A DNA stretch of 64,000 bases. Origin: Thalassospira lucentensis (lineage in GTDB: Bacteria; Pseudomonadota; Alphaproteobacteria; Rhodospirillales; Thalassospiraceae). Location: the NCBI RefSeq assembly GCF_001613805.1, contig NZ_LPVY01000005.1, forward strand, positions 434,001 to 498,000, in the 5' to 3' direction. Below, piece by piece: positions 1 to 64,000 of this stretch. A model generated the notes under the pieces. That model did not search any database. It was not told where the DNA came from and saw only the letters and a list, made by a program, of their open reading frames with translations. Made by a program: the position numbers and the translations under genes. How positions within the stretch are numbered: the stretch's first letter is position 1; the number at the start of each line of letters is the position of its first letter.

Positions 1-1092
1 GGTGTGGTCGCGATCATGGCGCTTAGCTGGGTCTATGCGATCTGGGGCAATGTGGGGATTGTCGAGGCATTTTTCTTTGGTCTTAAAGCAGCGGTTCTGG
101 CAATTGTCGCCCAGGCCGTTTACCGGATCGGCAAGCGGGCGCTTAAAAACAGTGCGATGGTCTCGATTGCGGTTGCGGCCTTTGTTGCGATCTTTGCCTT
201 CGGGGTTCCTTTTCCCGTGATCATTCTTGTCGCCGGAATGATAGGTTATGTTGCGGCACGCCGGAATATTGCGGCATTTCGCAGTGGCGGTGGACATGGG
301 AAAATCGGTGCAGTTCAGGTTGCCGATGCCGACACCCTGCTGGGTGAAGAATCCCCGGACCATACACAGGTCAATCGGGCCTGGGCCTTTCGCGTTTCAG
401 CGATCCTGCTTGGCCTTTGGCTGGTGCCGGTTGGGGCGCTGTTTCTTGCGTTTGGCCCGGCCCATGTCTTTAGCCAGATCGCCGGGTTCTTCAGTGTGAT
501 GGCAGTGGTGACCTTTGGCGGGGCCTATGCGGTTCTGGCCTATGTCGCACAGGAAGCGGTGCAGAATTTCGGTTGGCTGGCGGCAGGTGAAATGCTTGAT
601 GGCTTAAGCATGGCTGAAACCACACCGGGGCCGCTGATCATGGTGACACAGTTTGTCGGTTTCATGGGGGCGTTGCGCGATGCGGGCACCCTGCCGCCGC
701 TGATGGCAGCGACTCTTGGCGGTTTGCTGACAACCTGGGTCACTTTCACGCCCTGTTTCCTGTGGATATTCCTTGGTGCACCTTTCATTGAAAGGCTGCG
801 CAATAACCAGAACCTGACAGCTGCACTTAGTGCAATTACTGCCGCGGTGGTCGGGGTCATCCTTAACCTTGCGGTATGGTTCGGGCTTCATGTGGTGTTT
901 GCCGAAGTCAAACCGCTTGATGCACCCGGACTGGATCTGCTGATCCCGGTTCTTTCGTCGGTAAACCTGGCAGCGGCAGCACTGACCGTGACCGCACTTC
1001 TGGCGGTTCTCTGGCGGGGAATGGGCACTATTCAGGTGCTGCTGCTATGTGCCGGACTGGGTGTTGCGGCCAGATTGACGGGTATCGCCTGA
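1..1092 (+). CDS. chrA: Chromate transporter ChrA, 5'-truncated by window edge
   Basis: This is an inner-membrane transporter of the CHR superfamily, which exports chromate. About 363 residues are visible and the reading frame is open at base 1, so the true start lies upstream (whole proteins are usually 400-450 residues with two CHR halves). The second half is clear: FGGAYAVL, then a segment with AETTPGPL and QFVGFMGALRD, the typical CHR signature. At least eight hydrophobic segments can be read. It ends in TGA and converges on the aldehyde dehydrogenase, sharing a hairpin terminator with it. The substrate is a family-level assignment; sulfate or another oxyanion remains possible. Confidence 0.9.
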   Translation, partial: GVVAIMALSWVYAIWGNVGIVEAFFFGLKAAVLAIVAQAVYRIGKRALKNSAMVSIAVAAFVAIFAFGVPFPVIILVAGMIGYVAARRNIAAFRSGGGHGKIGAVQVADADTLLGEESPDHTQVNRAWAFRVSAILLGLWLVPVGALFLAFGPAHVFSQIAGFFSVMAVVTFGGAYAVLAYVAQEAVQNFGWLAAGEMLDGLSMAETTPGPLIMVTQFVGFMGALRDAGTLPPLMAATLGGLLTTWVTFTPCFLWIFLGAPFIERLRNNQNLTAALSAITAAVVGVILNLAVWFGLHVVFAEVKPLDAPGLDLLIPVLSSVNLAAAALTVTALLAVLWRGMGTIQVLLLCAGLGVAARLTGIA

Positions 1093-1139
1093 TCGCGGTG
1101 GAACAGGATCGTATTTTCAAATCCGGTCCAGAAACAGAT

Positions 1140-1175
1140 AAGGGCGCGACCAGTACATGGTCGCGCCCTTTTATT
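1140..1175. terminator. Bidirectional hairpin terminator between convergent genes
   Basis: Positions 1140-1151 and 1159-1170 form a perfect 12-bp inverted repeat with a 7-base loop. It is flanked by T-rich sequence on the plus side and lies between convergent stop codons, so it probably serves both chrA and the dehydrogenase. Confidence 0.85.
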
Positions 1176-1193
1176 CTTCTGTAAGTGCGATCT

Positions 1194-2771
1194 TTATTTC
1201 GGCATCTGCCATTTGCCGTTTACAAGGCGCGGGATGTTGAGCGGGTTTGCGTCCTTGAGGGCTTCGGGCAGCAACGCATCCGGGAAGGCCTGATAGGAGA
1301 CCGGGCGGATGAAACGCTTGATCGCGAGCGACCCAACCGATGTTGCACGGGAATCCGTGCTGGCCGGATAGGGGCCGCCATGGACCATGGAATGGCAGAC
1401 CTCGACCCCGGTCGGCCAGCCATTGATCAGGATGCGGCCGGCACATTTTTCAAGGGCGGGGCGCAGTTTCCCGGCCAGTTCGGCATCGGCGTCAATCATG
1501 TGGATGGTTGCGGTCAACTGCCCGATCAGGGTTGCCGACAGGGCAACCATTTCCTCGGGCGTGTCACATTCGACAATGATGCCGGCCGGGCCGAACATTT
1601 CCTCGGCCAGTTCCGGGTTGGCCTGCCAGTCGGCAGCGGTGGTGCGGAAGATCGCCGGGCTGCCTTCGAACGGGCCGTCGCTGTCGCGGCGTTTAAGTGC
1701 GCAGGTTACCTTGGCGTGACCGGCCATCGCATCGGTGACATGATGATAGGCGCTTGAAACGCGATCCGTCAGCATGGCGGCACCGCCAACCTGGCCGAGT
1801 TCGGCCGCGGCGGTTTCAACAAAGGCATCAAGATCGGCACCCTTGAGCGCGATCAAAAGACCCGGATTGGTGCAGAACTGACCAACACCCATGGTCAGCG
1901 ATCCGACCCAGCCCTTGGCGATTTCAGCCGCCTTGGCACCCATTGCTTTGGGCATCAGGAAGACCGGGTTGTTGCTGCCGAGTTCGCCATAGAACGGGAT
2001 CGGTTCCGGGCGGGAAACGGCAATATCAAACAGCGCACGACCACCACCGGTCGAACCGGTGAAGCCAACCGCCTTGATCAGCGGATGGGCGACCAGCGCC
2101 TGACCGACCTTGCGGGTGCCACCATGGATCAGGCTGAACACGCCTTTGGGCATGCCGGTTTTTTTAATTGCGGCTTCGATGGCCTTGGCAACGACTTCGG
2201 ACGTGCCGGGATGGGCCGCGTGACCCTTGAACACGACCGGGCAACCCGCAGCCAGTGCCGATGCGGTGTCACCGCCCGCGGTCGAAAATGCCAGCGGGAA
2301 GTTTGACGCGCCGAAAACCCCAACCGGGCCAAGGGCCTTGTGCATCACGCGGATGTCGGGCTTTGGCAGGGGCTGACGATCTGGCTGGGCGGTTTCAATG
2401 CGGGCTTCGAACCATGATCCTTCTTCGATCCAGTCGGCAAAGAAGCGCAACTGGCCTACGGTGCGGCCGCGCTCGCCAGTCAGGCGTGCAGCGGGCAGGG
2501 CAGATTCGAGATTGCCGATTTCGGTGATTTCATCGCCGCGTGCATCAATTTCATCGGCAATCGCGCGCAGGAAGGCCGCGCGTTTGGCCGGCAGCATCGC
2601 CGCAAATTCTTCGGCACAGGCATTTGCCGCCTGAACCGCCTGATCCACCAGTTCCTCGGTGCCGTGCTGGAACTTTGTTGGCAGTTTTTCGCCGGTCGAC
2701 GGGTTATCGGCCTGAAACACATCCGGACCGTTCAGCCATTCGCCTGCAATATAGTGCTGTCCATTCAGCAT
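1194..2771 (-). CDS. Alpha-ketoglutaric semialdehyde (2,5-dioxovalerate) dehydrogenase
   Basis: This 525-residue aldehyde dehydrogenase oxidises 2,5-dioxopentanoate to 2-oxoglutarate with NAD(P)+, the last step of non-phosphorylative pentose, sugar-acid and hydroxyproline routes. The catalytic pair is visible as Glu263 in YGELGSNNP and Cys300 in GQFCTNPG. The FGASNFPLAFS substrate/cofactor loop and the C-terminal GPYPASTDSR motif are typical of the KGSADH branch rather than generic ALDHs. The ATG at 2771 has an AGGAGG ribosome site a few bases upstream. No sugar-acid dehydratase or transporter lies next to it, so the pathway it serves cannot be read from this window. Confidence 0.88.
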   Translation of the reverse strand: MLNGQHYIAGEWLNGPDVFQADNPSTGEKLPTKFQHGTEELVDQAVQAANACAEEFAAMLPAKRAAFLRAIADEIDARGDEITEIGNLESALPAARLTGERGRTVGQLRFFADWIEEGSWFEARIETAQPDRQPLPKPDIRVMHKALGPVGVFGASNFPLAFSTAGGDTASALAAGCPVVFKGHAAHPGTSEVVAKAIEAAIKKTGMPKGVFSLIHGGTRKVGQALVAHPLIKAVGFTGSTGGGRALFDIAVSRPEPIPFYGELGSNNPVFLMPKAMGAKAAEIAKGWVGSLTMGVGQFCTNPGLLIALKGADLDAFVETAAAELGQVGGAAMLTDRVSSAYHHVTDAMAGHAKVTCALKRRDSDGPFEGSPAIFRTTAADWQANPELAEEMFGPAGIIVECDTPEEMVALSATLIGQLTATIHMIDADAELAGKLRPALEKCAGRILINGWPTGVEVCHSMVHGGPYPASTDSRATSVGSLAIKRFIRPVSYQAFPDALLPEALKDANPLNIPRLVNGKWQMPK

Positions 2772-3014
2772 GGAGCCTCCTGTGGGGTTGGCGTGTTTGT
2801 ATGATGATACCGTGCAAAGGGTTGGACGGTGGATATCGGTAATCCTGCAACGCCCGATTTACGCGGTTTTATTCGGCGGCAGCTTAAGAAATCGGGGATG
2901 GGATGTAAATATCATATTATATGACAAAAATGCCGTCAGCAGCCGCAAGCAGAGATTCAAACAGTTAAGCATTATTGGATAATTTATACAATTATAATTG
3001 ATCAGAGAAAGCCA

Positions 3015-3203
3015 CGGGCGTGTGTGCCCGCCAGAATTCAGATTATTGACAAAGCCCGGAATGGATCAAAATCGTCATTCCGGGCGAAGCGGCGCGCAGA
3101 CCCGAAATTCATATCCCATTGAAAGAGACTGGATTCCCGCCGTCGCGGGAATGACGATCTGGTTGGGAATGCTGTGTCAGTAGCCTGCGGGCGTGTATGC
3201 CCG
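3015..3203. repeat. Pair of near-identical 16-bp hairpins flanking the REP-like element
   Basis: Positions 3015-3030 and 3188-3203 match at 15 of 16 bases. Each can fold as CGGGC / GCCCG with a six-base loop. They bracket the larger palindromic element, so the whole 190-bp block has a symmetrical organisation. Confidence 0.6.
3071..3158. repeat. REP-like palindromic element with 11-bp terminal inverted repeats
   Basis: The ends 3071-3081 and 3148-3158 are perfect 11-bp inverted repeats (ATCGTCATTCC). An internal hairpin ATTCCCGC / GCGGGAAT (3133-3140, 3145-3152) sits at the right end. The right half closely resembles a 'GGATTCCCGCC...GCGGGAATGACG' element I know as dispersed and non-coding in many proteobacterial chromosomes. 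There is no transposase inside, so this is a non-autonomous repeat. Confidence 0.7.
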
Positions 3204-3331
3204 TGCCGTGCCGCGCATTGCGGCCACGGATTGCGATCGTGTCCGGGCGGAAGCTGCGCGGCCCGCCTTCTGCTTCACGGAAGCCGATGGCGGGTGCTGA
3301 TATTTGAAAAATCCCGGCGGATGATGCCGGA

Positions 3332-4063
3332 TTAGCTGGCGACCGATTTGGGATTTCGGCCAAAGATGCTGGCGAAATCGGTTTTGGCTGGTTTGGGGCG
3401 TTGAAGCTGTAACCGGTCGCGGATGGCATCAAGATGTTTGGCCATTTCGGCGGCTGCTGCGTCCGGGTCGCCGCCCAGAAGGGCGTTTAACAGCGTTTCA
3501 TGTTCCGAGTGAGAGCAATCCACCGGTTGCGGGCTTTCATACATCGCAATGATCAGGGAGCTGCGCAGGATCAGGCGTTCCAGGAATTCCTCGATCACCA
3601 GATTGCCGGCAAGGCGGGCCAGCAAAAGGTGGAATTCCCCGGAAAGGATGATGGCGGCGCGATGGTCGCCTGCGTGGTGGGCCTGATGTTCGCGTTCCAG
3701 ATGCTCGCGGATCTGGTTTGCGCGGTCGGGCGTCATCTTGGCGGCGATTTTACGCACCACGCCGTCTTCGATCATGCGGCGGGCGGAAAAGACCTCGATC
3801 GCCTCGTCTATGGTGGGTTCGGCGATGAAGGCCCCGCGATTGGGGACCAGATTGATCAGCTTGTCATGGGCGAGCTGTAAGAAGGTGGCCCGGATGCGGG
3901 CCCGGCTGACCGAGAATGTTTTGGCAAGATCTTCTTCGATCAGTTTCATGCCCGGTTCCAGCCGCCGGTCAAGAATGGCGCCAAGCATTTCCTGATAGAT
4001 CAATTCTTCCGGGCGAAGTTTACCGCTGCCTTTATAGGGGGTGGGCTGTGCGGGGTTGGCCAT
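3332..4063 (-). CDS. GntR-family regulator, FadR/FCD type
   Basis: This 243-residue DNA-binding regulator has an N-terminal winged helix (about residues 18-85, including EEDLAKTFSVSRARIR) and a C-terminal all-helical FCD ligand domain (about 95-220, with GEFHLLLARLAGN and HSEHETLLNAL, which contain the usual metal- or ligand-binding His positions). It is transcribed away from the ABC transporter operon that starts 315 bp away, so it probably controls that operon in response to its substrate or a catabolite. Candidate operators lie in the shared intergenic region. The effector cannot be deduced. Confidence 0.88.
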   Translation of the reverse strand: MANPAQPTPYKGSGKLRPEELIYQEMLGAILDRRLEPGMKLIEEDLAKTFSVSRARIRATFLQLAHDKLINLVPNRGAFIAEPTIDEAIEVFSARRMIEDGVVRKIAAKMTPDRANQIREHLEREHQAHHAGDHRAAIILSGEFHLLLARLAGNLVIEEFLERLILRSSLIIAMYESPQPVDCSHSEHETLLNALLGGDPDAAAAEMAKHLDAIRDRLQLQRPKPAKTDFASIFGRNPKSVAS

Positions 4064-4378
4064 CGCGGCGCATCTTTCCGGTTGTTCATTCGAGGGGTCA
4101 ATTCTTTTCTACAAAATTGTTGACGATCTGCAAAACAAAAAAATGCGGCAATCGTTTTGGATGAGTCGCAACGGCATTGCCCGCGGTTTAATCAAAAGAA
4201 TGTTGCTGTGCAAAAATTGCGCACAAGTTGCGTATGAATCGGGCATTGGCCGGTTTCGTCGCCCTATGGTTTCGGGTGAACGTCCCGCAAAACTGCCGAT
4301 CCTGAAAGTGGCATGCAATTTGCCTACAATCAAAAATATGGATTGTTAACAATTTTGCATGCAGTAACGGGTGGGCGC
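4064..4378. promoter_or_regulatory. Divergent promoter region with palindromic GntR operator candidates
   Basis: This 315-bp gap separates divergent gntR and the ABC operon. It contains a perfect 12-bp palindrome ATTGTTAACAAT (4342-4353) close to the ABC start and a 10/12 copy at 4116-4127 close to gntR. A wider inverted repeat GCATGCAA / TTGCATGC (4311-4318, 4355-4362) encloses the first palindrome, and TGTGC / GCACA at 4207-4225 is a third symmetric site. Binding by the adjacent GntR protein is an inference. Confidence 0.5.
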
Positions 4379-5464
4379 ATGAAGGGTAACGGGGCCATTG
4401 AGTTGATCGCTGTCAGTAAGCATTACGGCAGTACCATCGCAGTCAAATCGATCGACCTCAAAATACCGGCAGGGGCCTATTGCTGCCTGATTGGTCCATC
4501 CGGCTGCGGCAAAACCACGACATTGCGCATGATTGCCGGGCATGAGGTGATCAGCGAAGGTGATCTTCTGATCGGGGATCGCAATGTGACCGAGCTTCCG
4601 CCGGTCAAGCGTGGCACGGCCATGATGTTCCAGAATTATGCGTTGTTCCCGCATATGACCTGCATGGAAAATGTCGCGTTCGGCCTGCGGATGCAGGGCA
4701 TTTCCCCGGCTGAGCGCAATGAACGGGCCAAGGAAATGCTGGCGCGCGTCCATATGGAAAAGTTTGCGGATCGCAAGCCCGATCAGCTCTCGGGTGGGCA
4801 GCAGCAGCGCATTGCGCTTGCGCGTGCCTTGATCACGCAGCCCTCCGTCCTGTTGCTGGACGAGCCGCTTTCGGCCCTTGATCCGTTCCTGCGGGCGCGG
4901 ATGCGCGATGAATTGCGCCGCCTTCAGCAGGAGCTTGGCATCACGTTTGTCCATGTCACCCATGCCCAGGACGAGGCGCTTGCGCTTTCGGACATGGTTG
5001 TTGTCATGGAAGACGGTGTCATTCGCCAGAAAGGCACGCCCGAGGAAATATTCAACAAGCCGCGTTCGCGCTTCATCGCCAATTTCATGGGCGGTCAGAA
5101 TATCTTCAAGGGAACGGTTTCGGAAAGCAGCCCGGCGGGCACGCTTCTGACCCGGGGTCCCGATAGTTTCTTCCTGCCCGGATATGGTGATGGCGCCACG
5201 GGCGAGGATCTTGAATTCACAATTCGTACCGACCTGATCGGGCTGGGTGAAACAGCACCCGGTGATGCCGAAAATGGTCAGATTCCCGTCGAAATCACAA
5301 CGGTCGAGTATCTCGGCCTTTGGGTGCGGATTGTGGCGACGACCAATGACGGCAAGGAAATCACCCTGATGAAGACCGAAAGCGAATTTCGGCAGGCGCC
5401 CGTGCGCCGGAAGGAAAAGTTCATCGCCTACTGGAAACCCGAACACGCGCATGTTCTGGCCTAA
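4379..5464 (+). CDS. ABC transporter ATP-binding protein (PotA-like)
   Basis: This 361-residue cytoplasmic ATPase energises the importer encoded downstream. Visible motifs are Walker A GPSGCGKTT, Q-loop FQNYALFPH, signature LSGGQQQR, Walker B VLLLDEPLSALD and the switch His in VHVTHAQDEA. The last ~110 residues form the TOBE-like regulatory domain typical of the spermidine/putrescine/iron (PotA/FbpC) class. I chose ATG 4379; the frame is open further upstream but that stretch (start 4313) overlaps the operator region and does not look like protein. It is the first gene of a five-gene operon. Confidence 0.88.
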   Translation: MKGNGAIELIAVSKHYGSTIAVKSIDLKIPAGAYCCLIGPSGCGKTTTLRMIAGHEVISEGDLLIGDRNVTELPPVKRGTAMMFQNYALFPHMTCMENVAFGLRMQGISPAERNERAKEMLARVHMEKFADRKPDQLSGGQQQRIALARALITQPSVLLLDEPLSALDPFLRARMRDELRRLQQELGITFVHVTHAQDEALALSDMVVVMEDGVIRQKGTPEEIFNKPRSRFIANFMGGQNIFKGTVSESSPAGTLLTRGPDSFFLPGYGDGATGEDLEFTIRTDLIGLGETAPGDAENGQIPVEITTVEYLGLWVRIVATTNDGKEITLMKTESEFRQAPVRRKEKFIAYWKPEHAHVLA

Positions 5465-5491
5465 AAAAACATCATTTATCAGGAGCTTCAC

Positions 5492-6808
5492 ATGACGACC
5501 GACAATTCCAAAACGACGAAAAACCTGCTTTCCACCAAGGAAGTCACCCGCCGCGGTTTTGTTAAAGGGGCGGCTGCGACTGCCGGTGTCGCGATTGGTT
5601 CAGGTGCGATCACCGGTTTCCCGACCATCTGGGCGCAGAACATCAAGGATGTGACGTTGCGCCAGTTCGGCACGGGTGTTTCAAACATCAACGCGGTGGC
5701 CGACAAGGTTAAGGAAGACCTTGGCTTCACGCTTCAGATGACGGCCCTTGATTCCGATGCGGTTGCGCAGCGTGCGGTCACCCAGCCGAAATCGTTTGAT
5801 ATTGCCGATATCGAATACTGGATCTGTAAGAAGGTTTTCCCGGCGGGCACCATGCAGCCGATGGATACCACCAAGCTTAAAAACTATCAGTATATCTCCA
5901 AGCTGTTCATCGACGGCAAACTGACCCCGGATTCCGAGATCGCACAGGGCACGGCACCGCACACGGTTGGCTTCGTCGAAGGTGCCGACAGCGTTGAATT
6001 TGCATCTGCACCGACCCAGTGGATGACCCTTGTTCCGACGATTTACAATGCCGATACGCTGGGCATTCGCCCGGACCTGATCGAACGCCCGATCAATAGC
6101 TGGGCCGATTTGCTTGATCCGGCATTCAAGGGCAAGGCATCGATCCTGAATATTCCGTCCATCGGGATCATGGATGCGGCCATGGTTTGCGAAGCCATGG
6201 GCGAGGTTACCTATGGTGACAAGGGCAACATGACCCAGGAAGAAATCGACAAGACGATTGCGATCATGATCGATGCCAAGAAAGCCGGTCAGTTCCGCGC
6301 CTTCTGGAAGAGCTTCGATGAGTCGGTCAACCTGATGGCATCGGGCGAAGTCGTGATCCAGTCGATGTGGTCACCGGCGGTTGCCGCCGTTCGGTCCAAG
6401 GGCATTGCGTGCAAATACCAGCCGCTTAAGGAAGGGTATCGTGCATGGGGTGGCGGCATTGGTTTGGCCAAGCACCTTACCGGCCTCGAACTTGAGGCGG
6501 CGTATGAATATATCGACTGGTACCTGTCGGGCTGGGTCGGGGCGTATCTTAACCGTCAGGGTTATTACAGCGCCGCCCCGGCAACCGCACAGAAATTCAT
6601 GTCCGAAGACGAATGGGGCTTCTGGATGGAAGGCAAGGAAGCCCAGGGCGATATCCTTAGCCCGGATGGCAAGGTCATGGAAAAGGCCGGTGCGGTTCGC
6701 GATGGCGGCTCGTACGAGGAACGCATGGGATCGGTTGCGTGCTGGAACTCTGTCATGGACGAGAACAAGCACATGGTCCGCAAGTGGAACGAATTCATCG
6801 CCGCATAA
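5492..6808 (+). CDS. Tat-exported solute-binding protein (PotD-like)
   Basis: This 438-residue protein is the periplasmic receptor of the ABC importer. The N-terminus carries a twin-arginine signal (TRRGFVKG followed by a hydrophobic stretch and cleavage near IWAQN), so it should be exported folded by the Tat system. The mature part matches the spermidine/putrescine-binding PotD/PotF family (for example QSMWSPAVAAV). An AGGAGC ribosome site precedes ATG 5492. Tat export is unusual but not unique for this family. The ligand may be a polyamine or a different small amine or amide. Confidence 0.85.
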   Translation: MTTDNSKTTKNLLSTKEVTRRGFVKGAAATAGVAIGSGAITGFPTIWAQNIKDVTLRQFGTGVSNINAVADKVKEDLGFTLQMTALDSDAVAQRAVTQPKSFDIADIEYWICKKVFPAGTMQPMDTTKLKNYQYISKLFIDGKLTPDSEIAQGTAPHTVGFVEGADSVEFASAPTQWMTLVPTIYNADTLGIRPDLIERPINSWADLLDPAFKGKASILNIPSIGIMDAAMVCEAMGEVTYGDKGNMTQEEIDKTIAIMIDAKKAGQFRAFWKSFDESVNLMASGEVVIQSMWSPAVAAVRSKGIACKYQPLKEGYRAWGGGIGLAKHLTGLELEAAYEYIDWYLSGWVGAYLNRQGYYSAAPATAQKFMSEDEWGFWMEGKEAQGDILSPDGKVMEKAGAVRDGGSYEERMGSVACWNSVMDENKHMVRKWNEFIAA

Positions 6809-6893
6809 GGCGTTTCAATTCGGTCGGGCGCAGCTTCGGTTGCGCCCGATATCCTGATTTCCCTGATGATTTTTCCGGTTCAAAGGGCAGACA

Positions 6894-7751
6894 ATGGCGT
6901 TTGATATGTCCAAGCGATCGTCGTATTTCCTGATCTCGCCGATGGCGCTGATCTTTGCGATCTTTCTGGTCGTGCCGTTGCTGACGATTATTGTCGTCAG
7001 TTTCTGGGACTATGACGAATACCGCATTCTGCCCGACTTCATTTTTGAAAATTACAAATACCTGCTGGGGTCTTCAGTAACCTGGCAGATTTACCTTAAT
7101 ACATTCAAATATGCCGCGTTGACCTGGGGCTTTACCCTTCTGATCGGGTTTACGGTTGCCTATTTCCTGGCGTTCCATGTGCGCAGCCTGACATGGCAGA
7201 TTGTTCTGTTCATGTTGTGCACGATCCCGTTCTGGACATCGAACATCATTCGCATGATTTCGTGGATTCCGTTTTTGGGGCGCAACGGGCTTTTGAATTC
7301 GGCCCTGATGGGGCTGGGTATTGTGGATGAACCGCTTGAATTCCTGCTGTTTTCGGATTTTGCGGTCGTTCTGGCGGATGTGCATCTTTACACCCTGTTT
7401 ATGGTCGTGCCGATTTTCAATTCGATGATGCGCATTGACCGTTCCCTGATCGAGGCCGCCCGTGATGCCGGGGCATCGGGGTTTGAAACCCTGCGCCACG
7501 TGATTGTGCCGTTATCGAAGCCCGGAATTGCAATCGGTTCGATCTTTGTCATCACGGTCGTGATGGGTGATTTCATCACGGTGCGTTTGATGAGCGGCGG
7601 GCAGAGTGCGTCGGTCGGGCTTCAGATTTCCAATGAGATCGGGTTGCTGCAATATCCGGCGGCGGCGGCCAGTGCGGTGGTTCTTCTGGTGACCGTGCTT
7701 TTGATTGTGACGGCGTTGCTGCGCATGGTCGATATCAGGAAGGAGCTTTGA
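6894..7751 (+). CDS. ABC transporter permease (PotB-like)
   Basis: This 285-residue inner-membrane permease has about six transmembrane helices and a cytoplasmic EAA coupling loop, EAARDAGASGFETLRHVIVP, at about residues 182-202. It should pair with the next permease as a heterodimeric channel for the ATPase encoded first. ATG 6894 has an AAAGGG ribosome site; a second in-frame ATG at 6906 is possible. The next gene begins one base after its stop, indicating translational coupling. Confidence 0.88.
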   Translation: MAFDMSKRSSYFLISPMALIFAIFLVVPLLTIIVVSFWDYDEYRILPDFIFENYKYLLGSSVTWQIYLNTFKYAALTWGFTLLIGFTVAYFLAFHVRSLTWQIVLFMLCTIPFWTSNIIRMISWIPFLGRNGLLNSALMGLGIVDEPLEFLLFSDFAVVLADVHLYTLFMVVPIFNSMMRIDRSLIEAARDAGASGFETLRHVIVPLSKPGIAIGSIFVITVVMGDFITVRLMSGGQSASVGLQISNEIGLLQYPAAAASAVVLLVTVLLIVTALLRMVDIRKEL

Positions 7752-7752
7752 G

Positions 7753-8580
7753 ATGGCGAAGACCCGTGAAAAGCGCCCGACAAGTTTCTATTTTCTGGCG
7801 GCTTTCTTTGCGCTGTTTGTGCTGTTCCTGTATGGGCCGATGCTGACGATCTTTATCCTGTCATTTCAGGGTGAAAATGGCGGTCTGACCTTCCCGATGA
7901 ATGGATTTTCGGTCCATTGGTTCGGCAATCTGTTTGAACAGCAGGCGGTCGGGGATTTTGGCGGGTCGTTCCTGCGATCCCTTAAACTTGGCCTGATTGT
8001 CATGGTGGTGACGGTTCTGGTGTCCTTTATGGCGGGGCTTGCGTTTCGCAAGCGGTTCAAGGGGGACAGCGTGATTTTCTATCTGGCGATTGCCAGCCTG
8101 ATCGTGCCGTCGATCCTGATTTCGCTTGGCATCGGATTGCTGTTCAATATCGTGAGCTGGCAACCGCAATGGTTTACATCGGCCCTTGGCGCGCATCTGA
8201 CATGGACCTTCCCGTTCGGGCTTCTGATCATGTTTGCGGTGTTTAACCGGTTTGATCCGTCTTATGAGGAAGCGGCACGCGATCTGGGTGCGAGCAGTTG
8301 GCAGACCATCTGGCATATTGTTCTGCCGATGGTGGCCCCCAGCCTGATTGGGGTCGCGATGTTTTCCTTTACCCTGTCCTATGACGAGTTTGCCCGGACC
8401 CTGATGACGGCGGGCGCACTTAATACCCTGCCGCTTGAGATTTACGGGATGACGACCAACGTGACGACGCCAGTGCTTTATGCGCTGGGCACGGTGACGA
8501 CGGGCTTTTCGTTTGTGGTGATTGCCATTGCGCTCGGTTCGGTCCTGATCCTGCGGCATCGCAAGGGGCAAAAGGCATGA
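7753..8580 (+). CDS. ABC transporter permease (PotC-like)
   Basis: This 275-residue second permease subunit has six hydrophobic segments and an EAA loop, EEAARDLGASSWQTIWHIVL, near residues 172-192. A strong GGAAGGAG ribosome site lies inside the end of the preceding gene. Its stop overlaps the start of the racemase by four bases (ATGA), so all five genes are probably translated as one unit. Confidence 0.88.
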   Translation: MAKTREKRPTSFYFLAAFFALFVLFLYGPMLTIFILSFQGENGGLTFPMNGFSVHWFGNLFEQQAVGDFGGSFLRSLKLGLIVMVVTVLVSFMAGLAFRKRFKGDSVIFYLAIASLIVPSILISLGIGLLFNIVSWQPQWFTSALGAHLTWTFPFGLLIMFAVFNRFDPSYEEAARDLGASSWQTIWHIVLPMVAPSLIGVAMFSFTLSYDEFARTLMTAGALNTLPLEIYGMTTNVTTPVLYALGTVTTGFSFVVIAIALGSVLILRHRKGQKA

Positions 8581-9332
8581 CCCGGATCGCGGTTATCAAT
8601 CCCAATATGTCGGTAGGGTTTACCGAGAAGGTTGGTTTGCAGGCGCGCCGTATTGTGGCACCCGGAACCGAGGTTTTGGCGCTTAACCCCAAATTCGGCC
8701 CGGCCAGTATCGAGGGTTACTATGACGAGGCGTTTGCCAGTGTCGGGTTGCTTGCGGCGATGCGCGGGCTTGAGGCGGACGGGGCATCGGGCGGGAAGAT
8801 CAGCGGATATGTCGTGGCGTGTTTTGATGACACCGGTGTTGATGCCGCGCGTTGCCTGACCAAGGCACCGGTGATGGGGTTATGCGAGGCGGCCCTTCGG
8901 TTTGCGGCCATCGTTGCATCGCGCTTTGCCATCGTCACCCCGATGGCGGTATCGGTGCGTCCGCTTGAACATCTGGTGTCGAAATATGGGGCATCTTCGC
9001 AATGTGTGGTGCGGGCGGCGGGTGTCCGGACACTGGATTTCGAGGGCGAGAATGCGGATATGGCCTATCTGGCGCTGAAAACCTCGGCGGAAAACTGCCT
9101 TGCCGAAGATGGTGCCGAGGCGATTGTGCTGGGCTGTGCCGGGATGACCGATATTGCCGACCGATTGCAGGCCGAGCTTGGCGTGCCGGTGATTGACGGG
9201 GTCAGTGCGGCGGTCAAGCTGATCGAGGCGATGGGGATGCTTGGGCTTCAGACCAGCAAGGCGGGGGCCTATGCCAGCCCGCCGGTCAAATCCTATGATG
9301 GGATATTTGCCGAGTTTGCCCCGGTGGCGTGA
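8577..9332 (+). CDS. Asp/Glu/hydantoin racemase family protein
   Basis: This 251-residue cofactor-independent racemase or maleate-isomerase-like enzyme belongs to the Asp/Glu/hydantoin racemase superfamily. The two catalytic cysteines expected for two-base racemisation are visible: Cys82 in ACFDDTG and Cys187 in LGCAGM, motifs closest to hydantoin and allantoin racemases. It is translationally coupled to the ABC transporter, so its substrate is probably the imported compound or a product of it. No hydantoinase or carbamoylase lies nearby, so 'hydantoin' is a family label only. Confidence 0.8.
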   Translation: MTRIAVINPNMSVGFTEKVGLQARRIVAPGTEVLALNPKFGPASIEGYYDEAFASVGLLAAMRGLEADGASGGKISGYVVACFDDTGVDAARCLTKAPVMGLCEAALRFAAIVASRFAIVTPMAVSVRPLEHLVSKYGASSQCVVRAAGVRTLDFEGENADMAYLALKTSAENCLAEDGAEAIVLGCAGMTDIADRLQAELGVPVIDGVSAAVKLIEAMGMLGLQTSKAGAYASPPVKSYDGIFAEFAPVA

Positions 9333-9366
9333 TCGGTCGCGTGAGAGAGTCGGGGCCGGATTTCGG

Positions 9367-10038
9367 TCAGATTTGCTTTAACGCCTGTTCGACCTGAACC
9401 AGATGGCGCCGCATGGCGTCTTCTGCGCGTTTGGGGTCGCGCTGTTCTATGGCATCGACGATTTCGCGATGCTGGGCGCTTAGGTCATTGATCAGGCGAT
9501 CGGAATGGCTGCTTTCGCGCATGCGCGCCCATGCGGCTTCGCGCCGGACGGCGCTTACGGCTTCGAACACTGCCAGAAACAGCGTGTTGCGGACACTTTC
9601 GGCCAGTTTCTGATGAAAGGCCGCATCCCATTTTTCATATTCGCCCTGATTTTGGGCCTTGGCAGCGTTTTCGATCATGGTGCGCATGGTGTCGATATCG
9701 GCCTGCGAGGCGCGAAGGGCGGCAAACCGGGCCATGGATGGCTCGATCTCCTGCCTGACTTCCATGATTTCAAACGGGCTTGTTCGGGTGGCCAGTCCTT
9801 CGAGTTTGCGAAGGCGCGGTGTGGGCGGGGTGCCGACAAAGGTGCCCTGACCCTGACGACGCCAGATCAGGCCGTCAGATTCAAGCTGATCCAGTGCCTT
9901 GCGCAGCGCACGACGCCCGACATCAAGCTGTTCGGCCAATTCGCGTTCGGCGATGACGCGCCCGTTCTTGACGAATTCTCCCGCGGCGAAGCTTGTTCTC
10001 AGCTTTTCTGCCAACCCCTGGGTTGCTATGTCATTCAT
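9367..10038 (-). CDS. GntR-family regulator, FCD type
   Basis: This 223-residue regulator has an N-terminal winged helix (ERELAEQLDVGRRALRKALD, about residues 30-50) and an FCD effector domain with FHQKLAESVRN and SAQHREIVDAI. It is convergent with the racemase and lies 113 bp downstream of, and co-oriented with, the TauE/SafE permease. It may control that permease and the divergent tctCBA-ggt genes, or the ABC operon. It is only distantly similar to the GntR at 3332-4063. Confidence 0.85.
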   Translation of the reverse strand: MNDIATQGLAEKLRTSFAAGEFVKNGRVIAERELAEQLDVGRRALRKALDQLESDGLIWRRQGQGTFVGTPPTPRLRKLEGLATRTSPFEIMEVRQEIEPSMARFAALRASQADIDTMRTMIENAAKAQNQGEYEKWDAAFHQKLAESVRNTLFLAVFEAVSAVRREAAWARMRESSHSDRLINDLSAQHREIVDAIEQRDPKRAEDAMRRHLVQVEQALKQI

Positions 10039-10151
10039 GGCTTTTTTTATCGTTATCTGGACGTTTAAATCTTATCTGTTCTGGCCCGTTGCCCGCGTTT
10101 TGCACCCTTGCGGTTTCATCGGTCCGGAGCAGCATCAATCCCAATCAGATA

Positions 10152-10964
10152 TCAGGAAATCAGATCATAGAACATGCGCAATGATGTGATGGCCAGAAAC
10201 AGGCCAAAACAGATGCGAAGGGCCCGCCGGGGGATGGAATGTGCGATGCGTGCGCCAACCGGTGCGAAAAGAACCGTCATCGGGATCAGAAGGGCTGCGG
10301 CCAGCACGTTCACATAGCCCAGCGAGAAGGGCGGGCGTCCGTCGACACCAATGCCGGACATGGCATAACCAATGGTGCCGGGCAGGGCGATGATCAGGCC
10401 GATTGCGGCTGATGTGCCGACCGCACGGCGGATGTCATATCCAAGGAAGCTTAATACCGGCACGCATATCGTGCCGCCGCCGATGCCCATCATGGCCGAC
10501 AGGCTGCCTGCGATCACACCCAGTATCGCCCAGACGGATTTGGGCGGGTTTTTCTGGGTATCGGTTTCGCGATCCCGGACCAGAATCATATTGGCCGCAA
10601 CCAGCAGGGCCACGACGGCAAACACGATGGTCAGAACCCGGCCATCGGCAAAACCGCCAATCGCGGTGCCAATCAGGACACCGACGACAATTGCCGGTCC
10701 CCAGTGTTTGAGCAGGGCGATATCGACCGAGCCCTTTTTATAGTGGCTTCGGGTGGATGAAACTGCGGTGGCGATAATTGTCGTTAACGAGGTGGCAACC
10801 GCGACCTGCATGCGCAGGCTTTCATCCACACCCATGGTGGTCAGGAAATGATACAGCACCGGCACAATGACGATGCCGCCGCCGACGCCCAGAAGCCCGG
10901 CCATGATGCCGCCAACGATGCCGGCAAACAGCATTGCTGCACCCCACAGCAGGTACAGGCTCAT
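10152..10964 (-). CDS. Sulfite exporter TauE/SafE family permease
   Basis: This ~270-residue inner-membrane permease has about eight hydrophobic segments and the duplicated glycine-rich motifs GLLGVGGGIVIVPVL and MGIGGGTICVPVL that define TauE/SafE proteins. Members move sulfite, sulfoacetate or other small organic anions. I chose ATG 10964 because GAAGG lies just upstream; in-frame alternatives are ATG 10985 and TTG 11000. It is divergent from the TTT transporter, which suggests a shared substrate or waste anion. Confidence 0.83.
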   Translation of the reverse strand: MSLYLLWGAAMLFAGIVGGIMAGLLGVGGGIVIVPVLYHFLTTMGVDESLRMQVAVATSLTTIIATAVSSTRSHYKKGSVDIALLKHWGPAIVVGVLIGTAIGGFADGRVLTIVFAVVALLVAANMILVRDRETDTQKNPPKSVWAILGVIAGSLSAMMGIGGGTICVPVLSFLGYDIRRAVGTSAAIGLIIALPGTIGYAMSGIGVDGRPPFSLGYVNVLAAALLIPMTVLFAPVGARIAHSIPRRALRICFGLFLAITSLRMFYDLIS

Positions 10965-10990
10965 GGTGCCTTCGATTTCAATCATGATGA

Positions 10991-11190
10991 ACCAATCCAA
11001 ACCAATAATGACTATCTAGGTGTATTGGTACTAACTCTGATTGGTCGTAGTTGGCAAATGTTTTGCGCTGTTAATCAGCTTAATCTGGCAATTAATCAGC
11101 ATTAACCAGATTTAATAGTTGCGAACCAAATGCAAGAATGCCAACAATATGGCGACAAAATGAACAAACCAAATATAAATTGGTTCAGAC
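10991..11190. promoter_or_regulatory. Divergent control region with ACCAAT/ATTGGT boxes
   Basis: The region between the TauE-like gene and tctC holds several copies of ATTGGT in both orientations. A perfect 7-bp inverted repeat ACCAATA / TATTGGT lies at 11001-11007 and 11023-11029, another ATTGGT at 11040-11045, and AACCAA / TTGGTT at 11167-11172 and 11180-11185. Repeated boxes in a divergent promoter suggest a regulator-binding region, possibly for the GntR gene downstream of tauE. Confidence 0.4.
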
Positions 11191-11223
11191 TCAGGTATCA
11201 AATCTCATCAGGAGGCAGAACAG

Positions 11224-12168
11224 ATGTTCCGCAAGATTGCCGTAGCCGCCGGTTTGATGGCCGCTGCCTTTGCCGCACCCGCGCAGGCGCAGAGCTATCC
11301 CGAAAAACCGATTGAATTTATCGTGCCGTGGGGCCCGGGTGGTGGCAGTGACACGCTGATGCGTATCGTTGCCCAGGGCCTTACCGAAGAAACCGGTCAG
11401 GCCGTACCGGTTATCAACATGCCCGGCGTGGGCGGCAATGTCGGCCTTGCCGAATTCGCCAAACGCCCGGCAGATGGTTATACCATTTCGCAGATTCACG
11501 AAGGTCTTCTGGTATCGAACCAGACCGGGATCACCGAGCTGAATTGGGACAGCTTTATCCCGGTCGCGCTGGTGGCGTCATCGCCGCAGTATCTGACGCT
11601 TTCGAAGAACGACAATTTCTCGAACTTTGAAGAACTGGTTGCTTACGCCAAAGCACACCCGGGTGCCGTTCGTGCCGGCGTGACACTGGGCGGGATCCCG
11701 CATGTTCATATCGCGATGATCGAAGAAGCCATGGGGCTTCAGTTTTCCTATGTCGGGTATACCGACACGGGTGAGCGTATCCGTGCGTTGATGGGTGGCA
11801 ACATCGATATTGCGATTGGCGATATTTCGTCTGCCAAGCAGTTCGTCGACAATGGTGATCTGATTTATGCAGCCGTTGGTACCGAGGAACGTACCGATGA
11901 TGCACCGGATGTTCCGACCCTTAAGGAACTTGGCATGGATGCCGAGCTGGTGATCACGCGTGGTGTGGTTCTTCCGAAAGGTACGCCGCAGGAAACCGTT
12001 GATGCGCTTGAAGCCCATATCGAAAAGGTCATGCAGCGCGAAGACGTGATCAAGCTGATGAAAAATGCCGGTGCCGATCCGGTGTTTTATGGTCAGGAAA
12101 AATACAGCGCCTATCTTGATAAGCTGAACGCGACCATCGCGAAGCTTGTAGGCAAGCTCGAAGGATGA
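11224..12168 (+). CDS. tctC: TTT-family periplasmic substrate-binding protein TctC
   Basis: This 314-residue receptor belongs to a tripartite tricarboxylate transporter. A Sec signal peptide (about residues 1-22, ending AQAQ) precedes the mature domain with VPWGPGGGSDTLMR, NMPGVGGNVG and ADGYTI, the usual TctC/Bug signatures. A strong AGGAGG site is present 8 bases before ATG 11224. Its stop overlaps the tctB start (ATGA). Bug receptors bind a wide range of carboxylates, so the ligand is unknown; the co-transcribed gamma-glutamyltransferase hints at a gamma-glutamyl compound. Confidence 0.9.
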   Translation: MFRKIAVAAGLMAAAFAAPAQAQSYPEKPIEFIVPWGPGGGSDTLMRIVAQGLTEETGQAVPVINMPGVGGNVGLAEFAKRPADGYTISQIHEGLLVSNQTGITELNWDSFIPVALVASSPQYLTLSKNDNFSNFEELVAYAKAHPGAVRAGVTLGGIPHVHIAMIEEAMGLQFSYVGYTDTGERIRALMGGNIDIAIGDISSAKQFVDNGDLIYAAVGTEERTDDAPDVPTLKELGMDAELVITRGVVLPKGTPQETVDALEAHIEKVMQREDVIKLMKNAGADPVFYGQEKYSAYLDKLNATIAKLVGKLEG

Positions 12169-12716
12169 CCGTCAAGGTGACGGAGGCAGCAGCAGCGGAT
12201 ACAGGTGTATCCGCTGCTTCGCGCGCCCGCACCGAATTGGCGCGGCTGATCTCCTATATCGTTTTTGGTGGCGTTTCTGTTGTTCTGTCCTCGATGGCGG
12301 CAGGTTTGCCGACGTCACGCTGGGAACCGCTGGGGGCGGGCACATTCCCCAAGCTTGTTTTTGCCCTGCTGGCGGTGCTTTGCCTGATTGCGGCTGTTCG
12401 CTCGATCATTGAAATCGTGCGGGCGGGGGGCCTTGCGGGTGTGGGTGCTGCCTTTACCCAGTGGCTTTATGTGCGGCGGGTATCGATTGGTCTGTTTGTC
12501 CTGTTCGCGGTTTATCTTGGTGTCATGCCCTGGACCGGGTTCTCGCTTGCGAGCTTTGTCTTTCTGCTGATTGCGCAGTTGATGATTGCGGGTGTTTCGC
12601 GACGAACCGTCATTCAGTCCATCATCGCCGCCCTGATTTTTTCGGTCGGGTTGAACCTGCTGTTTGCAGAAGTTTTCAATGTGTTCTTACCGCGCGGCGT
12701 TCTGTTCGCGGGTTAG
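12165..12716 (+). CDS. tctB: TTT-family small membrane subunit TctB
   Basis: This 183-residue protein has four hydrophobic helices, the size and topology of TctB subunits, which are poorly conserved in sequence. LPTSRWEPLGAGTFPK near residues 47-62 matches the common 'GPGxFP' theme of the family. Overlap with tctC and the immediately following tctA support the call. Confidence 0.85.
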   Translation: MTVKVTEAAAADTGVSAASRARTELARLISYIVFGGVSVVLSSMAAGLPTSRWEPLGAGTFPKLVFALLAVLCLIAAVRSIIEIVRAGGLAGVGAAFTQWLYVRRVSIGLFVLFAVYLGVMPWTGFSLASFVFLLIAQLMIAGVSRRTVIQSIIAALIFSVGLNLLFAEVFNVFLPRGVLFAG

Positions 12717-12733
12717 GCGGGAAAGTTTAAATT

Positions 12734-14254
12734 ATGCTGGATGCGTTTCTTGCCGGGGCCCATCAGGTATTTGCCTTTGATACCCTGACATACATGCTGA
12801 TCGGGTCGGTTGCCGGGATTATTGCCGCGGCGATCCCCGGTTTTACCGTGACAATGGCAATCATTCTGACCCTGCCGCTGACCTTTGCGATGGAACCGTT
12901 GCAGGGTGTTTCGGTGATGCTGTCGGTTTATGTCGGGGGTTATACCGGTGGCCTGATCAGTGCCGCCCTTCTGGGGATTCCCGGAACACCGAGTTCGGTT
13001 GCGACCACCTTTGATGCCTTTCCGATGGCGCGCAAGGGGGAACCGGGCCGGGCCCTTTCACTGGGTGTGTGGGCGTCGTTCTTCGGGACGGTGATTTCGA
13101 CCATCGTTCTGATCGTTGCCGCCCCGCCGCTGGCACTGATTGCGGTCAAGCTTGGCCCGTGGGAATATTTCGCGCTGATCGTCTTTGCGCTGACGATTGT
13201 TGCCAGCCTTGTCGGGAATTCGTTAATCCGTGGTTTGATCGCGGGCGTCATTGGCCTTGGCATCGCGACCATCGGCCCGGACCCGATGATGGGTAAATCG
13301 CGCCTGACCTTTGACACCGATCTTTTGATGCCGGGTTTGCCGTTCCTTGTGGTTCTGATTGGTATTTTCGCGATCAGCCAGCTTCTGAGCGAAGTCGAAA
13401 TTCATGGCAAGAAGACCAATCAGGCCCTGATCCCCGATGTGATCGACTTCAAGACATGGAAAGTCATGCGCGAAGTCCTGATGGCGCCGGTCAATCTGTT
13501 CCGGTCTTCGATGATCGGGGTTCTGATTGGGGCGTTGCCGGGTGCGGGTGGATCCATCGCCAACCTGCTGGCCTATGATCAGGCCAAACGCAGTTCCAAA
13601 AACCCGGAAAAATTCGGCGAAGGCTGTGCCGATGGTGTGGTCGCGTCCGAGGCGGGTAACTCTGCCACGGCGGGTGGCGGTCTGATCCCGATGATTGCAT
13701 TGGGCATTCCGGGGTCCGCGGTTGATGCCATTCTGATGGCGTCATTGATGGTGCATGGCATTTCGGTTGGTCCGCGCCTGATCATGGATCATGCCGATCT
13801 GGCCTATGGCATGTTCATTGCCATGATCGTTTCCAGCCTGATGATGCTGGTGGTATGTGTCGCATCCATGCGCCTGTTCCTGCGGGTGACGGACATCCCC
13901 AAACAGTTCATCGTGCCGACGGTCATCATTTGCTGCGTTATTGGGGCGTTCGCGCTTAATAACCGGGTGACGGACCTGTATCTTCTGGGGATTATCGGTC
14001 TGGTTGGTTATGGCCTGAAAAGCCTTGATTATCCGCTGGCACCGCTGGTGCTGGGCGTGATCCTGGGGCCGATTGCCGAAACCAATCTGCGCCGCGCATT
14101 GATGAGCGATCCGGACTGGACAACCTTCTTTACCCGGCCGATTTCAGCCATCCTTCTGGCGGCGGCGTTGCTGTCGGTTATCTTCAGCGTCCGGTCCATC
14201 CTTAAAATGCGTAAAAAGAACCGTCCCGCCACCGATGAACAGGACGGCGATTAA
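12734..14254 (+). CDS. tctA: TTT-family large membrane subunit TctA
   Basis: This 506-residue permease core has about twelve hydrophobic helices. Motifs include AAIPGFTVTMAI, LLGIPGTPSSVATTFDAFPMARKGEPGRAL and a second-half copy IPGSAVDAILM, which are characteristic of TctA. It uses an ion gradient to move a carboxylate delivered by TctC. It lies 17 bases after tctB and 18 bases before ggt. Confidence 0.92.
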   Translation: MLDAFLAGAHQVFAFDTLTYMLIGSVAGIIAAAIPGFTVTMAIILTLPLTFAMEPLQGVSVMLSVYVGGYTGGLISAALLGIPGTPSSVATTFDAFPMARKGEPGRALSLGVWASFFGTVISTIVLIVAAPPLALIAVKLGPWEYFALIVFALTIVASLVGNSLIRGLIAGVIGLGIATIGPDPMMGKSRLTFDTDLLMPGLPFLVVLIGIFAISQLLSEVEIHGKKTNQALIPDVIDFKTWKVMREVLMAPVNLFRSSMIGVLIGALPGAGGSIANLLAYDQAKRSSKNPEKFGEGCADGVVASEAGNSATAGGGLIPMIALGIPGSAVDAILMASLMVHGISVGPRLIMDHADLAYGMFIAMIVSSLMMLVVCVASMRLFLRVTDIPKQFIVPTVIICCVIGAFALNNRVTDLYLLGIIGLVGYGLKSLDYPLAPLVLGVILGPIAETNLRRALMSDPDWTTFFTRPISAILLAAALLSVIFSVRSILKMRKKNRPATDEQDGD

Positions 14255-14272
14255 GCCGATTAGGAGACTCCA

Positions 14273-15871
14273 ATGAAACTTCGTCATGACGCGCTTTATG
14301 CCTCACGCCGGTCGCCGGTGCTTGCGCGCAATGTTGTCTCGACTTCCCAGCCATTGGCCGCACAGGCCGGTTTGCGCATGTTGCTGGCGGGCGGGAATGC
14401 CGCCGATGCTGCGCTGGCGTCTGCCATCGCATTGACGGTGGTTGAGCCGACCGGCAACGGGCTTGGTTCGGATGCCTATGCGATCATCTGGGATGGCAAG
14501 GAACTGCATGGCCTGAATGCATCGGGACGTGCGCCTGCGGCATGGTCGCCGGAACGCTTTGCCGGGGCGGATGCCATGCCGCAACGCGGCTGGGAATCGG
14601 TGACCGTGCCGGGGGCGGTTTCGGCCTGGCGCGAGATTTCCGACAAGTTTGGCAAACTGCCGTTTGAAAAACTGTTTGAACCGGCCATCGAATATGCCAG
14701 CCGTGGTTTTGCCGTGTCGCCGATCATCGCAACGCTTTGGGAAAAGGGTGGCAATGTATTGGGCAAGCAGCCGGGCTTTGCCGAGGCATTCCTGCCCGGT
14801 GGCAAGGCACCGAAGGCGGGTGAATTGTTCATCAACCGTGCGATTGCGGAAAGCCTGACGGATATTGCCGAGACCGGTGGCGAGAGTTTCTATCGCGGTC
14901 GGCTGGCGGCCAAAATTGCGGCTTTTGCCAAGGAAAACGGCGCGGTGCTTACCGAGGAAGACCTTGGCAATCATAAAACCGACTGGGTCGGAACGATTTC
15001 GCAAAGCTTTGGCAAGGTCAAGCTGCATGAAATCCCGCCAAACGGGCAGGGGATTTCGGCCCTGATTGCGCTGGGCATTTTGCGTCATACCAACATTGCC
15101 GATTATGCACCGGACTCGGTTGAGGCCCTGCATCTTGAGATCGAGGCGATGAAACTCGCCTTTGCGGATATGCATGAATATGTCGCCGATCTGGATCACA
15201 TGCGTGATGTGACGGTCGAACATCTGCTGTCGGATGATTATCTGAAATCCCGTGCGGCATTGATTGATGCCAACAAGGCGCAGGATTTCAAGGCGGGTGC
15301 GCCAAAGCATGGTGGCACGGTCTATGTCACGGCGGCGGATGAAAGCGGCATGATGGTGTCGTTCATCCAGTCGAACTATATGGGGTTCGGGTCTGGTGTT
15401 GTGGTTCCGGGCACATCAATCAGCCTGCAGAACCGCGGTTTCGGTTTCACCCTGAAAGACGGTCATCCCAATCAGGTGGCCGGTGGCAAACGCCCGTTCC
15501 AGACAATCATTCCGGGCTTCCTGATGGGGGACGACGGCAATCCGGTCATGAGCTTTGGTGTCATGGGCGGCCCGATGCAGTCACAGGGCCATTTGCAGAT
15601 GACACTGCGGACCCAGCTTTGGGGGCAGGACCCGCAAACGGCGGTGGATGCGCCGCGCTGGCAGGCGCTTTCCGGGCTTGAGGTTGCTGTTGAGTCCTCG
15701 GTCGGGGCGGATGTGATTGATGCCCTGAAAGCCAAGGGGCACGCGATCAAGGTTGAAGCACCCGACAGCACCAATTTCGGTTTTGGTGGTGCGCAGCTTA
15801 TTGCGAAAACCGATGCCGGTTATGTCGCGGGTTCTGATCCGCGCAAGGATGGATGTGCGGTCGGGTATTAA
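14273..15871 (+). CDS. ggt: Gamma-glutamyltransferase family protein, cytosolic YwrD-like type
   Basis: This 532-residue Ntn-hydrolase is expected to self-cleave before Thr349 (in HGGTVYVTAAD), the nucleophile that removes gamma-glutamyl or related acyl groups. Other family motifs are GGNAADAALA near the N-terminus, EPTGNGLGSD, YMGFGSGVVVPGTSI and SFGVMGGPMQSQGH. No signal peptide is seen, unlike periplasmic GGT, so it should act in the cytoplasm on the compound imported by TctCBA. Rho-independent termination follows. Glutathione hydrolase, cephalosporin-acylase-like and other gamma-glutamyl amidase activities are all possible. Confidence 0.85.
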   Translation: MKLRHDALYASRRSPVLARNVVSTSQPLAAQAGLRMLLAGGNAADAALASAIALTVVEPTGNGLGSDAYAIIWDGKELHGLNASGRAPAAWSPERFAGADAMPQRGWESVTVPGAVSAWREISDKFGKLPFEKLFEPAIEYASRGFAVSPIIATLWEKGGNVLGKQPGFAEAFLPGGKAPKAGELFINRAIAESLTDIAETGGESFYRGRLAAKIAAFAKENGAVLTEEDLGNHKTDWVGTISQSFGKVKLHEIPPNGQGISALIALGILRHTNIADYAPDSVEALHLEIEAMKLAFADMHEYVADLDHMRDVTVEHLLSDDYLKSRAALIDANKAQDFKAGAPKHGGTVYVTAADESGMMVSFIQSNYMGFGSGVVVPGTSISLQNRGFGFTLKDGHPNQVAGGKRPFQTIIPGFLMGDDGNPVMSFGVMGGPMQSQGHLQMTLRTQLWGQDPQTAVDAPRWQALSGLEVAVESSVGADVIDALKAKGHAIKVEAPDSTNFGFGGAQLIAKTDAGYVAGSDPRKDGCAVGY

Positions 15872-16211
15872 TCCCGCGTATCGCCAATTCAGATGAGCTC
15901 CCCTTAATTCATCTGAGGGAAAGGCCGGTCATTAATTTGACCGGCCTTTTCTTATGAAAATTCGATATTTTGAACCGCTAATATTTTTCGGTTCGTCAAG
16001 ATGGAAATCACCGCATTTCAGGGGGATACCCCATGCAAAAATGCCGCTTTGAGTCTGGTCAGGACAGGCGTAAAGACGCAGAATACGGAATTTGAAATGC
16101 TGGCAGAACCGGATTCTTATCAATATGCTGTCACATTGCTGCCCCGTTCTTTAAGCAAAAACATCTTTAGCGGGAAATTCGCTGATCAGTCGGGAAACTC
16201 AGACGGGAAAT
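15872..16211. other. 340-bp non-coding gap before opgG
   Basis: Apart from the ggt terminator at 15920-15953 I see no gene. An 80-codon open frame at 16001-16243 overlaps the opgG start and has no ribosome site or recognisable product, so I regard this as the opgGH promoter region. Confidence 0.6.
15920..15953 (+). terminator. Rho-independent terminator of tctCBA-ggt
   Basis: Perfect 12-bp stem AAAGGCCGGTCA (15920-15931) with its complement at 15938-15949, a six-base loop and a following T-run. Confidence 0.9.
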
Positions 16212-18050
16212 ATGTACAGATTTCAAAAGCGTGTCACCAGTAGCTCGGTTCATGCTCTGCTTGCGGTTGCGCTTGCAGGGTTTTTAACGTTTGGGGCGAG
16301 TGGCTTGGTACACGCCCAGGACAGCAGCACCACAACCGAAACGTCGTCAGGCACGCAGCAGCCTGCTGTACCGGTACAGGCCGGGACCGGGGCGACCAGT
16401 CCGGCAGCCGAAAGCCCGGTAGTAGAAAGCACTGAGCCGGCGGTAGCCCCGTCGTCGAATGCACCGGAACAGACCGCGCCAGTTGAACCGGTCGCGGCCG
16501 GTAATGGCGAAACCGCTGCTGATAATCCTGTACAACCCGTTGAAGGTGATGCGGCTGCTTCACCCGAAACGGCTGAAAAACCGGCGGTTTCCGTGCCGGT
16601 GGCCTTTGATCCGGCACAGGTGATCGAACGGGCGCGCAATCTTGCAAAGCAGCCGTTTGAAAATCCGCATCGTGATTTACCGGAAGCACTGGCCAATCTG
16701 AGCCCGGAAAGTTACGCGAAAATCCGTTTCAAATCCCAGCGGGCATTTTTCAGTCAGGCAAATTCGGGTTTTGCACTCGACCTTTATCATCCGGGCAACA
16801 TGTATGATGTGCCGGTTGCCATAAACCTTGTGCGTGATGGTCAGGTGCAGGCGGTTCCGTATTCGGCGGGATTGTTTGATTTTGGTGAAACCGGCCTGTC
16901 GGGCAATGATTTTTCAACACAGGGATATGCCGGTTTCCGCCTGCGTTATCCGTTGGGGAATGTTGCAGGCAGCGATGAACTGGCGACCTTCCTTGGTGCA
17001 TCCTATTTCCGCATTCAGGGGCGTGATCAGGTTGCCGGGCAGATGGCGCGCGGACTGACCGTTGATCTTGCGGGGCCGTCGGGTGAGGAGATTCCGGTAT
17101 TCCGTGAATTCTGGATCGTTGCTCCGAAAGAGGGCGAACGCAAAATCACCGTTTTTGCGCTGCTTGATAGCGTGCGGTTGACCGGTGCCTATCGTTTTGA
17201 CATTCGCCCCGGTAACAACAGCAAGGTCGATGTCAGCAGCACGCTGTTTTTCCGCGACCGTGTTGAAAAAATCGGTCTGGCCCCCCTGAATAGCATGTTC
17301 CTTTATGGGGAACAGAAACGGCGCCGGTTCGAAGATTATCGCGGAGAAGTTCATTCCAGCGACGGGCTTCTGATCAATAATGGCAAGGGCGAATGGCTTT
17401 GGCGGCCGCTTGATAACCCGGCCAACTTGCAGATCAGTTCGTTCCTGGATGAAAATCCGCGTGGTTTCGGGCTTCTGCAACGTGACCGGAACTTCGATCA
17501 TTATCAGGACCTTGATACCCGTTTTGACCAGCAGCCCGGTTATTGGGTGACGCCAAAGGGCGCTTGGGGCAAAGGCCATGTCGAACTGGTCGAAATTCCA
17601 AGCCCGAGCGAAAGCAACGACAATATCGTTGCGTTCTGGGTGCCGCAGAACAAGCCGGAAGCCGGAAGCGAGTTGACCGTTGAATATCAGATTGCGGCAA
17701 CACAGGATGGCAGCGATCTGCACAAGCTTTCACAGGCAACAGATACGCGTATCATGCATATTCCGTCCGGTGGTGATGATGCGCAGGCGGCAACCCGTTT
17801 CATCCTGAATTTTGCGGGTGAAGAGCTTGAATATTATCTGTCCGATCTTGATAACCTTCAGGCCAATATCAGTGCATCGAATGCTGAAATCCGTAATATC
17901 CGCCTTATGAAGGACCCGGAAAACGGTGGTGTTCGCGTGATGTTTGACCTGATTGGAACTGGCGAAGCCCAAAGTTCAAATCTGCGCGCCTTCCTGCAAT
18001 ATGATGACAGGGTGCTGAGCGAGACATGGACCATGCCGTGGGTATTTTGA
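16212..18050 (+). CDS. opgG: Glucan biosynthesis protein OpgG with long Pro/Ala/Glu linker
   Basis: This 612-residue periplasmic protein is needed for osmoregulated periplasmic glucan backbone branching or release. A signal peptide (about 1-35, ending HAQ) is followed by a ~90-residue low-complexity stretch rich in Ala, Pro, Glu, Ser and Thr (about 37-128). The MdoG domain then runs to the C-terminus (PFENPHRDLPEAL, ASYFRIQGRDQVAGQMARGL, GYWVTPKGAWGKGHVELVEIP). Typical OpgG is ~510 residues, so the linker accounts for the extra length. It is followed 91 bp later by opgH, the usual order. Confidence 0.93.
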   Translation: MYRFQKRVTSSSVHALLAVALAGFLTFGASGLVHAQDSSTTTETSSGTQQPAVPVQAGTGATSPAAESPVVESTEPAVAPSSNAPEQTAPVEPVAAGNGETAADNPVQPVEGDAAASPETAEKPAVSVPVAFDPAQVIERARNLAKQPFENPHRDLPEALANLSPESYAKIRFKSQRAFFSQANSGFALDLYHPGNMYDVPVAINLVRDGQVQAVPYSAGLFDFGETGLSGNDFSTQGYAGFRLRYPLGNVAGSDELATFLGASYFRIQGRDQVAGQMARGLTVDLAGPSGEEIPVFREFWIVAPKEGERKITVFALLDSVRLTGAYRFDIRPGNNSKVDVSSTLFFRDRVEKIGLAPLNSMFLYGEQKRRRFEDYRGEVHSSDGLLINNGKGEWLWRPLDNPANLQISSFLDENPRGFGLLQRDRNFDHYQDLDTRFDQQPGYWVTPKGAWGKGHVELVEIPSPSESNDNIVAFWVPQNKPEAGSELTVEYQIAATQDGSDLHKLSQATDTRIMHIPSGGDDAQAATRFILNFAGEELEYYLSDLDNLQANISASNAEIRNIRLMKDPENGGVRVMFDLIGTGEAQSSNLRAFLQYDDRVLSETWTMPWVF

Positions 18051-18141
18051 TGCCTGCGGCAATTCCGGTTGGGCACATTTGGCCGCGTATTGCGTTTCGC
18101 TTGGAATATCGCAAGTTGCATTCAGGGAAAACTAGAACCTT

Positions 18142-20256
18142 ATGAACCGGATTTCCGATCCCATGTCCGATAGTGCGGCCAAAAATGGCGTTGATGATGA
18201 GAACCTTGATCCGACAGTAAAGCTGCGCGGTCCCGGTGTCGGGTCGCGGCGCATTTTCCTGTTTGGCGCGTCGATTTTTGCAACCGCCTATGCCGCGTGG
18301 CTGATGGCGGACGTGTTGGGTGCGGATCAGCTTACCGTCATGGAAATGGTGGTCATTGCGTTCTTCACGATCAACTTTGCATGGATTTCGCTGTCCTTCT
18401 TTACGGGGATTGTCGGGATTTTCCTGCGTGGGTTCGGGTTGGATGCCATTACGCTGAAACGGTTGAAGCCGATTACGCGCAAAGGGTCGCTGAAATCCAA
18501 GAACGTGATTGTCATCCCGGTCTATAACGAAGACCCGGACCGGGTGTTTGCCGGGCTGCGGGCGAGTTATGAAAGCCTTGCCGCGACGGGCGAAATTGAT
18601 GCGTTTGATTTCTTCGTTCTGTCCGATACCCGCGACCCGGACATCTGGATCGCCGAGGAAGTTGCATGGGCCAAGGCCTGTGCGGATCTGAAAGCGCGCG
18701 GCAAGATATTCTTCCGTCGTCGTGCGGAAAATACCGAACGCAAATCCGGGAACCTCAAGGAATTCTGCGAGACCTATGCGACGCATTACGATCACATGAT
18801 CGTTTTTGACGCCGATAGTGTGATGTCGGGCGAGGCCATGGTGAATATGGCTTATCTGATGGAAAACAATCCCGATGCCGGGATCATCCAGAGCCCGCCG
18901 CAGCCGACCGGCCGTCAGACCCTGTTTGCCCGTATCCTGCAATTCATTTCGCGCGTTCATGGCCCGACCATGTCGGCGGGTCTGTCATTCTGGTGCATGG
19001 GTAGTTCCAACTATTGGGGGCACAACGCGATCATTCGCGTGCAGGCGTTCATTGATTGCTGCGGGTTGCCGGTTCTGTCGGGCAAGCCGCCGATGGGCGG
19101 GCATATCCTGAGCCACGATTTCGTCGAGGCCGCCTTTATGCGCAAGGCGGGCTGGCGTTGCTGGCTGATCCCGCAGCTTGAAGGTAGCTGGGAAGAATTG
19201 CCGCCGAACCTGATTGATTATGCAATCCGTGATCGCCGCTGGTGCCAGGGTAATATGCAGCATGCACGGCTTCTGTTTGCGCCGGGATTCCGGCCGCTTA
19301 GCCGTTTGCATTTCTTCATGGGGGTCATGAGCTTTGGCTCCTCGCCGCTGTGGCTTTTGCTGTTGCTGTCTTCGACGATTGCGACGCTGCAGAACACGCA
19401 ACTGACCTATAGCTTCTTCCCCAGCCAGTTCACGATGTTCCCGCAATGGCCGGTTGACCGGTCGTTCGAGATGCTGGTGCTGCTGGTCTTTACCATCGGC
19501 ATGCTGGTGGTGCCCAAAATCATCTCGATCCTGATGGTTTGCCTTGGCCGTGATCGCAAGAAATACGGTGGGGTCATGGTGCTGGCGAGCGGTATTCTTG
19601 AAACGCTTTATTCCGCCCTTCAGGCACCGATCATGATGATGCTGCATGCGCAGTTCGTGTTTTCGGTTCTGACCGGCAATCAGGTGGGCTGGGACGCGCA
19701 GGAGCGCGATGATACCGGTGTGCCGTTTAAGGCGGCACTGAAAACCCATCGGACGATCATCGTGATCGGCCTTATCTGGGGGGCGGTGGCGCTGTTTGTG
19801 GATACGGCGTTCTTCTGGTGGCTGTCGCCAATTCTGGCGGGGCTTGTTCTGGCACCGTGGCTGACGCATTGGTCAAGCAGCCTTGCCATAGGGCGTGCCG
19901 CGCGCCGGATGAAGCTTTTTGTGACACCGGAAGAAACCGAATCCCCCGAAGAACTTGCGACATTGGCGCGCCTGACGGCGGAAGCGCCCGATGAGGATGT
20001 CAAAGACGGGTTGCTGCGCCTGATCGAGGACCCGTTTGCCAACGCATTGCATTCGGCCCTTTTGCCCGCGCGCAAACCCGACCGTCGGACCCAGATCGAG
20101 ATCGGGATCATCTATGAAAAGCTGGCCCGGTTGGGGGTCGAAAGCCTGACGAAGGATGAGAAGCTCAAGATCCTGTCGTGGCCGGTCAAGCCGCTTGACC
20201 AGATCATGGCGGGGAAAAAGGACGAAAATGCAAAGCTGCCTGCTAATTCGTCATAG
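18142..20256 (+). CDS. opgH: Glucans biosynthesis glucosyltransferase OpgH
   Basis: This 704-residue inner-membrane GT2 glycosyltransferase polymerises beta-1,2-glucose from UDP-glucose for periplasmic glucans. Two N-terminal membrane helices (about 37-60 and 70-97) precede the catalytic domain with PVYNEDPDRV, the metal-binding FDADS, the acceptor-site SHDFVEAAF and the DRRWCQGN version of QxxRW. Several C-terminal membrane helices follow. No opgC or other glucan-modifying gene is adjacent. Confidence 0.94.
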   Translation: MNRISDPMSDSAAKNGVDDENLDPTVKLRGPGVGSRRIFLFGASIFATAYAAWLMADVLGADQLTVMEMVVIAFFTINFAWISLSFFTGIVGIFLRGFGLDAITLKRLKPITRKGSLKSKNVIVIPVYNEDPDRVFAGLRASYESLAATGEIDAFDFFVLSDTRDPDIWIAEEVAWAKACADLKARGKIFFRRRAENTERKSGNLKEFCETYATHYDHMIVFDADSVMSGEAMVNMAYLMENNPDAGIIQSPPQPTGRQTLFARILQFISRVHGPTMSAGLSFWCMGSSNYWGHNAIIRVQAFIDCCGLPVLSGKPPMGGHILSHDFVEAAFMRKAGWRCWLIPQLEGSWEELPPNLIDYAIRDRRWCQGNMQHARLLFAPGFRPLSRLHFFMGVMSFGSSPLWLLLLLSSTIATLQNTQLTYSFFPSQFTMFPQWPVDRSFEMLVLLVFTIGMLVVPKIISILMVCLGRDRKKYGGVMVLASGILETLYSALQAPIMMMLHAQFVFSVLTGNQVGWDAQERDDTGVPFKAALKTHRTIIVIGLIWGAVALFVDTAFFWWLSPILAGLVLAPWLTHWSSSLAIGRAARRMKLFVTPEETESPEELATLARLTAEAPDEDVKDGLLRLIEDPFANALHSALLPARKPDRRTQIEIGIIYEKLARLGVESLTKDEKLKILSWPVKPLDQIMAGKKDENAKLPANSS

Positions 20257-20395
20257 TGCATTGATTTTCTTGCATGGGTCGCGCCACAAAAACGCCCCGA
20301 TTTGATCAAAATATGCCGCGGTTTTTCGGTGATCATAATCCTTACCAAAGAGTTAATCGCCGATTGTCGCCATTTAGCCCGAAGGGGCCGCAAAC

Positions 20396-20878
20396 ATGAC
20401 TGACCTGACCATCGCATCCAAAGGTTACGCCTACGCTGCTTTTGAATCTGCCGCAGTGACCCGTCTGATCGACGAGACCGCGCGTGCATGGTTGCGCTCG
20501 TTTAGCGTTGATAATCCGCAGGCTCATCAGCGTCTGGTGAACGAGCTGCGTACCGCGTTGCAGCAGGACTCCGTTGCGACGACCGAAAAAGAAAGCATGC
20601 AGGACATCCTTGATCAGGCGGCCCACGATGCCATCGCAAGCTGGTTTGCCGATCTGAGCGGCCAGAACAACTGTTTTGGTTCGTCCGGCTTTGCCATGAT
20701 GCGCTGTGCTTTCCTGTCGGCCAACTGCGACAAGGCATGGTCCGAACGTTTTCTGGATCGTGAACACAGCAACAATGATCTGGCCCTTGCCCTGTCGGTA
20801 CAGATGATGTGCCCGACTCCGGCGGTTAAAAGCTGTGTGATGCCGCGCCAGTCGCTGGATCGTCGCGCCGCGTCCTAA
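20396..20878 (+). CDS. Conserved-looking hypothetical protein, cysteine-rich
   Basis: I do not recognise this 160-residue protein. GAAGGGG lies a good distance upstream of ATG 20396 and a terminator follows, so it looks like a real single gene. It has no signal peptide or membrane helix; the middle appears helical, and six cysteines cluster in the C-terminal half (NNCFG, MMRCAF, ANCDK, MMCPT, KSCVM). The sixth is not obvious as part of a standard zinc or Fe-S motif. It sits 140 bp after opgH but probably has its own promoter. Confidence 0.65.
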   Translation: MTDLTIASKGYAYAAFESAAVTRLIDETARAWLRSFSVDNPQAHQRLVNELRTALQQDSVATTEKESMQDILDQAAHDAIASWFADLSGQNNCFGSSGFAMMRCAFLSANCDKAWSERFLDREHSNNDLALALSVQMMCPTPAVKSCVMPRQSLDRRAAS

Positions 20879-20939
20879 AAGAATTTAAAGATTTGCGCTG
20901 ACTTGTCTTACCCTCAACGTCACTTGCGCATTACCAACG

Positions 20940-20973
20940 AAGCACTGCCATAAAGGCGGTGCTTTGTTGTTTG
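20940..20973 (+). terminator. Terminator of the cysteine-rich hypothetical gene
   Basis: Ten-bp stem AAGCACTGCC / GGCGGTGCTT (20940-20949, 20955-20964, one G-U pair) followed by a T-rich tail. Confidence 0.75.
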
Positions 20974-20984
20974 TGCATATGGCC

Positions 20985-21012
20985 AAAAAAGAACCCGCCC
21001 AAAAGGGCGGGT
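20985..21012 (-). terminator. Terminator of the fatty-acid operon (minus strand)
   Basis: Perfect 8-bp stem ACCCGCCC / GGGCGGGT (20993-21000, 21005-21012) with AAAA loop. On the minus strand it is followed by a T-run (A-run at 20985-20990 on the plus strand). It lies downstream of the SDR stop codon. Confidence 0.85.
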
Positions 21013-21104
21013 CGAGTTCAGCGGGCGAGTGGGACCTGATCCCGATTGAAATCAGATCCCGATGACGTCAGGGCACACACTCCCCAACGCCGACGAAAAA
21101 AGGT

Positions 21105-21998
21105 TCAGGCGGCCTTGCGTGCGGCGGACAGTTTTTCAAGAAGCCGGGCGACGGTCGGATCGTTTTTGCCATTCCGGTCCAGTTCAAGGAAGAAGTCCGG
21201 ATAGGGGGCCTTGCCCGGTGTCAGGTTGTAGGGTTCGAAATCCGTGATCCCGATGGCCTCCAGCACGCTTTCATCGGTGAAGAAACCACCGGTAACGTCG
21301 CGTGCGGGGGATGTCAGGATGGCGTGCGCGGCATCGGCAAGGATTTCGGGGCTACGCGCACGGCCCTGTTCAAGGCCGGGGATCATGTTAAGGGCGGCGG
21401 TTTCGATCACGGTGACGGGCCAAAGCGAGTTGACAGCAACACCTTCGTCTTCGAATTCCGCAGCAAGGCCAAGCGTCACGAGGCTCATACCGTATTTTGA
21501 AATCGTATAGGCCGTGTGATTGGCAAACCATTGTGCCGACAGGTTGGGCGGGGGTGACATGGTCAGGATATGCGGGTTATCGGATTTCATCAGGTGCGGC
21601 AGGCAGGCCTGCGCACAGGCGAAACTGGCCCGCGTGTTGACCTGATACATCAGGTCAAACCGTTTCATCGGTGTTTGCAGGGTCGGCGTCAGATTGATCG
21701 CACTGGCATTGTTGATCAGGATGTCGATCCCGCCAAAGGCATCCACGGTTCTGGCGACGGCATCGGCGATCTGGTCTTCTTCGCGAATATCGGTTTTAAG
21801 GGCCAATGCCCTGCCACCGGCTTCCTCGATCTCGGCGGCGGCAGTATGAATGGTGCCGGGCAGTTTGGGATGGGGTTCATCGGTTTTGGCGATGATCGCG
21901 ACATTTGCCCCGTCGCGTGCCGCACGCAGCGCGATTGCCTTGCCGATGCCGCGTGATGCGCCGGTGATGAACAGTGTTTTGCCTGCTAAACTTGCCAT
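21105..21998 (-). CDS. HSDL2-type short-chain dehydrogenase
   Basis: This 297-residue NAD(P)-dependent SDR has GASRGIG (13-19), NNAS (96-99) and the catalytic Ser148 / Tyr164 / Lys168 (YTISK). Stretches such as GKAIALRAARDGAN, KTDEPHPKLPGTI and FGGIDILINNASAI closely follow animal hydroxysteroid dehydrogenase-like protein 2, a peroxisomal or mitochondrial lipid enzyme. It is the last gene of the merR-led beta-oxidation operon. Animal HSDL2 carries a C-terminal SCP2 domain that is absent here; a separate SCP2 gene lies at 33123-33419 in the same predicted regulon. Confidence 0.9.
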   Translation of the reverse strand: MASLAGKTLFITGASRGIGKAIALRAARDGANVAIIAKTDEPHPKLPGTIHTAAAEIEEAGGRALALKTDIREEDQIADAVARTVDAFGGIDILINNASAINLTPTLQTPMKRFDLMYQVNTRASFACAQACLPHLMKSDNPHILTMSPPPNLSAQWFANHTAYTISKYGMSLVTLGLAAEFEDEGVAVNSLWPVTVIETAALNMIPGLEQGRARSPEILADAAHAILTSPARDVTGGFFTDESVLEAIGITDFEPYNLTPGKAPYPDFFLELDRNGKNDPTVARLLEKLSAARKAA

Positions 21999-22023
21999 GA
22001 TTTTCTTCCCTGAATTTTCTTAT

Positions 22024-22830
22024 TTATGATTTGCCAAATTGCGGGCTGCGTTTTTCGACAAAGGCGCGGACACCTTCGCGGAAATCGTGGCTTCCGGCGC
22101 AATCGGCGAAGGCGGTGGCTTCGCGCGCCAATTGTTTTGCCAGATCATGTTCAAGCGCGGTGTTGAGCAACGCCTTGGTGCGGGCAAGGGCATCGCGCGG
22201 ACCGGCGGCAAGGCGGGCGGCATATTTGGCCGTCGCCGATGCCAGTTGATCGGCGGGGACGACCTTGTTGATCAGGCCGCATTCGTGGGCGTCGGTCGCG
22301 GTGAACCGATCCCCAAGAAAGGCGATTTCCTTGGCTTTCTTCATGCCGACAAGGCGGGGCAGCGAATGGGTTGATCCGCCGTCTGGTGACGTGCCGATAT
22401 GGATATAGGCCAGTGTGAAAACGGTTTCCTCGGCCGCAACCGCAAGATCGCATGCATTCATCAGGCTGATGCCAAAACCGGCAACCGCCCCTTCGAGCTT
22501 TGCAATAACAGGACGGGGCAGGGCGGTTAGGCGGATGATGATGTCATGGACCCGGTTGATCATGGTTTCGATCTGGGGGCGGGATTCTTCGGCCGGGTTT
22601 TGCGACAATTCATAAAAGAACTTAACATCGCCACCGGCCATGAACGTGCCGCCTGATCCCTCGATAATGACCGCGCCGATATGGGCAATGTCCGCCTCGA
22701 TCCGGTCAAGCGCGGTGCCAAGCCCTTCGATCATGGACTGATCAAGCGCATTCATCCGGTCGGGCCGGTTCAGGGTGATCGTTGCGATCTGATCGGTGAT
22801 CGACAGCAAGACGGCATCAGTTGAAGTCAT
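22024..22830 (-). CDS. Enoyl-CoA hydratase/isomerase (crotonase fold), PaaG-like
   Basis: This 268-residue crotonase-fold enzyme has the oxyanion-hole motifs FMAGGDVK and AVAGFG. The two catalytic glutamates of true enoyl-CoA hydratase are replaced (Ser122 and Tyr142 by my alignment), while Asp150 in TSPDGGS and the C-terminal FREGVRAFVEKRSPQF resemble PaaG-type isomerases. It is more likely to isomerise double bonds, as needed for unsaturated fatty acids, than to hydrate them. Start ATG 22830 follows GGAGG; the frame is open far upstream but that stretch is antisense-like to the thioesterase gene. Confidence 0.87.
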   Translation of the reverse strand: MTSTDAVLLSITDQIATITLNRPDRMNALDQSMIEGLGTALDRIEADIAHIGAVIIEGSGGTFMAGGDVKFFYELSQNPAEESRPQIETMINRVHDIIIRLTALPRPVIAKLEGAVAGFGISLMNACDLAVAAEETVFTLAYIHIGTSPDGGSTHSLPRLVGMKKAKEIAFLGDRFTATDAHECGLINKVVPADQLASATAKYAARLAAGPRDALARTKALLNTALEHDLAKQLAREATAFADCAGSHDFREGVRAFVEKRSPQFGKS

Positions 22831-22868
22831 AAGAATTCCTCCCGCGGGCTTGTGCCCGGTTATTCTTG

Positions 22869-23399
22869 TCAGGCGGCAAGCCGTGCTTCGATGGCGGTTT
22901 CCATGGCCGGCCAGCCTGAAAGCCAGTCGGGCATGACCGGTGATGTTTCGTCCGCCCCCACCAGCCTGCAAATCTGTTCGGGCGGGACGATGCCATCGGG
23001 GCCGACAAACACGGCCTTCACAACGCCAAGTGCCAGAGTTTTGCCCTTCGCGGTAAAGCGCTGTTCCAGATAGAAACCCTTTTCGTCCCAATAAAGGGCC
23101 TGGGTTTCGAGTTTGAAGCGCTGAAACGGTTTGATCGCGCGCTTGAACCGCATGGTCGATCCGGATACGACGGGCTGCCATTTGCGTTTAAGCATCTGTC
23201 TGGCAATGCCGTTACGCAGGATCAGTTCGGTTCGCCCGAGATCCATCAGCGCGAAGTAGCGCGAATTGGTCATATGAACATTGATATCCAGATCCAGTGG
23301 CCAGGCCCGGAATGACAGAACAGACGGATCAAGCGGATGCAGACCGGGCCGCAACCAGGACAAGACCAGCACACGGATCAGTCGGAAAATCAGATTCAC
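22869..23399 (-). CDS. Acyl-CoA thioesterase, 4HBT/THEM6-like
   Basis: This 176-residue single hot-dog-fold protein has PLDLDINVHMTNSRYFALMDLGR (about 34-56; the Asp/His/Asn cluster is the active-site helix), which matches the THEM6-like 4HBT branch. An N-terminal hydrophobic stretch (FRLIRVLVLSWL) may attach it to the membrane. It would hydrolyse acyl-CoA to free CoA and acid, relieving CoA limitation. It sits within the beta-oxidation operon, 38 bp upstream of the crotonase gene. Confidence 0.82.
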   Translation of the reverse strand: MNLIFRLIRVLVLSWLRPGLHPLDPSVLSFRAWPLDLDINVHMTNSRYFALMDLGRTELILRNGIARQMLKRKWQPVVSGSTMRFKRAIKPFQRFKLETQALYWDEKGFYLEQRFTAKGKTLALGVVKAVFVGPDGIVPPEQICRLVGADETSPVMPDWLSGWPAMETAIEARLAA

Positions 23400-23454
23400 G
23401 ACAGGCTCCTTGTGCCGATATATGCCGGTTGAGGGATGCGGCCCGTTTGCATGA

Positions 23455-25239
23455 TCAGAACAGATCCTCGTCCAGTTCCATCATGGTGCCGGAGCCTGCC
23501 ATCATCGCGCTGAACAGTGCGCCGGACTGCGGCAGGATGCGTTCCATATAGAATTTGGCGGTGATCAGTTTCGCCTTATAGAAACCGTCCGGATCGTCGT
23601 CCTGTTTCGCCAACGCGATTTCCGCCATGCGGGCCCACATATAGCCAACCGCGACCAGACCAAACAGGCGCAGGAATTCGGTGGCCGCGGCCCCGGCTTC
23701 GTTCGGGTTTTTCATGCCGCGTTGGGCCAGTTCACCGGTTGCTTGCTGCAAACGCATGAACGCCTTTGCCAGCGGCTGGATGAAATCGCCAAGCCCGTCC
23801 TTCGAGACATTGGCTTCGATATATTCCTGCACCGGGTGGAAGAAACGCCGAAGGTAACGACCGGCCTTTGCCGGCATTTTACGCCCGACAAGGTCAAGCG
23901 CCTGAATGCCGTTGGTGCCTTCGTAAATCTGGGCGATGCGGGCATCACGAACATATTGTTCCATACCCCATTCCCGGATGTAACCGTGGCCGCCAAAGAC
24001 CTGAACGCCAAGATTGGTGTTATCAAAGCCCCAATCGGTGAACAGGGCTTTGACGATTGGCGTCATCAGCTGGACGAACTCGTCGGCTTCTTCGCGTTTG
24101 ACCGGATCGGCATGGTGTTTGGCGGTATCAAGCGCGCGCGCCACCCATATGCCCATTGCCCGGCATCCTTCGTTGGTCGCGCGTGCGGTCAGAAGCATCC
24201 GGCGGACATCGGGATGTACCAGCAGGGAGTCGGCGGGTTTGTCCGGGCTTTTGGGGCCGGTCAATGCCCGGCCCTGCAGGCGGTCACGGGCATAGGCAGC
24301 CGCCCCCTGATAGGCGGCTTCGCCAAGTCCAAGACCCTGAATGCCAACCGAAAGGCGTTCCTGGTTCATCATGGTGAACATGGCGGGCATGCCCTGATGG
24401 GGTTCACCGACCAGATAGCCGATTGCGCCATCAAAGTTCATGACACAGGTGGCGGATGCCTTGATCCCCATCTTGTGTTCGATCGACCCGCATTTGACCG
24501 CGTTGCGATCGCCAAGCGATCCGTCGTCGCCAACCATGAATTTCGGGACAAGGAACAGGGAAATGCCCTTGGTCCCCTTGGGCGCATCGGGCAGTTTCGC
24601 CAGAACCAGATGGATGATGTTTTCCGTCAGGTCATGTTCCCCGGCCGAGATGAAAATCTTGGTGCCGGAAATGGCATAGGACCCGTCTTCACGCGGTTCG
24701 GCCTTGGTCTTGATGATGCCAAGATCGGTACCGCAATGCGGTTCGGTCAGGCACATGGTGCCGGCCCACGTGCCGTCGACCATTTTCGGAAGATATTTGT
24801 CCTTCAGTTCGTCCGAGGCGTGGCTGTGAAGGGCGGCATAGGCCCCAAAAGACAGGCCCGGATACATCCCGAAGGACAGATTGGTCGAACAGATCATTTC
24901 CTCGACCAGGGCATTGATCGTTTTCGGCGCACCCTGACCACCATAGACGGGATCGCAGGCAATGCCTGTCCATCCGCCTTCGGCAAAGGTCTGATAGGCT
25001 TCCTTGAAGCCCTTGGGCGTGGTGACGACACCATCATCCCAATGACAGCCTTCCTCGTCACCGGTGCGGTTGATCGGGAACAGGAGTTCCTCGCAGACCT
25101 TGGCGGCTTCTTCGAGAACGGCATCGACGACATCCGGTGTGAAATCCTCGCATCCGGGCATCTGGTTGATGTCGTTATAGTCAAACAGTTCGGTCAGGAC
25201 GAAGCGCATGTCGCGCAGCGGTGCTTTATATTGGGCCAT
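23455..25239 (-). CDS. Acyl-CoA dehydrogenase, ~600-residue type with C-terminal extension
   Basis: This 594-residue FAD enzyme performs the first dehydrogenation of beta-oxidation. It has MCLTEPHCGTDLG (FAD and substrate loop), the catalytic base Glu440 in IYEGTNGIQALD, and the C-terminal helical extension typical of the long FadE-like/DmdC group. DmdC (3-methylmercaptopropionyl-CoA dehydrogenase) belongs to the same family, so the chain-length or substrate specificity is open. The neighbouring thiolase and bifunctional enzyme favour general fatty-acid use. Confidence 0.9.
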   Translation of the reverse strand: MAQYKAPLRDMRFVLTELFDYNDINQMPGCEDFTPDVVDAVLEEAAKVCEELLFPINRTGDEEGCHWDDGVVTTPKGFKEAYQTFAEGGWTGIACDPVYGGQGAPKTINALVEEMICSTNLSFGMYPGLSFGAYAALHSHASDELKDKYLPKMVDGTWAGTMCLTEPHCGTDLGIIKTKAEPREDGSYAISGTKIFISAGEHDLTENIIHLVLAKLPDAPKGTKGISLFLVPKFMVGDDGSLGDRNAVKCGSIEHKMGIKASATCVMNFDGAIGYLVGEPHQGMPAMFTMMNQERLSVGIQGLGLGEAAYQGAAAYARDRLQGRALTGPKSPDKPADSLLVHPDVRRMLLTARATNEGCRAMGIWVARALDTAKHHADPVKREEADEFVQLMTPIVKALFTDWGFDNTNLGVQVFGGHGYIREWGMEQYVRDARIAQIYEGTNGIQALDLVGRKMPAKAGRYLRRFFHPVQEYIEANVSKDGLGDFIQPLAKAFMRLQQATGELAQRGMKNPNEAGAAATEFLRLFGLVAVGYMWARMAEIALAKQDDDPDGFYKAKLITAKFYMERILPQSGALFSAMMAGSGTMMELDEDLF

Positions 25240-25257
25240 TTTTCTGTCCTCCTCGTC

Positions 25258-27582
25258 CTAGTTTCGCAACGGCTTGCCGGTCAGGAGCATATGCTCGACC
25301 CGGGCCATCGTGCCTTCGTTGCGGACCAGACGCATGAAGCCTTCGCGCTCCAGTTCCAGAATGTCGTCTTCGGAAAGTTCTTCGGTGACGTCGGTGTCAC
25401 CACCGGCCAGAACCCTGGCAAGTTCACCTGCGACGACACGGTCGTAATCGGTGGCCTTGCCCAGACGATAGAAACCATCAACCGCCATCTCGAAGGCAAC
25501 CCGTGCGCTTTCGCCGGGCAGGCGATAGGCGAATTCTTCGGGGGCTTCGTAACCTTCGACCATTGAAAGCGCGCGCGCCTTGGCATCGGCCAGCAGACGG
25601 TTGCGGTTCATGGTGATGCCGTCATCCTCGCGGAAGAACAGGTTTTCCTTGGCTTCCATTGCGGATTTGGCAACGGTTGCCACCGAAATGATTTCAAACG
25701 CCTTGGCACTTGGTGCCATCGGGCCCTTGGGGAATTTCGGGTTTTCGGACCAGCGACGGATCATTTCCTTGCAGCCGCCCCAGGCCGGAATCAGACCAAC
25801 ACCGGGTTCGACCAGACCGATATAGGTTTCCCCGTGGGCCTGTACGGCGTCACAATGCAAAAGGACCTCGCAGCCACCACCCAGTGCCATGCCGCTGGGT
25901 GCGCCAACAACCGGGAAGGGCGAATATTTCAGGGCCTTGTAGGTTTCCTGACCGGTTTCAACGAGGTTTTCGATTTCCGGCCACGCGGCGATATTGGCGG
26001 CAAACAGCGCCAGACCAAGATTGGCCCCGGCGGAGAAATTGCTGCCTTCATTATAGATCACCATTGCCTTGAACTGCTTTTTGACAGTCCGGATGGATGT
26101 CTTGACCATGCCAAGAACGTCAGCATCAAGCGCATTCATCTTGGTATGGAATTCAAGGCAGGCAACGCCGTCACCGATATCCCAAAGCGATGCGGCACGG
26201 TTGCCGACAACCGGTTCGGATTTGCGTTTGATGTCTTCAAGCAGAAGAACACCGTCCGGGCGGACGACCTTGGCGTATTTGCCATCAAAACCAAGGAAGA
26301 ACAGCGTGCCGTCTTCGACCTTGTAAAACGATTTCCCGGCGGCCTTTTTGAGTAATGCCGGGACCTCGATACCATCGGTTTCAAGCATGGCAATCAGGGT
26401 ATCGACCCCGATGGCATCCATCAGTTCGAACGGGCCGGTTTTCCACGCATAGCCAAGTTTCATCGCGTCATCGACATCGACAATCGAATTGGCGGCTTCT
26501 TCGGCGATGAAGGCGGCATAGGCAAGGGTTTTGGCCATCACGGCACGGCCATAAAGGCCACCCTTGTCCTTTGCTTCCATCATTTTGCGCGGGTCTTTAC
26601 CGGCAGAACGGACGCTTTCAAGGCGGGCTTTTTCCGATCTGGCGAATTTGCCGGTCTGAAGATTGACGGATTCCTTGACCTTTTCGCCGCCTTCGCGGTT
26701 CAGACGGTAAAAACCGCCTTTGCCCTTGCGACCGGTATAGCCATCCGCGATCAGTTTTCCGACCAGATCGCTTTCGCGGTAAATCGCGTGGAACGGATCG
26801 GATTTATCAAGGCTACCTGCCATGCTTGATTGCACATGCGGCATCAGATCCAGACCCACCAGATCCATCAGGCCAAAGACACCGGTTTTGGGAATACCGA
26901 ACGGGCGACCGATGACGCTATCGGCTTCTTCGACAGTCAATCCCCGGTCCATGGCTTCGACCATGGCGGCCTGAATCCAGTAGACACCAAGGCGGTTGGC
27001 GATAAAGCCCGGCTTGTCATGGCAGATGACACAGGTCTTGCCCAGTTTATGATCGGCAAATTCGGCGACCATGTCGATAACGCCGTTTCGGGTGACGTCT
27101 GATCCGACCAGTTCCAGCAGACGCATATAGCGCGGTGGGTTGAAGAAATGCGTGATGATGAAATCCTGCGCAAACCCGTCGCCCATGCCATCGATCAATG
27201 TGGCAAGCGGAATGGTCGAGGTGTTTGACGAGACAACCGACCCCTTGGCGCGAACGGCATCAATTTTGCGATACAGATCCTGCTTGATATCAAGGCGTTC
27301 GATGACGGCCTCGACGATCCAGTCACATTTGGCGAGTTTATCAAGATCGTCCTCGATATTGCCGCACGTGATCAGCTTTGCTACGCGTTTGGACATGAAC
27401 GGGGCCGGATCGGTTTTCAGCATTTTGGCAACCGCACCCTCGGCCACCGCGTTGCGGTTTTTTGATCCTTCGGGAACGATATCAAGCAACAGCACGGGCG
27501 TGCCCGAGTTGGCGATATGGGCGGCAATCCCGGCCCCCATAACACCGGCGCCGATAACGGCGACCTGTTTGATGCTGGTCAT
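25258..27582 (-). CDS. 3-hydroxyacyl-CoA dehydrogenase / enoyl-CoA hydratase, FadN-like
   Basis: This 774-residue bifunctional enzyme has an N-terminal NAD-binding domain (GAGVMGAGIAAHIAN), 3HCDH domains in the middle, and a C-terminal crotonase domain. This is the reverse order of E. coli FadB and the order of Bacillus FadN. The crotonase domain keeps both catalytic glutamates (GGGCEVLLHCD and LVEPGVGLIPAWGG), so it can supply the hydratase step. The ATG at 27582 overlaps the thiolase stop by one base (TAATG). It hydrates 2-enoyl-CoA and oxidises 3-hydroxyacyl-CoA. Confidence 0.92.
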   Translation of the reverse strand: MTSIKQVAVIGAGVMGAGIAAHIANSGTPVLLLDIVPEGSKNRNAVAEGAVAKMLKTDPAPFMSKRVAKLITCGNIEDDLDKLAKCDWIVEAVIERLDIKQDLYRKIDAVRAKGSVVSSNTSTIPLATLIDGMGDGFAQDFIITHFFNPPRYMRLLELVGSDVTRNGVIDMVAEFADHKLGKTCVICHDKPGFIANRLGVYWIQAAMVEAMDRGLTVEEADSVIGRPFGIPKTGVFGLMDLVGLDLMPHVQSSMAGSLDKSDPFHAIYRESDLVGKLIADGYTGRKGKGGFYRLNREGGEKVKESVNLQTGKFARSEKARLESVRSAGKDPRKMMEAKDKGGLYGRAVMAKTLAYAAFIAEEAANSIVDVDDAMKLGYAWKTGPFELMDAIGVDTLIAMLETDGIEVPALLKKAAGKSFYKVEDGTLFFLGFDGKYAKVVRPDGVLLLEDIKRKSEPVVGNRAASLWDIGDGVACLEFHTKMNALDADVLGMVKTSIRTVKKQFKAMVIYNEGSNFSAGANLGLALFAANIAAWPEIENLVETGQETYKALKYSPFPVVGAPSGMALGGGCEVLLHCDAVQAHGETYIGLVEPGVGLIPAWGGCKEMIRRWSENPKFPKGPMAPSAKAFEIISVATVAKSAMEAKENLFFREDDGITMNRNRLLADAKARALSMVEGYEAPEEFAYRLPGESARVAFEMAVDGFYRLGKATDYDRVVAGELARVLAGGDTDVTEELSEDDILELEREGFMRLVRNEGTMARVEHMLLTGKPLRN

Positions 27583-28718
27583 TACATCGCCTCCAGAATG
27601 GTCGCGATCCCCTGACCCCCGCCAATACATTGCGAGGCAAGTGCGTATTTGCCGCCTTCACGTTTCAGAAGGGCGGCTGCCTTGCCGACAATACGCGCAC
27701 CCGTTGCACCCAGCGGATGCCCGATGGCCAGTGCGCCGCCATCGATATTGACGGTTTTGATATCCAGACCAAGGTCGGAAATGCTGGCCATTGCCTGCGA
27801 CGAGAAAGCTTCGTTCAGTTCAACAACATTAAGGTCGGATGCCTTGATACCGGCACGCGCCAGCGCCTTTTTCGAGGCACCAACCGGGCCGATCCCCATG
27901 ATTTCCGGCAGGCAACCGTCAACAGCAACAGATTTGATCCGTGCCAGCGGTGTGAGGCCGTGTTTCTTGGCATATTCCTCGGAGCAGACCAGAACCGCAG
28001 ATGCCCCATCGGTCAGCGGCGAGGATGTGCCCGCAGTCACAACACCATCCGCCTTGAAAGCCGGTTTCAGATCGGCAAGGCCTTCGGCTGTGGTGTCGCC
28101 GCGAATGCAGCCATCTTCGGCGATTGTGCCATCGGGGCCTTCAATCGGGATGATTTCATCGACAAATTTGCCTGCTGCCTGTGCGGCGGCGGCCTTTTTA
28201 TGGCTTTCTACGGCAAAGGCTTCCTGATCGGCGCGCGACAGGCTGTATTTGGTTGCGACGTTTTCCGCCGTATCGCCCATGCCCATATATGCCTCGGGCA
28301 TTTCCTTATACAGGGCCGGGTTTGGCATCGGGTTGAAGCCCATCATCGGCACGCGCGACATGCTTTCGATACCGGCACAGATGAAGGCATCACCGGCACC
28401 AATCGCAATGGCACCGGCTGCCTGATGGATCGACTGCATGGATGATCCGCAGAAACGGTTGACCGTGACACCGCCGACCGAGCGTGGCAGACCGGCAAGG
28501 AAAGTGATCAGGCGGGCGACGTTAAGACCCTGTTCGCCTTCGGGGAAGGCACAGCCCAGAACCAGATCCTCGATCGTGTTGGGATCGATACCGGTTTTAT
28601 CCACCAGACCTTTGACGACCTGTGCCGCAAGATCGTCAGGACGGACCTTGGCAAGGGCACCTTTGCGTGCCGGGGTGAAAGGCGACCGGACATATCCGGC
28701 AATAACGGCATTGGTCAT
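27582..28718 (-). CDS. Acetyl-CoA C-acyltransferase (3-ketoacyl-CoA thiolase)
   Basis: This 378-residue thiolase completes beta-oxidation by cleaving 3-ketoacyl-CoA with CoA. Catalytic residues are Cys90 in NRFCGSSMQ, the His in GHPLGATGAR and the second Cys in SQCIGGGQG. It has the length and motifs of FadA/FadI-type thiolases. It directly follows merR (47-bp gap) and is translationally coupled to the FadN-like gene. Confidence 0.93.
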   Translation of the reverse strand: MTNAVIAGYVRSPFTPARKGALAKVRPDDLAAQVVKGLVDKTGIDPNTIEDLVLGCAFPEGEQGLNVARLITFLAGLPRSVGGVTVNRFCGSSMQSIHQAAGAIAIGAGDAFICAGIESMSRVPMMGFNPMPNPALYKEMPEAYMGMGDTAENVATKYSLSRADQEAFAVESHKKAAAAQAAGKFVDEIIPIEGPDGTIAEDGCIRGDTTAEGLADLKPAFKADGVVTAGTSSPLTDGASAVLVCSEEYAKKHGLTPLARIKSVAVDGCLPEIMGIGPVGASKKALARAGIKASDLNVVELNEAFSSQAMASISDLGLDIKTVNIDGGALAIGHPLGATGARIVGKAAALLKREGGKYALASQCIGGGQGIATILEAM

Positions 28719-28765
28719 GGCGAAGTATTCCTTCCTGAGCTGTCAGCGATTCCGGAAAGCAATTG

Positions 28766-29170
28766 TTACGCTACCGGATCGAGTCCTTTTTCTTTAAGCG
28801 CATCAATCGATTGTTGTTCGATGTCACGCAATTCATCCAAAGTGACGTCCAGTGCCTGGCGTTGATCTTCCAGGGCTTCTATCCGTTCCCGGACCCGGGT
28901 CAGCAACATCCTGATCTGTTCGGCCTGGGTGGGGTCTGCGCCATAAAGATCCAGATAATCTGCAATCTCTTTCAGCGTGAAACCCAGTCTTTTGCCCCGC
29001 AGGATGATCAGCATTCTGGCTCTGTCCTGCCGGGTGTAGATCCTTGTCGTGCCGGCACGTTGTGGTGCTACGAGACCTTTTTGTTCGTAAAACCGGATGG
29101 TGCGTGGCGTAACTCCCAGATTTTCGGCCAGTTCGGGAACGGTATAAAACCGGTCGTCAATTTTCGTCAT
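28766..29170 (-). CDS. MerR-family regulator of the fatty-acid genes (LiuR-like)
   Basis: This 134-residue regulator has an N-terminal MerR winged helix (YTVPELAENLGVTPRTIRFYEQKGL), followed by RGKRLGFTLKEIADYLDLYG and a dimerising coiled coil. There is no C-terminal metal-binding Cys cluster. The sequence resembles the LiuR-type regulators of branched-chain amino acid and fatty acid degradation in proteobacteria. It heads the seven-gene operon, and two copies of the palindrome ACGTTAACGT precede it, so autoregulation and control of the surrounding genes are likely. The effector is probably an acyl-CoA, which is an inference. Confidence 0.9.
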   Translation of the reverse strand: MTKIDDRFYTVPELAENLGVTPRTIRFYEQKGLVAPQRAGTTRIYTRQDRARMLIILRGKRLGFTLKEIADYLDLYGADPTQAEQIRMLLTRVRERIEALEDQRQALDVTLDELRDIEQQSIDALKEKGLDPVA

Positions 29171-29274
29171 TTGATCGCCCCTATGGTATATATTTTTATC
29201 TTTACGTCAATTAGTTTACGTTAACGTCACTTGGATTTTTTCCATTCTGTGTGACATGACGTTAACGTATTGAA
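29171..29274 (-). promoter_or_regulatory. merR operon promoter with two MerR operators
   Basis: Two palindromes with identical core ACGTTAACGT lie at 29218-29227 and 29259-29268, centres 41 bp apart (about four helical turns). An extra ACGT half-site is at 29204-29207. On the minus strand a plausible promoter TTGACG, 16-base spacer, TACCAT begins at 29209, with its -35 overlapping the half-site. The transcript would start just before merR. Confidence 0.75.
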
Positions 29275-30966
29275 TTATTGTGCTTTTCCCTCGCGTTTCA
29301 GACGCTCTTCCTCGACCAGTTCCTTCTTCGACAATTTGCCGACCATGGTTTTTGGAAGTTCTTCCCTGATCTCGATTTCACGTGGCATTTCGATTCTCGA
29401 AATCTTGTCATCAAGGAATGTTCGCAAATCTTCGGCGGTTACATCGGTGACATTGTCCTTCAGACGCACAAAGGCCTTGGGTGCCTGGCCGCGATACTGA
29501 TCGGGAACGCCGATAACCGTGACCTCGGCGATCTGTTTATGCAGATAAAGCGCTTCTTCGATGGCGCGCGGATAGACATTGTAACCGCTGCATAAAATAA
29601 CGTCTTTAAGTCGATCAACCAAAAATATATATCCGTCCTGATCGGCATAACCCACATCGCCGGTCTTAAGCCAGCCATCGACAAAGGTTTCCCTGGTTGC
29701 GGTTTCGTTCTGCCAGTATCCCGGCATTACCTGCGGGCCGCGAACGCAAACCTCGCCCTTTTCCCCGGCAGGCATGACCTGATCGGGCCGATCAAGCGAT
29801 CTGATCTGGATATCGGAGCCGGGCAAGGGAATGCCGATTGATCCTTCCTTATTGACGCCTTTGACCGGATTGCATGTGCAGACCGGGCTGGCTTCGGTCA
29901 GGCCATAGCCTTCGACCAGTTTGGCACCGGTGATTTCTTCGAACCGGTGTTTGACTTCAACAGGAAGCGGCGCGCCGCCCGAAATGCAGCAACGGACCGA
30001 AGACAGGTCATGTTTGAGCGTTTCCGGCGAATTATTGATCGCCGTGTAGATCGTCGGCACACCGGGGAAGATCGTGACGTTTTTCTTGTCGAGTGCCTTT
30101 AGCAACGCATCAAGTTCGAAGCGCGGCTGCAGAACAAGTTCCGCCCCGAGATTGATCGACGTGTTCAGTGCCACGGTCATGGCAAAGACATGGAAGAATG
30201 GCAGTACGCAAAGCGTAACTTCGTGCCCCGGATTTGCATCGGGCATCCAGCGTGTCAGCTGATCGACATTGGCGCTGAGATTCCCGTGGGTCAGCATTGC
30301 CCCCTTGGGGCGACCGGTTGTGCCGCCGGTATATTGCAATACCGCCAGATCGTTGACCGTCACGTCGGCAACGAAGCTTATGGGTTTGCAATCAGCCAGC
30401 CGCGAAAAAGGAATATGGCGCAGATCTTTGGGGATTTCGGCAAGTTCGCTTCGTTTGAACAGGCTGAAAAGAACGCTTTTGACCGGGGGAAGGATGTCGC
30501 TCATCTCGCAGACGACGATCCGCTTCAGGCAGGTTACATCCAGGCAATCGGCAACCTTGGAATAAATCTGCTTCAGATTAAGCGTTACCATCAGGCGGCA
30601 ACCGGAATCCTCGATCTGATAGGCGATCTCGCGCTTGGCATAAAGCGGGTTGAAATTGACAACGACACCGCCGCATTTCAGCACGGCATAATAGCAGATC
30701 ACGTAGTAAGGCGTGTTGGGCAGGCACAGCCCGACCTTGTCGCCTTTACGCACGCCGAGCTGATGAAAGCCTTCGGCGACGCGATCAATTTGTCTGGCAA
30801 TGTCTTCGTAGTCGTAGATACGACCCAGGAAATCAAGACAGGGGCGCTTGGCAAAACGTTTTGCCGCATCATCAAAAATCTCGTGAACCGGGCGCATGCG
30901 CACCGGCGAGCTGATATCGACACCGTTTTGCAGGACAGGCGCGTCTTGGACGTTTATTTGGTTCAT
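29275..30966 (-). CDS. fadD: Long-chain fatty acid-CoA ligase (FadD-like)
   Basis: This 563-residue AMP-forming acyl-CoA synthetase activates fatty acids for beta-oxidation. The AMP-binding loop YTGGTTGRPKGAMLTH, VEGYGLTEASP, the hinge region with GWLKTGDVGY, and VPRAIEEAL-type C-terminal motifs (here YPRAIEEALY) plus the catalytic Lys in TMVGKLSKKEL are visible. I chose ATG 30966 because GGAG lies 9 bases upstream; ATG 30981 lies inside the operator. It is transcribed separately from fadL, with its own MerR-type operator just upstream. Confidence 0.92.
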   Translation of the reverse strand: MNQINVQDAPVLQNGVDISSPVRMRPVHEIFDDAAKRFAKRPCLDFLGRIYDYEDIARQIDRVAEGFHQLGVRKGDKVGLCLPNTPYYVICYYAVLKCGGVVVNFNPLYAKREIAYQIEDSGCRLMVTLNLKQIYSKVADCLDVTCLKRIVVCEMSDILPPVKSVLFSLFKRSELAEIPKDLRHIPFSRLADCKPISFVADVTVNDLAVLQYTGGTTGRPKGAMLTHGNLSANVDQLTRWMPDANPGHEVTLCVLPFFHVFAMTVALNTSINLGAELVLQPRFELDALLKALDKKNVTIFPGVPTIYTAINNSPETLKHDLSSVRCCISGGAPLPVEVKHRFEEITGAKLVEGYGLTEASPVCTCNPVKGVNKEGSIGIPLPGSDIQIRSLDRPDQVMPAGEKGEVCVRGPQVMPGYWQNETATRETFVDGWLKTGDVGYADQDGYIFLVDRLKDVILCSGYNVYPRAIEEALYLHKQIAEVTVIGVPDQYRGQAPKAFVRLKDNVTDVTAEDLRTFLDDKISRIEMPREIEIREELPKTMVGKLSKKELVEEERLKREGKAQ

Positions 30967-30979
30967 ACGCGTTAACTCC

Positions 30980-30995
30980 ATTACGTTAACGTCAC
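30980..30995 (-). promoter_or_regulatory. MerR-type operator upstream of fadD
   Basis: Core ACGTTAACGT at 30983-30992, identical to the sites before merR, in context ATTACGTTAACGTCAC. It lies directly upstream of the fadD ribosome site, so binding should block transcription initiation or elongation. Confidence 0.75.
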
Positions 30996-31004
30996 TTTGC
31001 GGGC

Positions 31005-31046
31005 AAAAAAAACCGCCCGACGCGGAATGGCAAACCGCCATCCCGC
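31005..31046 (-). terminator. Probable terminator after fadL
   Basis: On the minus strand a 10-bp stem GCGGGATGGC / GCCATTCCGC (31037-31046, 31022-31031, one mismatch) is followed by GGGCGG and a run of eight T (31005-31012). It separates the scp2-fadL transcript from fadD. Confidence 0.6.
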
Positions 31047-31064
31047 ATCGAACAGTATAACCGA

Positions 31065-32372
31065 TCAGAACTTGAAATTCGCCTGTAGAGCGATGATGTC
31101 GACGTGTGCGTCGTAATCTGCCGCGTAACTGCCAAGGAATGTATCCGTCTCGTCAACGCGTGCCGAGTTTGCGAAGACGTGTGTATATCCGAGGCTTACG
31201 GCCGCCCAGTCTGCAACCTTGTATGCGGCACCAAGTGAGACCCAATAACGGTCGGAGTCAGGCAGCCGAACGTTGCGATATTCGGTTTTTATTGGCGATT
31301 CATCAAAGGCGACGCCACCCGTAAAGGACCAGTTATCGTCATACTGGTATCTTGCGCCAAGTGATGCAAACCAGGCGCTACCCCACTTGTATTCGTCAGA
31401 GGTTGAGCTTTGCGTTCCGGCTTGCGGACTGATGTCACCATCATAATTGAAGGTGAGCGTGTCGATGGAGTTCCAGTTGGTCCACTGGGCGTCTGCCATA
31501 ACGGTCCACTGACTGCTCAGTTCCTGGGAGACGCCAAAGGTGATTGATTCTGGCGTGGCAACCTTTGCCGTCGCATTCCGGTCGGTATAACCAAGTGCGT
31601 TGGCGGCTGTATCAAAGTCTATTTTGCCGTCAAGTTCGTGCTTGATTTCAGAGTTGTAGGAAAGACCGATTTTCGTACCATCAATCACTTCCCAATTGAT
31701 ACCAGCGGCCCAGCCGGCATCCACTGAATCACCACTTACTTCACTGTTTCCTTCACCGGCACCAGCAAGGTTTGGAACCGATCGGGCGAGCGACGCATCC
31801 ATCTGCTGAATTTGAGGTCCAGCACCGATCGACAACCCGTTATCAAATCTGTAGGCAAGAACAGGCTTGATATTGATGGTTTTGATTTTGGAGGTTGTAC
31901 CATAAAAGCGCCCTGCAAAATCAGGTTCATAGTCAGTGACGAGTCCCCAAGGTGATGTAATTGAAACACCCAGATTTAACTGGTCATTTAGTTTCCAGAC
32001 GGCATGGGCGTTAGGTACAAACGCGTCCTGTGCCATATCTTTATAGCTGCCGTTATTGAAGGTTTGAGTATTCGTTACAGCTCCGCCAGAGGCCACAATG
32101 TTCTTTGCTTTCGCGACAGGCATAATCAAAGTGCCACCAACACTGTAGCTCGTTTCCTTATATTGCCCGACGGTACCGGGATTGTAGAACATGGTCGAAG
32201 CATCGGTTGAGAGCGTCGACATGCCAGCAAAGCTGGAACCCTGTAATGTGCCGCTGGTTTCGCGTACCTGGAAACCTGATGCATGGGCGCTGCCGCTTGC
32301 GGCAAGTGCGCAGATAAGTGCTGTTCCGGAAGCTGCCCCCCACAGGCAGCCTTTCTTGAATTTGGACGTCAT
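31065..32372 (-). CDS. fadL: Outer-membrane long-chain fatty acid transporter, OmpP1/FadL/TodX family
   Basis: This 435-residue outer-membrane beta-barrel imports hydrophobic substrates. A signal peptide (about 1-31, ending AHASGF) leads into the conserved N-terminal plug FQVRETSGTLQGSSFAGMSTLSTDASTMFYNP-type segment, with the NPG motif that forms part of the hatch. The chain ends in Phe, as barrel proteins do. GGGAG precedes ATG 32372. Its position in the scp2 transcript under the MerR operator supports fatty acids rather than aromatics as substrate. Confidence 0.92.
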   Translation of the reverse strand: MTSKFKKGCLWGAASGTALICALAASGSAHASGFQVRETSGTLQGSSFAGMSTLSTDASTMFYNPGTVGQYKETSYSVGGTLIMPVAKAKNIVASGGAVTNTQTFNNGSYKDMAQDAFVPNAHAVWKLNDQLNLGVSITSPWGLVTDYEPDFAGRFYGTTSKIKTINIKPVLAYRFDNGLSIGAGPQIQQMDASLARSVPNLAGAGEGNSEVSGDSVDAGWAAGINWEVIDGTKIGLSYNSEIKHELDGKIDFDTAANALGYTDRNATAKVATPESITFGVSQELSSQWTVMADAQWTNWNSIDTLTFNYDGDISPQAGTQSSTSDEYKWGSAWFASLGARYQYDDNWSFTGGVAFDESPIKTEYRNVRLPDSDRYWVSLGAAYKVADWAAVSLGYTHVFANSARVDETDTFLGSYAADYDAHVDIIALQANFKF

Positions 32373-32427
32373 GGGTTTCTCCCTGGATCATAACGGTTTT
32401 TGGAATTTGCGCTTTTTGCGCCCGCTT

Positions 32428-33099
32428 TTATTTTTGAAGGTCTTTGGCATCGACCCGGATAAAGTCGATGTCGTAACCCTTTCTTTTGAAACTTGTTTTC
32501 AGAAGCCTGCCGTCGTCGCCATACCAGAGATCGCGTTGGACATCCCCGGTCATGACATAGTGTGTGGCGGGTATTTCCCGGTTATTGATGGCAAGTGTTT
32601 CTGTCCCGGTTTTCCGGGTTGTCACAGCGTAAGGTTCGGCATTGATTACGCTGTAAAGGCTTGTTTTCGTGGTGACGTCCTCGCGCCAGAGCGTAAGGGG
32701 CCATGCGCCGTCACAGGCATCGCGTTTCGCAACACCCTTGCCGGCGACCTCGAAACAGTCACCTTCGTATTCAGCCTTGTAGGTATATGGGGAGCCGTCA
32801 TCATTTGTATCGGTATCAACGGACACAAGTTGATCGTTCCGCCACTTTTCAAGGCGTGAATGGCCATATTGGAATTGAAGAAAAAGGACTTTCACATCGG
32901 TGCGTGTGGTGATGGCGGCTGTATAACCATCGGGCGTGTCGGTGATTTCGACCGTTTCAAAGCCGATCGGTTCACCATCCTTCAAGACCTGGTAATTCAG
33001 CGTTTCGTCGGCATGTGCCGATGAGATTGCACCAAGGCTTCCGATCAGGCCGGCGGCCAAAGTGCAAAGAACGGTGCTTTTGATAAAGCTGTGCCGCAT
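32428..33099 (-). CDS. Periplasmic protein of unknown function, DUF3108/DUF6134-like
   Basis: This 223-residue secreted protein has a signal peptide (about 1-31, ending SAHADE) and a mature part expected to be beta-rich: an N-terminal LNYQVLKDGEPIGFETVEI and a C-terminal RDLWYGDDGRLLKTSFKRKGYDIDFIR, a pattern seen in DUF3108 and DUF6134 proteins. Start ATG 33099 follows AGGGG; an upstream ATG at 33126 overlaps scp2. Lying between an SCP2 lipid carrier and a FadL porin, it may handle lipids in the periplasm. That role is inference only. Confidence 0.7.
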   Translation of the reverse strand: MRHSFIKSTVLCTLAAGLIGSLGAISSAHADETLNYQVLKDGEPIGFETVEITDTPDGYTAAITTRTDVKVLFLQFQYGHSRLEKWRNDQLVSVDTDTNDDGSPYTYKAEYEGDCFEVAGKGVAKRDACDGAWPLTLWREDVTTKTSLYSVINAEPYAVTTRKTGTETLAINNREIPATHYVMTGDVQRDLWYGDDGRLLKTSFKRKGYDIDFIRVDAKDLQK

Positions 33100-33122
33100 C
33101 CCTGTTCCCCTGACGATAGAAA

Positions 33123-33419
33123 TCAATCCAGCATGGATGAAAGTTTTGCCGCGACTCCCATGGAGCCCTTGATCTTGAGCTTGCCCATCGTAAAGGCGAG
33201 CATCGGATCAAGTTTGCCAGCAATCATCTTTTCCAGATTGGCTTTCTTGATTTTCAGGATGCAGTCCGCGTCGCTGATATCGTCGTCGCTGATTTCCGGT
33301 TCCGGACCGGTAGCATCAATGACGATATGTCCGTCTTCGCCGCAATCAAAGGCAACCACGGCATTAAGGCCGCGCAATTGCGGAAGTTTCTGTTTTACGG
33401 ATTCGAGGATATCCTCCAC
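33123..33419 (-). CDS. SCP2-type sterol/lipid carrier protein
   Basis: This 98-residue single-domain SCP2 protein binds acyl chains or acyl-CoA in a hydrophobic tunnel. The C-terminal MLAFTMGKLKIKGSMGVA closely matches the SCP2 domain of animal HSDL2. It starts with GTG 33419, six bases after GGGAGG. It is the first gene of the scp2-DUF-fadL transcript, 60 bp downstream of a MerR-type operator. Confidence 0.92.
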   Translation of the reverse strand: MEDILESVKQKLPQLRGLNAVVAFDCGEDGHIVIDATGPEPEISDDDISDADCILKIKKANLEKMIAGKLDPMLAFTMGKLKIKGSMGVAAKLSSMLD

Positions 33420-33471
33420 GAACGCCTCCCTCTGAAGCTGATGTTGTTTTTCTGATTATGTCAGCACTGTA

Positions 33472-33494
33472 ACGTAAAGTGACGTTAACGTAAA
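33472..33494 (-). promoter_or_regulatory. MerR-type operator upstream of scp2
   Basis: Core ACGTTAACGT at 33482-33491 in context GTGACGTTAACGTAAA, with an additional ACGT half-site at 33472-33475. The arrangement of one palindrome plus a nearby half-site is like that before merR. Confidence 0.75.
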
Positions 33495-33576
33495 ACAAAT
33501 TACGATAGGGATATTTAGGCTCCTATTAAGTCACTGATCTGGATAAATAATCAACTGCAGGATTGTGGTTCCAGAC

Positions 33577-33608
33577 AGCAAAAAGGACCCGAAAGTTTCG
33601 GGTCCTTT
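33577..33608 (-). terminator. Terminator between scp2 promoter and surface-antigen gene
   Basis: A perfect 13-bp inverted repeat (33582-33594, 33596-33608). On the minus strand it is followed by a T-run, so it ends the transcript of the glycine-zipper gene upstream at 33663. Confidence 0.85.
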
Positions 33609-33662
33609 GCAAAGGCATCAAGATGCCGGTACGCGTATAGGTCGTGTTTCGGACGGGCAGTA

Positions 33663-34259
33663 TCAGGAAACGATCTGCCAGCTTCCGTCAGGTTGCATGC
33701 AGGCCGTACCATAGCTTTGCTGCTGCTTTCCGCCGATGACCGTTGTTGCCGTATATTCCCGGCAATAGCGGCCAGCCGTATTTTGCCAGGTTCGGGTTGG
33801 TGTCATATCGAACTCGCGTTGCGACTCCGGGTTGATCCAGCGCGCCGTCTGTCCATCGGGAATTTGTTGAAGGGCATACCCCGTACAGGCGGCATCTGCC
33901 TGATCAAGGCTTTGCCCGACCGAGTATCCACCCAGAAGACCAAGGATCGCACCGCCAATCATCGCGGCATCACGACCGCTGCCTTTACCAATTGTCGATC
34001 CGATAGCCGTTCCTGCGCCGCCGCCGATCAGTGCGCCAATCACATCGCGGTTGCATCGCAGGAAATTGCCATCCGAAACAAACATGTCGGATCGATAACC
34101 ACGGTCATAATTCTTGTGGTGTTGTTTCGCCCGGTAACCGTGTGCAGGTGCCCAGGACGGCGGATCTGCAAAGGCGGTCGCCGGAATTGCGACAGGTGCG
34201 GCAATTCCAACCGAAATGGCAATCGCCATAACGTGCCTTGTCCATTTTGAATGTGTCAT
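33663..34259 (-). CDS. Glycine-zipper surface-antigen-like protein
   Basis: This 198-residue envelope protein has an N-terminal signal peptide (about 1-31, AFADPP), a central glycine zipper (ALIGGGAGTAIGSTIGKGSG...GGAILGLLGG, about 75-110) and a C-terminal domain (YCREYTATTVIGG, DGSWQIVS) of the RT0821/Lpp0805, 17-kDa-antigen type. The zipper probably inserts in or spans the membrane. It overlaps the end of the upstream lipoprotein gene by four bases. Confidence 0.82.
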   Translation of the reverse strand: MTHSKWTRHVMAIAISVGIAAPVAIPATAFADPPSWAPAHGYRAKQHHKNYDRGYRSDMFVSDGNFLRCNRDVIGALIGGGAGTAIGSTIGKGSGRDAAMIGGAILGLLGGYSVGQSLDQADAACTGYALQQIPDGQTARWINPESQREFDMTPTRTWQNTAGRYCREYTATTVIGGKQQQSYGTACMQPDGSWQIVS

Positions 34260-34498
34260 TTCCGGCGCTCCTCATTTTCATGAAGGATGTAACCGGCACC
34301 TGTACCGACCAGCCCGCCGATTACTGCGCCGCAGGAAATACATCCGCCCGTGACGGCTGTACCAACAACGCCAACGCCCGCGCCGATGGCGGCGCCGCTC
34401 AGCATTTTCTGATCCCTGTCACCCAAACCGCTGCAGGCCGATAATCCCAATGTGCTCGCAACGGCCAATATAATGGCTGTGTGTCGCATCTCTCTCAT
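34256..34498 (-). CDS. Small glycine-zipper lipoprotein
   Basis: This ~80-residue lipoprotein has a type-II signal peptide with lipobox LSAC, then a glycine zipper (AAIGAGVGVVGTAVTGG and GAVIGGLVGTGAGYIL). ATG 34498 is preceded by GGGAAGG; ATG 34489 is an alternative. It is translationally coupled to the surface-antigen-like gene and resembles small glycine-zipper 2TM lipoproteins. Function unknown; probably envelope-associated. Confidence 0.75.
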   Translation of the reverse strand: MREMRHTAIILAVASTLGLSACSGLGDRDQKMLSGAAIGAGVGVVGTAVTGGCISCGAVIGGLVGTGAGYILHENEERRK

Positions 34499-34788
34499 GT
34501 CCTTCCCATTTTGTTTTGTCGCGGCGGCATTCCGGGAAATGGATAAACCACCGATGAAAGCAGTCTGATCGGGCAATAAGGAAGGGGTTTGGCGGCTTTA
34601 AGGGAAGAATGCGGCAGATAAGGTAACAAAAAGGCATCCGGGAGTGCCTTGATTCAGAACGTGTTTCCGGGGTCGATCAATCAAATTCCAGAACATCATT
34701 TGCGTTGAAACGGTTCAAACATCCCGATAGCTTGTTGGCGCGATCACGAGCGCGATAACAAAAACGCCAAGATACCAAGGGAAACGTC
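34499..34788. other. Non-coding gap between lipoprotein and LysE genes
   Basis: About 290 bp holding two divergent promoters. I see no gene or clear operator in it. Confidence 0.5.
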
Positions 34789-35421
34789 ATGACATTTGCC
34801 GCGTGGTTGTCCGTTGCGACAATCTGCATTCTGGGTGCGATGACGCCCGGTCCCAGCCTTGCGGTTGTTTTACGTTATTCCGTCGGGCAGTCCCGTCAGG
34901 CTGGGTTTGCCTGCGCGGTGGCGCATGGCCTTGGGGTCGGCTTTTATGCCGTCATCACCATGACCGGCCTTGGCATACTTTTCCAGACGGTTCCGGCATT
35001 TCGCAATATCGTCAGCGTTCTTGGCGCGCTTTATCTGATCTATCTGGCGATCAGGGCATGGCGTGCGGCAGGATCGGGTGCGCGGTTCGAGTCCGAGCAG
35101 GGCGGGCAGGTTGCCGAAACAATGACGCAGGCGGCGCGTGACGGTTTCATGATTGCGTTTCTGAACCCAAAGATTGCGTTGTTCTTCCTTGCCCTGTTCA
35201 GTCAGTTCGTATCCCCGGAATTCGAATGGGGGGGTAAATTCCTGCTGGCTTTTACTGCCGCGGGTATTGATGCGGCCTGGTACTGCCTTGTTGCTGTTGG
35301 CTTGTCGCATGGCGCGGTTTTGCCATGGCTGCGCGCACATTCGATGTGGATCGAACGCATCATCGCGATATTGTTTGTCGTGATTGCGATGCGGGTCATC
35401 ATTGGCATTTTGCCGGTTTGA
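34789..35421 (+). CDS. LysE/RhtB-family amino acid exporter
   Basis: This 210-residue inner-membrane exporter has six hydrophobic helices. The family signature GAMTPGPSLAVVLRYSVGQSR lies near residues 16-36, and AARDGFMIAFLNPKIALFFLALFSQFV in the middle. Members export amino acids such as lysine, threonine, homoserine lactone or leucine. It is convergent with a LysR gene, a common partner for such exporters. Confidence 0.9.
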   Translation: MTFAAWLSVATICILGAMTPGPSLAVVLRYSVGQSRQAGFACAVAHGLGVGFYAVITMTGLGILFQTVPAFRNIVSVLGALYLIYLAIRAWRAAGSGARFESEQGGQVAETMTQAARDGFMIAFLNPKIALFFLALFSQFVSPEFEWGGKFLLAFTAAGIDAAWYCLVAVGLSHGAVLPWLRAHSMWIERIIAILFVVIAMRVIIGILPV

Positions 35422-35445
35422 CCAAACGCGTTTTTGATCACCCGG

Positions 35446-36342
35446 TTAGCCGGTCTGCGACGCAAAGCTTTTTACTTCTTCGATGATCCAGTTCCGGAAC
35501 GCCCGCACCGTCGGGCGGTTCCAGCGGGATTCCGATGACACGAGCCAGTAGGCATAGGGCGTCGGGGCGCAGATTTTGAACGGTTCAATCAGATCGCCAT
35601 TGCGCAATGCGTCCTGAATGATGACGGGCCAGCCAAGCATTGCACCATGTCCGGCCATTGCAGCCTCAAGTGCGAGATATCCGTCGGAAAATGTGATTTC
35701 CTGCCCCGAAAGCGGTTCATCCGTTCCGGCGGCATTGAGCCAGTCCTGCCAGGCGAAAAAACTGAGGCGGTCGACAATGCGGGGCCCGCGCGCGATGTCG
35801 GCCGGCTCGCGAAAGCGGTCCTTGAGTGACGGGGCGCAAACCGGCAGCATCTGCTGTTCAAGAAGCTTGTACGCCCGCAATCCTTCCCAGCCACCGCGAC
35901 CGAACCGTACCCCGATGTCAACATCGTCACGATCAAACGATGTCAGCCGATTGTCGGTTGAAATCCGGATATCAATTTCCGGATGGCGGTCGCGGAACCG
36001 GCCAAGACGCGGCACCAGCCATTTTCCGGCAAAAATCACCCCGGTTGTCACGGTCAGGACGTTTTCGTCCTGCCGCGTTGCTGCGGCAATGCTGTCGCGG
36101 ATGCGGGTAAATGCATCGCTTAATCCCGGCAGCAAGCGTTGACCTGCTTCGGTCGGGATCATGCCCTTGTCTGTTCGGGCAAAAAGCTCCAGCCCCAGAA
36201 ATTGTTCAAGCGTTTTAAGCTGCTGGCTAACTGCACCTGGCGTGACGTTGAGTTCGTCGGCCGTGCGCAAAAGTGTTCCGTTTCGGCCAATCGCCTCGGC
36301 GGCGCGCAGGCTGTTTAACGGGGGAAGTGGCGTTCGCTTCAT
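35446..36342 (-). CDS. LysR-family regulator, GcvA-like
   Basis: This 298-residue regulator has an N-terminal helix-turn-helix (LPPLNSLRAAEAIGRNGTLLRTADELNVTPGAVSQQLKTLE; the opening PPLNSLRAAEA is typical of GcvA-type LysRs) and a periplasmic-binding-fold effector domain. It lies between the exporter and the divergent PhzF gene. No ribosome site is evident before ATG 36342, and a palindrome directly overlaps the translation start, so its synthesis is probably autoregulated. Confidence 0.88.
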   Translation of the reverse strand: MKRTPLPPLNSLRAAEAIGRNGTLLRTADELNVTPGAVSQQLKTLEQFLGLELFARTDKGMIPTEAGQRLLPGLSDAFTRIRDSIAAATRQDENVLTVTTGVIFAGKWLVPRLGRFRDRHPEIDIRISTDNRLTSFDRDDVDIGVRFGRGGWEGLRAYKLLEQQMLPVCAPSLKDRFREPADIARGPRIVDRLSFFAWQDWLNAAGTDEPLSGQEITFSDGYLALEAAMAGHGAMLGWPVIIQDALRNGDLIEPFKICAPTPYAYWLVSSESRWNRPTVRAFRNWIIEEVKSFASQTG

Positions 36343-36639
36343 TTTAGAAAATCTAAAACCATTTCAAAATACATGAATTGAACCATTCACGCGATCTGTT
36401 GGAATGTCAATCACGCAATGCCTATCAGTCTTGGATCGGCAGAGCAGAAGATTTAGTTCATCTAAAGGTGGAAGGTGAAATGAAGGATTTCCTGTGCGGT
36501 CTTTTTCAGATGTTCTTTGCGCCACCGGGTGAGCCTGATCCCTTGGCGGGTTTCACGCCCCGGATGCTCGACGATCTGCCATTGCGCCCGTGCGGTGTTT
36601 TTACGGGCTACTGTCATTTTCAAAATACAGGAGAACATA
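36343..36639. promoter_or_regulatory. Divergent LysR/PhzF control region with TTTAG-N5-CTAAA sites
   Basis: Two 15-bp inverted repeats share the form TTTAG-N5-CTAAA: TTTAGAAAATCTAAA at 36343-36357 beside the lysR start, and TTTAGTTCATCTAAA at 36452-36466. They match each other at 12 of 15 bases, and are the best candidates for LysR operators here. A 12-bp direct repeat TTTCAAAATACA is at 36362-36373 and 36618-36629. Open frames in this gap lack ribosome sites. Confidence 0.55.
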
Positions 36640-37545
36640 ATGAGCATCGCGAAAACGACGAAAACCCATCCGTATCATATCGTTGATGTTTTTGCGTCAT
36701 CGGTGCTTGGCGGCAATCCGCTTGCGGTGGTGATGGATGCGGATGATTTATCGACCACCGTGATGCAGGCGATATCGCGCGAGTTCAATTTGTCTGAAAC
36801 GACCTTCCTGATGCGTCCGGAAACTGCCGGTGGTGCGGATTGGAAACTTCGCTCCTTTACCGGTGCCGGGGTCGAGGTTGGTGGAACCGGTCATAATGCT
36901 TTGGGGGCATGGTGGCTGCTTGGTCATCTTGGTTTGTTACCCGCCGGTCAGAGGGAATTTACCCAGGAAATCGGTGGCCGTGATCTGCCTGTTGAAGTCC
37001 TGAAAGGAAAAGACGGGATTACCGTGACCATGGATCAGGCGCCGGCGGAAGGCCGGGCGGTTCTTTCTGATCTGGATGCGCTTGCCTTGGGGCTTGGTGT
37101 TTTGCGTGACGACATTGGTATTGGCAATGTACCGGTGCAAACGGTTTACACCGGCACGGCGCATCTTTTGGTCCCGATGCGTAGCCGATCTGTCATTGCC
37201 AATGTGGAGCCCGATGTGCGCCGTCTGCGCGATATTCTGACAACGGTTGGGGCGGAGGGGATTTATCTGTTCTCGCTTGATCCGGAAGACAGAAGCATGA
37301 CCGCGCATGCGCGTTTCTTCAATCCGACTGCCGGTATTGTCGAGGACCCGGCAACGGGCAGTGCCGCGGGGCCGCTGGCCTGGCAACTGGTGAAGTACGG
37401 TTATGCGGATGCGAACGCACCGGTCAGAATCATACAGGGCGTTGAAATGGACCGGCCCAGTGTGATTCGCATCGAGCTGGATGGTGATTTCATCAGATTG
37501 TCTGGTGGTGCGGTGCTTGCGGCATCCGGGGAATTATTTGTGTAA
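36640..37545 (+). CDS. PhzF-family isomerase/epimerase
   Basis: This 301-residue protein has the PhzF diaminopimelate-epimerase-like fold. The catalytic glutamate is Glu53 in LSETTFL; GGTGHNALG and EDPATGSAAGPLA form the ligand pocket. ATG 36640 follows AGGAGA; the frame is open upstream but has no better start. Most members lack a known substrate; PhzF itself acts in phenazine synthesis, but no other phenazine genes are here. It is divergent from a LysR gene and probably controlled by it. Confidence 0.87.
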   Translation: MSIAKTTKTHPYHIVDVFASSVLGGNPLAVVMDADDLSTTVMQAISREFNLSETTFLMRPETAGGADWKLRSFTGAGVEVGGTGHNALGAWWLLGHLGLLPAGQREFTQEIGGRDLPVEVLKGKDGITVTMDQAPAEGRAVLSDLDALALGLGVLRDDIGIGNVPVQTVYTGTAHLLVPMRSRSVIANVEPDVRRLRDILTTVGAEGIYLFSLDPEDRSMTAHARFFNPTAGIVEDPATGSAAGPLAWQLVKYGYADANAPVRIIQGVEMDRPSVIRIELDGDFIRLSGGAVLAASGELFV

Positions 37546-37862
37546 GGGCGGCTTCGTTTTTACAAGGGTGACCGGCGGGGAGGGCTTGCTTTGCCTTGCC
37601 GGTAATCCCGAATTGTCGGATTTGCGTTGAGCGACCCGGTTTCTGCGGCTAGCATGCGGCCAAACAAAGCAAAATTCTGGAAACGTTCGAAAATCTGCCA
37701 AAAGTGCCACGGGTGACACATATATTATGTCCCCATGTCGCGGACAAAATCAGACAGGTTCTCGTACTGCTTCGTTGTTTTGCCGTTCGTTCATGCAATT
37801 TCGGGCTTTCGGGCCCGTGATACTCAGGCTTTCCCCGCCACCACCCTTGCCGGAGTATTCCG
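37546..37862. other. 317-bp gap and leader before MFS gene
   Basis: No gene is convincing on either strand. The last ~120 bases upstream of the MFS start contain a small hairpin CGGGC / GCCCG near 37803-37818. I do not recognise a known riboswitch. Confidence 0.45.
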
Positions 37863-39137
37863 ATGACCCAAAATCAGGACGGTGTTGCACCGTCTGAAAC
37901 CTTGTCTGCTGTGTCCCCAACGCAGCAGAATGAAGACATTCGATCCGCCGATCCTGCGTCACGCGGATTTCGTTACCTTGGTCCGCATATCGGCTTTTTG
38001 CTGGCGTTGCTGCTGCTGGCAGCCAACATGCGTGGCAGCATTGTTGCCATGGGGCCGCTTGCCGAGATTGTTGGCGTTGATCTGCAGCTTTCGGGCGTGC
38101 AGCTTGGCCTGCTGACGACCATCCCGGTTCTTAGTTTTGGCGTGCTATCGATATTTGCGCCACGTCTTGGGCAGCGGTTCGGGTTGGAGGCAACGCTTCT
38201 GACCATGTTGCTGTTTATCGCCGTTGGTCAGGGGCTTCGCGCAACGGGCAGCTATGGCATCATGATTGTCGGCACGATCATTCTTGGATCGGCGATTGCC
38301 GTTTTGAATGTGCTGACACCGTCGCTGGTGCGGCGCAGTTTCCCGACCCGTGTTGCCCTGATTACAGCGCTTTACACCTTTACCATGTCGACCGGTGCGA
38401 CTGTTGCGGCATTTGTTGCAATTCCGATACGAAATGCGGCGGATGGTGATTGGCGGTATTCATTGGGGATCTGGGCGGTGTTTGCAGCCCTTGCCTTCCT
38501 GTTGTGGCTGCCAATGTTGCGCTATCGCCACAAGGGGCCGGCACCCGTTTCTGTCACACAGGTTTCGCTTTGGAAAAATGTCGAAGCATGGTGGCTTGCG
38601 CTGTTTTTCGGGTGCCAGTCGCTGATGTTTTATACCGGTACGGCCTGGGTCGCGAAGGTCTTCATCGATAGCGGCATTTCAGAGGGTGAGGCCGCAACCC
38701 TTCTGACGATTTTTAACGTGTTTGGCATTCCGGCCGCGTTTGCCGCCCCCCTGATCTATTCAAAAATCGCCAACAAGAAACTGGCGATGGTCATTTTGCA
38801 TGTTCCGCTGATGGTCGGCATTCCGGGGTTTGTTTTTGCCACGACCGAGCTTCCCTATCTTTGGGCGTTCTGCATGGGGCTTGGGCAGGGTGCGATGATC
38901 AGCATCGCATTGACGCTGGTGGGTATTCGCGGTGCGGACCCGCAGACCTCGGCACGGTTATCGGGGATGTGCCAGTCGATCGGCTATTTGCTGGCGGCTA
39001 TCGGCCCAGTTCTGTTTGGTGCCCTGCATGATCTGCTTGGCAATTGGGAGGCGGCCCTGTCCTTCCTGTTTGCGATTGTGTGCATTCAGATGATTGCAGC
39101 GCTGCGTGCGGGATCGGCCGAAAAGATCGGCGGATAA
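37863..39137 (+). CDS. MFS transporter, CynX/NimT family
   Basis: This 424-residue major-facilitator protein has about twelve membrane helices after a ~40-residue hydrophilic N-terminus. The first helix continues into ANMRGSIVAMGPL, the marker of CynX/NimT-type permeases (cyanate, 2-nitroimidazole and related compounds). GGAG lies 7 bases before ATG 37863. The substrate is unknown; no cyanase gene is adjacent. Confidence 0.85.
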   Translation: MTQNQDGVAPSETLSAVSPTQQNEDIRSADPASRGFRYLGPHIGFLLALLLLAANMRGSIVAMGPLAEIVGVDLQLSGVQLGLLTTIPVLSFGVLSIFAPRLGQRFGLEATLLTMLLFIAVGQGLRATGSYGIMIVGTIILGSAIAVLNVLTPSLVRRSFPTRVALITALYTFTMSTGATVAAFVAIPIRNAADGDWRYSLGIWAVFAALAFLLWLPMLRYRHKGPAPVSVTQVSLWKNVEAWWLALFFGCQSLMFYTGTAWVAKVFIDSGISEGEAATLLTIFNVFGIPAAFAAPLIYSKIANKKLAMVILHVPLMVGIPGFVFATTELPYLWAFCMGLGQGAMISIALTLVGIRGADPQTSARLSGMCQSIGYLLAAIGPVLFGALHDLLGNWEAALSFLFAIVCIQMIAALRAGSAEKIGG

Positions 39138-39169
39138 CGTTTCACGTATCGCCTTCATCAGAGTTGATT

Positions 39170-39201
39170 GCCCGGACGTCAAACCGTCCGGGCTTTCTTT
39201 T
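39170..39201 (+). terminator. Rho-independent terminator of MFS gene
   Basis: Perfect 9-bp stem GCCCGGACG / CGTCCGGGC (39170-39178, 39185-39193) with six-base loop and T-rich tail. It lies between convergent genes. Confidence 0.88.
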
Positions 39202-39216
39202 GTGCGGGTGATGAGT

Positions 39217-40938
39217 TTATTCGGCGGCTTCGGCAAGCGGGGTGATATTGCGCGCTTCGTTTGCCAGTTGATCGAGTTTCTGAAGGACTTCGTGGGTTGC
39301 GGTTTCCATGCGGGCGAAGGCCGTTTCCGCAGCCACAATATCGCGGTTCCTGAAGGCCGTGATCGCCGCCTGACCGGCTTCGTGTTGTGCCAGATGCGGT
39401 GCCCGGATCGCGTCAAAAGACGGCAGATGGCGGAATGGCTTTGATGCCGGGCTGTCATACCATTTGCCAAACCGGCAGGCTTTGGCATCGCCCATGTGGA
39501 TATCGGCACTGCTGCCCAGTCCGGCCAGAAGTTCGGCAACGGATTTGAAGAAAACGGCATGTTCGGCGCGGGCACTTCGTATGGTCCGGTTTGGAATTTC
39601 ATACTGAACCAGTTCGGAAACCTGCGTTTCGATCAGGCCTTCGACCTGACCGATAACACCGATGGCCGACCGGATGGCCGCAACCTGCCCGCCGGTTTGT
39701 CCGGCGATGCCGGTAATGCCATCGCGGACGGCATCGGTTGCCCTGTTCTGTTCATCAAGGATGGTTGAAATATCGGCGATACGACGCGTCGTGTCTTCCA
39801 TCTTGGTGCCGATGTCACCCATTTCGCGGGCAACATCATTCATCACATTCTGCCCGCGTGAAACGGCATCATTGCCGCGCGCCATGGCATCGACAATCCC
39901 CTGTGTTTCGCCCTGCAGATTGACAATGCGGCTGCGGATTTCCTCGGTCGCGCGTGCGGTCTGCTGGCTAAGGGCCTTGACCTCGCCTGCGACGACGGCA
40001 AATCCCTTGCCGGCTTCGCCCGCGCGGGCGGCCTCGATTGTGGCGTTGAGCGCCAGAAGGTTGGTTTCGGCGGCAATTGCTTCGATGGATGCGACAATCT
40101 CGCCGATTTTTTCTGATGCCTCGGCCAGGGCATCGACCCGGCCAGATGCGTCCGACACCGCATGTGCAATGTCATCCATGCTACCAACGGCGTCCTTGAC
40201 GGTTTGCTGGCCATTGCGGGTGGCGGTGATGGCATCGGTCGCGTTATCGGCAGCAGCGCGGCCATTTTCGGCAATGTGGCTGATGCCTGAAACCATTTGA
40301 TCAATGGCGGCCGAAATCGATTGTGCCTTGCGGTCGACATCCTCGATGACATTCATCATGCGGGCATTGGATACGGCACTTTGGTTGATCGCAACGGACA
40401 GATCCATCGTGCGATCAAGCTGCTGATCGGCAAAGGCGTTTTCCGATGCGTTATGGCGTTTGACGGCACTGGCATCGCAATAGGCGGTCAAGGTCAGTTC
40501 GATATCGAGCAGCATGACCGATGTCAGCGAAGTGACAATGCTTGCCGCCTGACCGGCATTCCATCGATGGCGGGTAATGATCGCCTCGATCAGGGCATCG
40601 GTGATCGCATTATAGGTCGCGACGTAAAGTTTGGGGGTAATGCCGTGGGTTTCGTGGGCCTGGCCGATCTGGCTGGCCTGGATGACGAAAGCCTCGTCAA
40701 TCTTGCCGTCAAACAGGTTTTTCCAGTGATTTTGTAATGATTTCGTCAGGGACGCGATGGTCGCCTCCGAAAGCGGGGTGGCTTTCAGGTCGTCACTTTG
40801 GCTGATGGTTTTGTAAAAGCCTTCGGCGCGTTTGGCCGATTGATCGTGGATCAGTCCGGATGCCTTGCGCAAGGTGCCAAACGTTCCGGGCAGCACATTA
40901 TAAATATCCAGACGATTTTCCAGTTGCGACACAACCAA
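39217..40938 (-). CDS. Soluble globin-coupled chemoreceptor with C-terminal CZB domain
   Basis: This 573-residue cytoplasmic methyl-accepting chemotaxis protein has no membrane helices. Residues ~15-170 match the protoglobin sensor of HemAT-type receptors, with His95 in [19 protein letters not shown] as probable haem ligand. Residues ~190-430 form the signalling coiled coil with the conserved tip [20 protein letters not shown]. Residues ~455-555 match the chemoreceptor zinc-binding domain: His460, Cys488 in CRFGKWYD, His515 and His519. It should sense O2 or another haem ligand and report to CheA/CheW; zinc or hypochlorous acid may modulate it. Confidence 0.88.
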
Positions 40939-41059
40939 TTCCCCTTACCCCGATCTGACCGCGCGGATGGCGGTTCTTATACATATGGGTGGGAACTTTA
41001 GGGTTGGTGAATTCAATCGGCAATGAAATTCGTTGTCGGGATATATCCGTTGTAAGATG

Positions 41060-41977
41060 TCATGCAGCGTTTGACTGGGCTGATTCCGTTCGACAGGTTG
41101 CAATGATCCAGTCACGGAACGCCCGAACCGCAAAATTGTTTTCCTTTTCTTCGGGATAAACAACGTAATAGGCATGCCGGTTGGGGATCGATACGTCAAA
41201 GGGGGCGACAAGCCGCCCGTTATCAAGTTCTTCGCGCACCAGAAATTCCGGCAGAAGGGCCAGCCCCAATCCGGCGACGGCGGCCTGGATCACCATGTGG
41301 AAATGTTCGAACCTGGGACCGGCAAGTTCATCGACAACCGCAACGCCGGTTGCGGCCAGCCAGTCCTGCCACGCGCGCGGACGGGTGGAATGTTGCAACA
41401 GGGTGCAATTGCGGACCCGTTCACGCGCAATCGGCAGGTCATCATTTTCCTTAAGGATTTTGGGCGCGCAGACCGCAATCAGGGTTTCGCCCATCAGGCG
41501 GTGAAACACGCAGCCGGGCATGTTGTCTTCGCCAAAATGGATGGCGATATCGATGCCTTCGCGGGTGAAATTGAATTCGCGGGTCTGGGTGATCAGGTTA
41601 AGCTGGATATCCGGCCACGTGGTTTTGAAATCCCCCAGTCGCGGCACCAGCCAGCGCGCGCCAAAGGTCGGCAATGTCCCGACATTCAGCATCCCGCCCG
41701 CATCGGAATAGGCCATGACCTGCAAGGTTGCGGCTTCTGCGCGATCCAGAAGATCGCGCACCTGTGCGGCATAGGCTTCGCCCGCCGCCGTCAGTTTCAG
41801 GCGTTTCTTCACCCGACGAAAAAGATCCCGGCCCAGATATTCCTCCAGTGCGCGGATTTGTCGGCTGATAGCACTTTGCGTCACGTTCAGTTCCTCGGCC
41901 GCACGGGTAAAGCTGAGATGCCGGGCAGAGCTTTCGAAAAATTGCAGGGCTGTGAGGGACGGCAGGACGCGACGCAT
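41060..41977 (-). CDS. LysR-family regulator divergent from the lysine operon
   Basis: This 305-residue regulator has an N-terminal helix-turn-helix (FTRAAEELNVTQSAISRQIRALEEYLGRDLF) and a co-inducer domain. It is a GcvA-like LysR (LPSLTALQFFESSARHLSF opening). It diverges from the hglS-led operon at 180 bp distance and is therefore the obvious candidate activator of that operon, perhaps with 2-aminoadipate or pipecolate as effector. I found no clear TTTAG-type palindrome in the shared gap. Confidence 0.88.
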   Translation of the reverse strand: MRRVLPSLTALQFFESSARHLSFTRAAEELNVTQSAISRQIRALEEYLGRDLFRRVKKRLKLTAAGEAYAAQVRDLLDRAEAATLQVMAYSDAGGMLNVGTLPTFGARWLVPRLGDFKTTWPDIQLNLITQTREFNFTREGIDIAIHFGEDNMPGCVFHRLMGETLIAVCAPKILKENDDLPIARERVRNCTLLQHSTRPRAWQDWLAATGVAVVDELAGPRFEHFHMVIQAAVAGLGLALLPEFLVREELDNGRLVAPFDVSIPNRHAYYVVYPEEKENNFAVRAFRDWIIATCRTESAQSNAA

Positions 41978-42156
41978 GTGTTTTGATCCCCAAGTTCATT
42001 ACCAAATGGAATGATATGGTGCGAATATATCGTTTGTGAGAATTCCTGCCAAGTCTTAGCATTTCAATGGTTCGGAACCCCTCGTGCCACCACATGATCC
42101 TTCCGGACAGTAAAATTGATCGGGTAATTGATAATATTACGGAAGGAGAGGCAGAA

Positions 42157-43218
42157 ATGCCCCAGCCAGTTAAATCCCCGCTAGACAGCCAGCTTGGTGC
42201 CGTTCTCAAGGCTGTTCTTGGTGCGGAGAAGGCCGATTATCTGTTTCGCATGATTGATGTTCATGATCGGCTTCTGGCCGATCCTGCGAATGAGGTCGGA
42301 AAAGTCAGCCGCCTGACGATGGCGCAGGCGCTTAACATGATCCTGTTTGATGGTCTTTTGGAAGCCGTTCCCGAAGGCAAAGCCTATTCCGAGGATAAAC
42401 TGGCCGCGGGCGAGCCGATCATTTTCGATCATGGTGCCATTCGTACCGTCGATGGCCCGGCAACCGGCGAATTGCCGCGCGGTCATGTTGCCATGGCGCG
42501 CATCCTTGCGCCGCTTGGGTTCGATGTTGCCGGTCTTTACCCGCTGTCGCGTTTGAAAATGACGGGTCGGGCGTTTTGCCATGCTGATGAACCTGAACTG
42601 ATTGCGCAGTTCTTTGTGTCCGAACTTCATGTCGAAGAATTCAGCCCGGCCTTCCAGCAGGCGGTTGCCAATACGGTTGGCAAATCGGTTGATCCGCTGT
42701 CGCCCGGTGCCAAGGTCCTGCTGGATCAGTTGGCCGATAACGGCAATATCGGTTTTGCCGATGCCACCAAGCTTCTGCCGGTTCTGGTCAAATGTTTCGG
42801 CGCGCAGCACGGCCCGGTAGCCGAGGCCGATTATGAGGTCCTTTTGGCAGAGTCGGCCGAAATGGCGTGGATTTCGACCGAAGGCAATGCGTTCAATCAT
42901 GCAACGGATCGGGTTGACGATATCGAGGCTGTCGCCAGCGAACAGCGCGCCAAAGGTCGCCCGATGAAGGAAAAGGTCGAGATTTCCAGCACCGGATCGG
43001 TGCGTCAGACCGCATTCAAGGCAACCCGTGTCCTGCGTCAGATGCGTGATGCCAATGGCGATCTGGTGACCCGCGATGTGCCCGGTTCCTTCTATGAATT
43101 CATCAGCCGCGATCACGTGCGTGACGAGACGACCGGTGAACAAAAACTTGATCTGCGATTTGACAGCAGCAATGCACAGGGCATCTTTAAGATGACTGCC
43201 GGAAGCAAGGCGGCATAA
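42157..43218 (+). CDS. hglS: 2-oxoadipate dioxygenase/decarboxylase (HglS-type, DUF1338)
   Basis: This 353-residue DUF1338 protein is related to the metalloenzyme HglS, which converts 2-oxoadipate and O2 to D-2-hydroxyglutarate and CO2 in Pseudomonas lysine catabolism. The metal ligands expected for the family appear as His92 (FDHGAIRT), His248 (AFNHATDR) and Glu314 (FYEFISRD). It is shorter than the ~460-residue Pseudomonas protein. ATG 42157 follows GGAAGGAGAG; the frame is open further upstream. First gene of a four-gene operon. Confidence 0.85.
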   Translation: MPQPVKSPLDSQLGAVLKAVLGAEKADYLFRMIDVHDRLLADPANEVGKVSRLTMAQALNMILFDGLLEAVPEGKAYSEDKLAAGEPIIFDHGAIRTVDGPATGELPRGHVAMARILAPLGFDVAGLYPLSRLKMTGRAFCHADEPELIAQFFVSELHVEEFSPAFQQAVANTVGKSVDPLSPGAKVLLDQLADNGNIGFADATKLLPVLVKCFGAQHGPVAEADYEVLLAESAEMAWISTEGNAFNHATDRVDDIEAVASEQRAKGRPMKEKVEISSTGSVRQTAFKATRVLRQMRDANGDLVTRDVPGSFYEFISRDHVRDETTGEQKLDLRFDSSNAQGIFKMTAGSKAA

Positions 43219-43295
43219 GGAAGCAAAAAGGCCGGAATGCCGGAACGGATTGTACCGTTCCGGTTTCAAAACATTCTATCGGGTGACAGGCGATC

Positions 43296-44483
43296 ATGGG
43301 ATCAGTGGACGAAAATTATGATGTCATCATTGTGGGCGGGGCTGTTATCGGAAGCTCCGCCGCATGGTTTTTGACCGGGCGGGATGATTTCAAGGGCCGT
43401 GTTCTGGTCATTGAAAAAGACCCGAATTATGAATTCTGTTCGACAACCCTGTCGGCGGCCTCGATCCGTCAGCAGTTTTCGACCCCGATCAATATTGAAA
43501 TGTCGGGTTTTGGCATTGAATTCCTGCGCAACCTGAAACGTGATCTTGATCCCGAAGTCGATATTTCCTTCCATGAAAAGGGCTATCTGGTTCTGGCTAC
43601 CGAGTCCGGGCGCGATATCCTGCGTCAGAATCACGCAACCCAGACCAAGCTGGGGGCCGACATCGTCTGGATGGAACCCGACGAACTGGCGGCCAAATAT
43701 CCGTGGATGAGCACATCCGATCTGGCGGCGGCCTGCTGGGGCCGTACCGGCGAGGGATGGTTTGATGCCTATTCCCTGATGCAATCCTTCCGCAAACAGG
43801 CCCGCCGTCAGGGGGCCGATTATATCGACGGCGAAGTTGTCGAGGTTCTGCGCGATGGCGATCAGGTCACGGGTGTGGTCCTGAAAGATGGACGGCGGTT
43901 TGGCTGCGGGGCGCTGATTAACGCGGCGGGAACCGGTGGATCAAAAGTTGCCCGCATGGCGGGGCTTGAAATCCCGGTCGAGCCGCGCAAACGGTGCATC
44001 TTTGTGTTTGATTGCCGTGATGCGGCCGACATTAACGCGGCCTGCCCGATGCTGATTGATCCAAGTGGCCTTTATGTCCGCCCCGAAGGCGATCTTTTCA
44101 TTACGGGCATTGCACCGCCCGCGGACCGTGATCCGGAATGCTGGGACTTCGAAGTCGATTACAGCCTGTTTGACGATATCATCTGGCCGGGACTTTACGA
44201 GCGTTGCGAACGGTTTGAGGCGATCAAGATGGTCAATGCCTGGGCCGGGCATTATTCCTATAACCTGCTTGATCAGAACGCGATCATCGGTCCGCATCCC
44301 GAGGTAAAGAACTTCTTCTTTGCCAATGGTTTTTCGGGCCACGGATTGCAGCAAAGCCCGGCAGTTGGCCGTGGCCTTTCGGAACTGATCGTCGCAGGCC
44401 ATTACCAGACCCTTGATATGTCCGTGTTCGGCTATGAGCGCATCCGCGACAATGCCCCGGTTCTGGAACTGAACGTGATTTAA
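43296..44483 (+). CDS. FAD-dependent amine/amino acid oxidoreductase (DAO family)
   Basis: This 395-residue FAD oxidoreductase begins with an ADP-binding motif DVIIVGGAVIGSSAAWFL, and also has STTLSAASIRQQFS, LINAAGTGGSKVA and a C-terminal FANGFSGHGLQQSPAVGRGLSEL typical of DadA/sarcosine-oxidase/FOXRED1-like enzymes. In this operon the most economical role is oxidation of L-pipecolate (AmaA function) or of a D-amino acid feeding 2-aminoadipate semialdehyde. The substrate is inferred from context, not from residues. Confidence 0.85.
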   Translation: MGSVDENYDVIIVGGAVIGSSAAWFLTGRDDFKGRVLVIEKDPNYEFCSTTLSAASIRQQFSTPINIEMSGFGIEFLRNLKRDLDPEVDISFHEKGYLVLATESGRDILRQNHATQTKLGADIVWMEPDELAAKYPWMSTSDLAAACWGRTGEGWFDAYSLMQSFRKQARRQGADYIDGEVVEVLRDGDQVTGVVLKDGRRFGCGALINAAGTGGSKVARMAGLEIPVEPRKRCIFVFDCRDAADINAACPMLIDPSGLYVRPEGDLFITGIAPPADRDPECWDFEVDYSLFDDIIWPGLYERCERFEAIKMVNAWAGHYSYNLLDQNAIIGPHPEVKNFFFANGFSGHGLQQSPAVGRGLSELIVAGHYQTLDMSVFGYERIRDNAPVLELNVI

Positions 44484-44545
44484 ATCGATTTCGTAACGAA
44501 TATTCGAAATCAATAACTTAACGATGAAAGCCGGAGCAACCCCAC

Positions 44546-45889
44546 ATGCCCCGTGACGATATGACCAACCAGACACAAGATGCCGCGATGGACGCCACCA
44601 CTGTCACGGCACGCCAGAAACACAGCGTTTCAAATGGTATTCGCACTCTGCACCCGATTTATCTGGATCGGGCGCTTAATGCCGAAGCCTGGGATATCGA
44701 TGGCAATCGTTATATCGATTTCATCGGCGGGATCGGGGTGCTGAATACCGGGCATCGCAATCCGGTCGTGATGGACCGTGTGGCAGCGCAGTGCGAACGT
44801 TTTACCCATTCGTGCTTTAACGCGTTGCCCCATGAACCTTATGTCGCGGTAACCGATTGGCTGGCGCAAAACTGCCCGATTGAAGGTCCGGCAAAATCGA
44901 TGCTTACCAATTCCGGGGCGGAGGCGATGGAAAATGCCCTCAAACTCGCCCGCGCCTTTACCGGCCGGACGGGTGTTCTGGCCTTTGAAGGGGCGTTTCA
45001 TGGCCGAACCCTTGCGACCCTTGCGCTGACGGGCAAAACCAAACCCTACAAGACCGGGCTTGGGCCGCTTCCGGGGCCGGTTTACCATTTGCCATATCCC
45101 TGCCGTGAAACCGGTGTATCGGTGGCCGATGCAATGGACGCAATTGCCAGATTGTTTGCCGTATCGGTCGACCCCGGAAGCATCGGTGCCGTGGTGATCG
45201 AACCCGTGCAGGGCGAAGGTGGTTTCAGGGCGTGCGACGCGGCGTTCCTTGCCGAACTGCGCCGTCTTTGCGATGCCAATGGCATGGTTCTGATCGCTGA
45301 TGAAATCCAGTCGGGCTTTGGCCGGACGGGTAAGATGTTCGCCATCGAGCATGCCAATGTCTGCCCCGACATCCTCGTGATGGGCAAGGGCATTGGCGGT
45401 GGTTTCCCGCTGGCGGCGATCACGGGGGCGGAGGATGTAATGAATGCCCTGCTGCCCGGTGGTCTGGGCGGAACCTATTCCGGCAATCCGGTGGCCTGTG
45501 CGGCGGCAACCGGTGTGTTCGAGGTGCTGGAAACAGACGGCATTTTGAACCGTGCCAAGCAGCTTGGCGAAAAATATGCCACCCATATTTCCTGGTTGCG
45601 TGATTTGCCCGGCGGGCATGTGATTGGCGCGATGCGGGGTATTGGCGCAATGCGCGCCTTCGAATTGATCGCAGATGACGGGGCACCGTCGCCGAAACGT
45701 CTGCAAACATTATTGCAACTGGCCCGTGCAAGCGGGCTATTGTTGATGCCAAGTGGTGAACACGCCAATGTGGTGCGCCTTCTGGCCCCGCTGACCATTC
45801 CGTTCGAACAGGTCGATGAAGCTTTTGCCATCATCGGCAAGTTGCTGCCAAAGCTGGCGGCGGTGTCGGATGCGGATGACCGGTCGTGA
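44546..45889 (+). CDS. Class-III PLP aminotransferase, probable 2-aminoadipate transaminase
   Basis: This 447-residue PLP enzyme of the GABA/ornithine transaminase class has LTNSGAEAMENALKLAR (PLP phosphate binding), GAFHGRTLATL, Asp252 in LIADEIQSGFGRTG and the Schiff-base Lys281 in GKGIGGGFP. Sequence alone suggests 4-aminobutyrate aminotransferase. A relative in Pseudomonas putida acts on 2-aminoadipate, and the neighbouring amaB and hglS genes make that the preferred reading here. Confidence 0.85.
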   Translation: MPRDDMTNQTQDAAMDATTVTARQKHSVSNGIRTLHPIYLDRALNAEAWDIDGNRYIDFIGGIGVLNTGHRNPVVMDRVAAQCERFTHSCFNALPHEPYVAVTDWLAQNCPIEGPAKSMLTNSGAEAMENALKLARAFTGRTGVLAFEGAFHGRTLATLALTGKTKPYKTGLGPLPGPVYHLPYPCRETGVSVADAMDAIARLFAVSVDPGSIGAVVIEPVQGEGGFRACDAAFLAELRRLCDANGMVLIADEIQSGFGRTGKMFAIEHANVCPDILVMGKGIGGGFPLAAITGAEDVMNALLPGGLGGTYSGNPVACAAATGVFEVLETDGILNRAKQLGEKYATHISWLRDLPGGHVIGAMRGIGAMRAFELIADDGAPSPKRLQTLLQLARASGLLLMPSGEHANVVRLLAPLTIPFEQVDEAFAIIGKLLPKLAAVSDADDRS

Positions 45890-45923
45890 TCGCCGTAAAA
45901 CTCAAAAAGAAGGGAGCTTAACC

Positions 45924-47423
45924 GTGAGTTTCAAAAACATTCTGACCGAACTGGGCCTGTCCGAGGCCGAGATTTCCAATGGTACGCTTAAGGTTCAGAC
46001 CCCGGTTGACGGTTCTGAAATTGCGGCTGTTGCCGAAACCGATCCGTCGGAAATGAACGACATCATTGCGCGTTCGAAAAAGGCATTTGCCCAGTGGCGT
46101 CAGGTGCCCGGCCCGCGCCGTGGTGAACTGGCCCGTCTTCTGGGCGAGGAACTGCGCGCGGTCAAGGAACCGCTGGGACGTCTGGTGTCGCTTGAATGCG
46201 GCAAGATCTATCAGGAAGGTCTTGGCGAAGTTCAGGAAATGATCGATATCTGCGATTTTGCCGTCGGCCTGTCGCGTCAGCTTTACGGTCTGACCATCGC
46301 GTCCGAACGTCCGGGCCATAAAATGATGGAAAACTGGCATCCGCTGGGCGTTGTTGGCGTCATTTCGGCGTTTAACTTCCCGGTTGCCGTCTGGTCTTGG
46401 AATACCGCGCTTGCACTGGTCTGCGGGAACTCGGTGATCTGGAAACCGTCGGAAAAAACCCCGCTTACCGCCCTTGCCTGCCAGAAAATCTTTGAAAAGG
46501 CATTGGCGAAATTTGGTGATGCGCCGGAAGGCCTGCATCATGTCGTCATCGGCGATCGTCGCATTGGCGAAGCCCTTACCGACAGCCATGATGTGGCACT
46601 TGTTTCGGCAACCGGTTCGACCCGTATGGGCCGCGAAGTTGCCCCGCGTGTGGCGGAACGTTTTGGCCGTACCATCCTGGAACTGGGTGGCAACAATGCC
46701 ATGATCGTGACCCCGTCTGCCGACCTTGATATGACTGTGCGTGCGGTGGTCTTCTCGGCGGTTGGCACCTGTGGCCAGCGTTGCACATCCCTGCGTCGCG
46801 TGATTGTCCATAAGGACGTCAAAGACGAATTGCTGCCGAAAATCGTTGCTGCCTATAAATCGGTAAAGATTGGCGATCCGCTTGCCGATGGTACGCTTGT
46901 CGGCCCGCTGATTGACGAAGACAGCTTCAACAACATGCAAACTGCCCTTGCCAATGCGAAAAAGGATGGCGGGAAAGTGCATGGCGGTGAACGTACACTG
47001 GCCGATCAGTATCCGAACGCCTATTACGTCACCCCTGCGGTTGTTGAAATGCCGTCGCAGACCGAAACCGTACGCAACGAGACCTTTGCGCCAATCCTGT
47101 ATGTCATGACCTATGAAACGCTTGAAGAAGCCATTGCGCTTCAGAACGGCGTGCCCCAGGGCCTGTCATCCTGCATCTTCTCGACCGATCTGCGGGAAAC
47201 CGAACTGTTCCTGTCGGCGGTTGGTTCGGATTGCGGGATCGCCAACGTCAATATCGGCCCGTCGGGTGCGGAAATCGGCGGTGCGTTTGGCGGTGAAAAA
47301 GAAACCGGTGGCGGACGTGAATCGGGTTCGGACGCATGGAAAGGCTATATGCGTCGTGCGACCAACACGATCAACTATTCCCGCGAACTGCCGCTGGCGC
47401 AGGGGATTAAATTCGATATCTGA
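45924..47423 (+). CDS. amaB: L-aminoadipate-semialdehyde/piperideine-6-carboxylate dehydrogenase (ALDH7, AmaB-like)
   Basis: This 499-residue aldehyde dehydrogenase oxidises 2-aminoadipate 6-semialdehyde to 2-aminoadipate. Catalytic Glu253 (LELGGNNAM) and Cys287 (GQRCTSL) are present, and the C-terminal GSDAWKGYMRRATNTINYS and LPLAQGIKF match the antiquitin/ALDH7A1 branch. I chose GTG 45924 because AGGGAG precedes it; an upstream ATG at 45816 would overlap the aminotransferase. Fourth gene of the operon, followed by a hairpin terminator. Confidence 0.92.
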   Translation: MSFKNILTELGLSEAEISNGTLKVQTPVDGSEIAAVAETDPSEMNDIIARSKKAFAQWRQVPGPRRGELARLLGEELRAVKEPLGRLVSLECGKIYQEGLGEVQEMIDICDFAVGLSRQLYGLTIASERPGHKMMENWHPLGVVGVISAFNFPVAVWSWNTALALVCGNSVIWKPSEKTPLTALACQKIFEKALAKFGDAPEGLHHVVIGDRRIGEALTDSHDVALVSATGSTRMGREVAPRVAERFGRTILELGGNNAMIVTPSADLDMTVRAVVFSAVGTCGQRCTSLRRVIVHKDVKDELLPKIVAAYKSVKIGDPLADGTLVGPLIDEDSFNNMQTALANAKKDGGKVHGGERTLADQYPNAYYVTPAVVEMPSQTETVRNETFAPILYVMTYETLEEAIALQNGVPQGLSSCIFSTDLRETELFLSAVGSDCGIANVNIGPSGAEIGGAFGGEKETGGGRESGSDAWKGYMRRATNTINYSRELPLAQGIKFDI

Positions 47424-47451
47424 TTTTATTGCTGATCAGGTTCTAACAATG

Positions 47452-47484
47452 AAACGCCGCTGATTATTCGGCGGCGTTTTCAAT
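47452..47484. terminator. Hairpin terminator between amaB and the AbiC-like gene
   Basis: Nine-bp perfect stem AAACGCCGC / GCGGCGTTT (47452-47460, 47471-47479) with a ten-base loop and a T-rich end. It overlaps the 3' end of the convergent AbiC-like gene and could serve both. Confidence 0.75.
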
Positions 47485-48297
47485 TCCAAATGCTTTCTCA
47501 GAAAAGTAAATCTTGTGATCTTTCTCAAGTAATTGGTTCCCCGGAAGGTTGTCAAATAGCGCGTGATTTTCGGCTATTGTTTTGAACTTTCTGCCTTGTT
47601 CAGAAAAGCTATTGTAAAATAGCAACTTCAATTCTTGATTTGACAATTGGGATCGCACCATTCGGGAGTGGTGTTTTCTTGTATGATCACTTTGGTCGAT
47701 GAATTTGAATATGTTGTATAAATACCTAAAATAATGAGATATCTTATTAGAATATCCGTTCATAAAAAATGTAGAAAAATTATTTATAATTTCTGATTTT
47801 GTATATGGTCTATCTTCAATAATATTATATTCTGTTATTATGTAATCTTTGTATTTTTTGTCCATTAATTGACAAATGTATTCAATCGCATCACGGCCTT
47901 TGAAAGTCTTTTTTACGTTGTCATGTTCGATTTCTATCGAATCTACAATTTCGTTAAACATGGACAACATTTGAAATAAAGTGTTTTCAAATTTTTGTGC
48001 GTTTATTTGCTCGGATTGAATCTCAAGTGCATCAGCTGACCGTATGAGTTCATTTCTCGTTAGTGACAGCTCCTTACGTTGAAGTGCGATAGTTAGCAGC
48101 AAGCCAAGCACAGTCACAAAGGTGAAAATTGGATTTAGAGTTCCGCCAAAAAAGTCACCCCATTGCCCCAGACCCTTGAAAAGTTCTGGATCTCTGACGC
48201 CAAACCACAGCAATCCTAGTCCAGTTAATGCTGCAACAATTACAGAAATAACAAAGGCAATTGTAGGCCAGTTATTTTCTTTTACATTGTCGCTCAT
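47464..48297 (-). CDS. Putative phage abortive infection protein, AbiC-like (putAbiC)
   Basis: This 277-residue membrane protein has two N-terminal helices (about 12-33 and 53-72) separated by WGDFFGGTLNP, then LLTIALQRKELSLTRNEL and a long helical cytoplasmic part with FENTLFQMLSMFNEIVDSI and ISHYFRYLYNIFKFID. This arrangement matches the putAbiC family of abortive-infection proteins. I chose ATG 48297; the frame is open to 48405. The gene is strikingly AT-rich compared with its neighbours, which suggests recent acquisition. It forms its own transcript, convergent with amaB. Confidence 0.8.
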   Translation of the reverse strand: MSDNVKENNWPTIAFVISVIVAALTGLGLLWFGVRDPELFKGLGQWGDFFGGTLNPIFTFVTVLGLLLTIALQRKELSLTRNELIRSADALEIQSEQINAQKFENTLFQMLSMFNEIVDSIEIEHDNVKKTFKGRDAIEYICQLMDKKYKDYIITEYNIIEDRPYTKSEIINNFSTFFMNGYSNKISHYFRYLYNIFKFIDQSDHTRKHHSRMVRSQLSNQELKLLFYNSFSEQGRKFKTIAENHALFDNLPGNQLLEKDHKIYFSEKAFGIENAAE

Positions 48298-48354
48298 AGG
48301 TGGCTTCTCGTCATGTTTCCATGCTTTCAATGGTTGCATGATGTACCGCTTAAT

Positions 48355-48387
48355 TAAATAAAAAAACGGCCCCGAAGGGACCGTTTT
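48355..48387 (-). terminator. Terminator of sodB
   Basis: Inverted repeat 48363-48373 / 48377-48387 (one mismatch that becomes a G-U pair in the minus-strand RNA), followed on the minus strand by a T-run. It lies just downstream of the sodB stop and upstream of the AbiC-like gene. Confidence 0.8.
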
Positions 48388-48416
48388 CTTTAATTCTGTT
48401 TCCAAGCTTTGGCTGA

Positions 48417-49022
48417 TTAGCCAGCCTTCGAGAAACGCTCTGCAACATATTCCCAGTTAACCAGGTCGTTGATGAACGCTTTGACATAGTCCGGGCGCGC
48501 GTTGCGGTAATCGATGTAGTAGGAGTGTTCCCACACATCGCAACCGAGCAGCGGGGTCTGACCGTGAACCAGCGGGTTTTCCGCGTTCGGGGTTTTGGTC
48601 ACGACCAGCTTGCCGGATTTGTCGAGTGCCAGCCAGCACCAGCCCGAACCGAACTGGGTCACACCAGCCTGAATGAAGGCTTCCTTGAAGGCATCGACGG
48701 AGCCGAAATCTTCAACGATTTTCTTTTCCAGTTCGCCCGGAATGTTGCCGCCGCCATTTTTCTTCATCATCTGCCAGAACTCGATATGGTTCCAGTGCTG
48801 GGCAGCGTTGTTGAAGAGGCCGGCTTTGGATGCATCGCCATAGGATGCAACAACGATTTCTTCGAGCGACTTGCCTTCAAGGCCGGAACCTTCGAGCAGC
48901 TTGTTGCCGTTCACAACATAGGCGTTGTGGTGTTTGTCATGGTGAAACTCAAGGGTTTCAGCCGACATGACCGGTGCAAGCGCGTCATAGGCATAGGGGA
49001 GTGCAGGGAGTTCAAGAGCCAT
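48417..49022 (-). CDS. sodB: Superoxide dismutase, Fe type
   Basis: This 201-residue cytoplasmic enzyme dismutates superoxide. The four metal ligands are His27 (EFHHDKHH), His76 (AAQHWNH), Asp162 and His166 (DVWEH). Gln75 in the NNAAQHWNH motif is the usual Fe-SOD marker (Mn enzymes have Gly there). There is no signal peptide. It is a single gene with its own terminator and a long upstream region. Confidence 0.95.
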   Translation of the reverse strand: MALELPALPYAYDALAPVMSAETLEFHHDKHHNAYVVNGNKLLEGSGLEGKSLEEIVVASYGDASKAGLFNNAAQHWNHIEFWQMMKKNGGGNIPGELEKKIVEDFGSVDAFKEAFIQAGVTQFGSGWCWLALDKSGKLVVTKTPNAENPLVHGQTPLLGCDVWEHSYYIDYRNARPDYVKAFINDLVNWEYVAERFSKAG

Positions 49023-49447
49023 GATACAGATCCTCGACTTTCGTTATTGGTTTGTGCGGTCAGCACAGGGCTGATGCAACATATCCCCATTACCGCCTGC
49101 CGTAAAAGTGAAAATCCCGTGCAACCTGTTGGAAAACTTGTTGCTCTGGATGATCATTGCCTTTTGGCGGGTTCGGAAACGGGCATGATGGAAAACCTCG
49201 TGGTCCTAATCCTCGGCCTTTATCTAGGTCAAAGGCAGCAGCACGCAATGGCCAGACGGGCTTTGCGAATTGAGTTACGCTGCATATCCCTTAAACAAGC
49301 GAGCCTGCGCATCGTTCCATGAATAGGGAAATTTTCTGAAATCGGTGAATGATCCCCCGACCAGTGGCTTTGTAAAAATCCCCGTGGTTCCGATAGCATC
49401 GTGTTATCGGGCGCGTTGTACCCCGAGCCGTCAAACCGGCCAGTCCG
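49023..49447. other. 425-bp non-coding gap upstream of sodB
   Basis: No convincing gene, tRNA or repeat is seen. It should hold the sodB promoter. Open frames across it have no ribosome site or family resemblance. A small RNA cannot be excluded. Confidence 0.5.
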
Positions 49448-49753
49448 TTATTCCTTGTATAGGCTGACCATGTTTTGAATGTCGGTACCATTGCGGATCA
49501 TGACGTCATATTCCCCCTTTTGCAGGCGGGAAATATCGATACGGCACGGGAAAGAGCCGCAATCTTTGTTCAGCGCAATCGATCCGTCCTGAAAGGACAG
49601 GATGACTTCGCCTTTTGCCTGATCAGCATGGATGGTGACACTGTCGGTGGTCGCTTTCGGTGCGACACGGATTGCAGCCAGTGCGGCTGTCGTCACTGTC
49701 AAAACTCCGACGAGGGCGATTACAACCGGCTTGCTGCGCAAAGATCTAAACAT
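49448..49753 (-). CDS. Small membrane-anchored or secreted protein, unknown
   Basis: I do not recognise this 101-residue protein. It has an N-terminal hydrophobic segment (SKPVVIALVGVLTVTTAALAAI, about 8-29), which may be an uncleaved anchor or signal, and an exported part with CGSFPC (possible disulphide) and repeated beta-like stretches. ATG 49753 follows GAGGAA; upstream open sequence to 49858 has no better start. It looks like a single gene between sodB and tex. Confidence 0.6.
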   Translation of the reverse strand: MFRSLRSKPVVIALVGVLTVTTAALAAIRVAPKATTDSVTIHADQAKGEVILSFQDGSIALNKDCGSFPCRIDISRLQKGEYDVMIRNGTDIQNMVSLYKE

Positions 49754-49867
49754 GTTGTTTCCTCGCGCTTCTTTTTGGTGATGCAAAGATGCGCGGTGAA
49801 GACGGGAAAATGGGGGCGCAAATGCGGCATTTCCGTGCCGAATGTTTCGATTTTCCAACCGTCACAC

Positions 49868-49903
49868 GTAAAAAGCCCCCTGAACAAAAGGTTAGGGGGC
49901 TTT
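49868..49903 (-). terminator. Terminator of tex
   Basis: Ten-bp perfect stem AAAGCCCCCT / AGGGGGCTTT (49872-49881, 49894-49903), followed on the minus strand by a T-run. It lies downstream of the tex stop codon. Confidence 0.85.
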
Positions 49904-49940
49904 CTACAATCAGTTGAGATGCGAAATTTTTATGAAATCT

Positions 49941-52310
49941 CTATTTCCGGCGTTCCATTGCGGCCTTGAGAGCCGCGGCCATGGCACCACCGTCATTTCC
50001 GGTATTGCCCTGACCGCCTTGATGATTTCCGCCGCGTTGCGGGTTGTGCCGCCCGGTGTTTGTGCGTGCCTGATGGCCGGGATTGCTTTGATTGCCACGG
50101 GACTCGGTACGCTTTTCACGGGTGCCTTCATAATCCGGGGCCGATTTCATCGACAGACCGATACGTTTGCGCGGCGCATCGACTTCCATGACGGTAACCG
50201 ACACGATCTGTCCCGCCTTGACGACTTCACGCGGGTCGGAAACGAATTTGTCGGCCAGTTGCGAAATATGAACCAGCCCGTCCTGATGGACACCGATATC
50301 CACAAATGCCCCGAAATTGGTGACGTTGGTGACGGTACCTTCAAGTTTCATACCTGTCTTGAGGTCCTTGATCTCGTTCACGCCATCGGTAAATTTCGCG
50401 GTCTTGAATTCCGGGCGCGGATCACGGCCAGGTTTATCAAGTTCGGCCAGAATGTCGCGGATGGTCGGGACGCCGAACACATCATCGGCATAATCATCCG
50501 GGCGCAGCGTTTTGATAAATGGCGAGTCGCCAATCAGGTCTGCCAGCGGTTTGTTGGAACGCGTGCTGATGCGTTCCACCAGTTTATAGGCTTCCGGATG
50601 CACCGCCGATGCATCCAGCGGGTTTTCACCGCCGCGGATGCGCAGGAAGCCGGCACATTGTTCGAACGCTTTGGGGCCAAGGCGTTCGACCTTGCGCAAA
50701 TCGGTACGCGAACGGAACGCGCCGTTGATATCGCGATAGCCGACAATATTGCGCGCCAGTGTTTCCGAAAGTCCGGCAACACGGGTCAGCAACGGAATAG
50801 ACGCGGTATTAAGGTCAACACCCACACCGTTCACGCAATCCTCGACCACAGCATCGAGCGATTTGGCCAGTTTGGTTTCCGATACGTCGTGCTGATACTG
50901 CCCGACACCAATGGATTTTGGTTCGATCTTCACCAGTTCTGCCAACGGGTCCTGCAGGCGGCGCGCGATGGATACCGCCCCACGCAGCGACACATCCAGA
51001 TCCGGGAATTCCTCGGCGGCAAATTGTGACGCGGAATAAATCGATGCACCGGACTCGTTGACAATGACCTTGGTTGCCTTAAGAGCCGGGAAGCGTTTGA
51101 GTAACTGACCAGCAAGCTCATCGGTTTCACGCGAATAGGTGCCATTGCCAATGGCGATCAGTTCGATCTTGTGGCGTGCTGCTAGGGCCGCCAGCGTATT
51201 CAGCGCCCCTTCGACGTCATTGCGCGGCTGGAACGGGTAAACGGTTGCGGTATCAACCATCTTGCCGGTGGCATCAATCACGGCAACCTTAACACCGGTA
51301 CGGACCCCCGGATCAAGACCCATGGTGGCCTTCTGCCCGGCAGGTGCGGCAAGCAGCAGGTCCTTGAGGTTATCGGCAAAGACCTTGATCGCGTCTTCCT
51401 CGGCGCGGTCACGAAGCGTGCCGAACAGGTCAAGTTCGATGGATAGCGACAATTTGACCCGCCAGGTCCAGCGAACCGTATCGACCAGCCATTTATCCGC
51501 GGCACGGCCACGATCCGCAATACCGACATGGGCGGAAATCATGATCTCGGCCCGGCCCTGCTCGGCCCGGGGGCGGTCTTCGTCGGCGGCACCCAGGGTC
51601 AGTTTAAGTTGCAGGATGTTTTCGTTGCGGCCTCTGAACAGGGCCAAGGCGCGATGCGACGGGCAGGTTTTGATTTTTTCGGAATGTTCGAAATAGTCGG
51701 AAAACTTGGCACCTTCGGCCTGTTTGCCATCAATCACGCTGGCGCTGATTTCGCCGTCATTCCACAAAAGATCACGCAGTTTGGCGACCAGATCGGCATC
51801 CTCGGCAAAGCGCTCCATCAGGATTTGACGGGCACCATCAAGGGCGGCCTTGGTATCTTCGACGCCTTTTTCGGCATCGACGTATTTGGCAGCTTCGGTT
51901 TCCGGATCAAGGTTCGGATTGCCATACAGATCATCTGCCAGCGGCTCCAGCCCGGCCTCGCGGGCAATCTGGGCCTTGGTGCGGCGCTTTTTCTTATAGG
52001 GCAGGTACAAATCTTCAAGGCGGGTTTTGGTATCTGCCTCGTTGATGGCCTTTTCCAGTTCCGGCGTCAGTTTTTCCTGTTCGCGGATGCTTTCAAGCAC
52101 GCTTGAACGGCGTTCTTCAAGCTCGGTCAGATAGCGCAGGCGTTCTTCCAGCGTACGAAGTTGGGTATCATCAAGACCGCCAGTTTTTTCTTTGCGGTAA
52201 CGGGCGATGAATGGAACGGTTGACCCTTCATTGAGCATCTCGATGGTGGCAATGACCTGTTCGGGTCTAACCGAAAGCTCTTCGGCGATACGCTGGGGAA
52301 TTGGACGCAT
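49941..52310 (-). CDS. tex: Tex-family RNA-binding transcription accessory protein
   Basis: This 789-residue cytoplasmic nucleic-acid-binding protein has the usual Tex order: helical N-terminus, YqgF/RNase-H-like domain ([16 protein letters not shown]), helix-hairpin-helix repeats ([28 protein letters not shown]) and a C-terminal S1 domain ([33 protein letters not shown]). The last ~65 residues are a low-complexity Gly/Asn/Gln/Arg/His-rich tail, longer than needed for the fold. ATG 52310 follows AAGGAG. Confidence 0.95.
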
Positions 52311-52543
52311 GGTTTCTCCTTGGTTTGCTCGTCTGCCTGAAATAGCGGCTTTGTCCACCTACGAAAAGGGTATGTTTGTCCAAATTTCTGACAAAGCTTG
52401 GATCAGGATTCAGCTTTTGATTCCAGTGGTCTGAAATCCCTGGGGTTTGTGTGGGTTAACTTGGTCAGTATGAAGCTTGCCGATTTCCTATCAGGACGGT
52501 ATTGCTGTGCTAAGCACAGATCCGAAATTCAGGTGAAAAGTTA

Positions 52544-53305
52544 ATGTCGGGCACCGAGAGCTACAAAAACGTATATAACGATGATTTCTTCGCCTATACG
52601 TCCGGGATTTCTTGGAAATCAGCACAAAGGGTTGTGCCCGTTTTCAGGGAACTGCTGCCGTTCTGTCAAAGCGTTGCTGACTTTGGCTGTGCAGAGGGAG
52701 TTTGGCTTAAATGCTGGATGAGGAATGGAGTTGAAGATGTTGTCGGTGTTGACGGCGACTACATTGATAAGAATGCGCTTCATATTCCAAAAGAAAAGTT
52801 TTTTGCCTTTAATCTGGACGAGGCAGTAGATCTCGGACGTCGATTTGATGTTGTATGCAGTCTCGAAGTTGCCGAACATCTCAGCCCGGAGTGCTCTCGC
52901 CAATTCGTGCAATCCCTGACACGACATTCTGACATTGTGATATTTTCCGCTGCTCCTCCGGGGCAGGGTGGTGAGTTTCACATGAACGAGAGGGAATACG
53001 ATGAATGGCGGGGATTCTTCTTGGAGGAAGGGTACGAGGCCTATGATTGCATCCGTCCAAAACTGCAATCCTTTCAGGATGTCTCGTTCTGGTATCGCTA
53101 CAATATCGTTTTATATGTGAGGAAAGATAAGGCAGACCAATTGTCAGAACTCATTAAAACGACCAAAGTTGGAGTGGATGCGAAGATTCTTGATGTCGCA
53201 CCACCGATTTTCAAACTTAGAAAGTTTATTGTTAAATTTATTCCCTATACTCTGCAGAATAAATTAGCTGCGTTGAAATCTAAACTTCGAAGCATTGCAG
53301 GATAA
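52544..53305 (+). CDS. SAM-dependent methyltransferase, class I
   Basis: This 253-residue Rossmann-fold methyltransferase has motif I VADFGCAEGVWL (about 44-55), the acidic motif VVGVDGDY and motif IV region VVCSLEVAEHL, followed by APPGQGGEFHMNEREYDEW. It resembles methyltransferases that act in polysaccharide or small-molecule pathways, but the substrate is unknown. Its base composition is more AT-rich than its neighbours, suggesting transfer. The stop codon lies only a base before the SdhAF4-type gene. Confidence 0.82.
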   Translation: MSGTESYKNVYNDDFFAYTSGISWKSAQRVVPVFRELLPFCQSVADFGCAEGVWLKCWMRNGVEDVVGVDGDYIDKNALHIPKEKFFAFNLDEAVDLGRRFDVVCSLEVAEHLSPECSRQFVQSLTRHSDIVIFSAAPPGQGGEFHMNEREYDEWRGFFLEEGYEAYDCIRPKLQSFQDVSFWYRYNIVLYVRKDKADQLSELIKTTKVGVDAKILDVAPPIFKLRKFIVKFIPYTLQNKLAALKSKLRSIAG

Positions 53306-53306
53306 A

Positions 53307-53567
53307 ATGGCTGGAAAGTTCCGCGAAACCGTCATTCACGAGGTGCCAAAAGAAAAGGCCGAACCGAAAACCTCGGAAGAAAAGAACGAAGCCATTGCCG
53401 GTGCAGACATGGCACCTGTTCTGTCACAGGATGCAATCAATGCGCTGGCCGAAGCCAAGGCCGCTAAGGAAGCTGCCGCCAAGGCGCGCGAAATCGGGGG
53501 GCCCAAAGGCCCCGAGCCAACCCGCTTTGGCGATTGGGAAAACAAGGGCCGCTGCATCGATTTTTAA
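53307..53567 (+). CDS. Succinate dehydrogenase assembly factor 4 family (DUF1674)
   Basis: This 86-residue protein ends with GPEPTRFGDWENKGRCIDF, the defining C-terminal motif of SdhAF4/DUF1674 proteins. These bind flavinated SdhA during complex II assembly and protect against oxidants. The N-terminal half is charged and helical (AEAKAAKEAAAKARE). ATG 53307 follows AGGA. No sdh genes are in the window. Confidence 0.88.
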   Translation: MAGKFRETVIHEVPKEKAEPKTSEEKNEAIAGADMAPVLSQDAINALAEAKAAKEAAAKAREIGGPKGPEPTRFGDWENKGRCIDF

Positions 53568-53573
53568 TCGACC

Positions 53574-53885
53574 TTATACGTCGGATAAGGATGTCGGCTG
53601 ATAATGCGTGCGCAATGTGCGGATGTCGCGTTTTGCCTGGGTCACAAGGCCGGTTGTCTGGATAAGTGCATTTAGTTCACGCAAAACGATGGCGTGGGCC
53701 ATCCCGAACAATCGGGCGAATGTTTTGCTGTCACGGGCGATATCCTGTCGGGCGGCGACCAGAATTGCCCCCTGAACCGGACTGAGTTCCGGGTTGCTGG
53801 CCAAAGTGCGTTCGACCAGATGCAGAAAATGTGCTGCATCTGGTGCGTTATCTTTTTTCCCATGATTTTGGAGCGGGGCACTCAC
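53574..53885 (-). CDS. Small protein coupled to the YdeP-type oxidoreductase
   Basis: I do not recognise this 103-residue protein. It has no signal peptide or membrane helix and looks largely helical (FLHLVERTLASNP, SPVQGAILVAARQDIARDSKTFARLFGMAHAIVLRELNALIQ), with a winged-helix-like spacing. Its start overlaps the end of the YdeP-type gene by four bases, so it is almost certainly co-translated and may be its chaperone, regulator or small subunit. That role is inference. Confidence 0.6.
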   Translation of the reverse strand: MSAPLQNHGKKDNAPDAAHFLHLVERTLASNPELSPVQGAILVAARQDIARDSKTFARLFGMAHAIVLRELNALIQTTGLVTQAKRDIRTLRTHYQPTSLSDV

Positions 53886-56194
53886 GCGGATTTTTCCGTG
53901 CGAAATGACACCATGATCGATTTGGATGTCGGTGTGTCGCTTTGATCACCGGCACTGCCAAGCGGCACCAGAACGTTCAGTTCCGGGTAATAGCCCGCGA
54001 CACTGCCGCGCGGAATGTCATAGGACACAAACCGGAAATCATTGGCGATCCGTTCGATCCCGTCATCATATTCGCAAATTACGTCAACACGGTCGCCGGA
54101 CCGGGCATTCAGCATGGCCAGATCATCGGGATGGATAAAGATGACCTTGCGTTCGCCGTAAACCCCGCGATAGCGATCATCAAGGCCGTAAACGGTCGTA
54201 TTGTACTGGTCGTGTGACCGGAATGTCTGCAAGGCAAATTGCGATCTGCCGCCATCGGCCTTCTGGTTCTGACGGGCCTGTTGGTGGACTGTCTGACGGG
54301 GCAGGGCGGTACTGGCAAATGTTGCCTTGCCGCTTGGGGTGTTCCATTCCCGATGGGCGGCATCATTGCGCAGATGGAAACCACGTGGCTTGCGAAGGCG
54401 CGTGTTGTAATCGGCAAAGCCCGGAATGGTTGCTTCGATATGGCTGCGGATGCGTTCGTAATCATCGGCAAGGCTTGCCCAGGATACCACATTGCTTCCA
54501 ACCGTTGCCTCGGCAATGCCAGCGACAATCGCAACCTCGGACAGAAGATGCGGCGATGCCGGGCGGTTAATACCCGCCGATCCGTGCACCATGCTCATTG
54601 AATCTTCGACACTGACCACCTGTGACTGACCTTGGGAATTAAGGTCAATCTCGGTCCGGCCCAGACAGGGAAGGATAAAGGCAGTTTCGCCGGGCATTAG
54701 GTGCGAATGATTGGGTTTGGTCGCGATATTGACGGTGAGACGAAGGCTTTTCATCGCCTTTTCGACAAGGGCGCTATCAGGGGTCGCACGGGCAAAGTTC
54801 CCGCCCAACCCGATAAAGGCCTTGGCACTGCCATCAAGCATCGCACCGATGGCAGCCAGAACATTGTGACCGTGATTGCGCGGAGCCGTGAAACCGAATT
54901 CCTTTTCCAAGGCATCAAGGAAGGCGTCGGACGGTTTTTCATTGATGCCCACCGTGCGGTCGCCCTGCACATTTGAATGTCCGCGCACCGGACACAAACC
55001 AGCGCCCGGCTTGCCGATATTGCCGCGCAGGAACATGAAATTGGCAATTTCACGAATGGTTGGCACGGAATGAAGATGCTGGGTGATACCCATCGCCCAG
55101 GTGCAAATGACACGTTCAGAAGACAGATAGACAGCGGCCGCCTGCTTGATCTCCTGTCGGCTCAGGCCCGACTGGTCTTCGATTTCCGACCAGCTGGTGG
55201 CATTGACCGCGGCCCGGTATTCGCGCAGTCCGTCGCAATGCTCATTGAGGAAGGCGTGATCAAGCACAGATGGCGCGCCCTTGGCGGTGGCTTCGTCATC
55301 AGCGGCAAAGATCGCTTTGCTCATACCCCGGACGGCGGCCATATCCCCACCCAGGCAGGGTTGGAAATAGTAGCTGGCGATTTCGGTCGAACCGCCATGC
55401 AGCATTTCAAGTTTGTCCTGCGGGTCGGAAAACCGTTCAAGCCCGCGTTCCCTGATCGGGTTAAAGACCACGATCTTTGCACCACGCATTGCCGCCCGGC
55501 GCAAATCGCCCAGCATGCGCGGATGATTGGTACCCGGATTCTGTCCAAGGACGAAAATGGCATCGGCCTTTTCGAAATCCTCAAGAAGGACCGTACCTTT
55601 GCCCACACCGATTGCCTGACGCAAACCAACGCCGCTTGCTTCGTGGCACATGTTTGAACAATCAGGGAAATTGTTGGTGCCAAAGATGCGCACAAAGAGC
55701 TGATAGAGATAAGCTGCCTCGTTGCTGGCACGACCTGATGTGTAAAACTCGGCCTGATCGGGGCTATCCAATCCTTTGAGGATGTCACCAATCTCGGCAA
55801 AGGCATCTTCCCATGCGACCGGCTGATAGGTATCGCTTTGACGGTCATAGCGCATCGGATGGGTGATGCGGCCGTTCAGTTCCAGCTCGTAATCGCTCAG
55901 TTTGCGGAGTTCGGTTACGGTATGCTTGGCAAAGAATGCCGGTGTCGCCCGCTTTTCGGTCGCTTCCCAGGAAACGGCTTTGACGCCGTTTTCGCAAAAT
56001 TCAAAGGATGACCCGTGCTCGGGATCGCCCCAAGCACAACCCGGGCAATCAAAACCGTCAGGCTGATTGGCCTTAAGCATCGTGCGTGCACCGGTCAGGG
56101 GACTGCCGCTTTGCAATAATTGCTTACCGCAACTTTTCAGCGCACCCCAGCCACCAGCGGCCGATGATTTTTTTCCAATAAATATCTCGTTCAT
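53882..56194 (-). CDS. FdhF/YdeP-type molybdopterin oxidoreductase
   Basis: This 770-residue molybdopterin enzyme of the FdhF/YdeP family has cysteines Cys50, Cys53 and Cys67 (DCPGCAWGD, FCENG), suggesting an Fe-S site. Cys183 (SNMCHEAS) aligns with the molybdenum-coordinating Sec/Cys of formate dehydrogenase. Other motifs are VLGQNPGTNHPRML, FMFLRGNIGKPGAGLCPVRGHSNVQGDRT and LPCLGRTEID. There is no Tat signal, so it should be cytoplasmic. Reported relatives affect acid resistance; the physiological reaction is unknown. No formate dehydrogenase accessory genes are adjacent. Confidence 0.85.
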   Translation of the reverse strand: MNEIFIGKKSSAAGGWGALKSCGKQLLQSGSPLTGARTMLKANQPDGFDCPGCAWGDPEHGSSFEFCENGVKAVSWEATEKRATPAFFAKHTVTELRKLSDYELELNGRITHPMRYDRQSDTYQPVAWEDAFAEIGDILKGLDSPDQAEFYTSGRASNEAAYLYQLFVRIFGTNNFPDCSNMCHEASGVGLRQAIGVGKGTVLLEDFEKADAIFVLGQNPGTNHPRMLGDLRRAAMRGAKIVVFNPIRERGLERFSDPQDKLEMLHGGSTEIASYYFQPCLGGDMAAVRGMSKAIFAADDEATAKGAPSVLDHAFLNEHCDGLREYRAAVNATSWSEIEDQSGLSRQEIKQAAAVYLSSERVICTWAMGITQHLHSVPTIREIANFMFLRGNIGKPGAGLCPVRGHSNVQGDRTVGINEKPSDAFLDALEKEFGFTAPRNHGHNVLAAIGAMLDGSAKAFIGLGGNFARATPDSALVEKAMKSLRLTVNIATKPNHSHLMPGETAFILPCLGRTEIDLNSQGQSQVVSVEDSMSMVHGSAGINRPASPHLLSEVAIVAGIAEATVGSNVVSWASLADDYERIRSHIEATIPGFADYNTRLRKPRGFHLRNDAAHREWNTPSGKATFASTALPRQTVHQQARQNQKADGGRSQFALQTFRSHDQYNTTVYGLDDRYRGVYGERKVIFIHPDDLAMLNARSGDRVDVICEYDDGIERIANDFRFVSYDIPRGSVAGYYPELNVLVPLGSAGDQSDTPTSKSIMVSFRTEKSA

Positions 56195-56309
56195 GTCGGC
56201 ATCTATTTGCCAGATCGGAAATTAGGTCAAGTATGCAGACCTAATGGGGTGATAGAAAAAATTTATCAAACAGATCGGGCGATGATTTGAATGTGTTCAA
56301 AATGCAATC

Positions 56310-56353
56310 GGGGCCGGAACCAATGGATGGTTCCGGCCCCGAGCCGTTTTTAG
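56310..56353. terminator. Hairpin, probable rpe terminator
   Basis: Perfect 12-bp stem GGGGCCGGAACC (56310-56321) with complement at 56329-56340 and a seven-base loop. The T-run lies on the plus side, but the gene that would need a terminator, rpe, is on the minus strand, so it may work weakly or as a stabilising hairpin. Confidence 0.55.
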
Positions 56354-56371
56354 CAATGCTGTAAAGGCAGA

Positions 56372-57040
56372 TTATGCGCCGCGGATTGCCTTGATATTGT
56401 TGGCATATTCCGACGGGCCGCCTTTGAAGGTTGCTGATCCGGCTACCAGAACATTGGCACCTGCCGCGATCACCTGTGGGGCGATTTCCGGGTTCACGCC
56501 GCCATCGACTTCAAGGTCGATATCACGACCGGTCGCATCGATCATCTTGCGGATGCGTTTGATTTTTTCAAGCTGGCTTGGAATGAATTTCTGGCCGCCA
56601 AAGCCGGGGTTCACGGTCATGACCAGCACCAGATCAACCATGTCCATGACATATTCGATCACGCTTTCCGGCGTTGACGGGTTCAGCGACACACCGGCTT
56701 TCTTGCCAAGCGACTTGATCAGCTGAAGCGACCGATGCAGATGCGGGCCTGCTTCGGCATGGATGGTGATGATGTCGGAACCGGCATTCGCGAAAGCTTC
56801 GATATAGGGATCGACCGGTGCGATCATCAGATGAACGTCAAACACCTTGTCGCTATGGGGGCGCAGTGCCTTGACCACATCCGGACCGATGGTGATGTTG
56901 GGCACGTAATGGCCGTCCATGACATCGATGTGTATGTAGTCTGCGCCGGCGGCATCAACTGCACGGACATCAACGCCCAACTGGGCGAAATCGGCGGAAA
57001 GGATCGAAGGTGCGATTTTAATGGCGTTTGATGCGGTCAT
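56372..57040 (-). CDS. rpe: Ribulose-phosphate 3-epimerase
   Basis: This 222-residue TIM-barrel enzyme interconverts ribulose-5-phosphate and xylulose-5-phosphate in the pentose phosphate pathway. Motifs are [41 protein letters not shown] and [11 protein letters not shown], covering the metal and proton-transfer residues. ATG 57040 gives the family length; the upstream frame to 57118 looks non-coding. It lies 126 bp from rsmB in the same direction. Confidence 0.96.
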
Positions 57041-57166
57041 GGCGCGGCAAAGGTCCTGAAGCGGGTTGGGATATGGGAATTTCGCGGTTCTCATACCCCA
57101 AAAACGCGGTCCTGTCACCCAACCGGCGCGAATGGCAGCCCTGTCATGTTCCGAGGCAGGTCCTGA

Positions 57167-58504
57167 TCAGGATTTCTTGACCAGCCGCGCACAGAAGAAG
57201 CCATCAATCCCGCCATATTCCCGCATATGAAGCGGCAGGATGCGAAGCTCTCCGGCATCGTTGATCGCCTCACTCCAGCCACCCAGTTCATCGGCCGTAA
57301 TCGGTTTGCGTTCGTAATTCGGGTGGTCGGCCAGGAACGATTTGACCTGATGCTCGCCCTCTTCGGGTTGCAGCGAACAGGTGCAATAGATCAGTTCGCC
57401 GCCAACATTCAGAAGCTTGTCAGCCTGATTGAGCAGCTTGGTCTGAATCGGCAGAAGCGATCGCATCAGTTTGTCGTTCTGACGCAGCAGAATGTCCGGA
57501 TGGCGGCGAATGGTGCCGGTTGCCGAACAGGGGGCATCAAGCAAGACCGCATCGGCACGAGGCGTATCGGGTGCGAGATCGGTGGCATCCCCGATAACAA
57601 CGGCGGCACCGAGTTCAACACGCTCCAGGTTTTCATAGACGCGTTTCAGGCGGCCTTCGGATTTATCAACGGCAATGGCCTGTGCACCGAAAGCCGCCAG
57701 CTGCATGGTTTTTCCACCCGGTGCGGCGCAGAGGTCATAAATGGTTTTGCCCTTGTGCGCCGAAAACAGTTTGGCCGGGATTGAGGCAGCCGCGTCCTGT
57801 ACCCACCATTTTCCGTCTTTATAGCCCGGCAGGTTGCGGATGCGACGCCCGCCTTCAAGCCGGACCGTACCGGTCGGCAGGACGATACCGTCCATTTTTT
57901 CCGCCCATTCGGCGGCCTCGGCCGGGTCTTTGATCGAAAGGTCAAGCATGGCATAGCCAAGGCTTGCCTGTGCAATACCCTGAGCCACGTCGGCGCCATA
58001 GGCCTTTTTCCACGATCCGCGCAGCCATGCCGGAACGTTCAATTGCCAGTCTTCGACATTTTCAGGCCATTCAAATCCGTCGCGCTGCAAGCCGCGCAAA
58101 ACGGCATTGATCAGTTTGGTGTACCGATGAAGCCCGGCATCGCGCGCCAGATTAACCGTGCTGTCAACAGCACCGTGATCGGCTGTATCCATGAAAAACA
58201 GCTGGGCAACACCCAGACGTAGGATATTGGTCAGTCGTGCGGCGGTGCGATCTTGTGGCGGGTGATAGCGTGGGGCGAGCATGGCATCAATTTCACCGAG
58301 ATGGCGCAATGTCGTACCTAGCACTTGGCGCAAAAAATTGCGATCCAGTGACGGCAGGCCATAACCATGTTTTGACAGAAGCTCGTCCAGTGTGACTTCC
58401 CCCCCGCGCAGTTCCTGCAGGGTTTTGAGCGCCAGCATCCGCGGATCGGGAAGATCGGCCGGTTGAGTATGGCGGTTATCCGTGCGAGCGCGGCGTTCTG
58501 TCAA
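57167..58504 (-). CDS. rsmB: 16S rRNA (cytosine-967-C5)-methyltransferase RsmB
   Basis: This 445-residue RNA m5C methyltransferase has an N-terminal NusB-like RNA-binding domain (about 25-150) and a C-terminal methyltransferase with DLCAAPGGKT (SAM site), LLDAPCSATGTIRRHPD (motif IV Cys) and YCTCSLQPEEGE (catalytic Cys motif VI). It methylates 16S rRNA near position 967. Typical length and order. Confidence 0.94.
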   Translation of the reverse strand: MTERRARTDNRHTQPADLPDPRMLALKTLQELRGGEVTLDELLSKHGYGLPSLDRNFLRQVLGTTLRHLGEIDAMLAPRYHPPQDRTAARLTNILRLGVAQLFFMDTADHGAVDSTVNLARDAGLHRYTKLINAVLRGLQRDGFEWPENVEDWQLNVPAWLRGSWKKAYGADVAQGIAQASLGYAMLDLSIKDPAEAAEWAEKMDGIVLPTGTVRLEGGRRIRNLPGYKDGKWWVQDAAASIPAKLFSAHKGKTIYDLCAAPGGKTMQLAAFGAQAIAVDKSEGRLKRVYENLERVELGAAVVIGDATDLAPDTPRADAVLLDAPCSATGTIRRHPDILLRQNDKLMRSLLPIQTKLLNQADKLLNVGGELIYCTCSLQPEEGEHQVKSFLADHPNYERKPITADELGGWSEAINDAGELRILPLHMREYGGIDGFFCARLVKKS

Positions 58505-58692
58505 AAGGGTATCTCCAGTTTCGGGTTATGGCTTGTAAGTAAGCGCCCTTGATAGGGCTGTAAAGCACTTAACCGCAGGATTTCCAGCATGGCTGGCCTG
58601 CCTGATGTTTTCCAACGACATTGAAAAACCTTGCGATGGAGACGGGTGCCCGGTAATCCAGACGGATCATTCGAAAGAAACGGGCGACGCCG

Positions 58693-59706
58693 ATGTCATT
58701 TGCCGCACTTGCGATTTTTTCCGGCTGCTTCCTGATCGGCTCGATGTTGCTGACCTGGGCGGTGTTGCTTTATCTGCGGCGCAAGGCGATTCTTGATATG
58801 CCCAATCATCGTTCCAGTCACGCGGTGCCAACCCCGCGCGGTGGTGGATTGGCCGTGACGCCGCTTTTGGTGTTCATGGTCGGAGCGGTTTTTGTATGGT
58901 CGGGGAATGCTGATCTGCCTCAATGGGTCATGCTCGCCGCGGCTGCGGCGCTTGGCATGTTAAGCTGGTTTGATGATCGACATGATCTGTCGCCCGCTAT
59001 TCGTTTTGCCTGTCAGTTCGTTGCCGTGATCGTCGGTGTGTTCGCGATTGACAGTCCTGTCCTGCAAGGGTTGGTGCCAATGTGGCTGGATCGTATTCTG
59101 GTCGTTCTGGCTTGGGTCTGGTTCCTTAATCTGTTCAATTTCATGGACGGGATTGACGGCATTACCGGGGTAGAAGCGGGTTCGATCGGACTGGGTATCT
59201 TTATTCTCGCACTTTTGGCTCCATTACCCGAATTTGTTGATCTTGGTTATATCGGGCTTGGCGTTCTGTCTATTATGACCGGTTTCCTGATCTGGAACTG
59301 GCACCCTGCGAAGCTGTTCTTGGGAGATGTCGGGTCCGTACCGCTGGGGTTCGTTCTGGGTTGGCTATTGCTGGAACTTGCTGCACGCGGGGCGTGGATG
59401 CCAGCATTGATCCTGCCGTCATACTATCTGCTGGACGCGACTTTCACCCTTATCAAGCGGGGGCTTCGTGGCGAGAAGGTCTGGCAGGCACATCGCGAGC
59501 ATTTCTATCAGCAGGCCACCCGGCGCGGTATGAGCCATGCACGGGTTTCGGCCCTGATTGCACTGGCAAATCTGGCGCTTATCATCGTTATTTTTGTCCC
59601 GATGGATATCGTGGTATGGCTGCGTTTGATTCCTGCTGCGATGATACTGGCATTACTGATCGCGGAATTGGTGTTTTTGCCTGTCAGGGGTACGGAGCCG
59701 AAATAG
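58693..59706 (+). CDS. WecA/MraY-family undecaprenyl-phosphate glycosyl-1-phosphate transferase
   Basis: This 337-residue inner-membrane enzyme has about ten helices and transfers a sugar-1-phosphate from a UDP-sugar to undecaprenyl phosphate, starting O-antigen or capsule synthesis. Catalytic loop motifs are FDDRHDLSP, NLFNFMDGIDGI, LFLGDVGSVPLGF and HREHFYQ. It is closest to the WbpL/WecA branch rather than MraY. It is adjacent to a WbpM-type enzyme that supplies its likely UDP-sugar. Confidence 0.9.
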   Translation: MSFAALAIFSGCFLIGSMLLTWAVLLYLRRKAILDMPNHRSSHAVPTPRGGGLAVTPLLVFMVGAVFVWSGNADLPQWVMLAAAAALGMLSWFDDRHDLSPAIRFACQFVAVIVGVFAIDSPVLQGLVPMWLDRILVVLAWVWFLNLFNFMDGIDGITGVEAGSIGLGIFILALLAPLPEFVDLGYIGLGVLSIMTGFLIWNWHPAKLFLGDVGSVPLGFVLGWLLLELAARGAWMPALILPSYYLLDATFTLIKRGLRGEKVWQAHREHFYQQATRRGMSHARVSALIALANLALIIVIFVPMDIVVWLRLIPAAMILALLIAELVFLPVRGTEPK

Positions 59707-59797
59707 TGTGAAAGCTATGCTCGTTCGGATAGCTTGACTTGTCACAGGCCGGACGCGAAAAGAAAATCCGTGCTCGTACCAAAGGGTTGCGGGTATT

Positions 59798-61789
59798 ATG
59801 AACCACACAAGAATTCCGGTAAGGGACCGCATGTCGCGTTTATTTCAGCGTAGCCATATTGCCTTTGTCCATGACGTGATGATGGCGGCCATTTCGTTAC
59901 CCGCAGCATTATATCTGCGGGTCGGCGATGGTGTGGTTTTTTACAATCCGCAAAACATCCTGTTTTCGGTATCGGTTTTTACCGTCATCGCCGCAATGAC
60001 ATTCTGGGTTTTCGGACTTTACCGTGGCATCTGGCGCTATGCATCACTGAACGATCTCATGCGGATTGCCAAGGCGGTAACGGTTGCTGTTGGTGTCCTG
60101 TTTTTGGTGCTGTTCCTTACCGCAAGGCTTGACTGGTTGCCACGATCAACGCCGATTATTCAATGGTTCCTGTTGATGGCGATGCTTGGCGGGTCAAGGC
60201 TGATTTACCGGGTTGCGAAGGATAAGACGACCGCTCGTGCCATGGTGCGACAGGGAACCCATCGTGTGCCGGTTCTTTTGATCGGAGCCGGAGACGAGGC
60301 CGAGGCATTTATCCGTGAAACGTTTCGATCTGCGAACACCCCGTTTGACGTTATCGGTATTGTTTCCCTGACCGATAGCCGTGTCGGGCGGAATATGCAT
60401 GGCATTGATGTGCTGGCGACCGCAGACAAGCTCGAAGAAACTTTGGGCAAGCTTGCAAAAAGCAAACGTGGTTTGCCGCGCCGTCTGGTTTTAACCGGCG
60501 ACGCATTGCGTCATGCCGACATCACCAAATGGGTCGAAATTGCGGATCAGAACGGCATGACCCTGGCGCGCTTGCCAAAGCTGAGTGACTTGCGTGAGGG
60601 GCTTGCCGATCCGCTGCAAATTCGCCCGGTTGCGATTGAAGATTTGCTGGGACGGCCGCAGGCCCGACTTGATCGTGACAAGGTTCGCCAGATGATTGTC
60701 GGACGGCGGGTTCTGGTGACAGGCGCTGGTGGCTCAATCGGATCGGAGCTTGTGCGACAGATTGCGGCCTATGGCCCTGCAAATATTACCTTGCTGGATG
60801 CGGGTGAATATAATCTATATGCCATTGATATGGAGATGGCGGAAAAATATCCTGACCTTCCCCGCGAAAGTATTCTCGGTGATGTGCGTGATCGCCTCAG
60901 GATTGATCAGGTTTTTGCGGCCCAACAGCCGGAAATCGTTTTCCACGCAGCAGCCTACAAACATGTGCCGTTGGTTGAGCATAACCCGAATGAAGGCATT
61001 CTGACCAACACGCTTGGGACCCGTAACGTTGCCGAGGCGTGTCGTGCTGCTGGTGTTGAAACCATGGTTCTGATTTCAACAGATAAGGCCGTAAACCCTG
61101 CCAATGTCATGGGGGCGTCAAAACGTCTGGCAGAATGTTATTGTCAGGCGCTTGAAACTCTTCCGTCGGATCAGCGGGGTGGGACACGATTTGTCACCGT
61201 GCGGTTTGGCAATGTTCTGGGGTCGACAGGGTCGGTGGTGCCCTTGTTCCGTCGTCAGCTTGAGGCTGGTGGTCCGCTGACCGTGACACATGAGGGCATC
61301 ACGCGATACTTCATGACGATTGCCGAAGCGGTCGAGCTTGTTTTGCAGGCTGCCGAACTTGGCAAACATGGTGTTACAGAGGGTGGCAAGATTTTCGTTC
61401 TCGATATGGGACGACCGGTAAAGATCATCGATCTGGCGCGTCAAATGATCCTGCTGTCGGGGCTGCGGCCAGGCAAGGACATTGATATCAAGGTCACAGG
61501 CCTGCGCCCGGGCGAGAAGCTTTATGAAGAACTGTTCCATGATGGTGAGCCGCCGGAGCCGACTGAAACCGATGGGGTTATGCTGGCCGCACCGCGTGTT
61601 GTTGATTATGCCCTGATCAAGCAGGTGTTCGATGAGCTCGGCGAGAGTGCTGCAAACCGTGATACGCACAAGACTCTGGAATTGATGAGCCGTCTTGTTC
61701 CGGAATTTCAACCGCCTGAGATTGGTGTGAAATCCTTCTTTGCCAAGAGTGAACCTGAAAAGCTGGATAAAGCAGCAAGCGGTCAGTGA
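59798..61789 (+). CDS. Membrane nucleotide-sugar 4,6-dehydratase (WbpM/CapD type)
   Basis: This 663-residue two-part enzyme has an N-terminal membrane domain with four helices (about 20-130) and a linker, and a C-terminal SDR domain with VLVTGAGGSIGSELVRQI (NAD site), FHAAAYKHVPLVE and STDKAVNPANVMGASKR. The SDR tyrosine is replaced as in the WbpM group. It converts UDP-GlcNAc to the 4-keto-6-deoxy sugar for surface polysaccharide. It pairs with the WecA-like gene 91 bp upstream. Confidence 0.92.
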   Translation: MNHTRIPVRDRMSRLFQRSHIAFVHDVMMAAISLPAALYLRVGDGVVFYNPQNILFSVSVFTVIAAMTFWVFGLYRGIWRYASLNDLMRIAKAVTVAVGVLFLVLFLTARLDWLPRSTPIIQWFLLMAMLGGSRLIYRVAKDKTTARAMVRQGTHRVPVLLIGAGDEAEAFIRETFRSANTPFDVIGIVSLTDSRVGRNMHGIDVLATADKLEETLGKLAKSKRGLPRRLVLTGDALRHADITKWVEIADQNGMTLARLPKLSDLREGLADPLQIRPVAIEDLLGRPQARLDRDKVRQMIVGRRVLVTGAGGSIGSELVRQIAAYGPANITLLDAGEYNLYAIDMEMAEKYPDLPRESILGDVRDRLRIDQVFAAQQPEIVFHAAAYKHVPLVEHNPNEGILTNTLGTRNVAEACRAAGVETMVLISTDKAVNPANVMGASKRLAECYCQALETLPSDQRGGTRFVTVRFGNVLGSTGSVVPLFRRQLEAGGPLTVTHEGITRYFMTIAEAVELVLQAAELGKHGVTEGGKIFVLDMGRPVKIIDLARQMILLSGLRPGKDIDIKVTGLRPGEKLYEELFHDGEPPEPTETDGVMLAAPRVVDYALIKQVFDELGESAANRDTHKTLELMSRLVPEFQPPEIGVKSFFAKSEPEKLDKAASGQ

Positions 61790-62077
61790 TCTGACAGTGG
61801 CCCCTGGCGCTGACATCTGCGCAGTCCGGCCTGCGGCCATGCAACATTTCGGGGTCCACATTTTGGCGCGTGCGTGATAAAGCTCCGCGCGAAACATGGT
61901 TCGGACTCATTGATCATGTGTCGGCCTGAATGAAAATCAGCGATTTTCACTCATCATAAAGCCGATTGCCCGCAAACGTCATTACCCCGTATGCACCAAC
62001 AGCAATACGGAGTAGGCCGATATATCATCAATGGGTCCGGGGCCTTCATCATTGACGATGTATTGAAAGCGAACCCG
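61790..62077. other. 288-bp gap before purH
   Basis: It contains an 8-bp inverted repeat TGAAAATC / GATTTTCA (61931-61938, 61942-61949) with a three-base loop, which could be a weak terminator or operator. I see no known purine riboswitch. In-frame ATG at 61991 gives an unusually long PurH N-terminus and is rejected. Confidence 0.45.
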
Positions 62078-63655
62078 ATGACTGCTCGTATTGCGCGCGC
62101 GCTGATCTCCGTTTCCGACAAGACCGGTCTGGTCGAATTTGCCAAATCCCTTCATGAACAGGGTGTTGAAATCCTGTCCACCGGTGGTTCTGCCAAGGCC
62201 ATCGAAGCTGCTGGTATTCCTGTAAAGGAAGTTGCCGATCACACCGGTTTTCCCGAAATCATGGACGGTCGCGTCAAGACTCTTCATCCGAAGATTCACG
62301 GCGGCCTTCTGGGCCGCCGTTCTCTTTCCAGCCACATGAAGGCGATGGAAGATAACGACATTTCGCCGATCGATCTGGTGTGTGTGAACCTTTATCCGTT
62401 CGAGGAAACTGTTGCCAAGGGTGCCGATTTCGATACCTGCATCGAAAACATCGATATCGGTGGACCGAGCATGATCCGTTCGGCAGCAAAGAACCATGAA
62501 TCGGTTACGGTTGTTGTCGATCCGTCTGATTACGACCGCGTTGTTGCCGAAATGAAAGACAATGCAGGTGCCACGACGGCTGAAACCCGCCGCGTTCTGG
62601 CCGCCAAGGCTTTTGCCCGCACGGGGGCCTATGATTCGGCCATTTCAAGCTGGTTTGCCGGTGAGCTTGGTGAAACCTTCCCGCAGCGCCTGAATGTTTC
62701 TGGCGAACTGAAACAGACCCTGCGTTACGGTGAAAACCCCCATCAGCAGGCTGCGTTCTACACCAACGGCAAGAACCGCCCGGGCGTTGCCACCGCAACC
62801 CAGCTTCAGGGTAAGGAACTGTCGTTCAATAACCTGAATGATACGGATGCAGCGTTCGAGCTGGTATCCGAGTTTGATGAAAAACCGGCTGTTGCCATCA
62901 TCAAGCACGCCAATCCGTGCGGTGTTGCCGAGGGGACAACCCTGATTGAAGCCTATAACAAGGCGCTGTCCTGTGACCCGGTTTCGGCCTTTGGTGGCAT
63001 CATCGCGGTTAACCGTACCCTTGATAAGGCCACTGCCGAAGAAATCGCCAAGCTGTTTGCGGAAGTCGTGATTTGCCCGGATGCCGATGACGCGGCCAAG
63101 GAAGTTCTGGCAACCAAGAAAAACCTGCGTCTTCTGGTGACCGGCGGCATGGCCGACCCGGAAGGCGAAGACATGACGCTTCGTTCGCTGGCCGGTGGTT
63201 ATCTGCTTCAGAACCGTGATGCCGGTCGTGTAAAGCGTGACGAGCTTAAAGTCGTCACCAAGCGCAAGCCGACCGAGGCAGAGCTTGATGATCTTCTGTT
63301 TGCTTTCCGAGTTGGCAAGCACGTCAAATCAAACGCCATTGTCTATGTCAAAGACGGCAAGACCGTTGGTGTTGGTGCCGGGCAAATGAGCCGCGTTGAC
63401 AGTTCACGGATTGCGGCATGGAAAGCCGAAGAAGCCGGTAAAAATGCGGGTGAAGGCGAACTGCGCACCATGGGCTCGGTGGTTTCGTCTGATGCGTTCT
63501 TCCCGTTTGCCGATGGCCTTCTGGCGGCGGTCAAGGCCGGGGCAACTGCCGTGATCCAGCCGGGTGGCTCGATGCGTGACGAAGAAGTCATTGCCGCAGC
63601 CGATGAGCATGACATTGCCATGGTCTTTACCGGCATGCGTCATTTCCGTCACTGA
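62078..63655 (+). CDS. purH: Bifunctional AICAR transformylase / IMP cyclohydrolase
   Basis: This 525-residue enzyme makes IMP in the last two steps of purine synthesis. The N-terminal MGS-like cyclohydrolase domain ([34 protein letters not shown]) is followed by the AICAR transformylase domain with the catalytic KHANPCGVA segment and [13 protein letters not shown] 62078 gives the usual family length. A strong terminator follows. Confidence 0.96.
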
Positions 63656-63679
63656 TCCGAACCCGGACAGTCACAAGAC

Positions 63680-63715
63680 AAAGGCCGCAGACAATTTTGT
63701 CTGCGGCCTTTTATG
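63680..63715. terminator. Bidirectional terminator after purH
   Basis: Perfect 14-bp stem AAAGGCCGCAGACA (63680-63693) with its complement at 63698-63711, a four-base loop and T-run. It lies between purH and the convergent gene. Confidence 0.92.
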
Positions 63716-63746
63716 TTCGGCTATGTTCAGCGATTAGGCTTTACAA

Positions 63747-64000
63747 TCAGACTACTGGTGACGGTTGATTCCGATTTTTACCAGCGGTTTCCGTGTCTGC
63801 CGGATCGGGATTGTCTATGATTGCGCCATCCTGCCTGATCGCGGCGGGTTCTTTTGGTTTGTGCGGATCAGATGAAGGCTCATTATTGTGAACGCGTATG
63901 GGTGCACGCCAGTCAATACTGCCAAATGAATGACAGGACGGGCAGGTAACGGCCCATTTGTCTGTTTCCGCACCGCATGCACCACACCGCCAACCCGGAT
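63747..64000 (-). CDS. C-terminal end of a zinc-ribbon protein (HemY/LapB-like), truncated by window edge
   Basis: On the minus strand a frame open at base 64000 runs 83 codons to TGA at 63747-63749. It begins with PGWRCGACGAETDKWAVTCPSCHSFGSIDW: two CxxC pairs separated by 11 residues, a rubredoxin-like zinc ribbon of the kind that ends the HemY N-terminal-domain/TPR proteins and LapB. The last ~45 residues are polar and probably disordered. The body of the gene lies outside the window, so the identity is a family guess. Confidence 0.7.
   Translation of the reverse strand, partial: PGWRCGACGAETDKWAVTCPSCHSFGSIDWRAPIRVHNNEPSSDPHKPKEPAAIRQDGAIIDNPDPADTETAGKNRNQPSPVV

Follow-up and report, generated by a model that had tools for sequence, protein, structure and literature searches.

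Architecture of the receptor gene

The window, a 64,000-nt stretch of a Thalassospira lucentensis contig, carries on its reverse strand a gene for a soluble chemoreceptor in which a globin, an MCP signalling domain and a CZB domain follow one another (Table 1). The open reading frame starts with a TTG codon at position 40938, and the homologue L009, 94% identical to the receptor over an alignment spanning all 573 residues, has a methionine at the same codon. The frame is open and this homologue covers the whole receptor, so there is no sign of a false fusion. Chance or artefact was ruled out by the three Pfam domains above cut-off together with near full-length orthologues, among the matches listed, in 18 of the 29 genus genomes (the window's own included). 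The three-domain globin/MCP/CZB receptor is genuine and apparently uncharacterised, and it is of a kind that is already known.

The search for Protoglobin, MCPsignal and CZB domains suggested in the earlier note returned all three above their Pfam cut-offs; the refuting outcome named there, profile searches without support for a globin, did not occur. The N-terminal protoglobin proposed there was further supported by a HemAT sequence match and a predicted globin fold (see below), the central signalling hairpin by the MCPsignal match, and the C-terminal CZB domain by its Pfam match and by four ligand residues lying exactly where they had been placed. A separate search of the host genome put the CZB domain at the same position as Pfam. 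The claim that the receptor is soluble was also borne out: no transmembrane-like segment was found by a hydropathy scan of the receptor, in which the best 19-residue mean was 1.51, against 2.48 for L062 (dCache) and 2.44 for L049 (HAMP) under identical scoring. No PAS domain was matched in the receptor by Pfam, its place being occupied by the Protoglobin domain, and no NCBIfam family scored above cut-off.

Table 1. Features of the receptor gene and of its upstream neighbour; positions are those of the window and residue numbers those of the receptor
Feature	Position	Strand	Evidence
Soluble chemoreceptor, 573 aa, Protoglobin + MCPsignal + CZB	39217..40938	-	ORF, Pfam, hydropathy
Protoglobin domain, residues 18-156	40471..40887	-	Pfam E 1.6e-23, 83.8 bits (cut-off 25)
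MCP signalling domain (MCPsignal), residues 231-412	39703..40248	-	Pfam E 4.5e-35, 121.5 bits (cut-off 34.6)
CZB domain, residues 460-526	39361..39561	-	Pfam E 1.3e-9, 38.7 bits (cut-off 29.4)
Tyr42, predicted distal-pocket residue (HemAT-Bs Tyr70)	40813..40815	-	1or4 alignment; 18/18 orthologues
His95, predicted proximal haem ligand (HemAT-Bs His123)	40654..40656	-	1or4 alignment; 18/18 orthologues
His460, predicted zinc ligand	39559..39561	-	Position check; 18/18 orthologues
Cys488, predicted zinc thiolate, within CRFGKWY	39475..39477	-	Position check; 18/18 orthologues
His515, predicted zinc ligand	39394..39396	-	Position check; 18/18 orthologues
His519, predicted zinc ligand	39382..39384	-	Position check; 18/18 orthologues
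LysR-type regulator, upstream same-strand neighbour, separate from receptor	41060..41977	-	Pfam

Predicted haem and zinc sites

When the N-terminal piece was compared with PDB chains by phmmer, HemAT was matched (1or4, E 8.6e-7), and the residues opposite its haem-site positions could be read from the alignment. In HemAT, His123 is the proximal ligand, Tyr70 the distal signalling residue, and Thr95 lies in the distal pocket (PMC13401364). Besides the equivalents of the first two (Table 1), Ser67 of the receptor, a position read for this protein alone, stands opposite Thr95, so that a hydroxyl is present there. An AlphaFold2 model of residues 3-168, built from 27 aligned domains, reached a mean pLDDT of 95.7. 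Its best fold match in VIA-align was the AfGcHK globin (Z 16.5, rmsd 2.3, 147 aligned residues), HemAT following with Z 16.3, and the top 13 rows were all globin sensor domains with Z from 16.5 to 14.5 (AfGcHK, Geobacter GCS, HemAT, a Thermosynechococcus globin domain, BpeGReg and E. coli DosC). On sequence and model, the N-terminal domain is a credible haem globin, with haem binding predicted.

At the other terminus, residues 488-494 fit CX(L/F)GXW(Y/L), a motif for recognising CZB domains (PMC8262984). No chain was matched when the CZB piece was compared with PDB chains by phmmer to E 5, and CZB membership therefore rests on Pfam and the motif. The HCHH zinc set was kept in 111 of 113 distinct CZB rows.

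Conservation within Thalassospira

Tyr42, His71, His95 and the four zinc ligands were kept in all 18 orthologues. Column counts were taken from an alignment of 16 of them, two near-copies being omitted. In the globin, 20 of 139 columns were invariant, and Tyr42, His71 and His95 belong to these despite a pair identity that falls as low as 28%; in the CZB domain, 20 of 67 columns were invariant and CRFGKW was unchanged in every row. Five orthologue pairs gave dN/dS values (NG86) of 0.10-0.22 for the globin, 0.03-0.16 for the MCP and 0.10-0.27 for the CZB part, with dS close to saturation in the two most distant pairs. The LysR gene was found within the 1.5-kb flanks at 16 of the 18 loci, which supports orthology even for the five orthologues at about 55% identity. 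Five diverged orthologues (L018-L022) keep Tyr42, His71 and His95 and have lost Tyr105 and Tyr109; the two that were scanned gave lower Pfam globin scores (45.6 bits for L018 and 43.5 bits for L021). Because of this loss and the lower score, the globin ligand of these five may differ.

Other chemoreceptors of the host

The host genome gave 33 matches to MCP and a single one to CheA, so the output of the receptor must pass through this single CheA, unless another was missed. It also encodes a plain globin-MCP of 467 aa, confirmed by a Pfam scan as lacking CZB (L001, G000:C9:7925-9220(-)). By coverage and frame length, rows resembling L001, the only one of them scanned with Pfam, occur in at least 26 of the 29 genus genomes, and ten plain globin-MCPs from the genus, with open frames of 442-467 aa, gave no CZB match.

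Relatives beyond the genus

Of 385 genomes sampled from the class, at least 22 gave a match with an E value no higher than 1e-50. Pfam confirmed the globin, MCP and CZB combination in at least four genomes, the window's own not counted: G079 and G140, which have two copies apiece, G217 and G338. At most three candidates per genome were scored in this search, and the counts are lower bounds. A globin HMM made for the analysis, and built partly from proteins that it later matched, hit 26 of the best 80 of 285 loci, a set ranked by likeness to the receptor CZB in which proportions are biased. The N-terminus was missing at a contig end in a further three of these 80 (L094, L111 and L115). The 26 comprise ten Thalassospira loci, seven from Azospirillum (including the haem-less L078), two Methylocystaceae MAGs, two loci of the MAG UBA2562, a Kiloniellales MAG, a Rhodospirillales MAG, an alphaproteobacterial MAG, Terasakiella pusilla and Sporosarcina sp. 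HYO08 (Bacillota).

Pfam checks cover 19 relatives (P0001 apart, and with plain MCP-CZB and HemAT rows uncounted). Among ten of the 80 loci that were scanned, seven had all three domains above cut-off. The globin of L078 fell below threshold (20.2 bits against a cut-off of 25), and L103 and L118 gave no globin in the Pfam scan and no N-terminal Pfam domain at E 0.001. Matches spanning 93-96% of the query lie on three Azospirillum plasmids, and related chromosomal or contig copies from this genus were scanned for domains (L092). One plasmid-borne protein, AZOLI_RS28335 on AZO_p5 of A. lipoferum 4B, is annotated only as 'methyl-accepting chemotaxis protein'; it is 37.3% identical to the receptor over query residues 21-552, a span that takes in the globin, MCP and CZB parts.

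Two members of the wider set have features of their own. The Sporosarcina sp. HYO08 protein (L105:1088-2842(+)) is a globin-MCP-CZB receptor in Bacillota with three domains above Pfam cut-off, and L042:1213-3195(-) has the same three domains followed by a C-terminal PilZ-like stretch (E 0.0052, below cut-off).

Loss of the haem site and placement of the receptors

Of 38 distinct proteins matched for globin as well as CZB, 18 of them the Thalassospira orthologues, 36 kept both sites: the haem His is present in 37 (all except L078) and the zinc set also in 37 (all except L039). Over all 44 aligned N-termini, the haem His was absent from seven (L078, L023, L024, L034, L038, L040 and L075), which also lack the haem Tyr, and the zinc set was intact in all seven. 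Apart from L078, the N-terminal domains of these receptors gave no match to the globin HMM. L023, L024 and L034 are haem-less Thalassospira relatives. A model of the L023 N-terminal domain (pLDDT 79) is globin-like and lies nearest to 3zta (Z 11.1) and 3pmc (Z 10.8), although helical folds with Z below about 13 may share only a common arrangement. The former is a stressosome protein and the latter a sporulation inhibitor; neither is known to contain haem. It is possible that the seven domains are non-haem sensor globins. A similar case is Agrobacterium Atu0514, which is without three conserved globin residues (PMC10851874).

Rows resembling the haem-less receptors were also seen in G013 and G017. 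The reverse case is L039:1180-3027(+), in which the globin haem His is kept and the equivalents of His460, Cys488 and His515 have been lost from the CZB domain.

Trees were built on the MCP and CZB part, with 97 rows and then as a quick tree with 58; the former has long branches (L133, L109, L130 and L105) and open forks. Because the 58 rows were picked from the 97 after seeing the first tree, with long branches omitted, the p-values deserve less trust than their size suggests. On the 58-row tree, a single clade was rejected for the 28 globin-type rows (p-AU 3.29e-07), of which 22 have the haem His and six are haem-less, globin kinship being inferred for five of the latter. Once L042 and L057 were removed, a single clade of the other 26 rows was tolerated (p 0.314). 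A single clade for the six haem-less rows was likewise rejected (p 5.41e-10), so haem has probably been lost more than once. The separate placement of globin-type receptors fits repeated joining of the two domains, although loss may also account for it; change counts cannot separate gain from loss. Sporosarcina L105 lay outside the constraint test and its placement is unsure. In the 97-row tree, six long CZB receptors (L103, L108, L110, L116, L118 and L136, with open frames of 561-645 aa) lie near part of the globin group.

Comparison with characterised receptors

Helicobacter pylori TlpD and Salmonella McpA have in common with the receptor the MCP hairpin, the C-terminal CZB domain, the set of three His and one Cys and the CX(L/F)GXW(Y/L) motif. 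TlpD carries an N-terminal PAS domain in which no pocket is obvious, and McpA is without PAS (PMC12871147), whereas the receptor described here has a globin with haem-ligand residues. The PAS domain is also missing from most TlpD orthologues outside Helicobacter (PMC12871147), and it is therefore not a defining feature of the family. HemAT-Bs and Atu1027, in turn, share the N-terminal globin, the His123 and Tyr70 equivalents and the soluble MCP; the plain globin-MCPs of the genus, which are of the HemAT type, are shorter and without CZB, whereas this domain follows the hairpin here. The receptor has every tested sequence feature of globin-coupled MCPs and of TlpD-like CZB receptors, the PAS domain of TlpD excepted.

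Globin and CZB receptors have each been linked to oxygen taxis, in separate work. Aerotaxis through Atu1027 needs its globin His100 (PMC10851874), and attraction to O2 is reported to run through the CZB receptor McpA, a response explained there by zinc availability (PMC13370339, preprint). The earlier note did not know the combination as characterised. The pairing itself turned out to be listed: in a CZB survey, the legend of Fig. 6 names 'globin' among the domains of CZB proteins, without accession (PMC8262984). A categorically new pairing is ruled out by that listing and by the globin-CZB relatives found here. The other half of the statement held, in that no functional work on the pairing was found in the available portion of the survey, and no experimental study (haem, zinc or taxis) of a globin-CZB receptor was found among the matches listed from the open-licence literature, Thalassospira aerotaxis included.

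Proposed working of the receptor

We consider it fairly probable that the protein is a cytoplasmic oxygen/redox-taxis chemoreceptor in which two cofactor sensors act on one signalling hairpin. An MCP is a hairpin whose N- and C-termini come together at the end far from CheA. Because of this folding back, the globin and the CZB domain should share one end. The arrangement given in the earlier note, with the gas sensor at one end and the zinc site at the other, is thus right along the chain and fails in the folded receptor. The reported first full-length structure of a soluble chemoreceptor, the crystal structure of TlpD, likewise has the N-terminal PAS domain near the CZB loops (PMC12871147, preprint).

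In the proposed mechanism, the globin would bind haem, alter its shape in response to O2, to a different gas or to oxidised iron, and thereby push the coiled coil through its N-terminal helix, as HemAT does. The CZB domain would bind Zn2+ through His460, Cys488, His515 and His519; on loss of Zn2+, caused by Cys oxidation or by less available Zn2+, it would push the C-terminal helix as in TlpD and McpA. In TlpD, loss of zinc coordination goes with changes in the CZB domain, the PAS interface, the coiled coil and the hairpin tip (PMC12871147). With the globin in place of the PAS domain of TlpD, haem and zinc would exert their effects on adjacent helices within one dimer, and since both domains would lie side by side, distal to CheA, their effects could add, oppose or gate each other. 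On the simplest reading, the globin would report gas directly and the CZB domain would report redox state or zinc; both inputs would then concern the oxidising strength of the surroundings. Joint integration of oxygen and oxidant stress, as the earlier note suggested, is put forward as a hypothesis, by analogy with these receptors.

Several observations count against this explanation, the possible change of ligand in L018-L022 among them. The authors of the TlpD structure regard its N-terminal PAS domain as perhaps mechanical rather than sensory (PMC12871147). A zinc-Cys mutant of McpA kept O2 attraction of similar size (PMC13370339, preprint); that response can therefore do without the Cys. 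The HemAT globin can bind ethanol without involvement of haem (PMC7542364). Haem is dispensable for a receptor of this kind to persist, because the haem-less relatives keep the zinc set. Moreover, the cell may have its main O2 sensor elsewhere, because the genome also encodes the plain globin-MCP.

A bolder reading makes the receptor a comparator of two cofactors: haem and zinc, whose chemistries are unrelated and would both report oxidising conditions, would lie next to each other on the hairpin and jointly set CheA activity, so that the cell finds an oxygen window instead of merely more or less oxygen. On this reading, the combination was assembled more than once, and haem was repeatedly dropped while zinc was kept. 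We regard it as tentative and less likely than not; if it were true, the haem-less relatives would be natural single-sensor controls.

Three other explanations were weighed. It is doubtful, yet conceivable, that the protein serves a role other than aerotaxis, the globin sensing an input other than O2 (NO, CO, sulphide, the redox state of iron, or a small organic compound such as an alcohol) and the CZB domain zinc availability. AfGcHK, among the best fold rows for the modelled globin, responds to the redox state of its iron, and the separate plain globin-MCP in the same genome also agrees with such a role. So does the haem-independent ethanol binding of the HemAT sensing domain (PMC7542364). 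However, the distal Tyr and the Ser67 hydroxyl match distal-pocket residues of HemAT (PMC13401364), which counts against this reading.

We find it unlikely that the CZB domain is the working sensor and the globin mainly a dimerisation or mechanical cap, its haem perhaps serving stability and giving no separate signal. The seven N-termini that lost the haem His with their zinc sets intact would suit such a cap, as would the globin-like fold predicted for the haem-less L023 in a model of moderate quality and the PAS domain of TlpD, which lacks an obvious pocket (PMC12871147). A mechanical cap would not need Tyr42, His71 and His95, however, and these are kept in every orthologue although the globin around them has diverged.

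That the CZB domain is zinc-free in this lineage, leaving effectively a HemAT with an inert tail, is highly improbable. In its favour, L039, a globin-MCP relative, has lost three of the ligands, and the CZB score here lies below that of relatives such as L035 (60.3 bits). Against it, all orthologues keep the four ligands, none of the 16 aligned rows departs from CRFGKW and the HCHH set is nearly universal among CZB rows.

Taken with its haem-less congeners L023, L024 and L034, a protein with both sensors would offer a clean test of how two cofactor signals are combined, and the role of CZB with a direct gas sensor beside it could be tested as well. Should signalling come from one site alone, the repeated disappearance of the haem site would show how the sensors of chemoreceptors decay.

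Near the LysR gene, a gene run at 42067-47423(+) of the window contains HGLS (2-oxoadipate dioxygenase/decarboxylase) and an FAD oxidoreductase by Pfam, and then aminotransferase-like and aldehyde-dehydrogenase-like ORFs recognised by eye alone; the run suggests lysine/2-aminoadipate breakdown.
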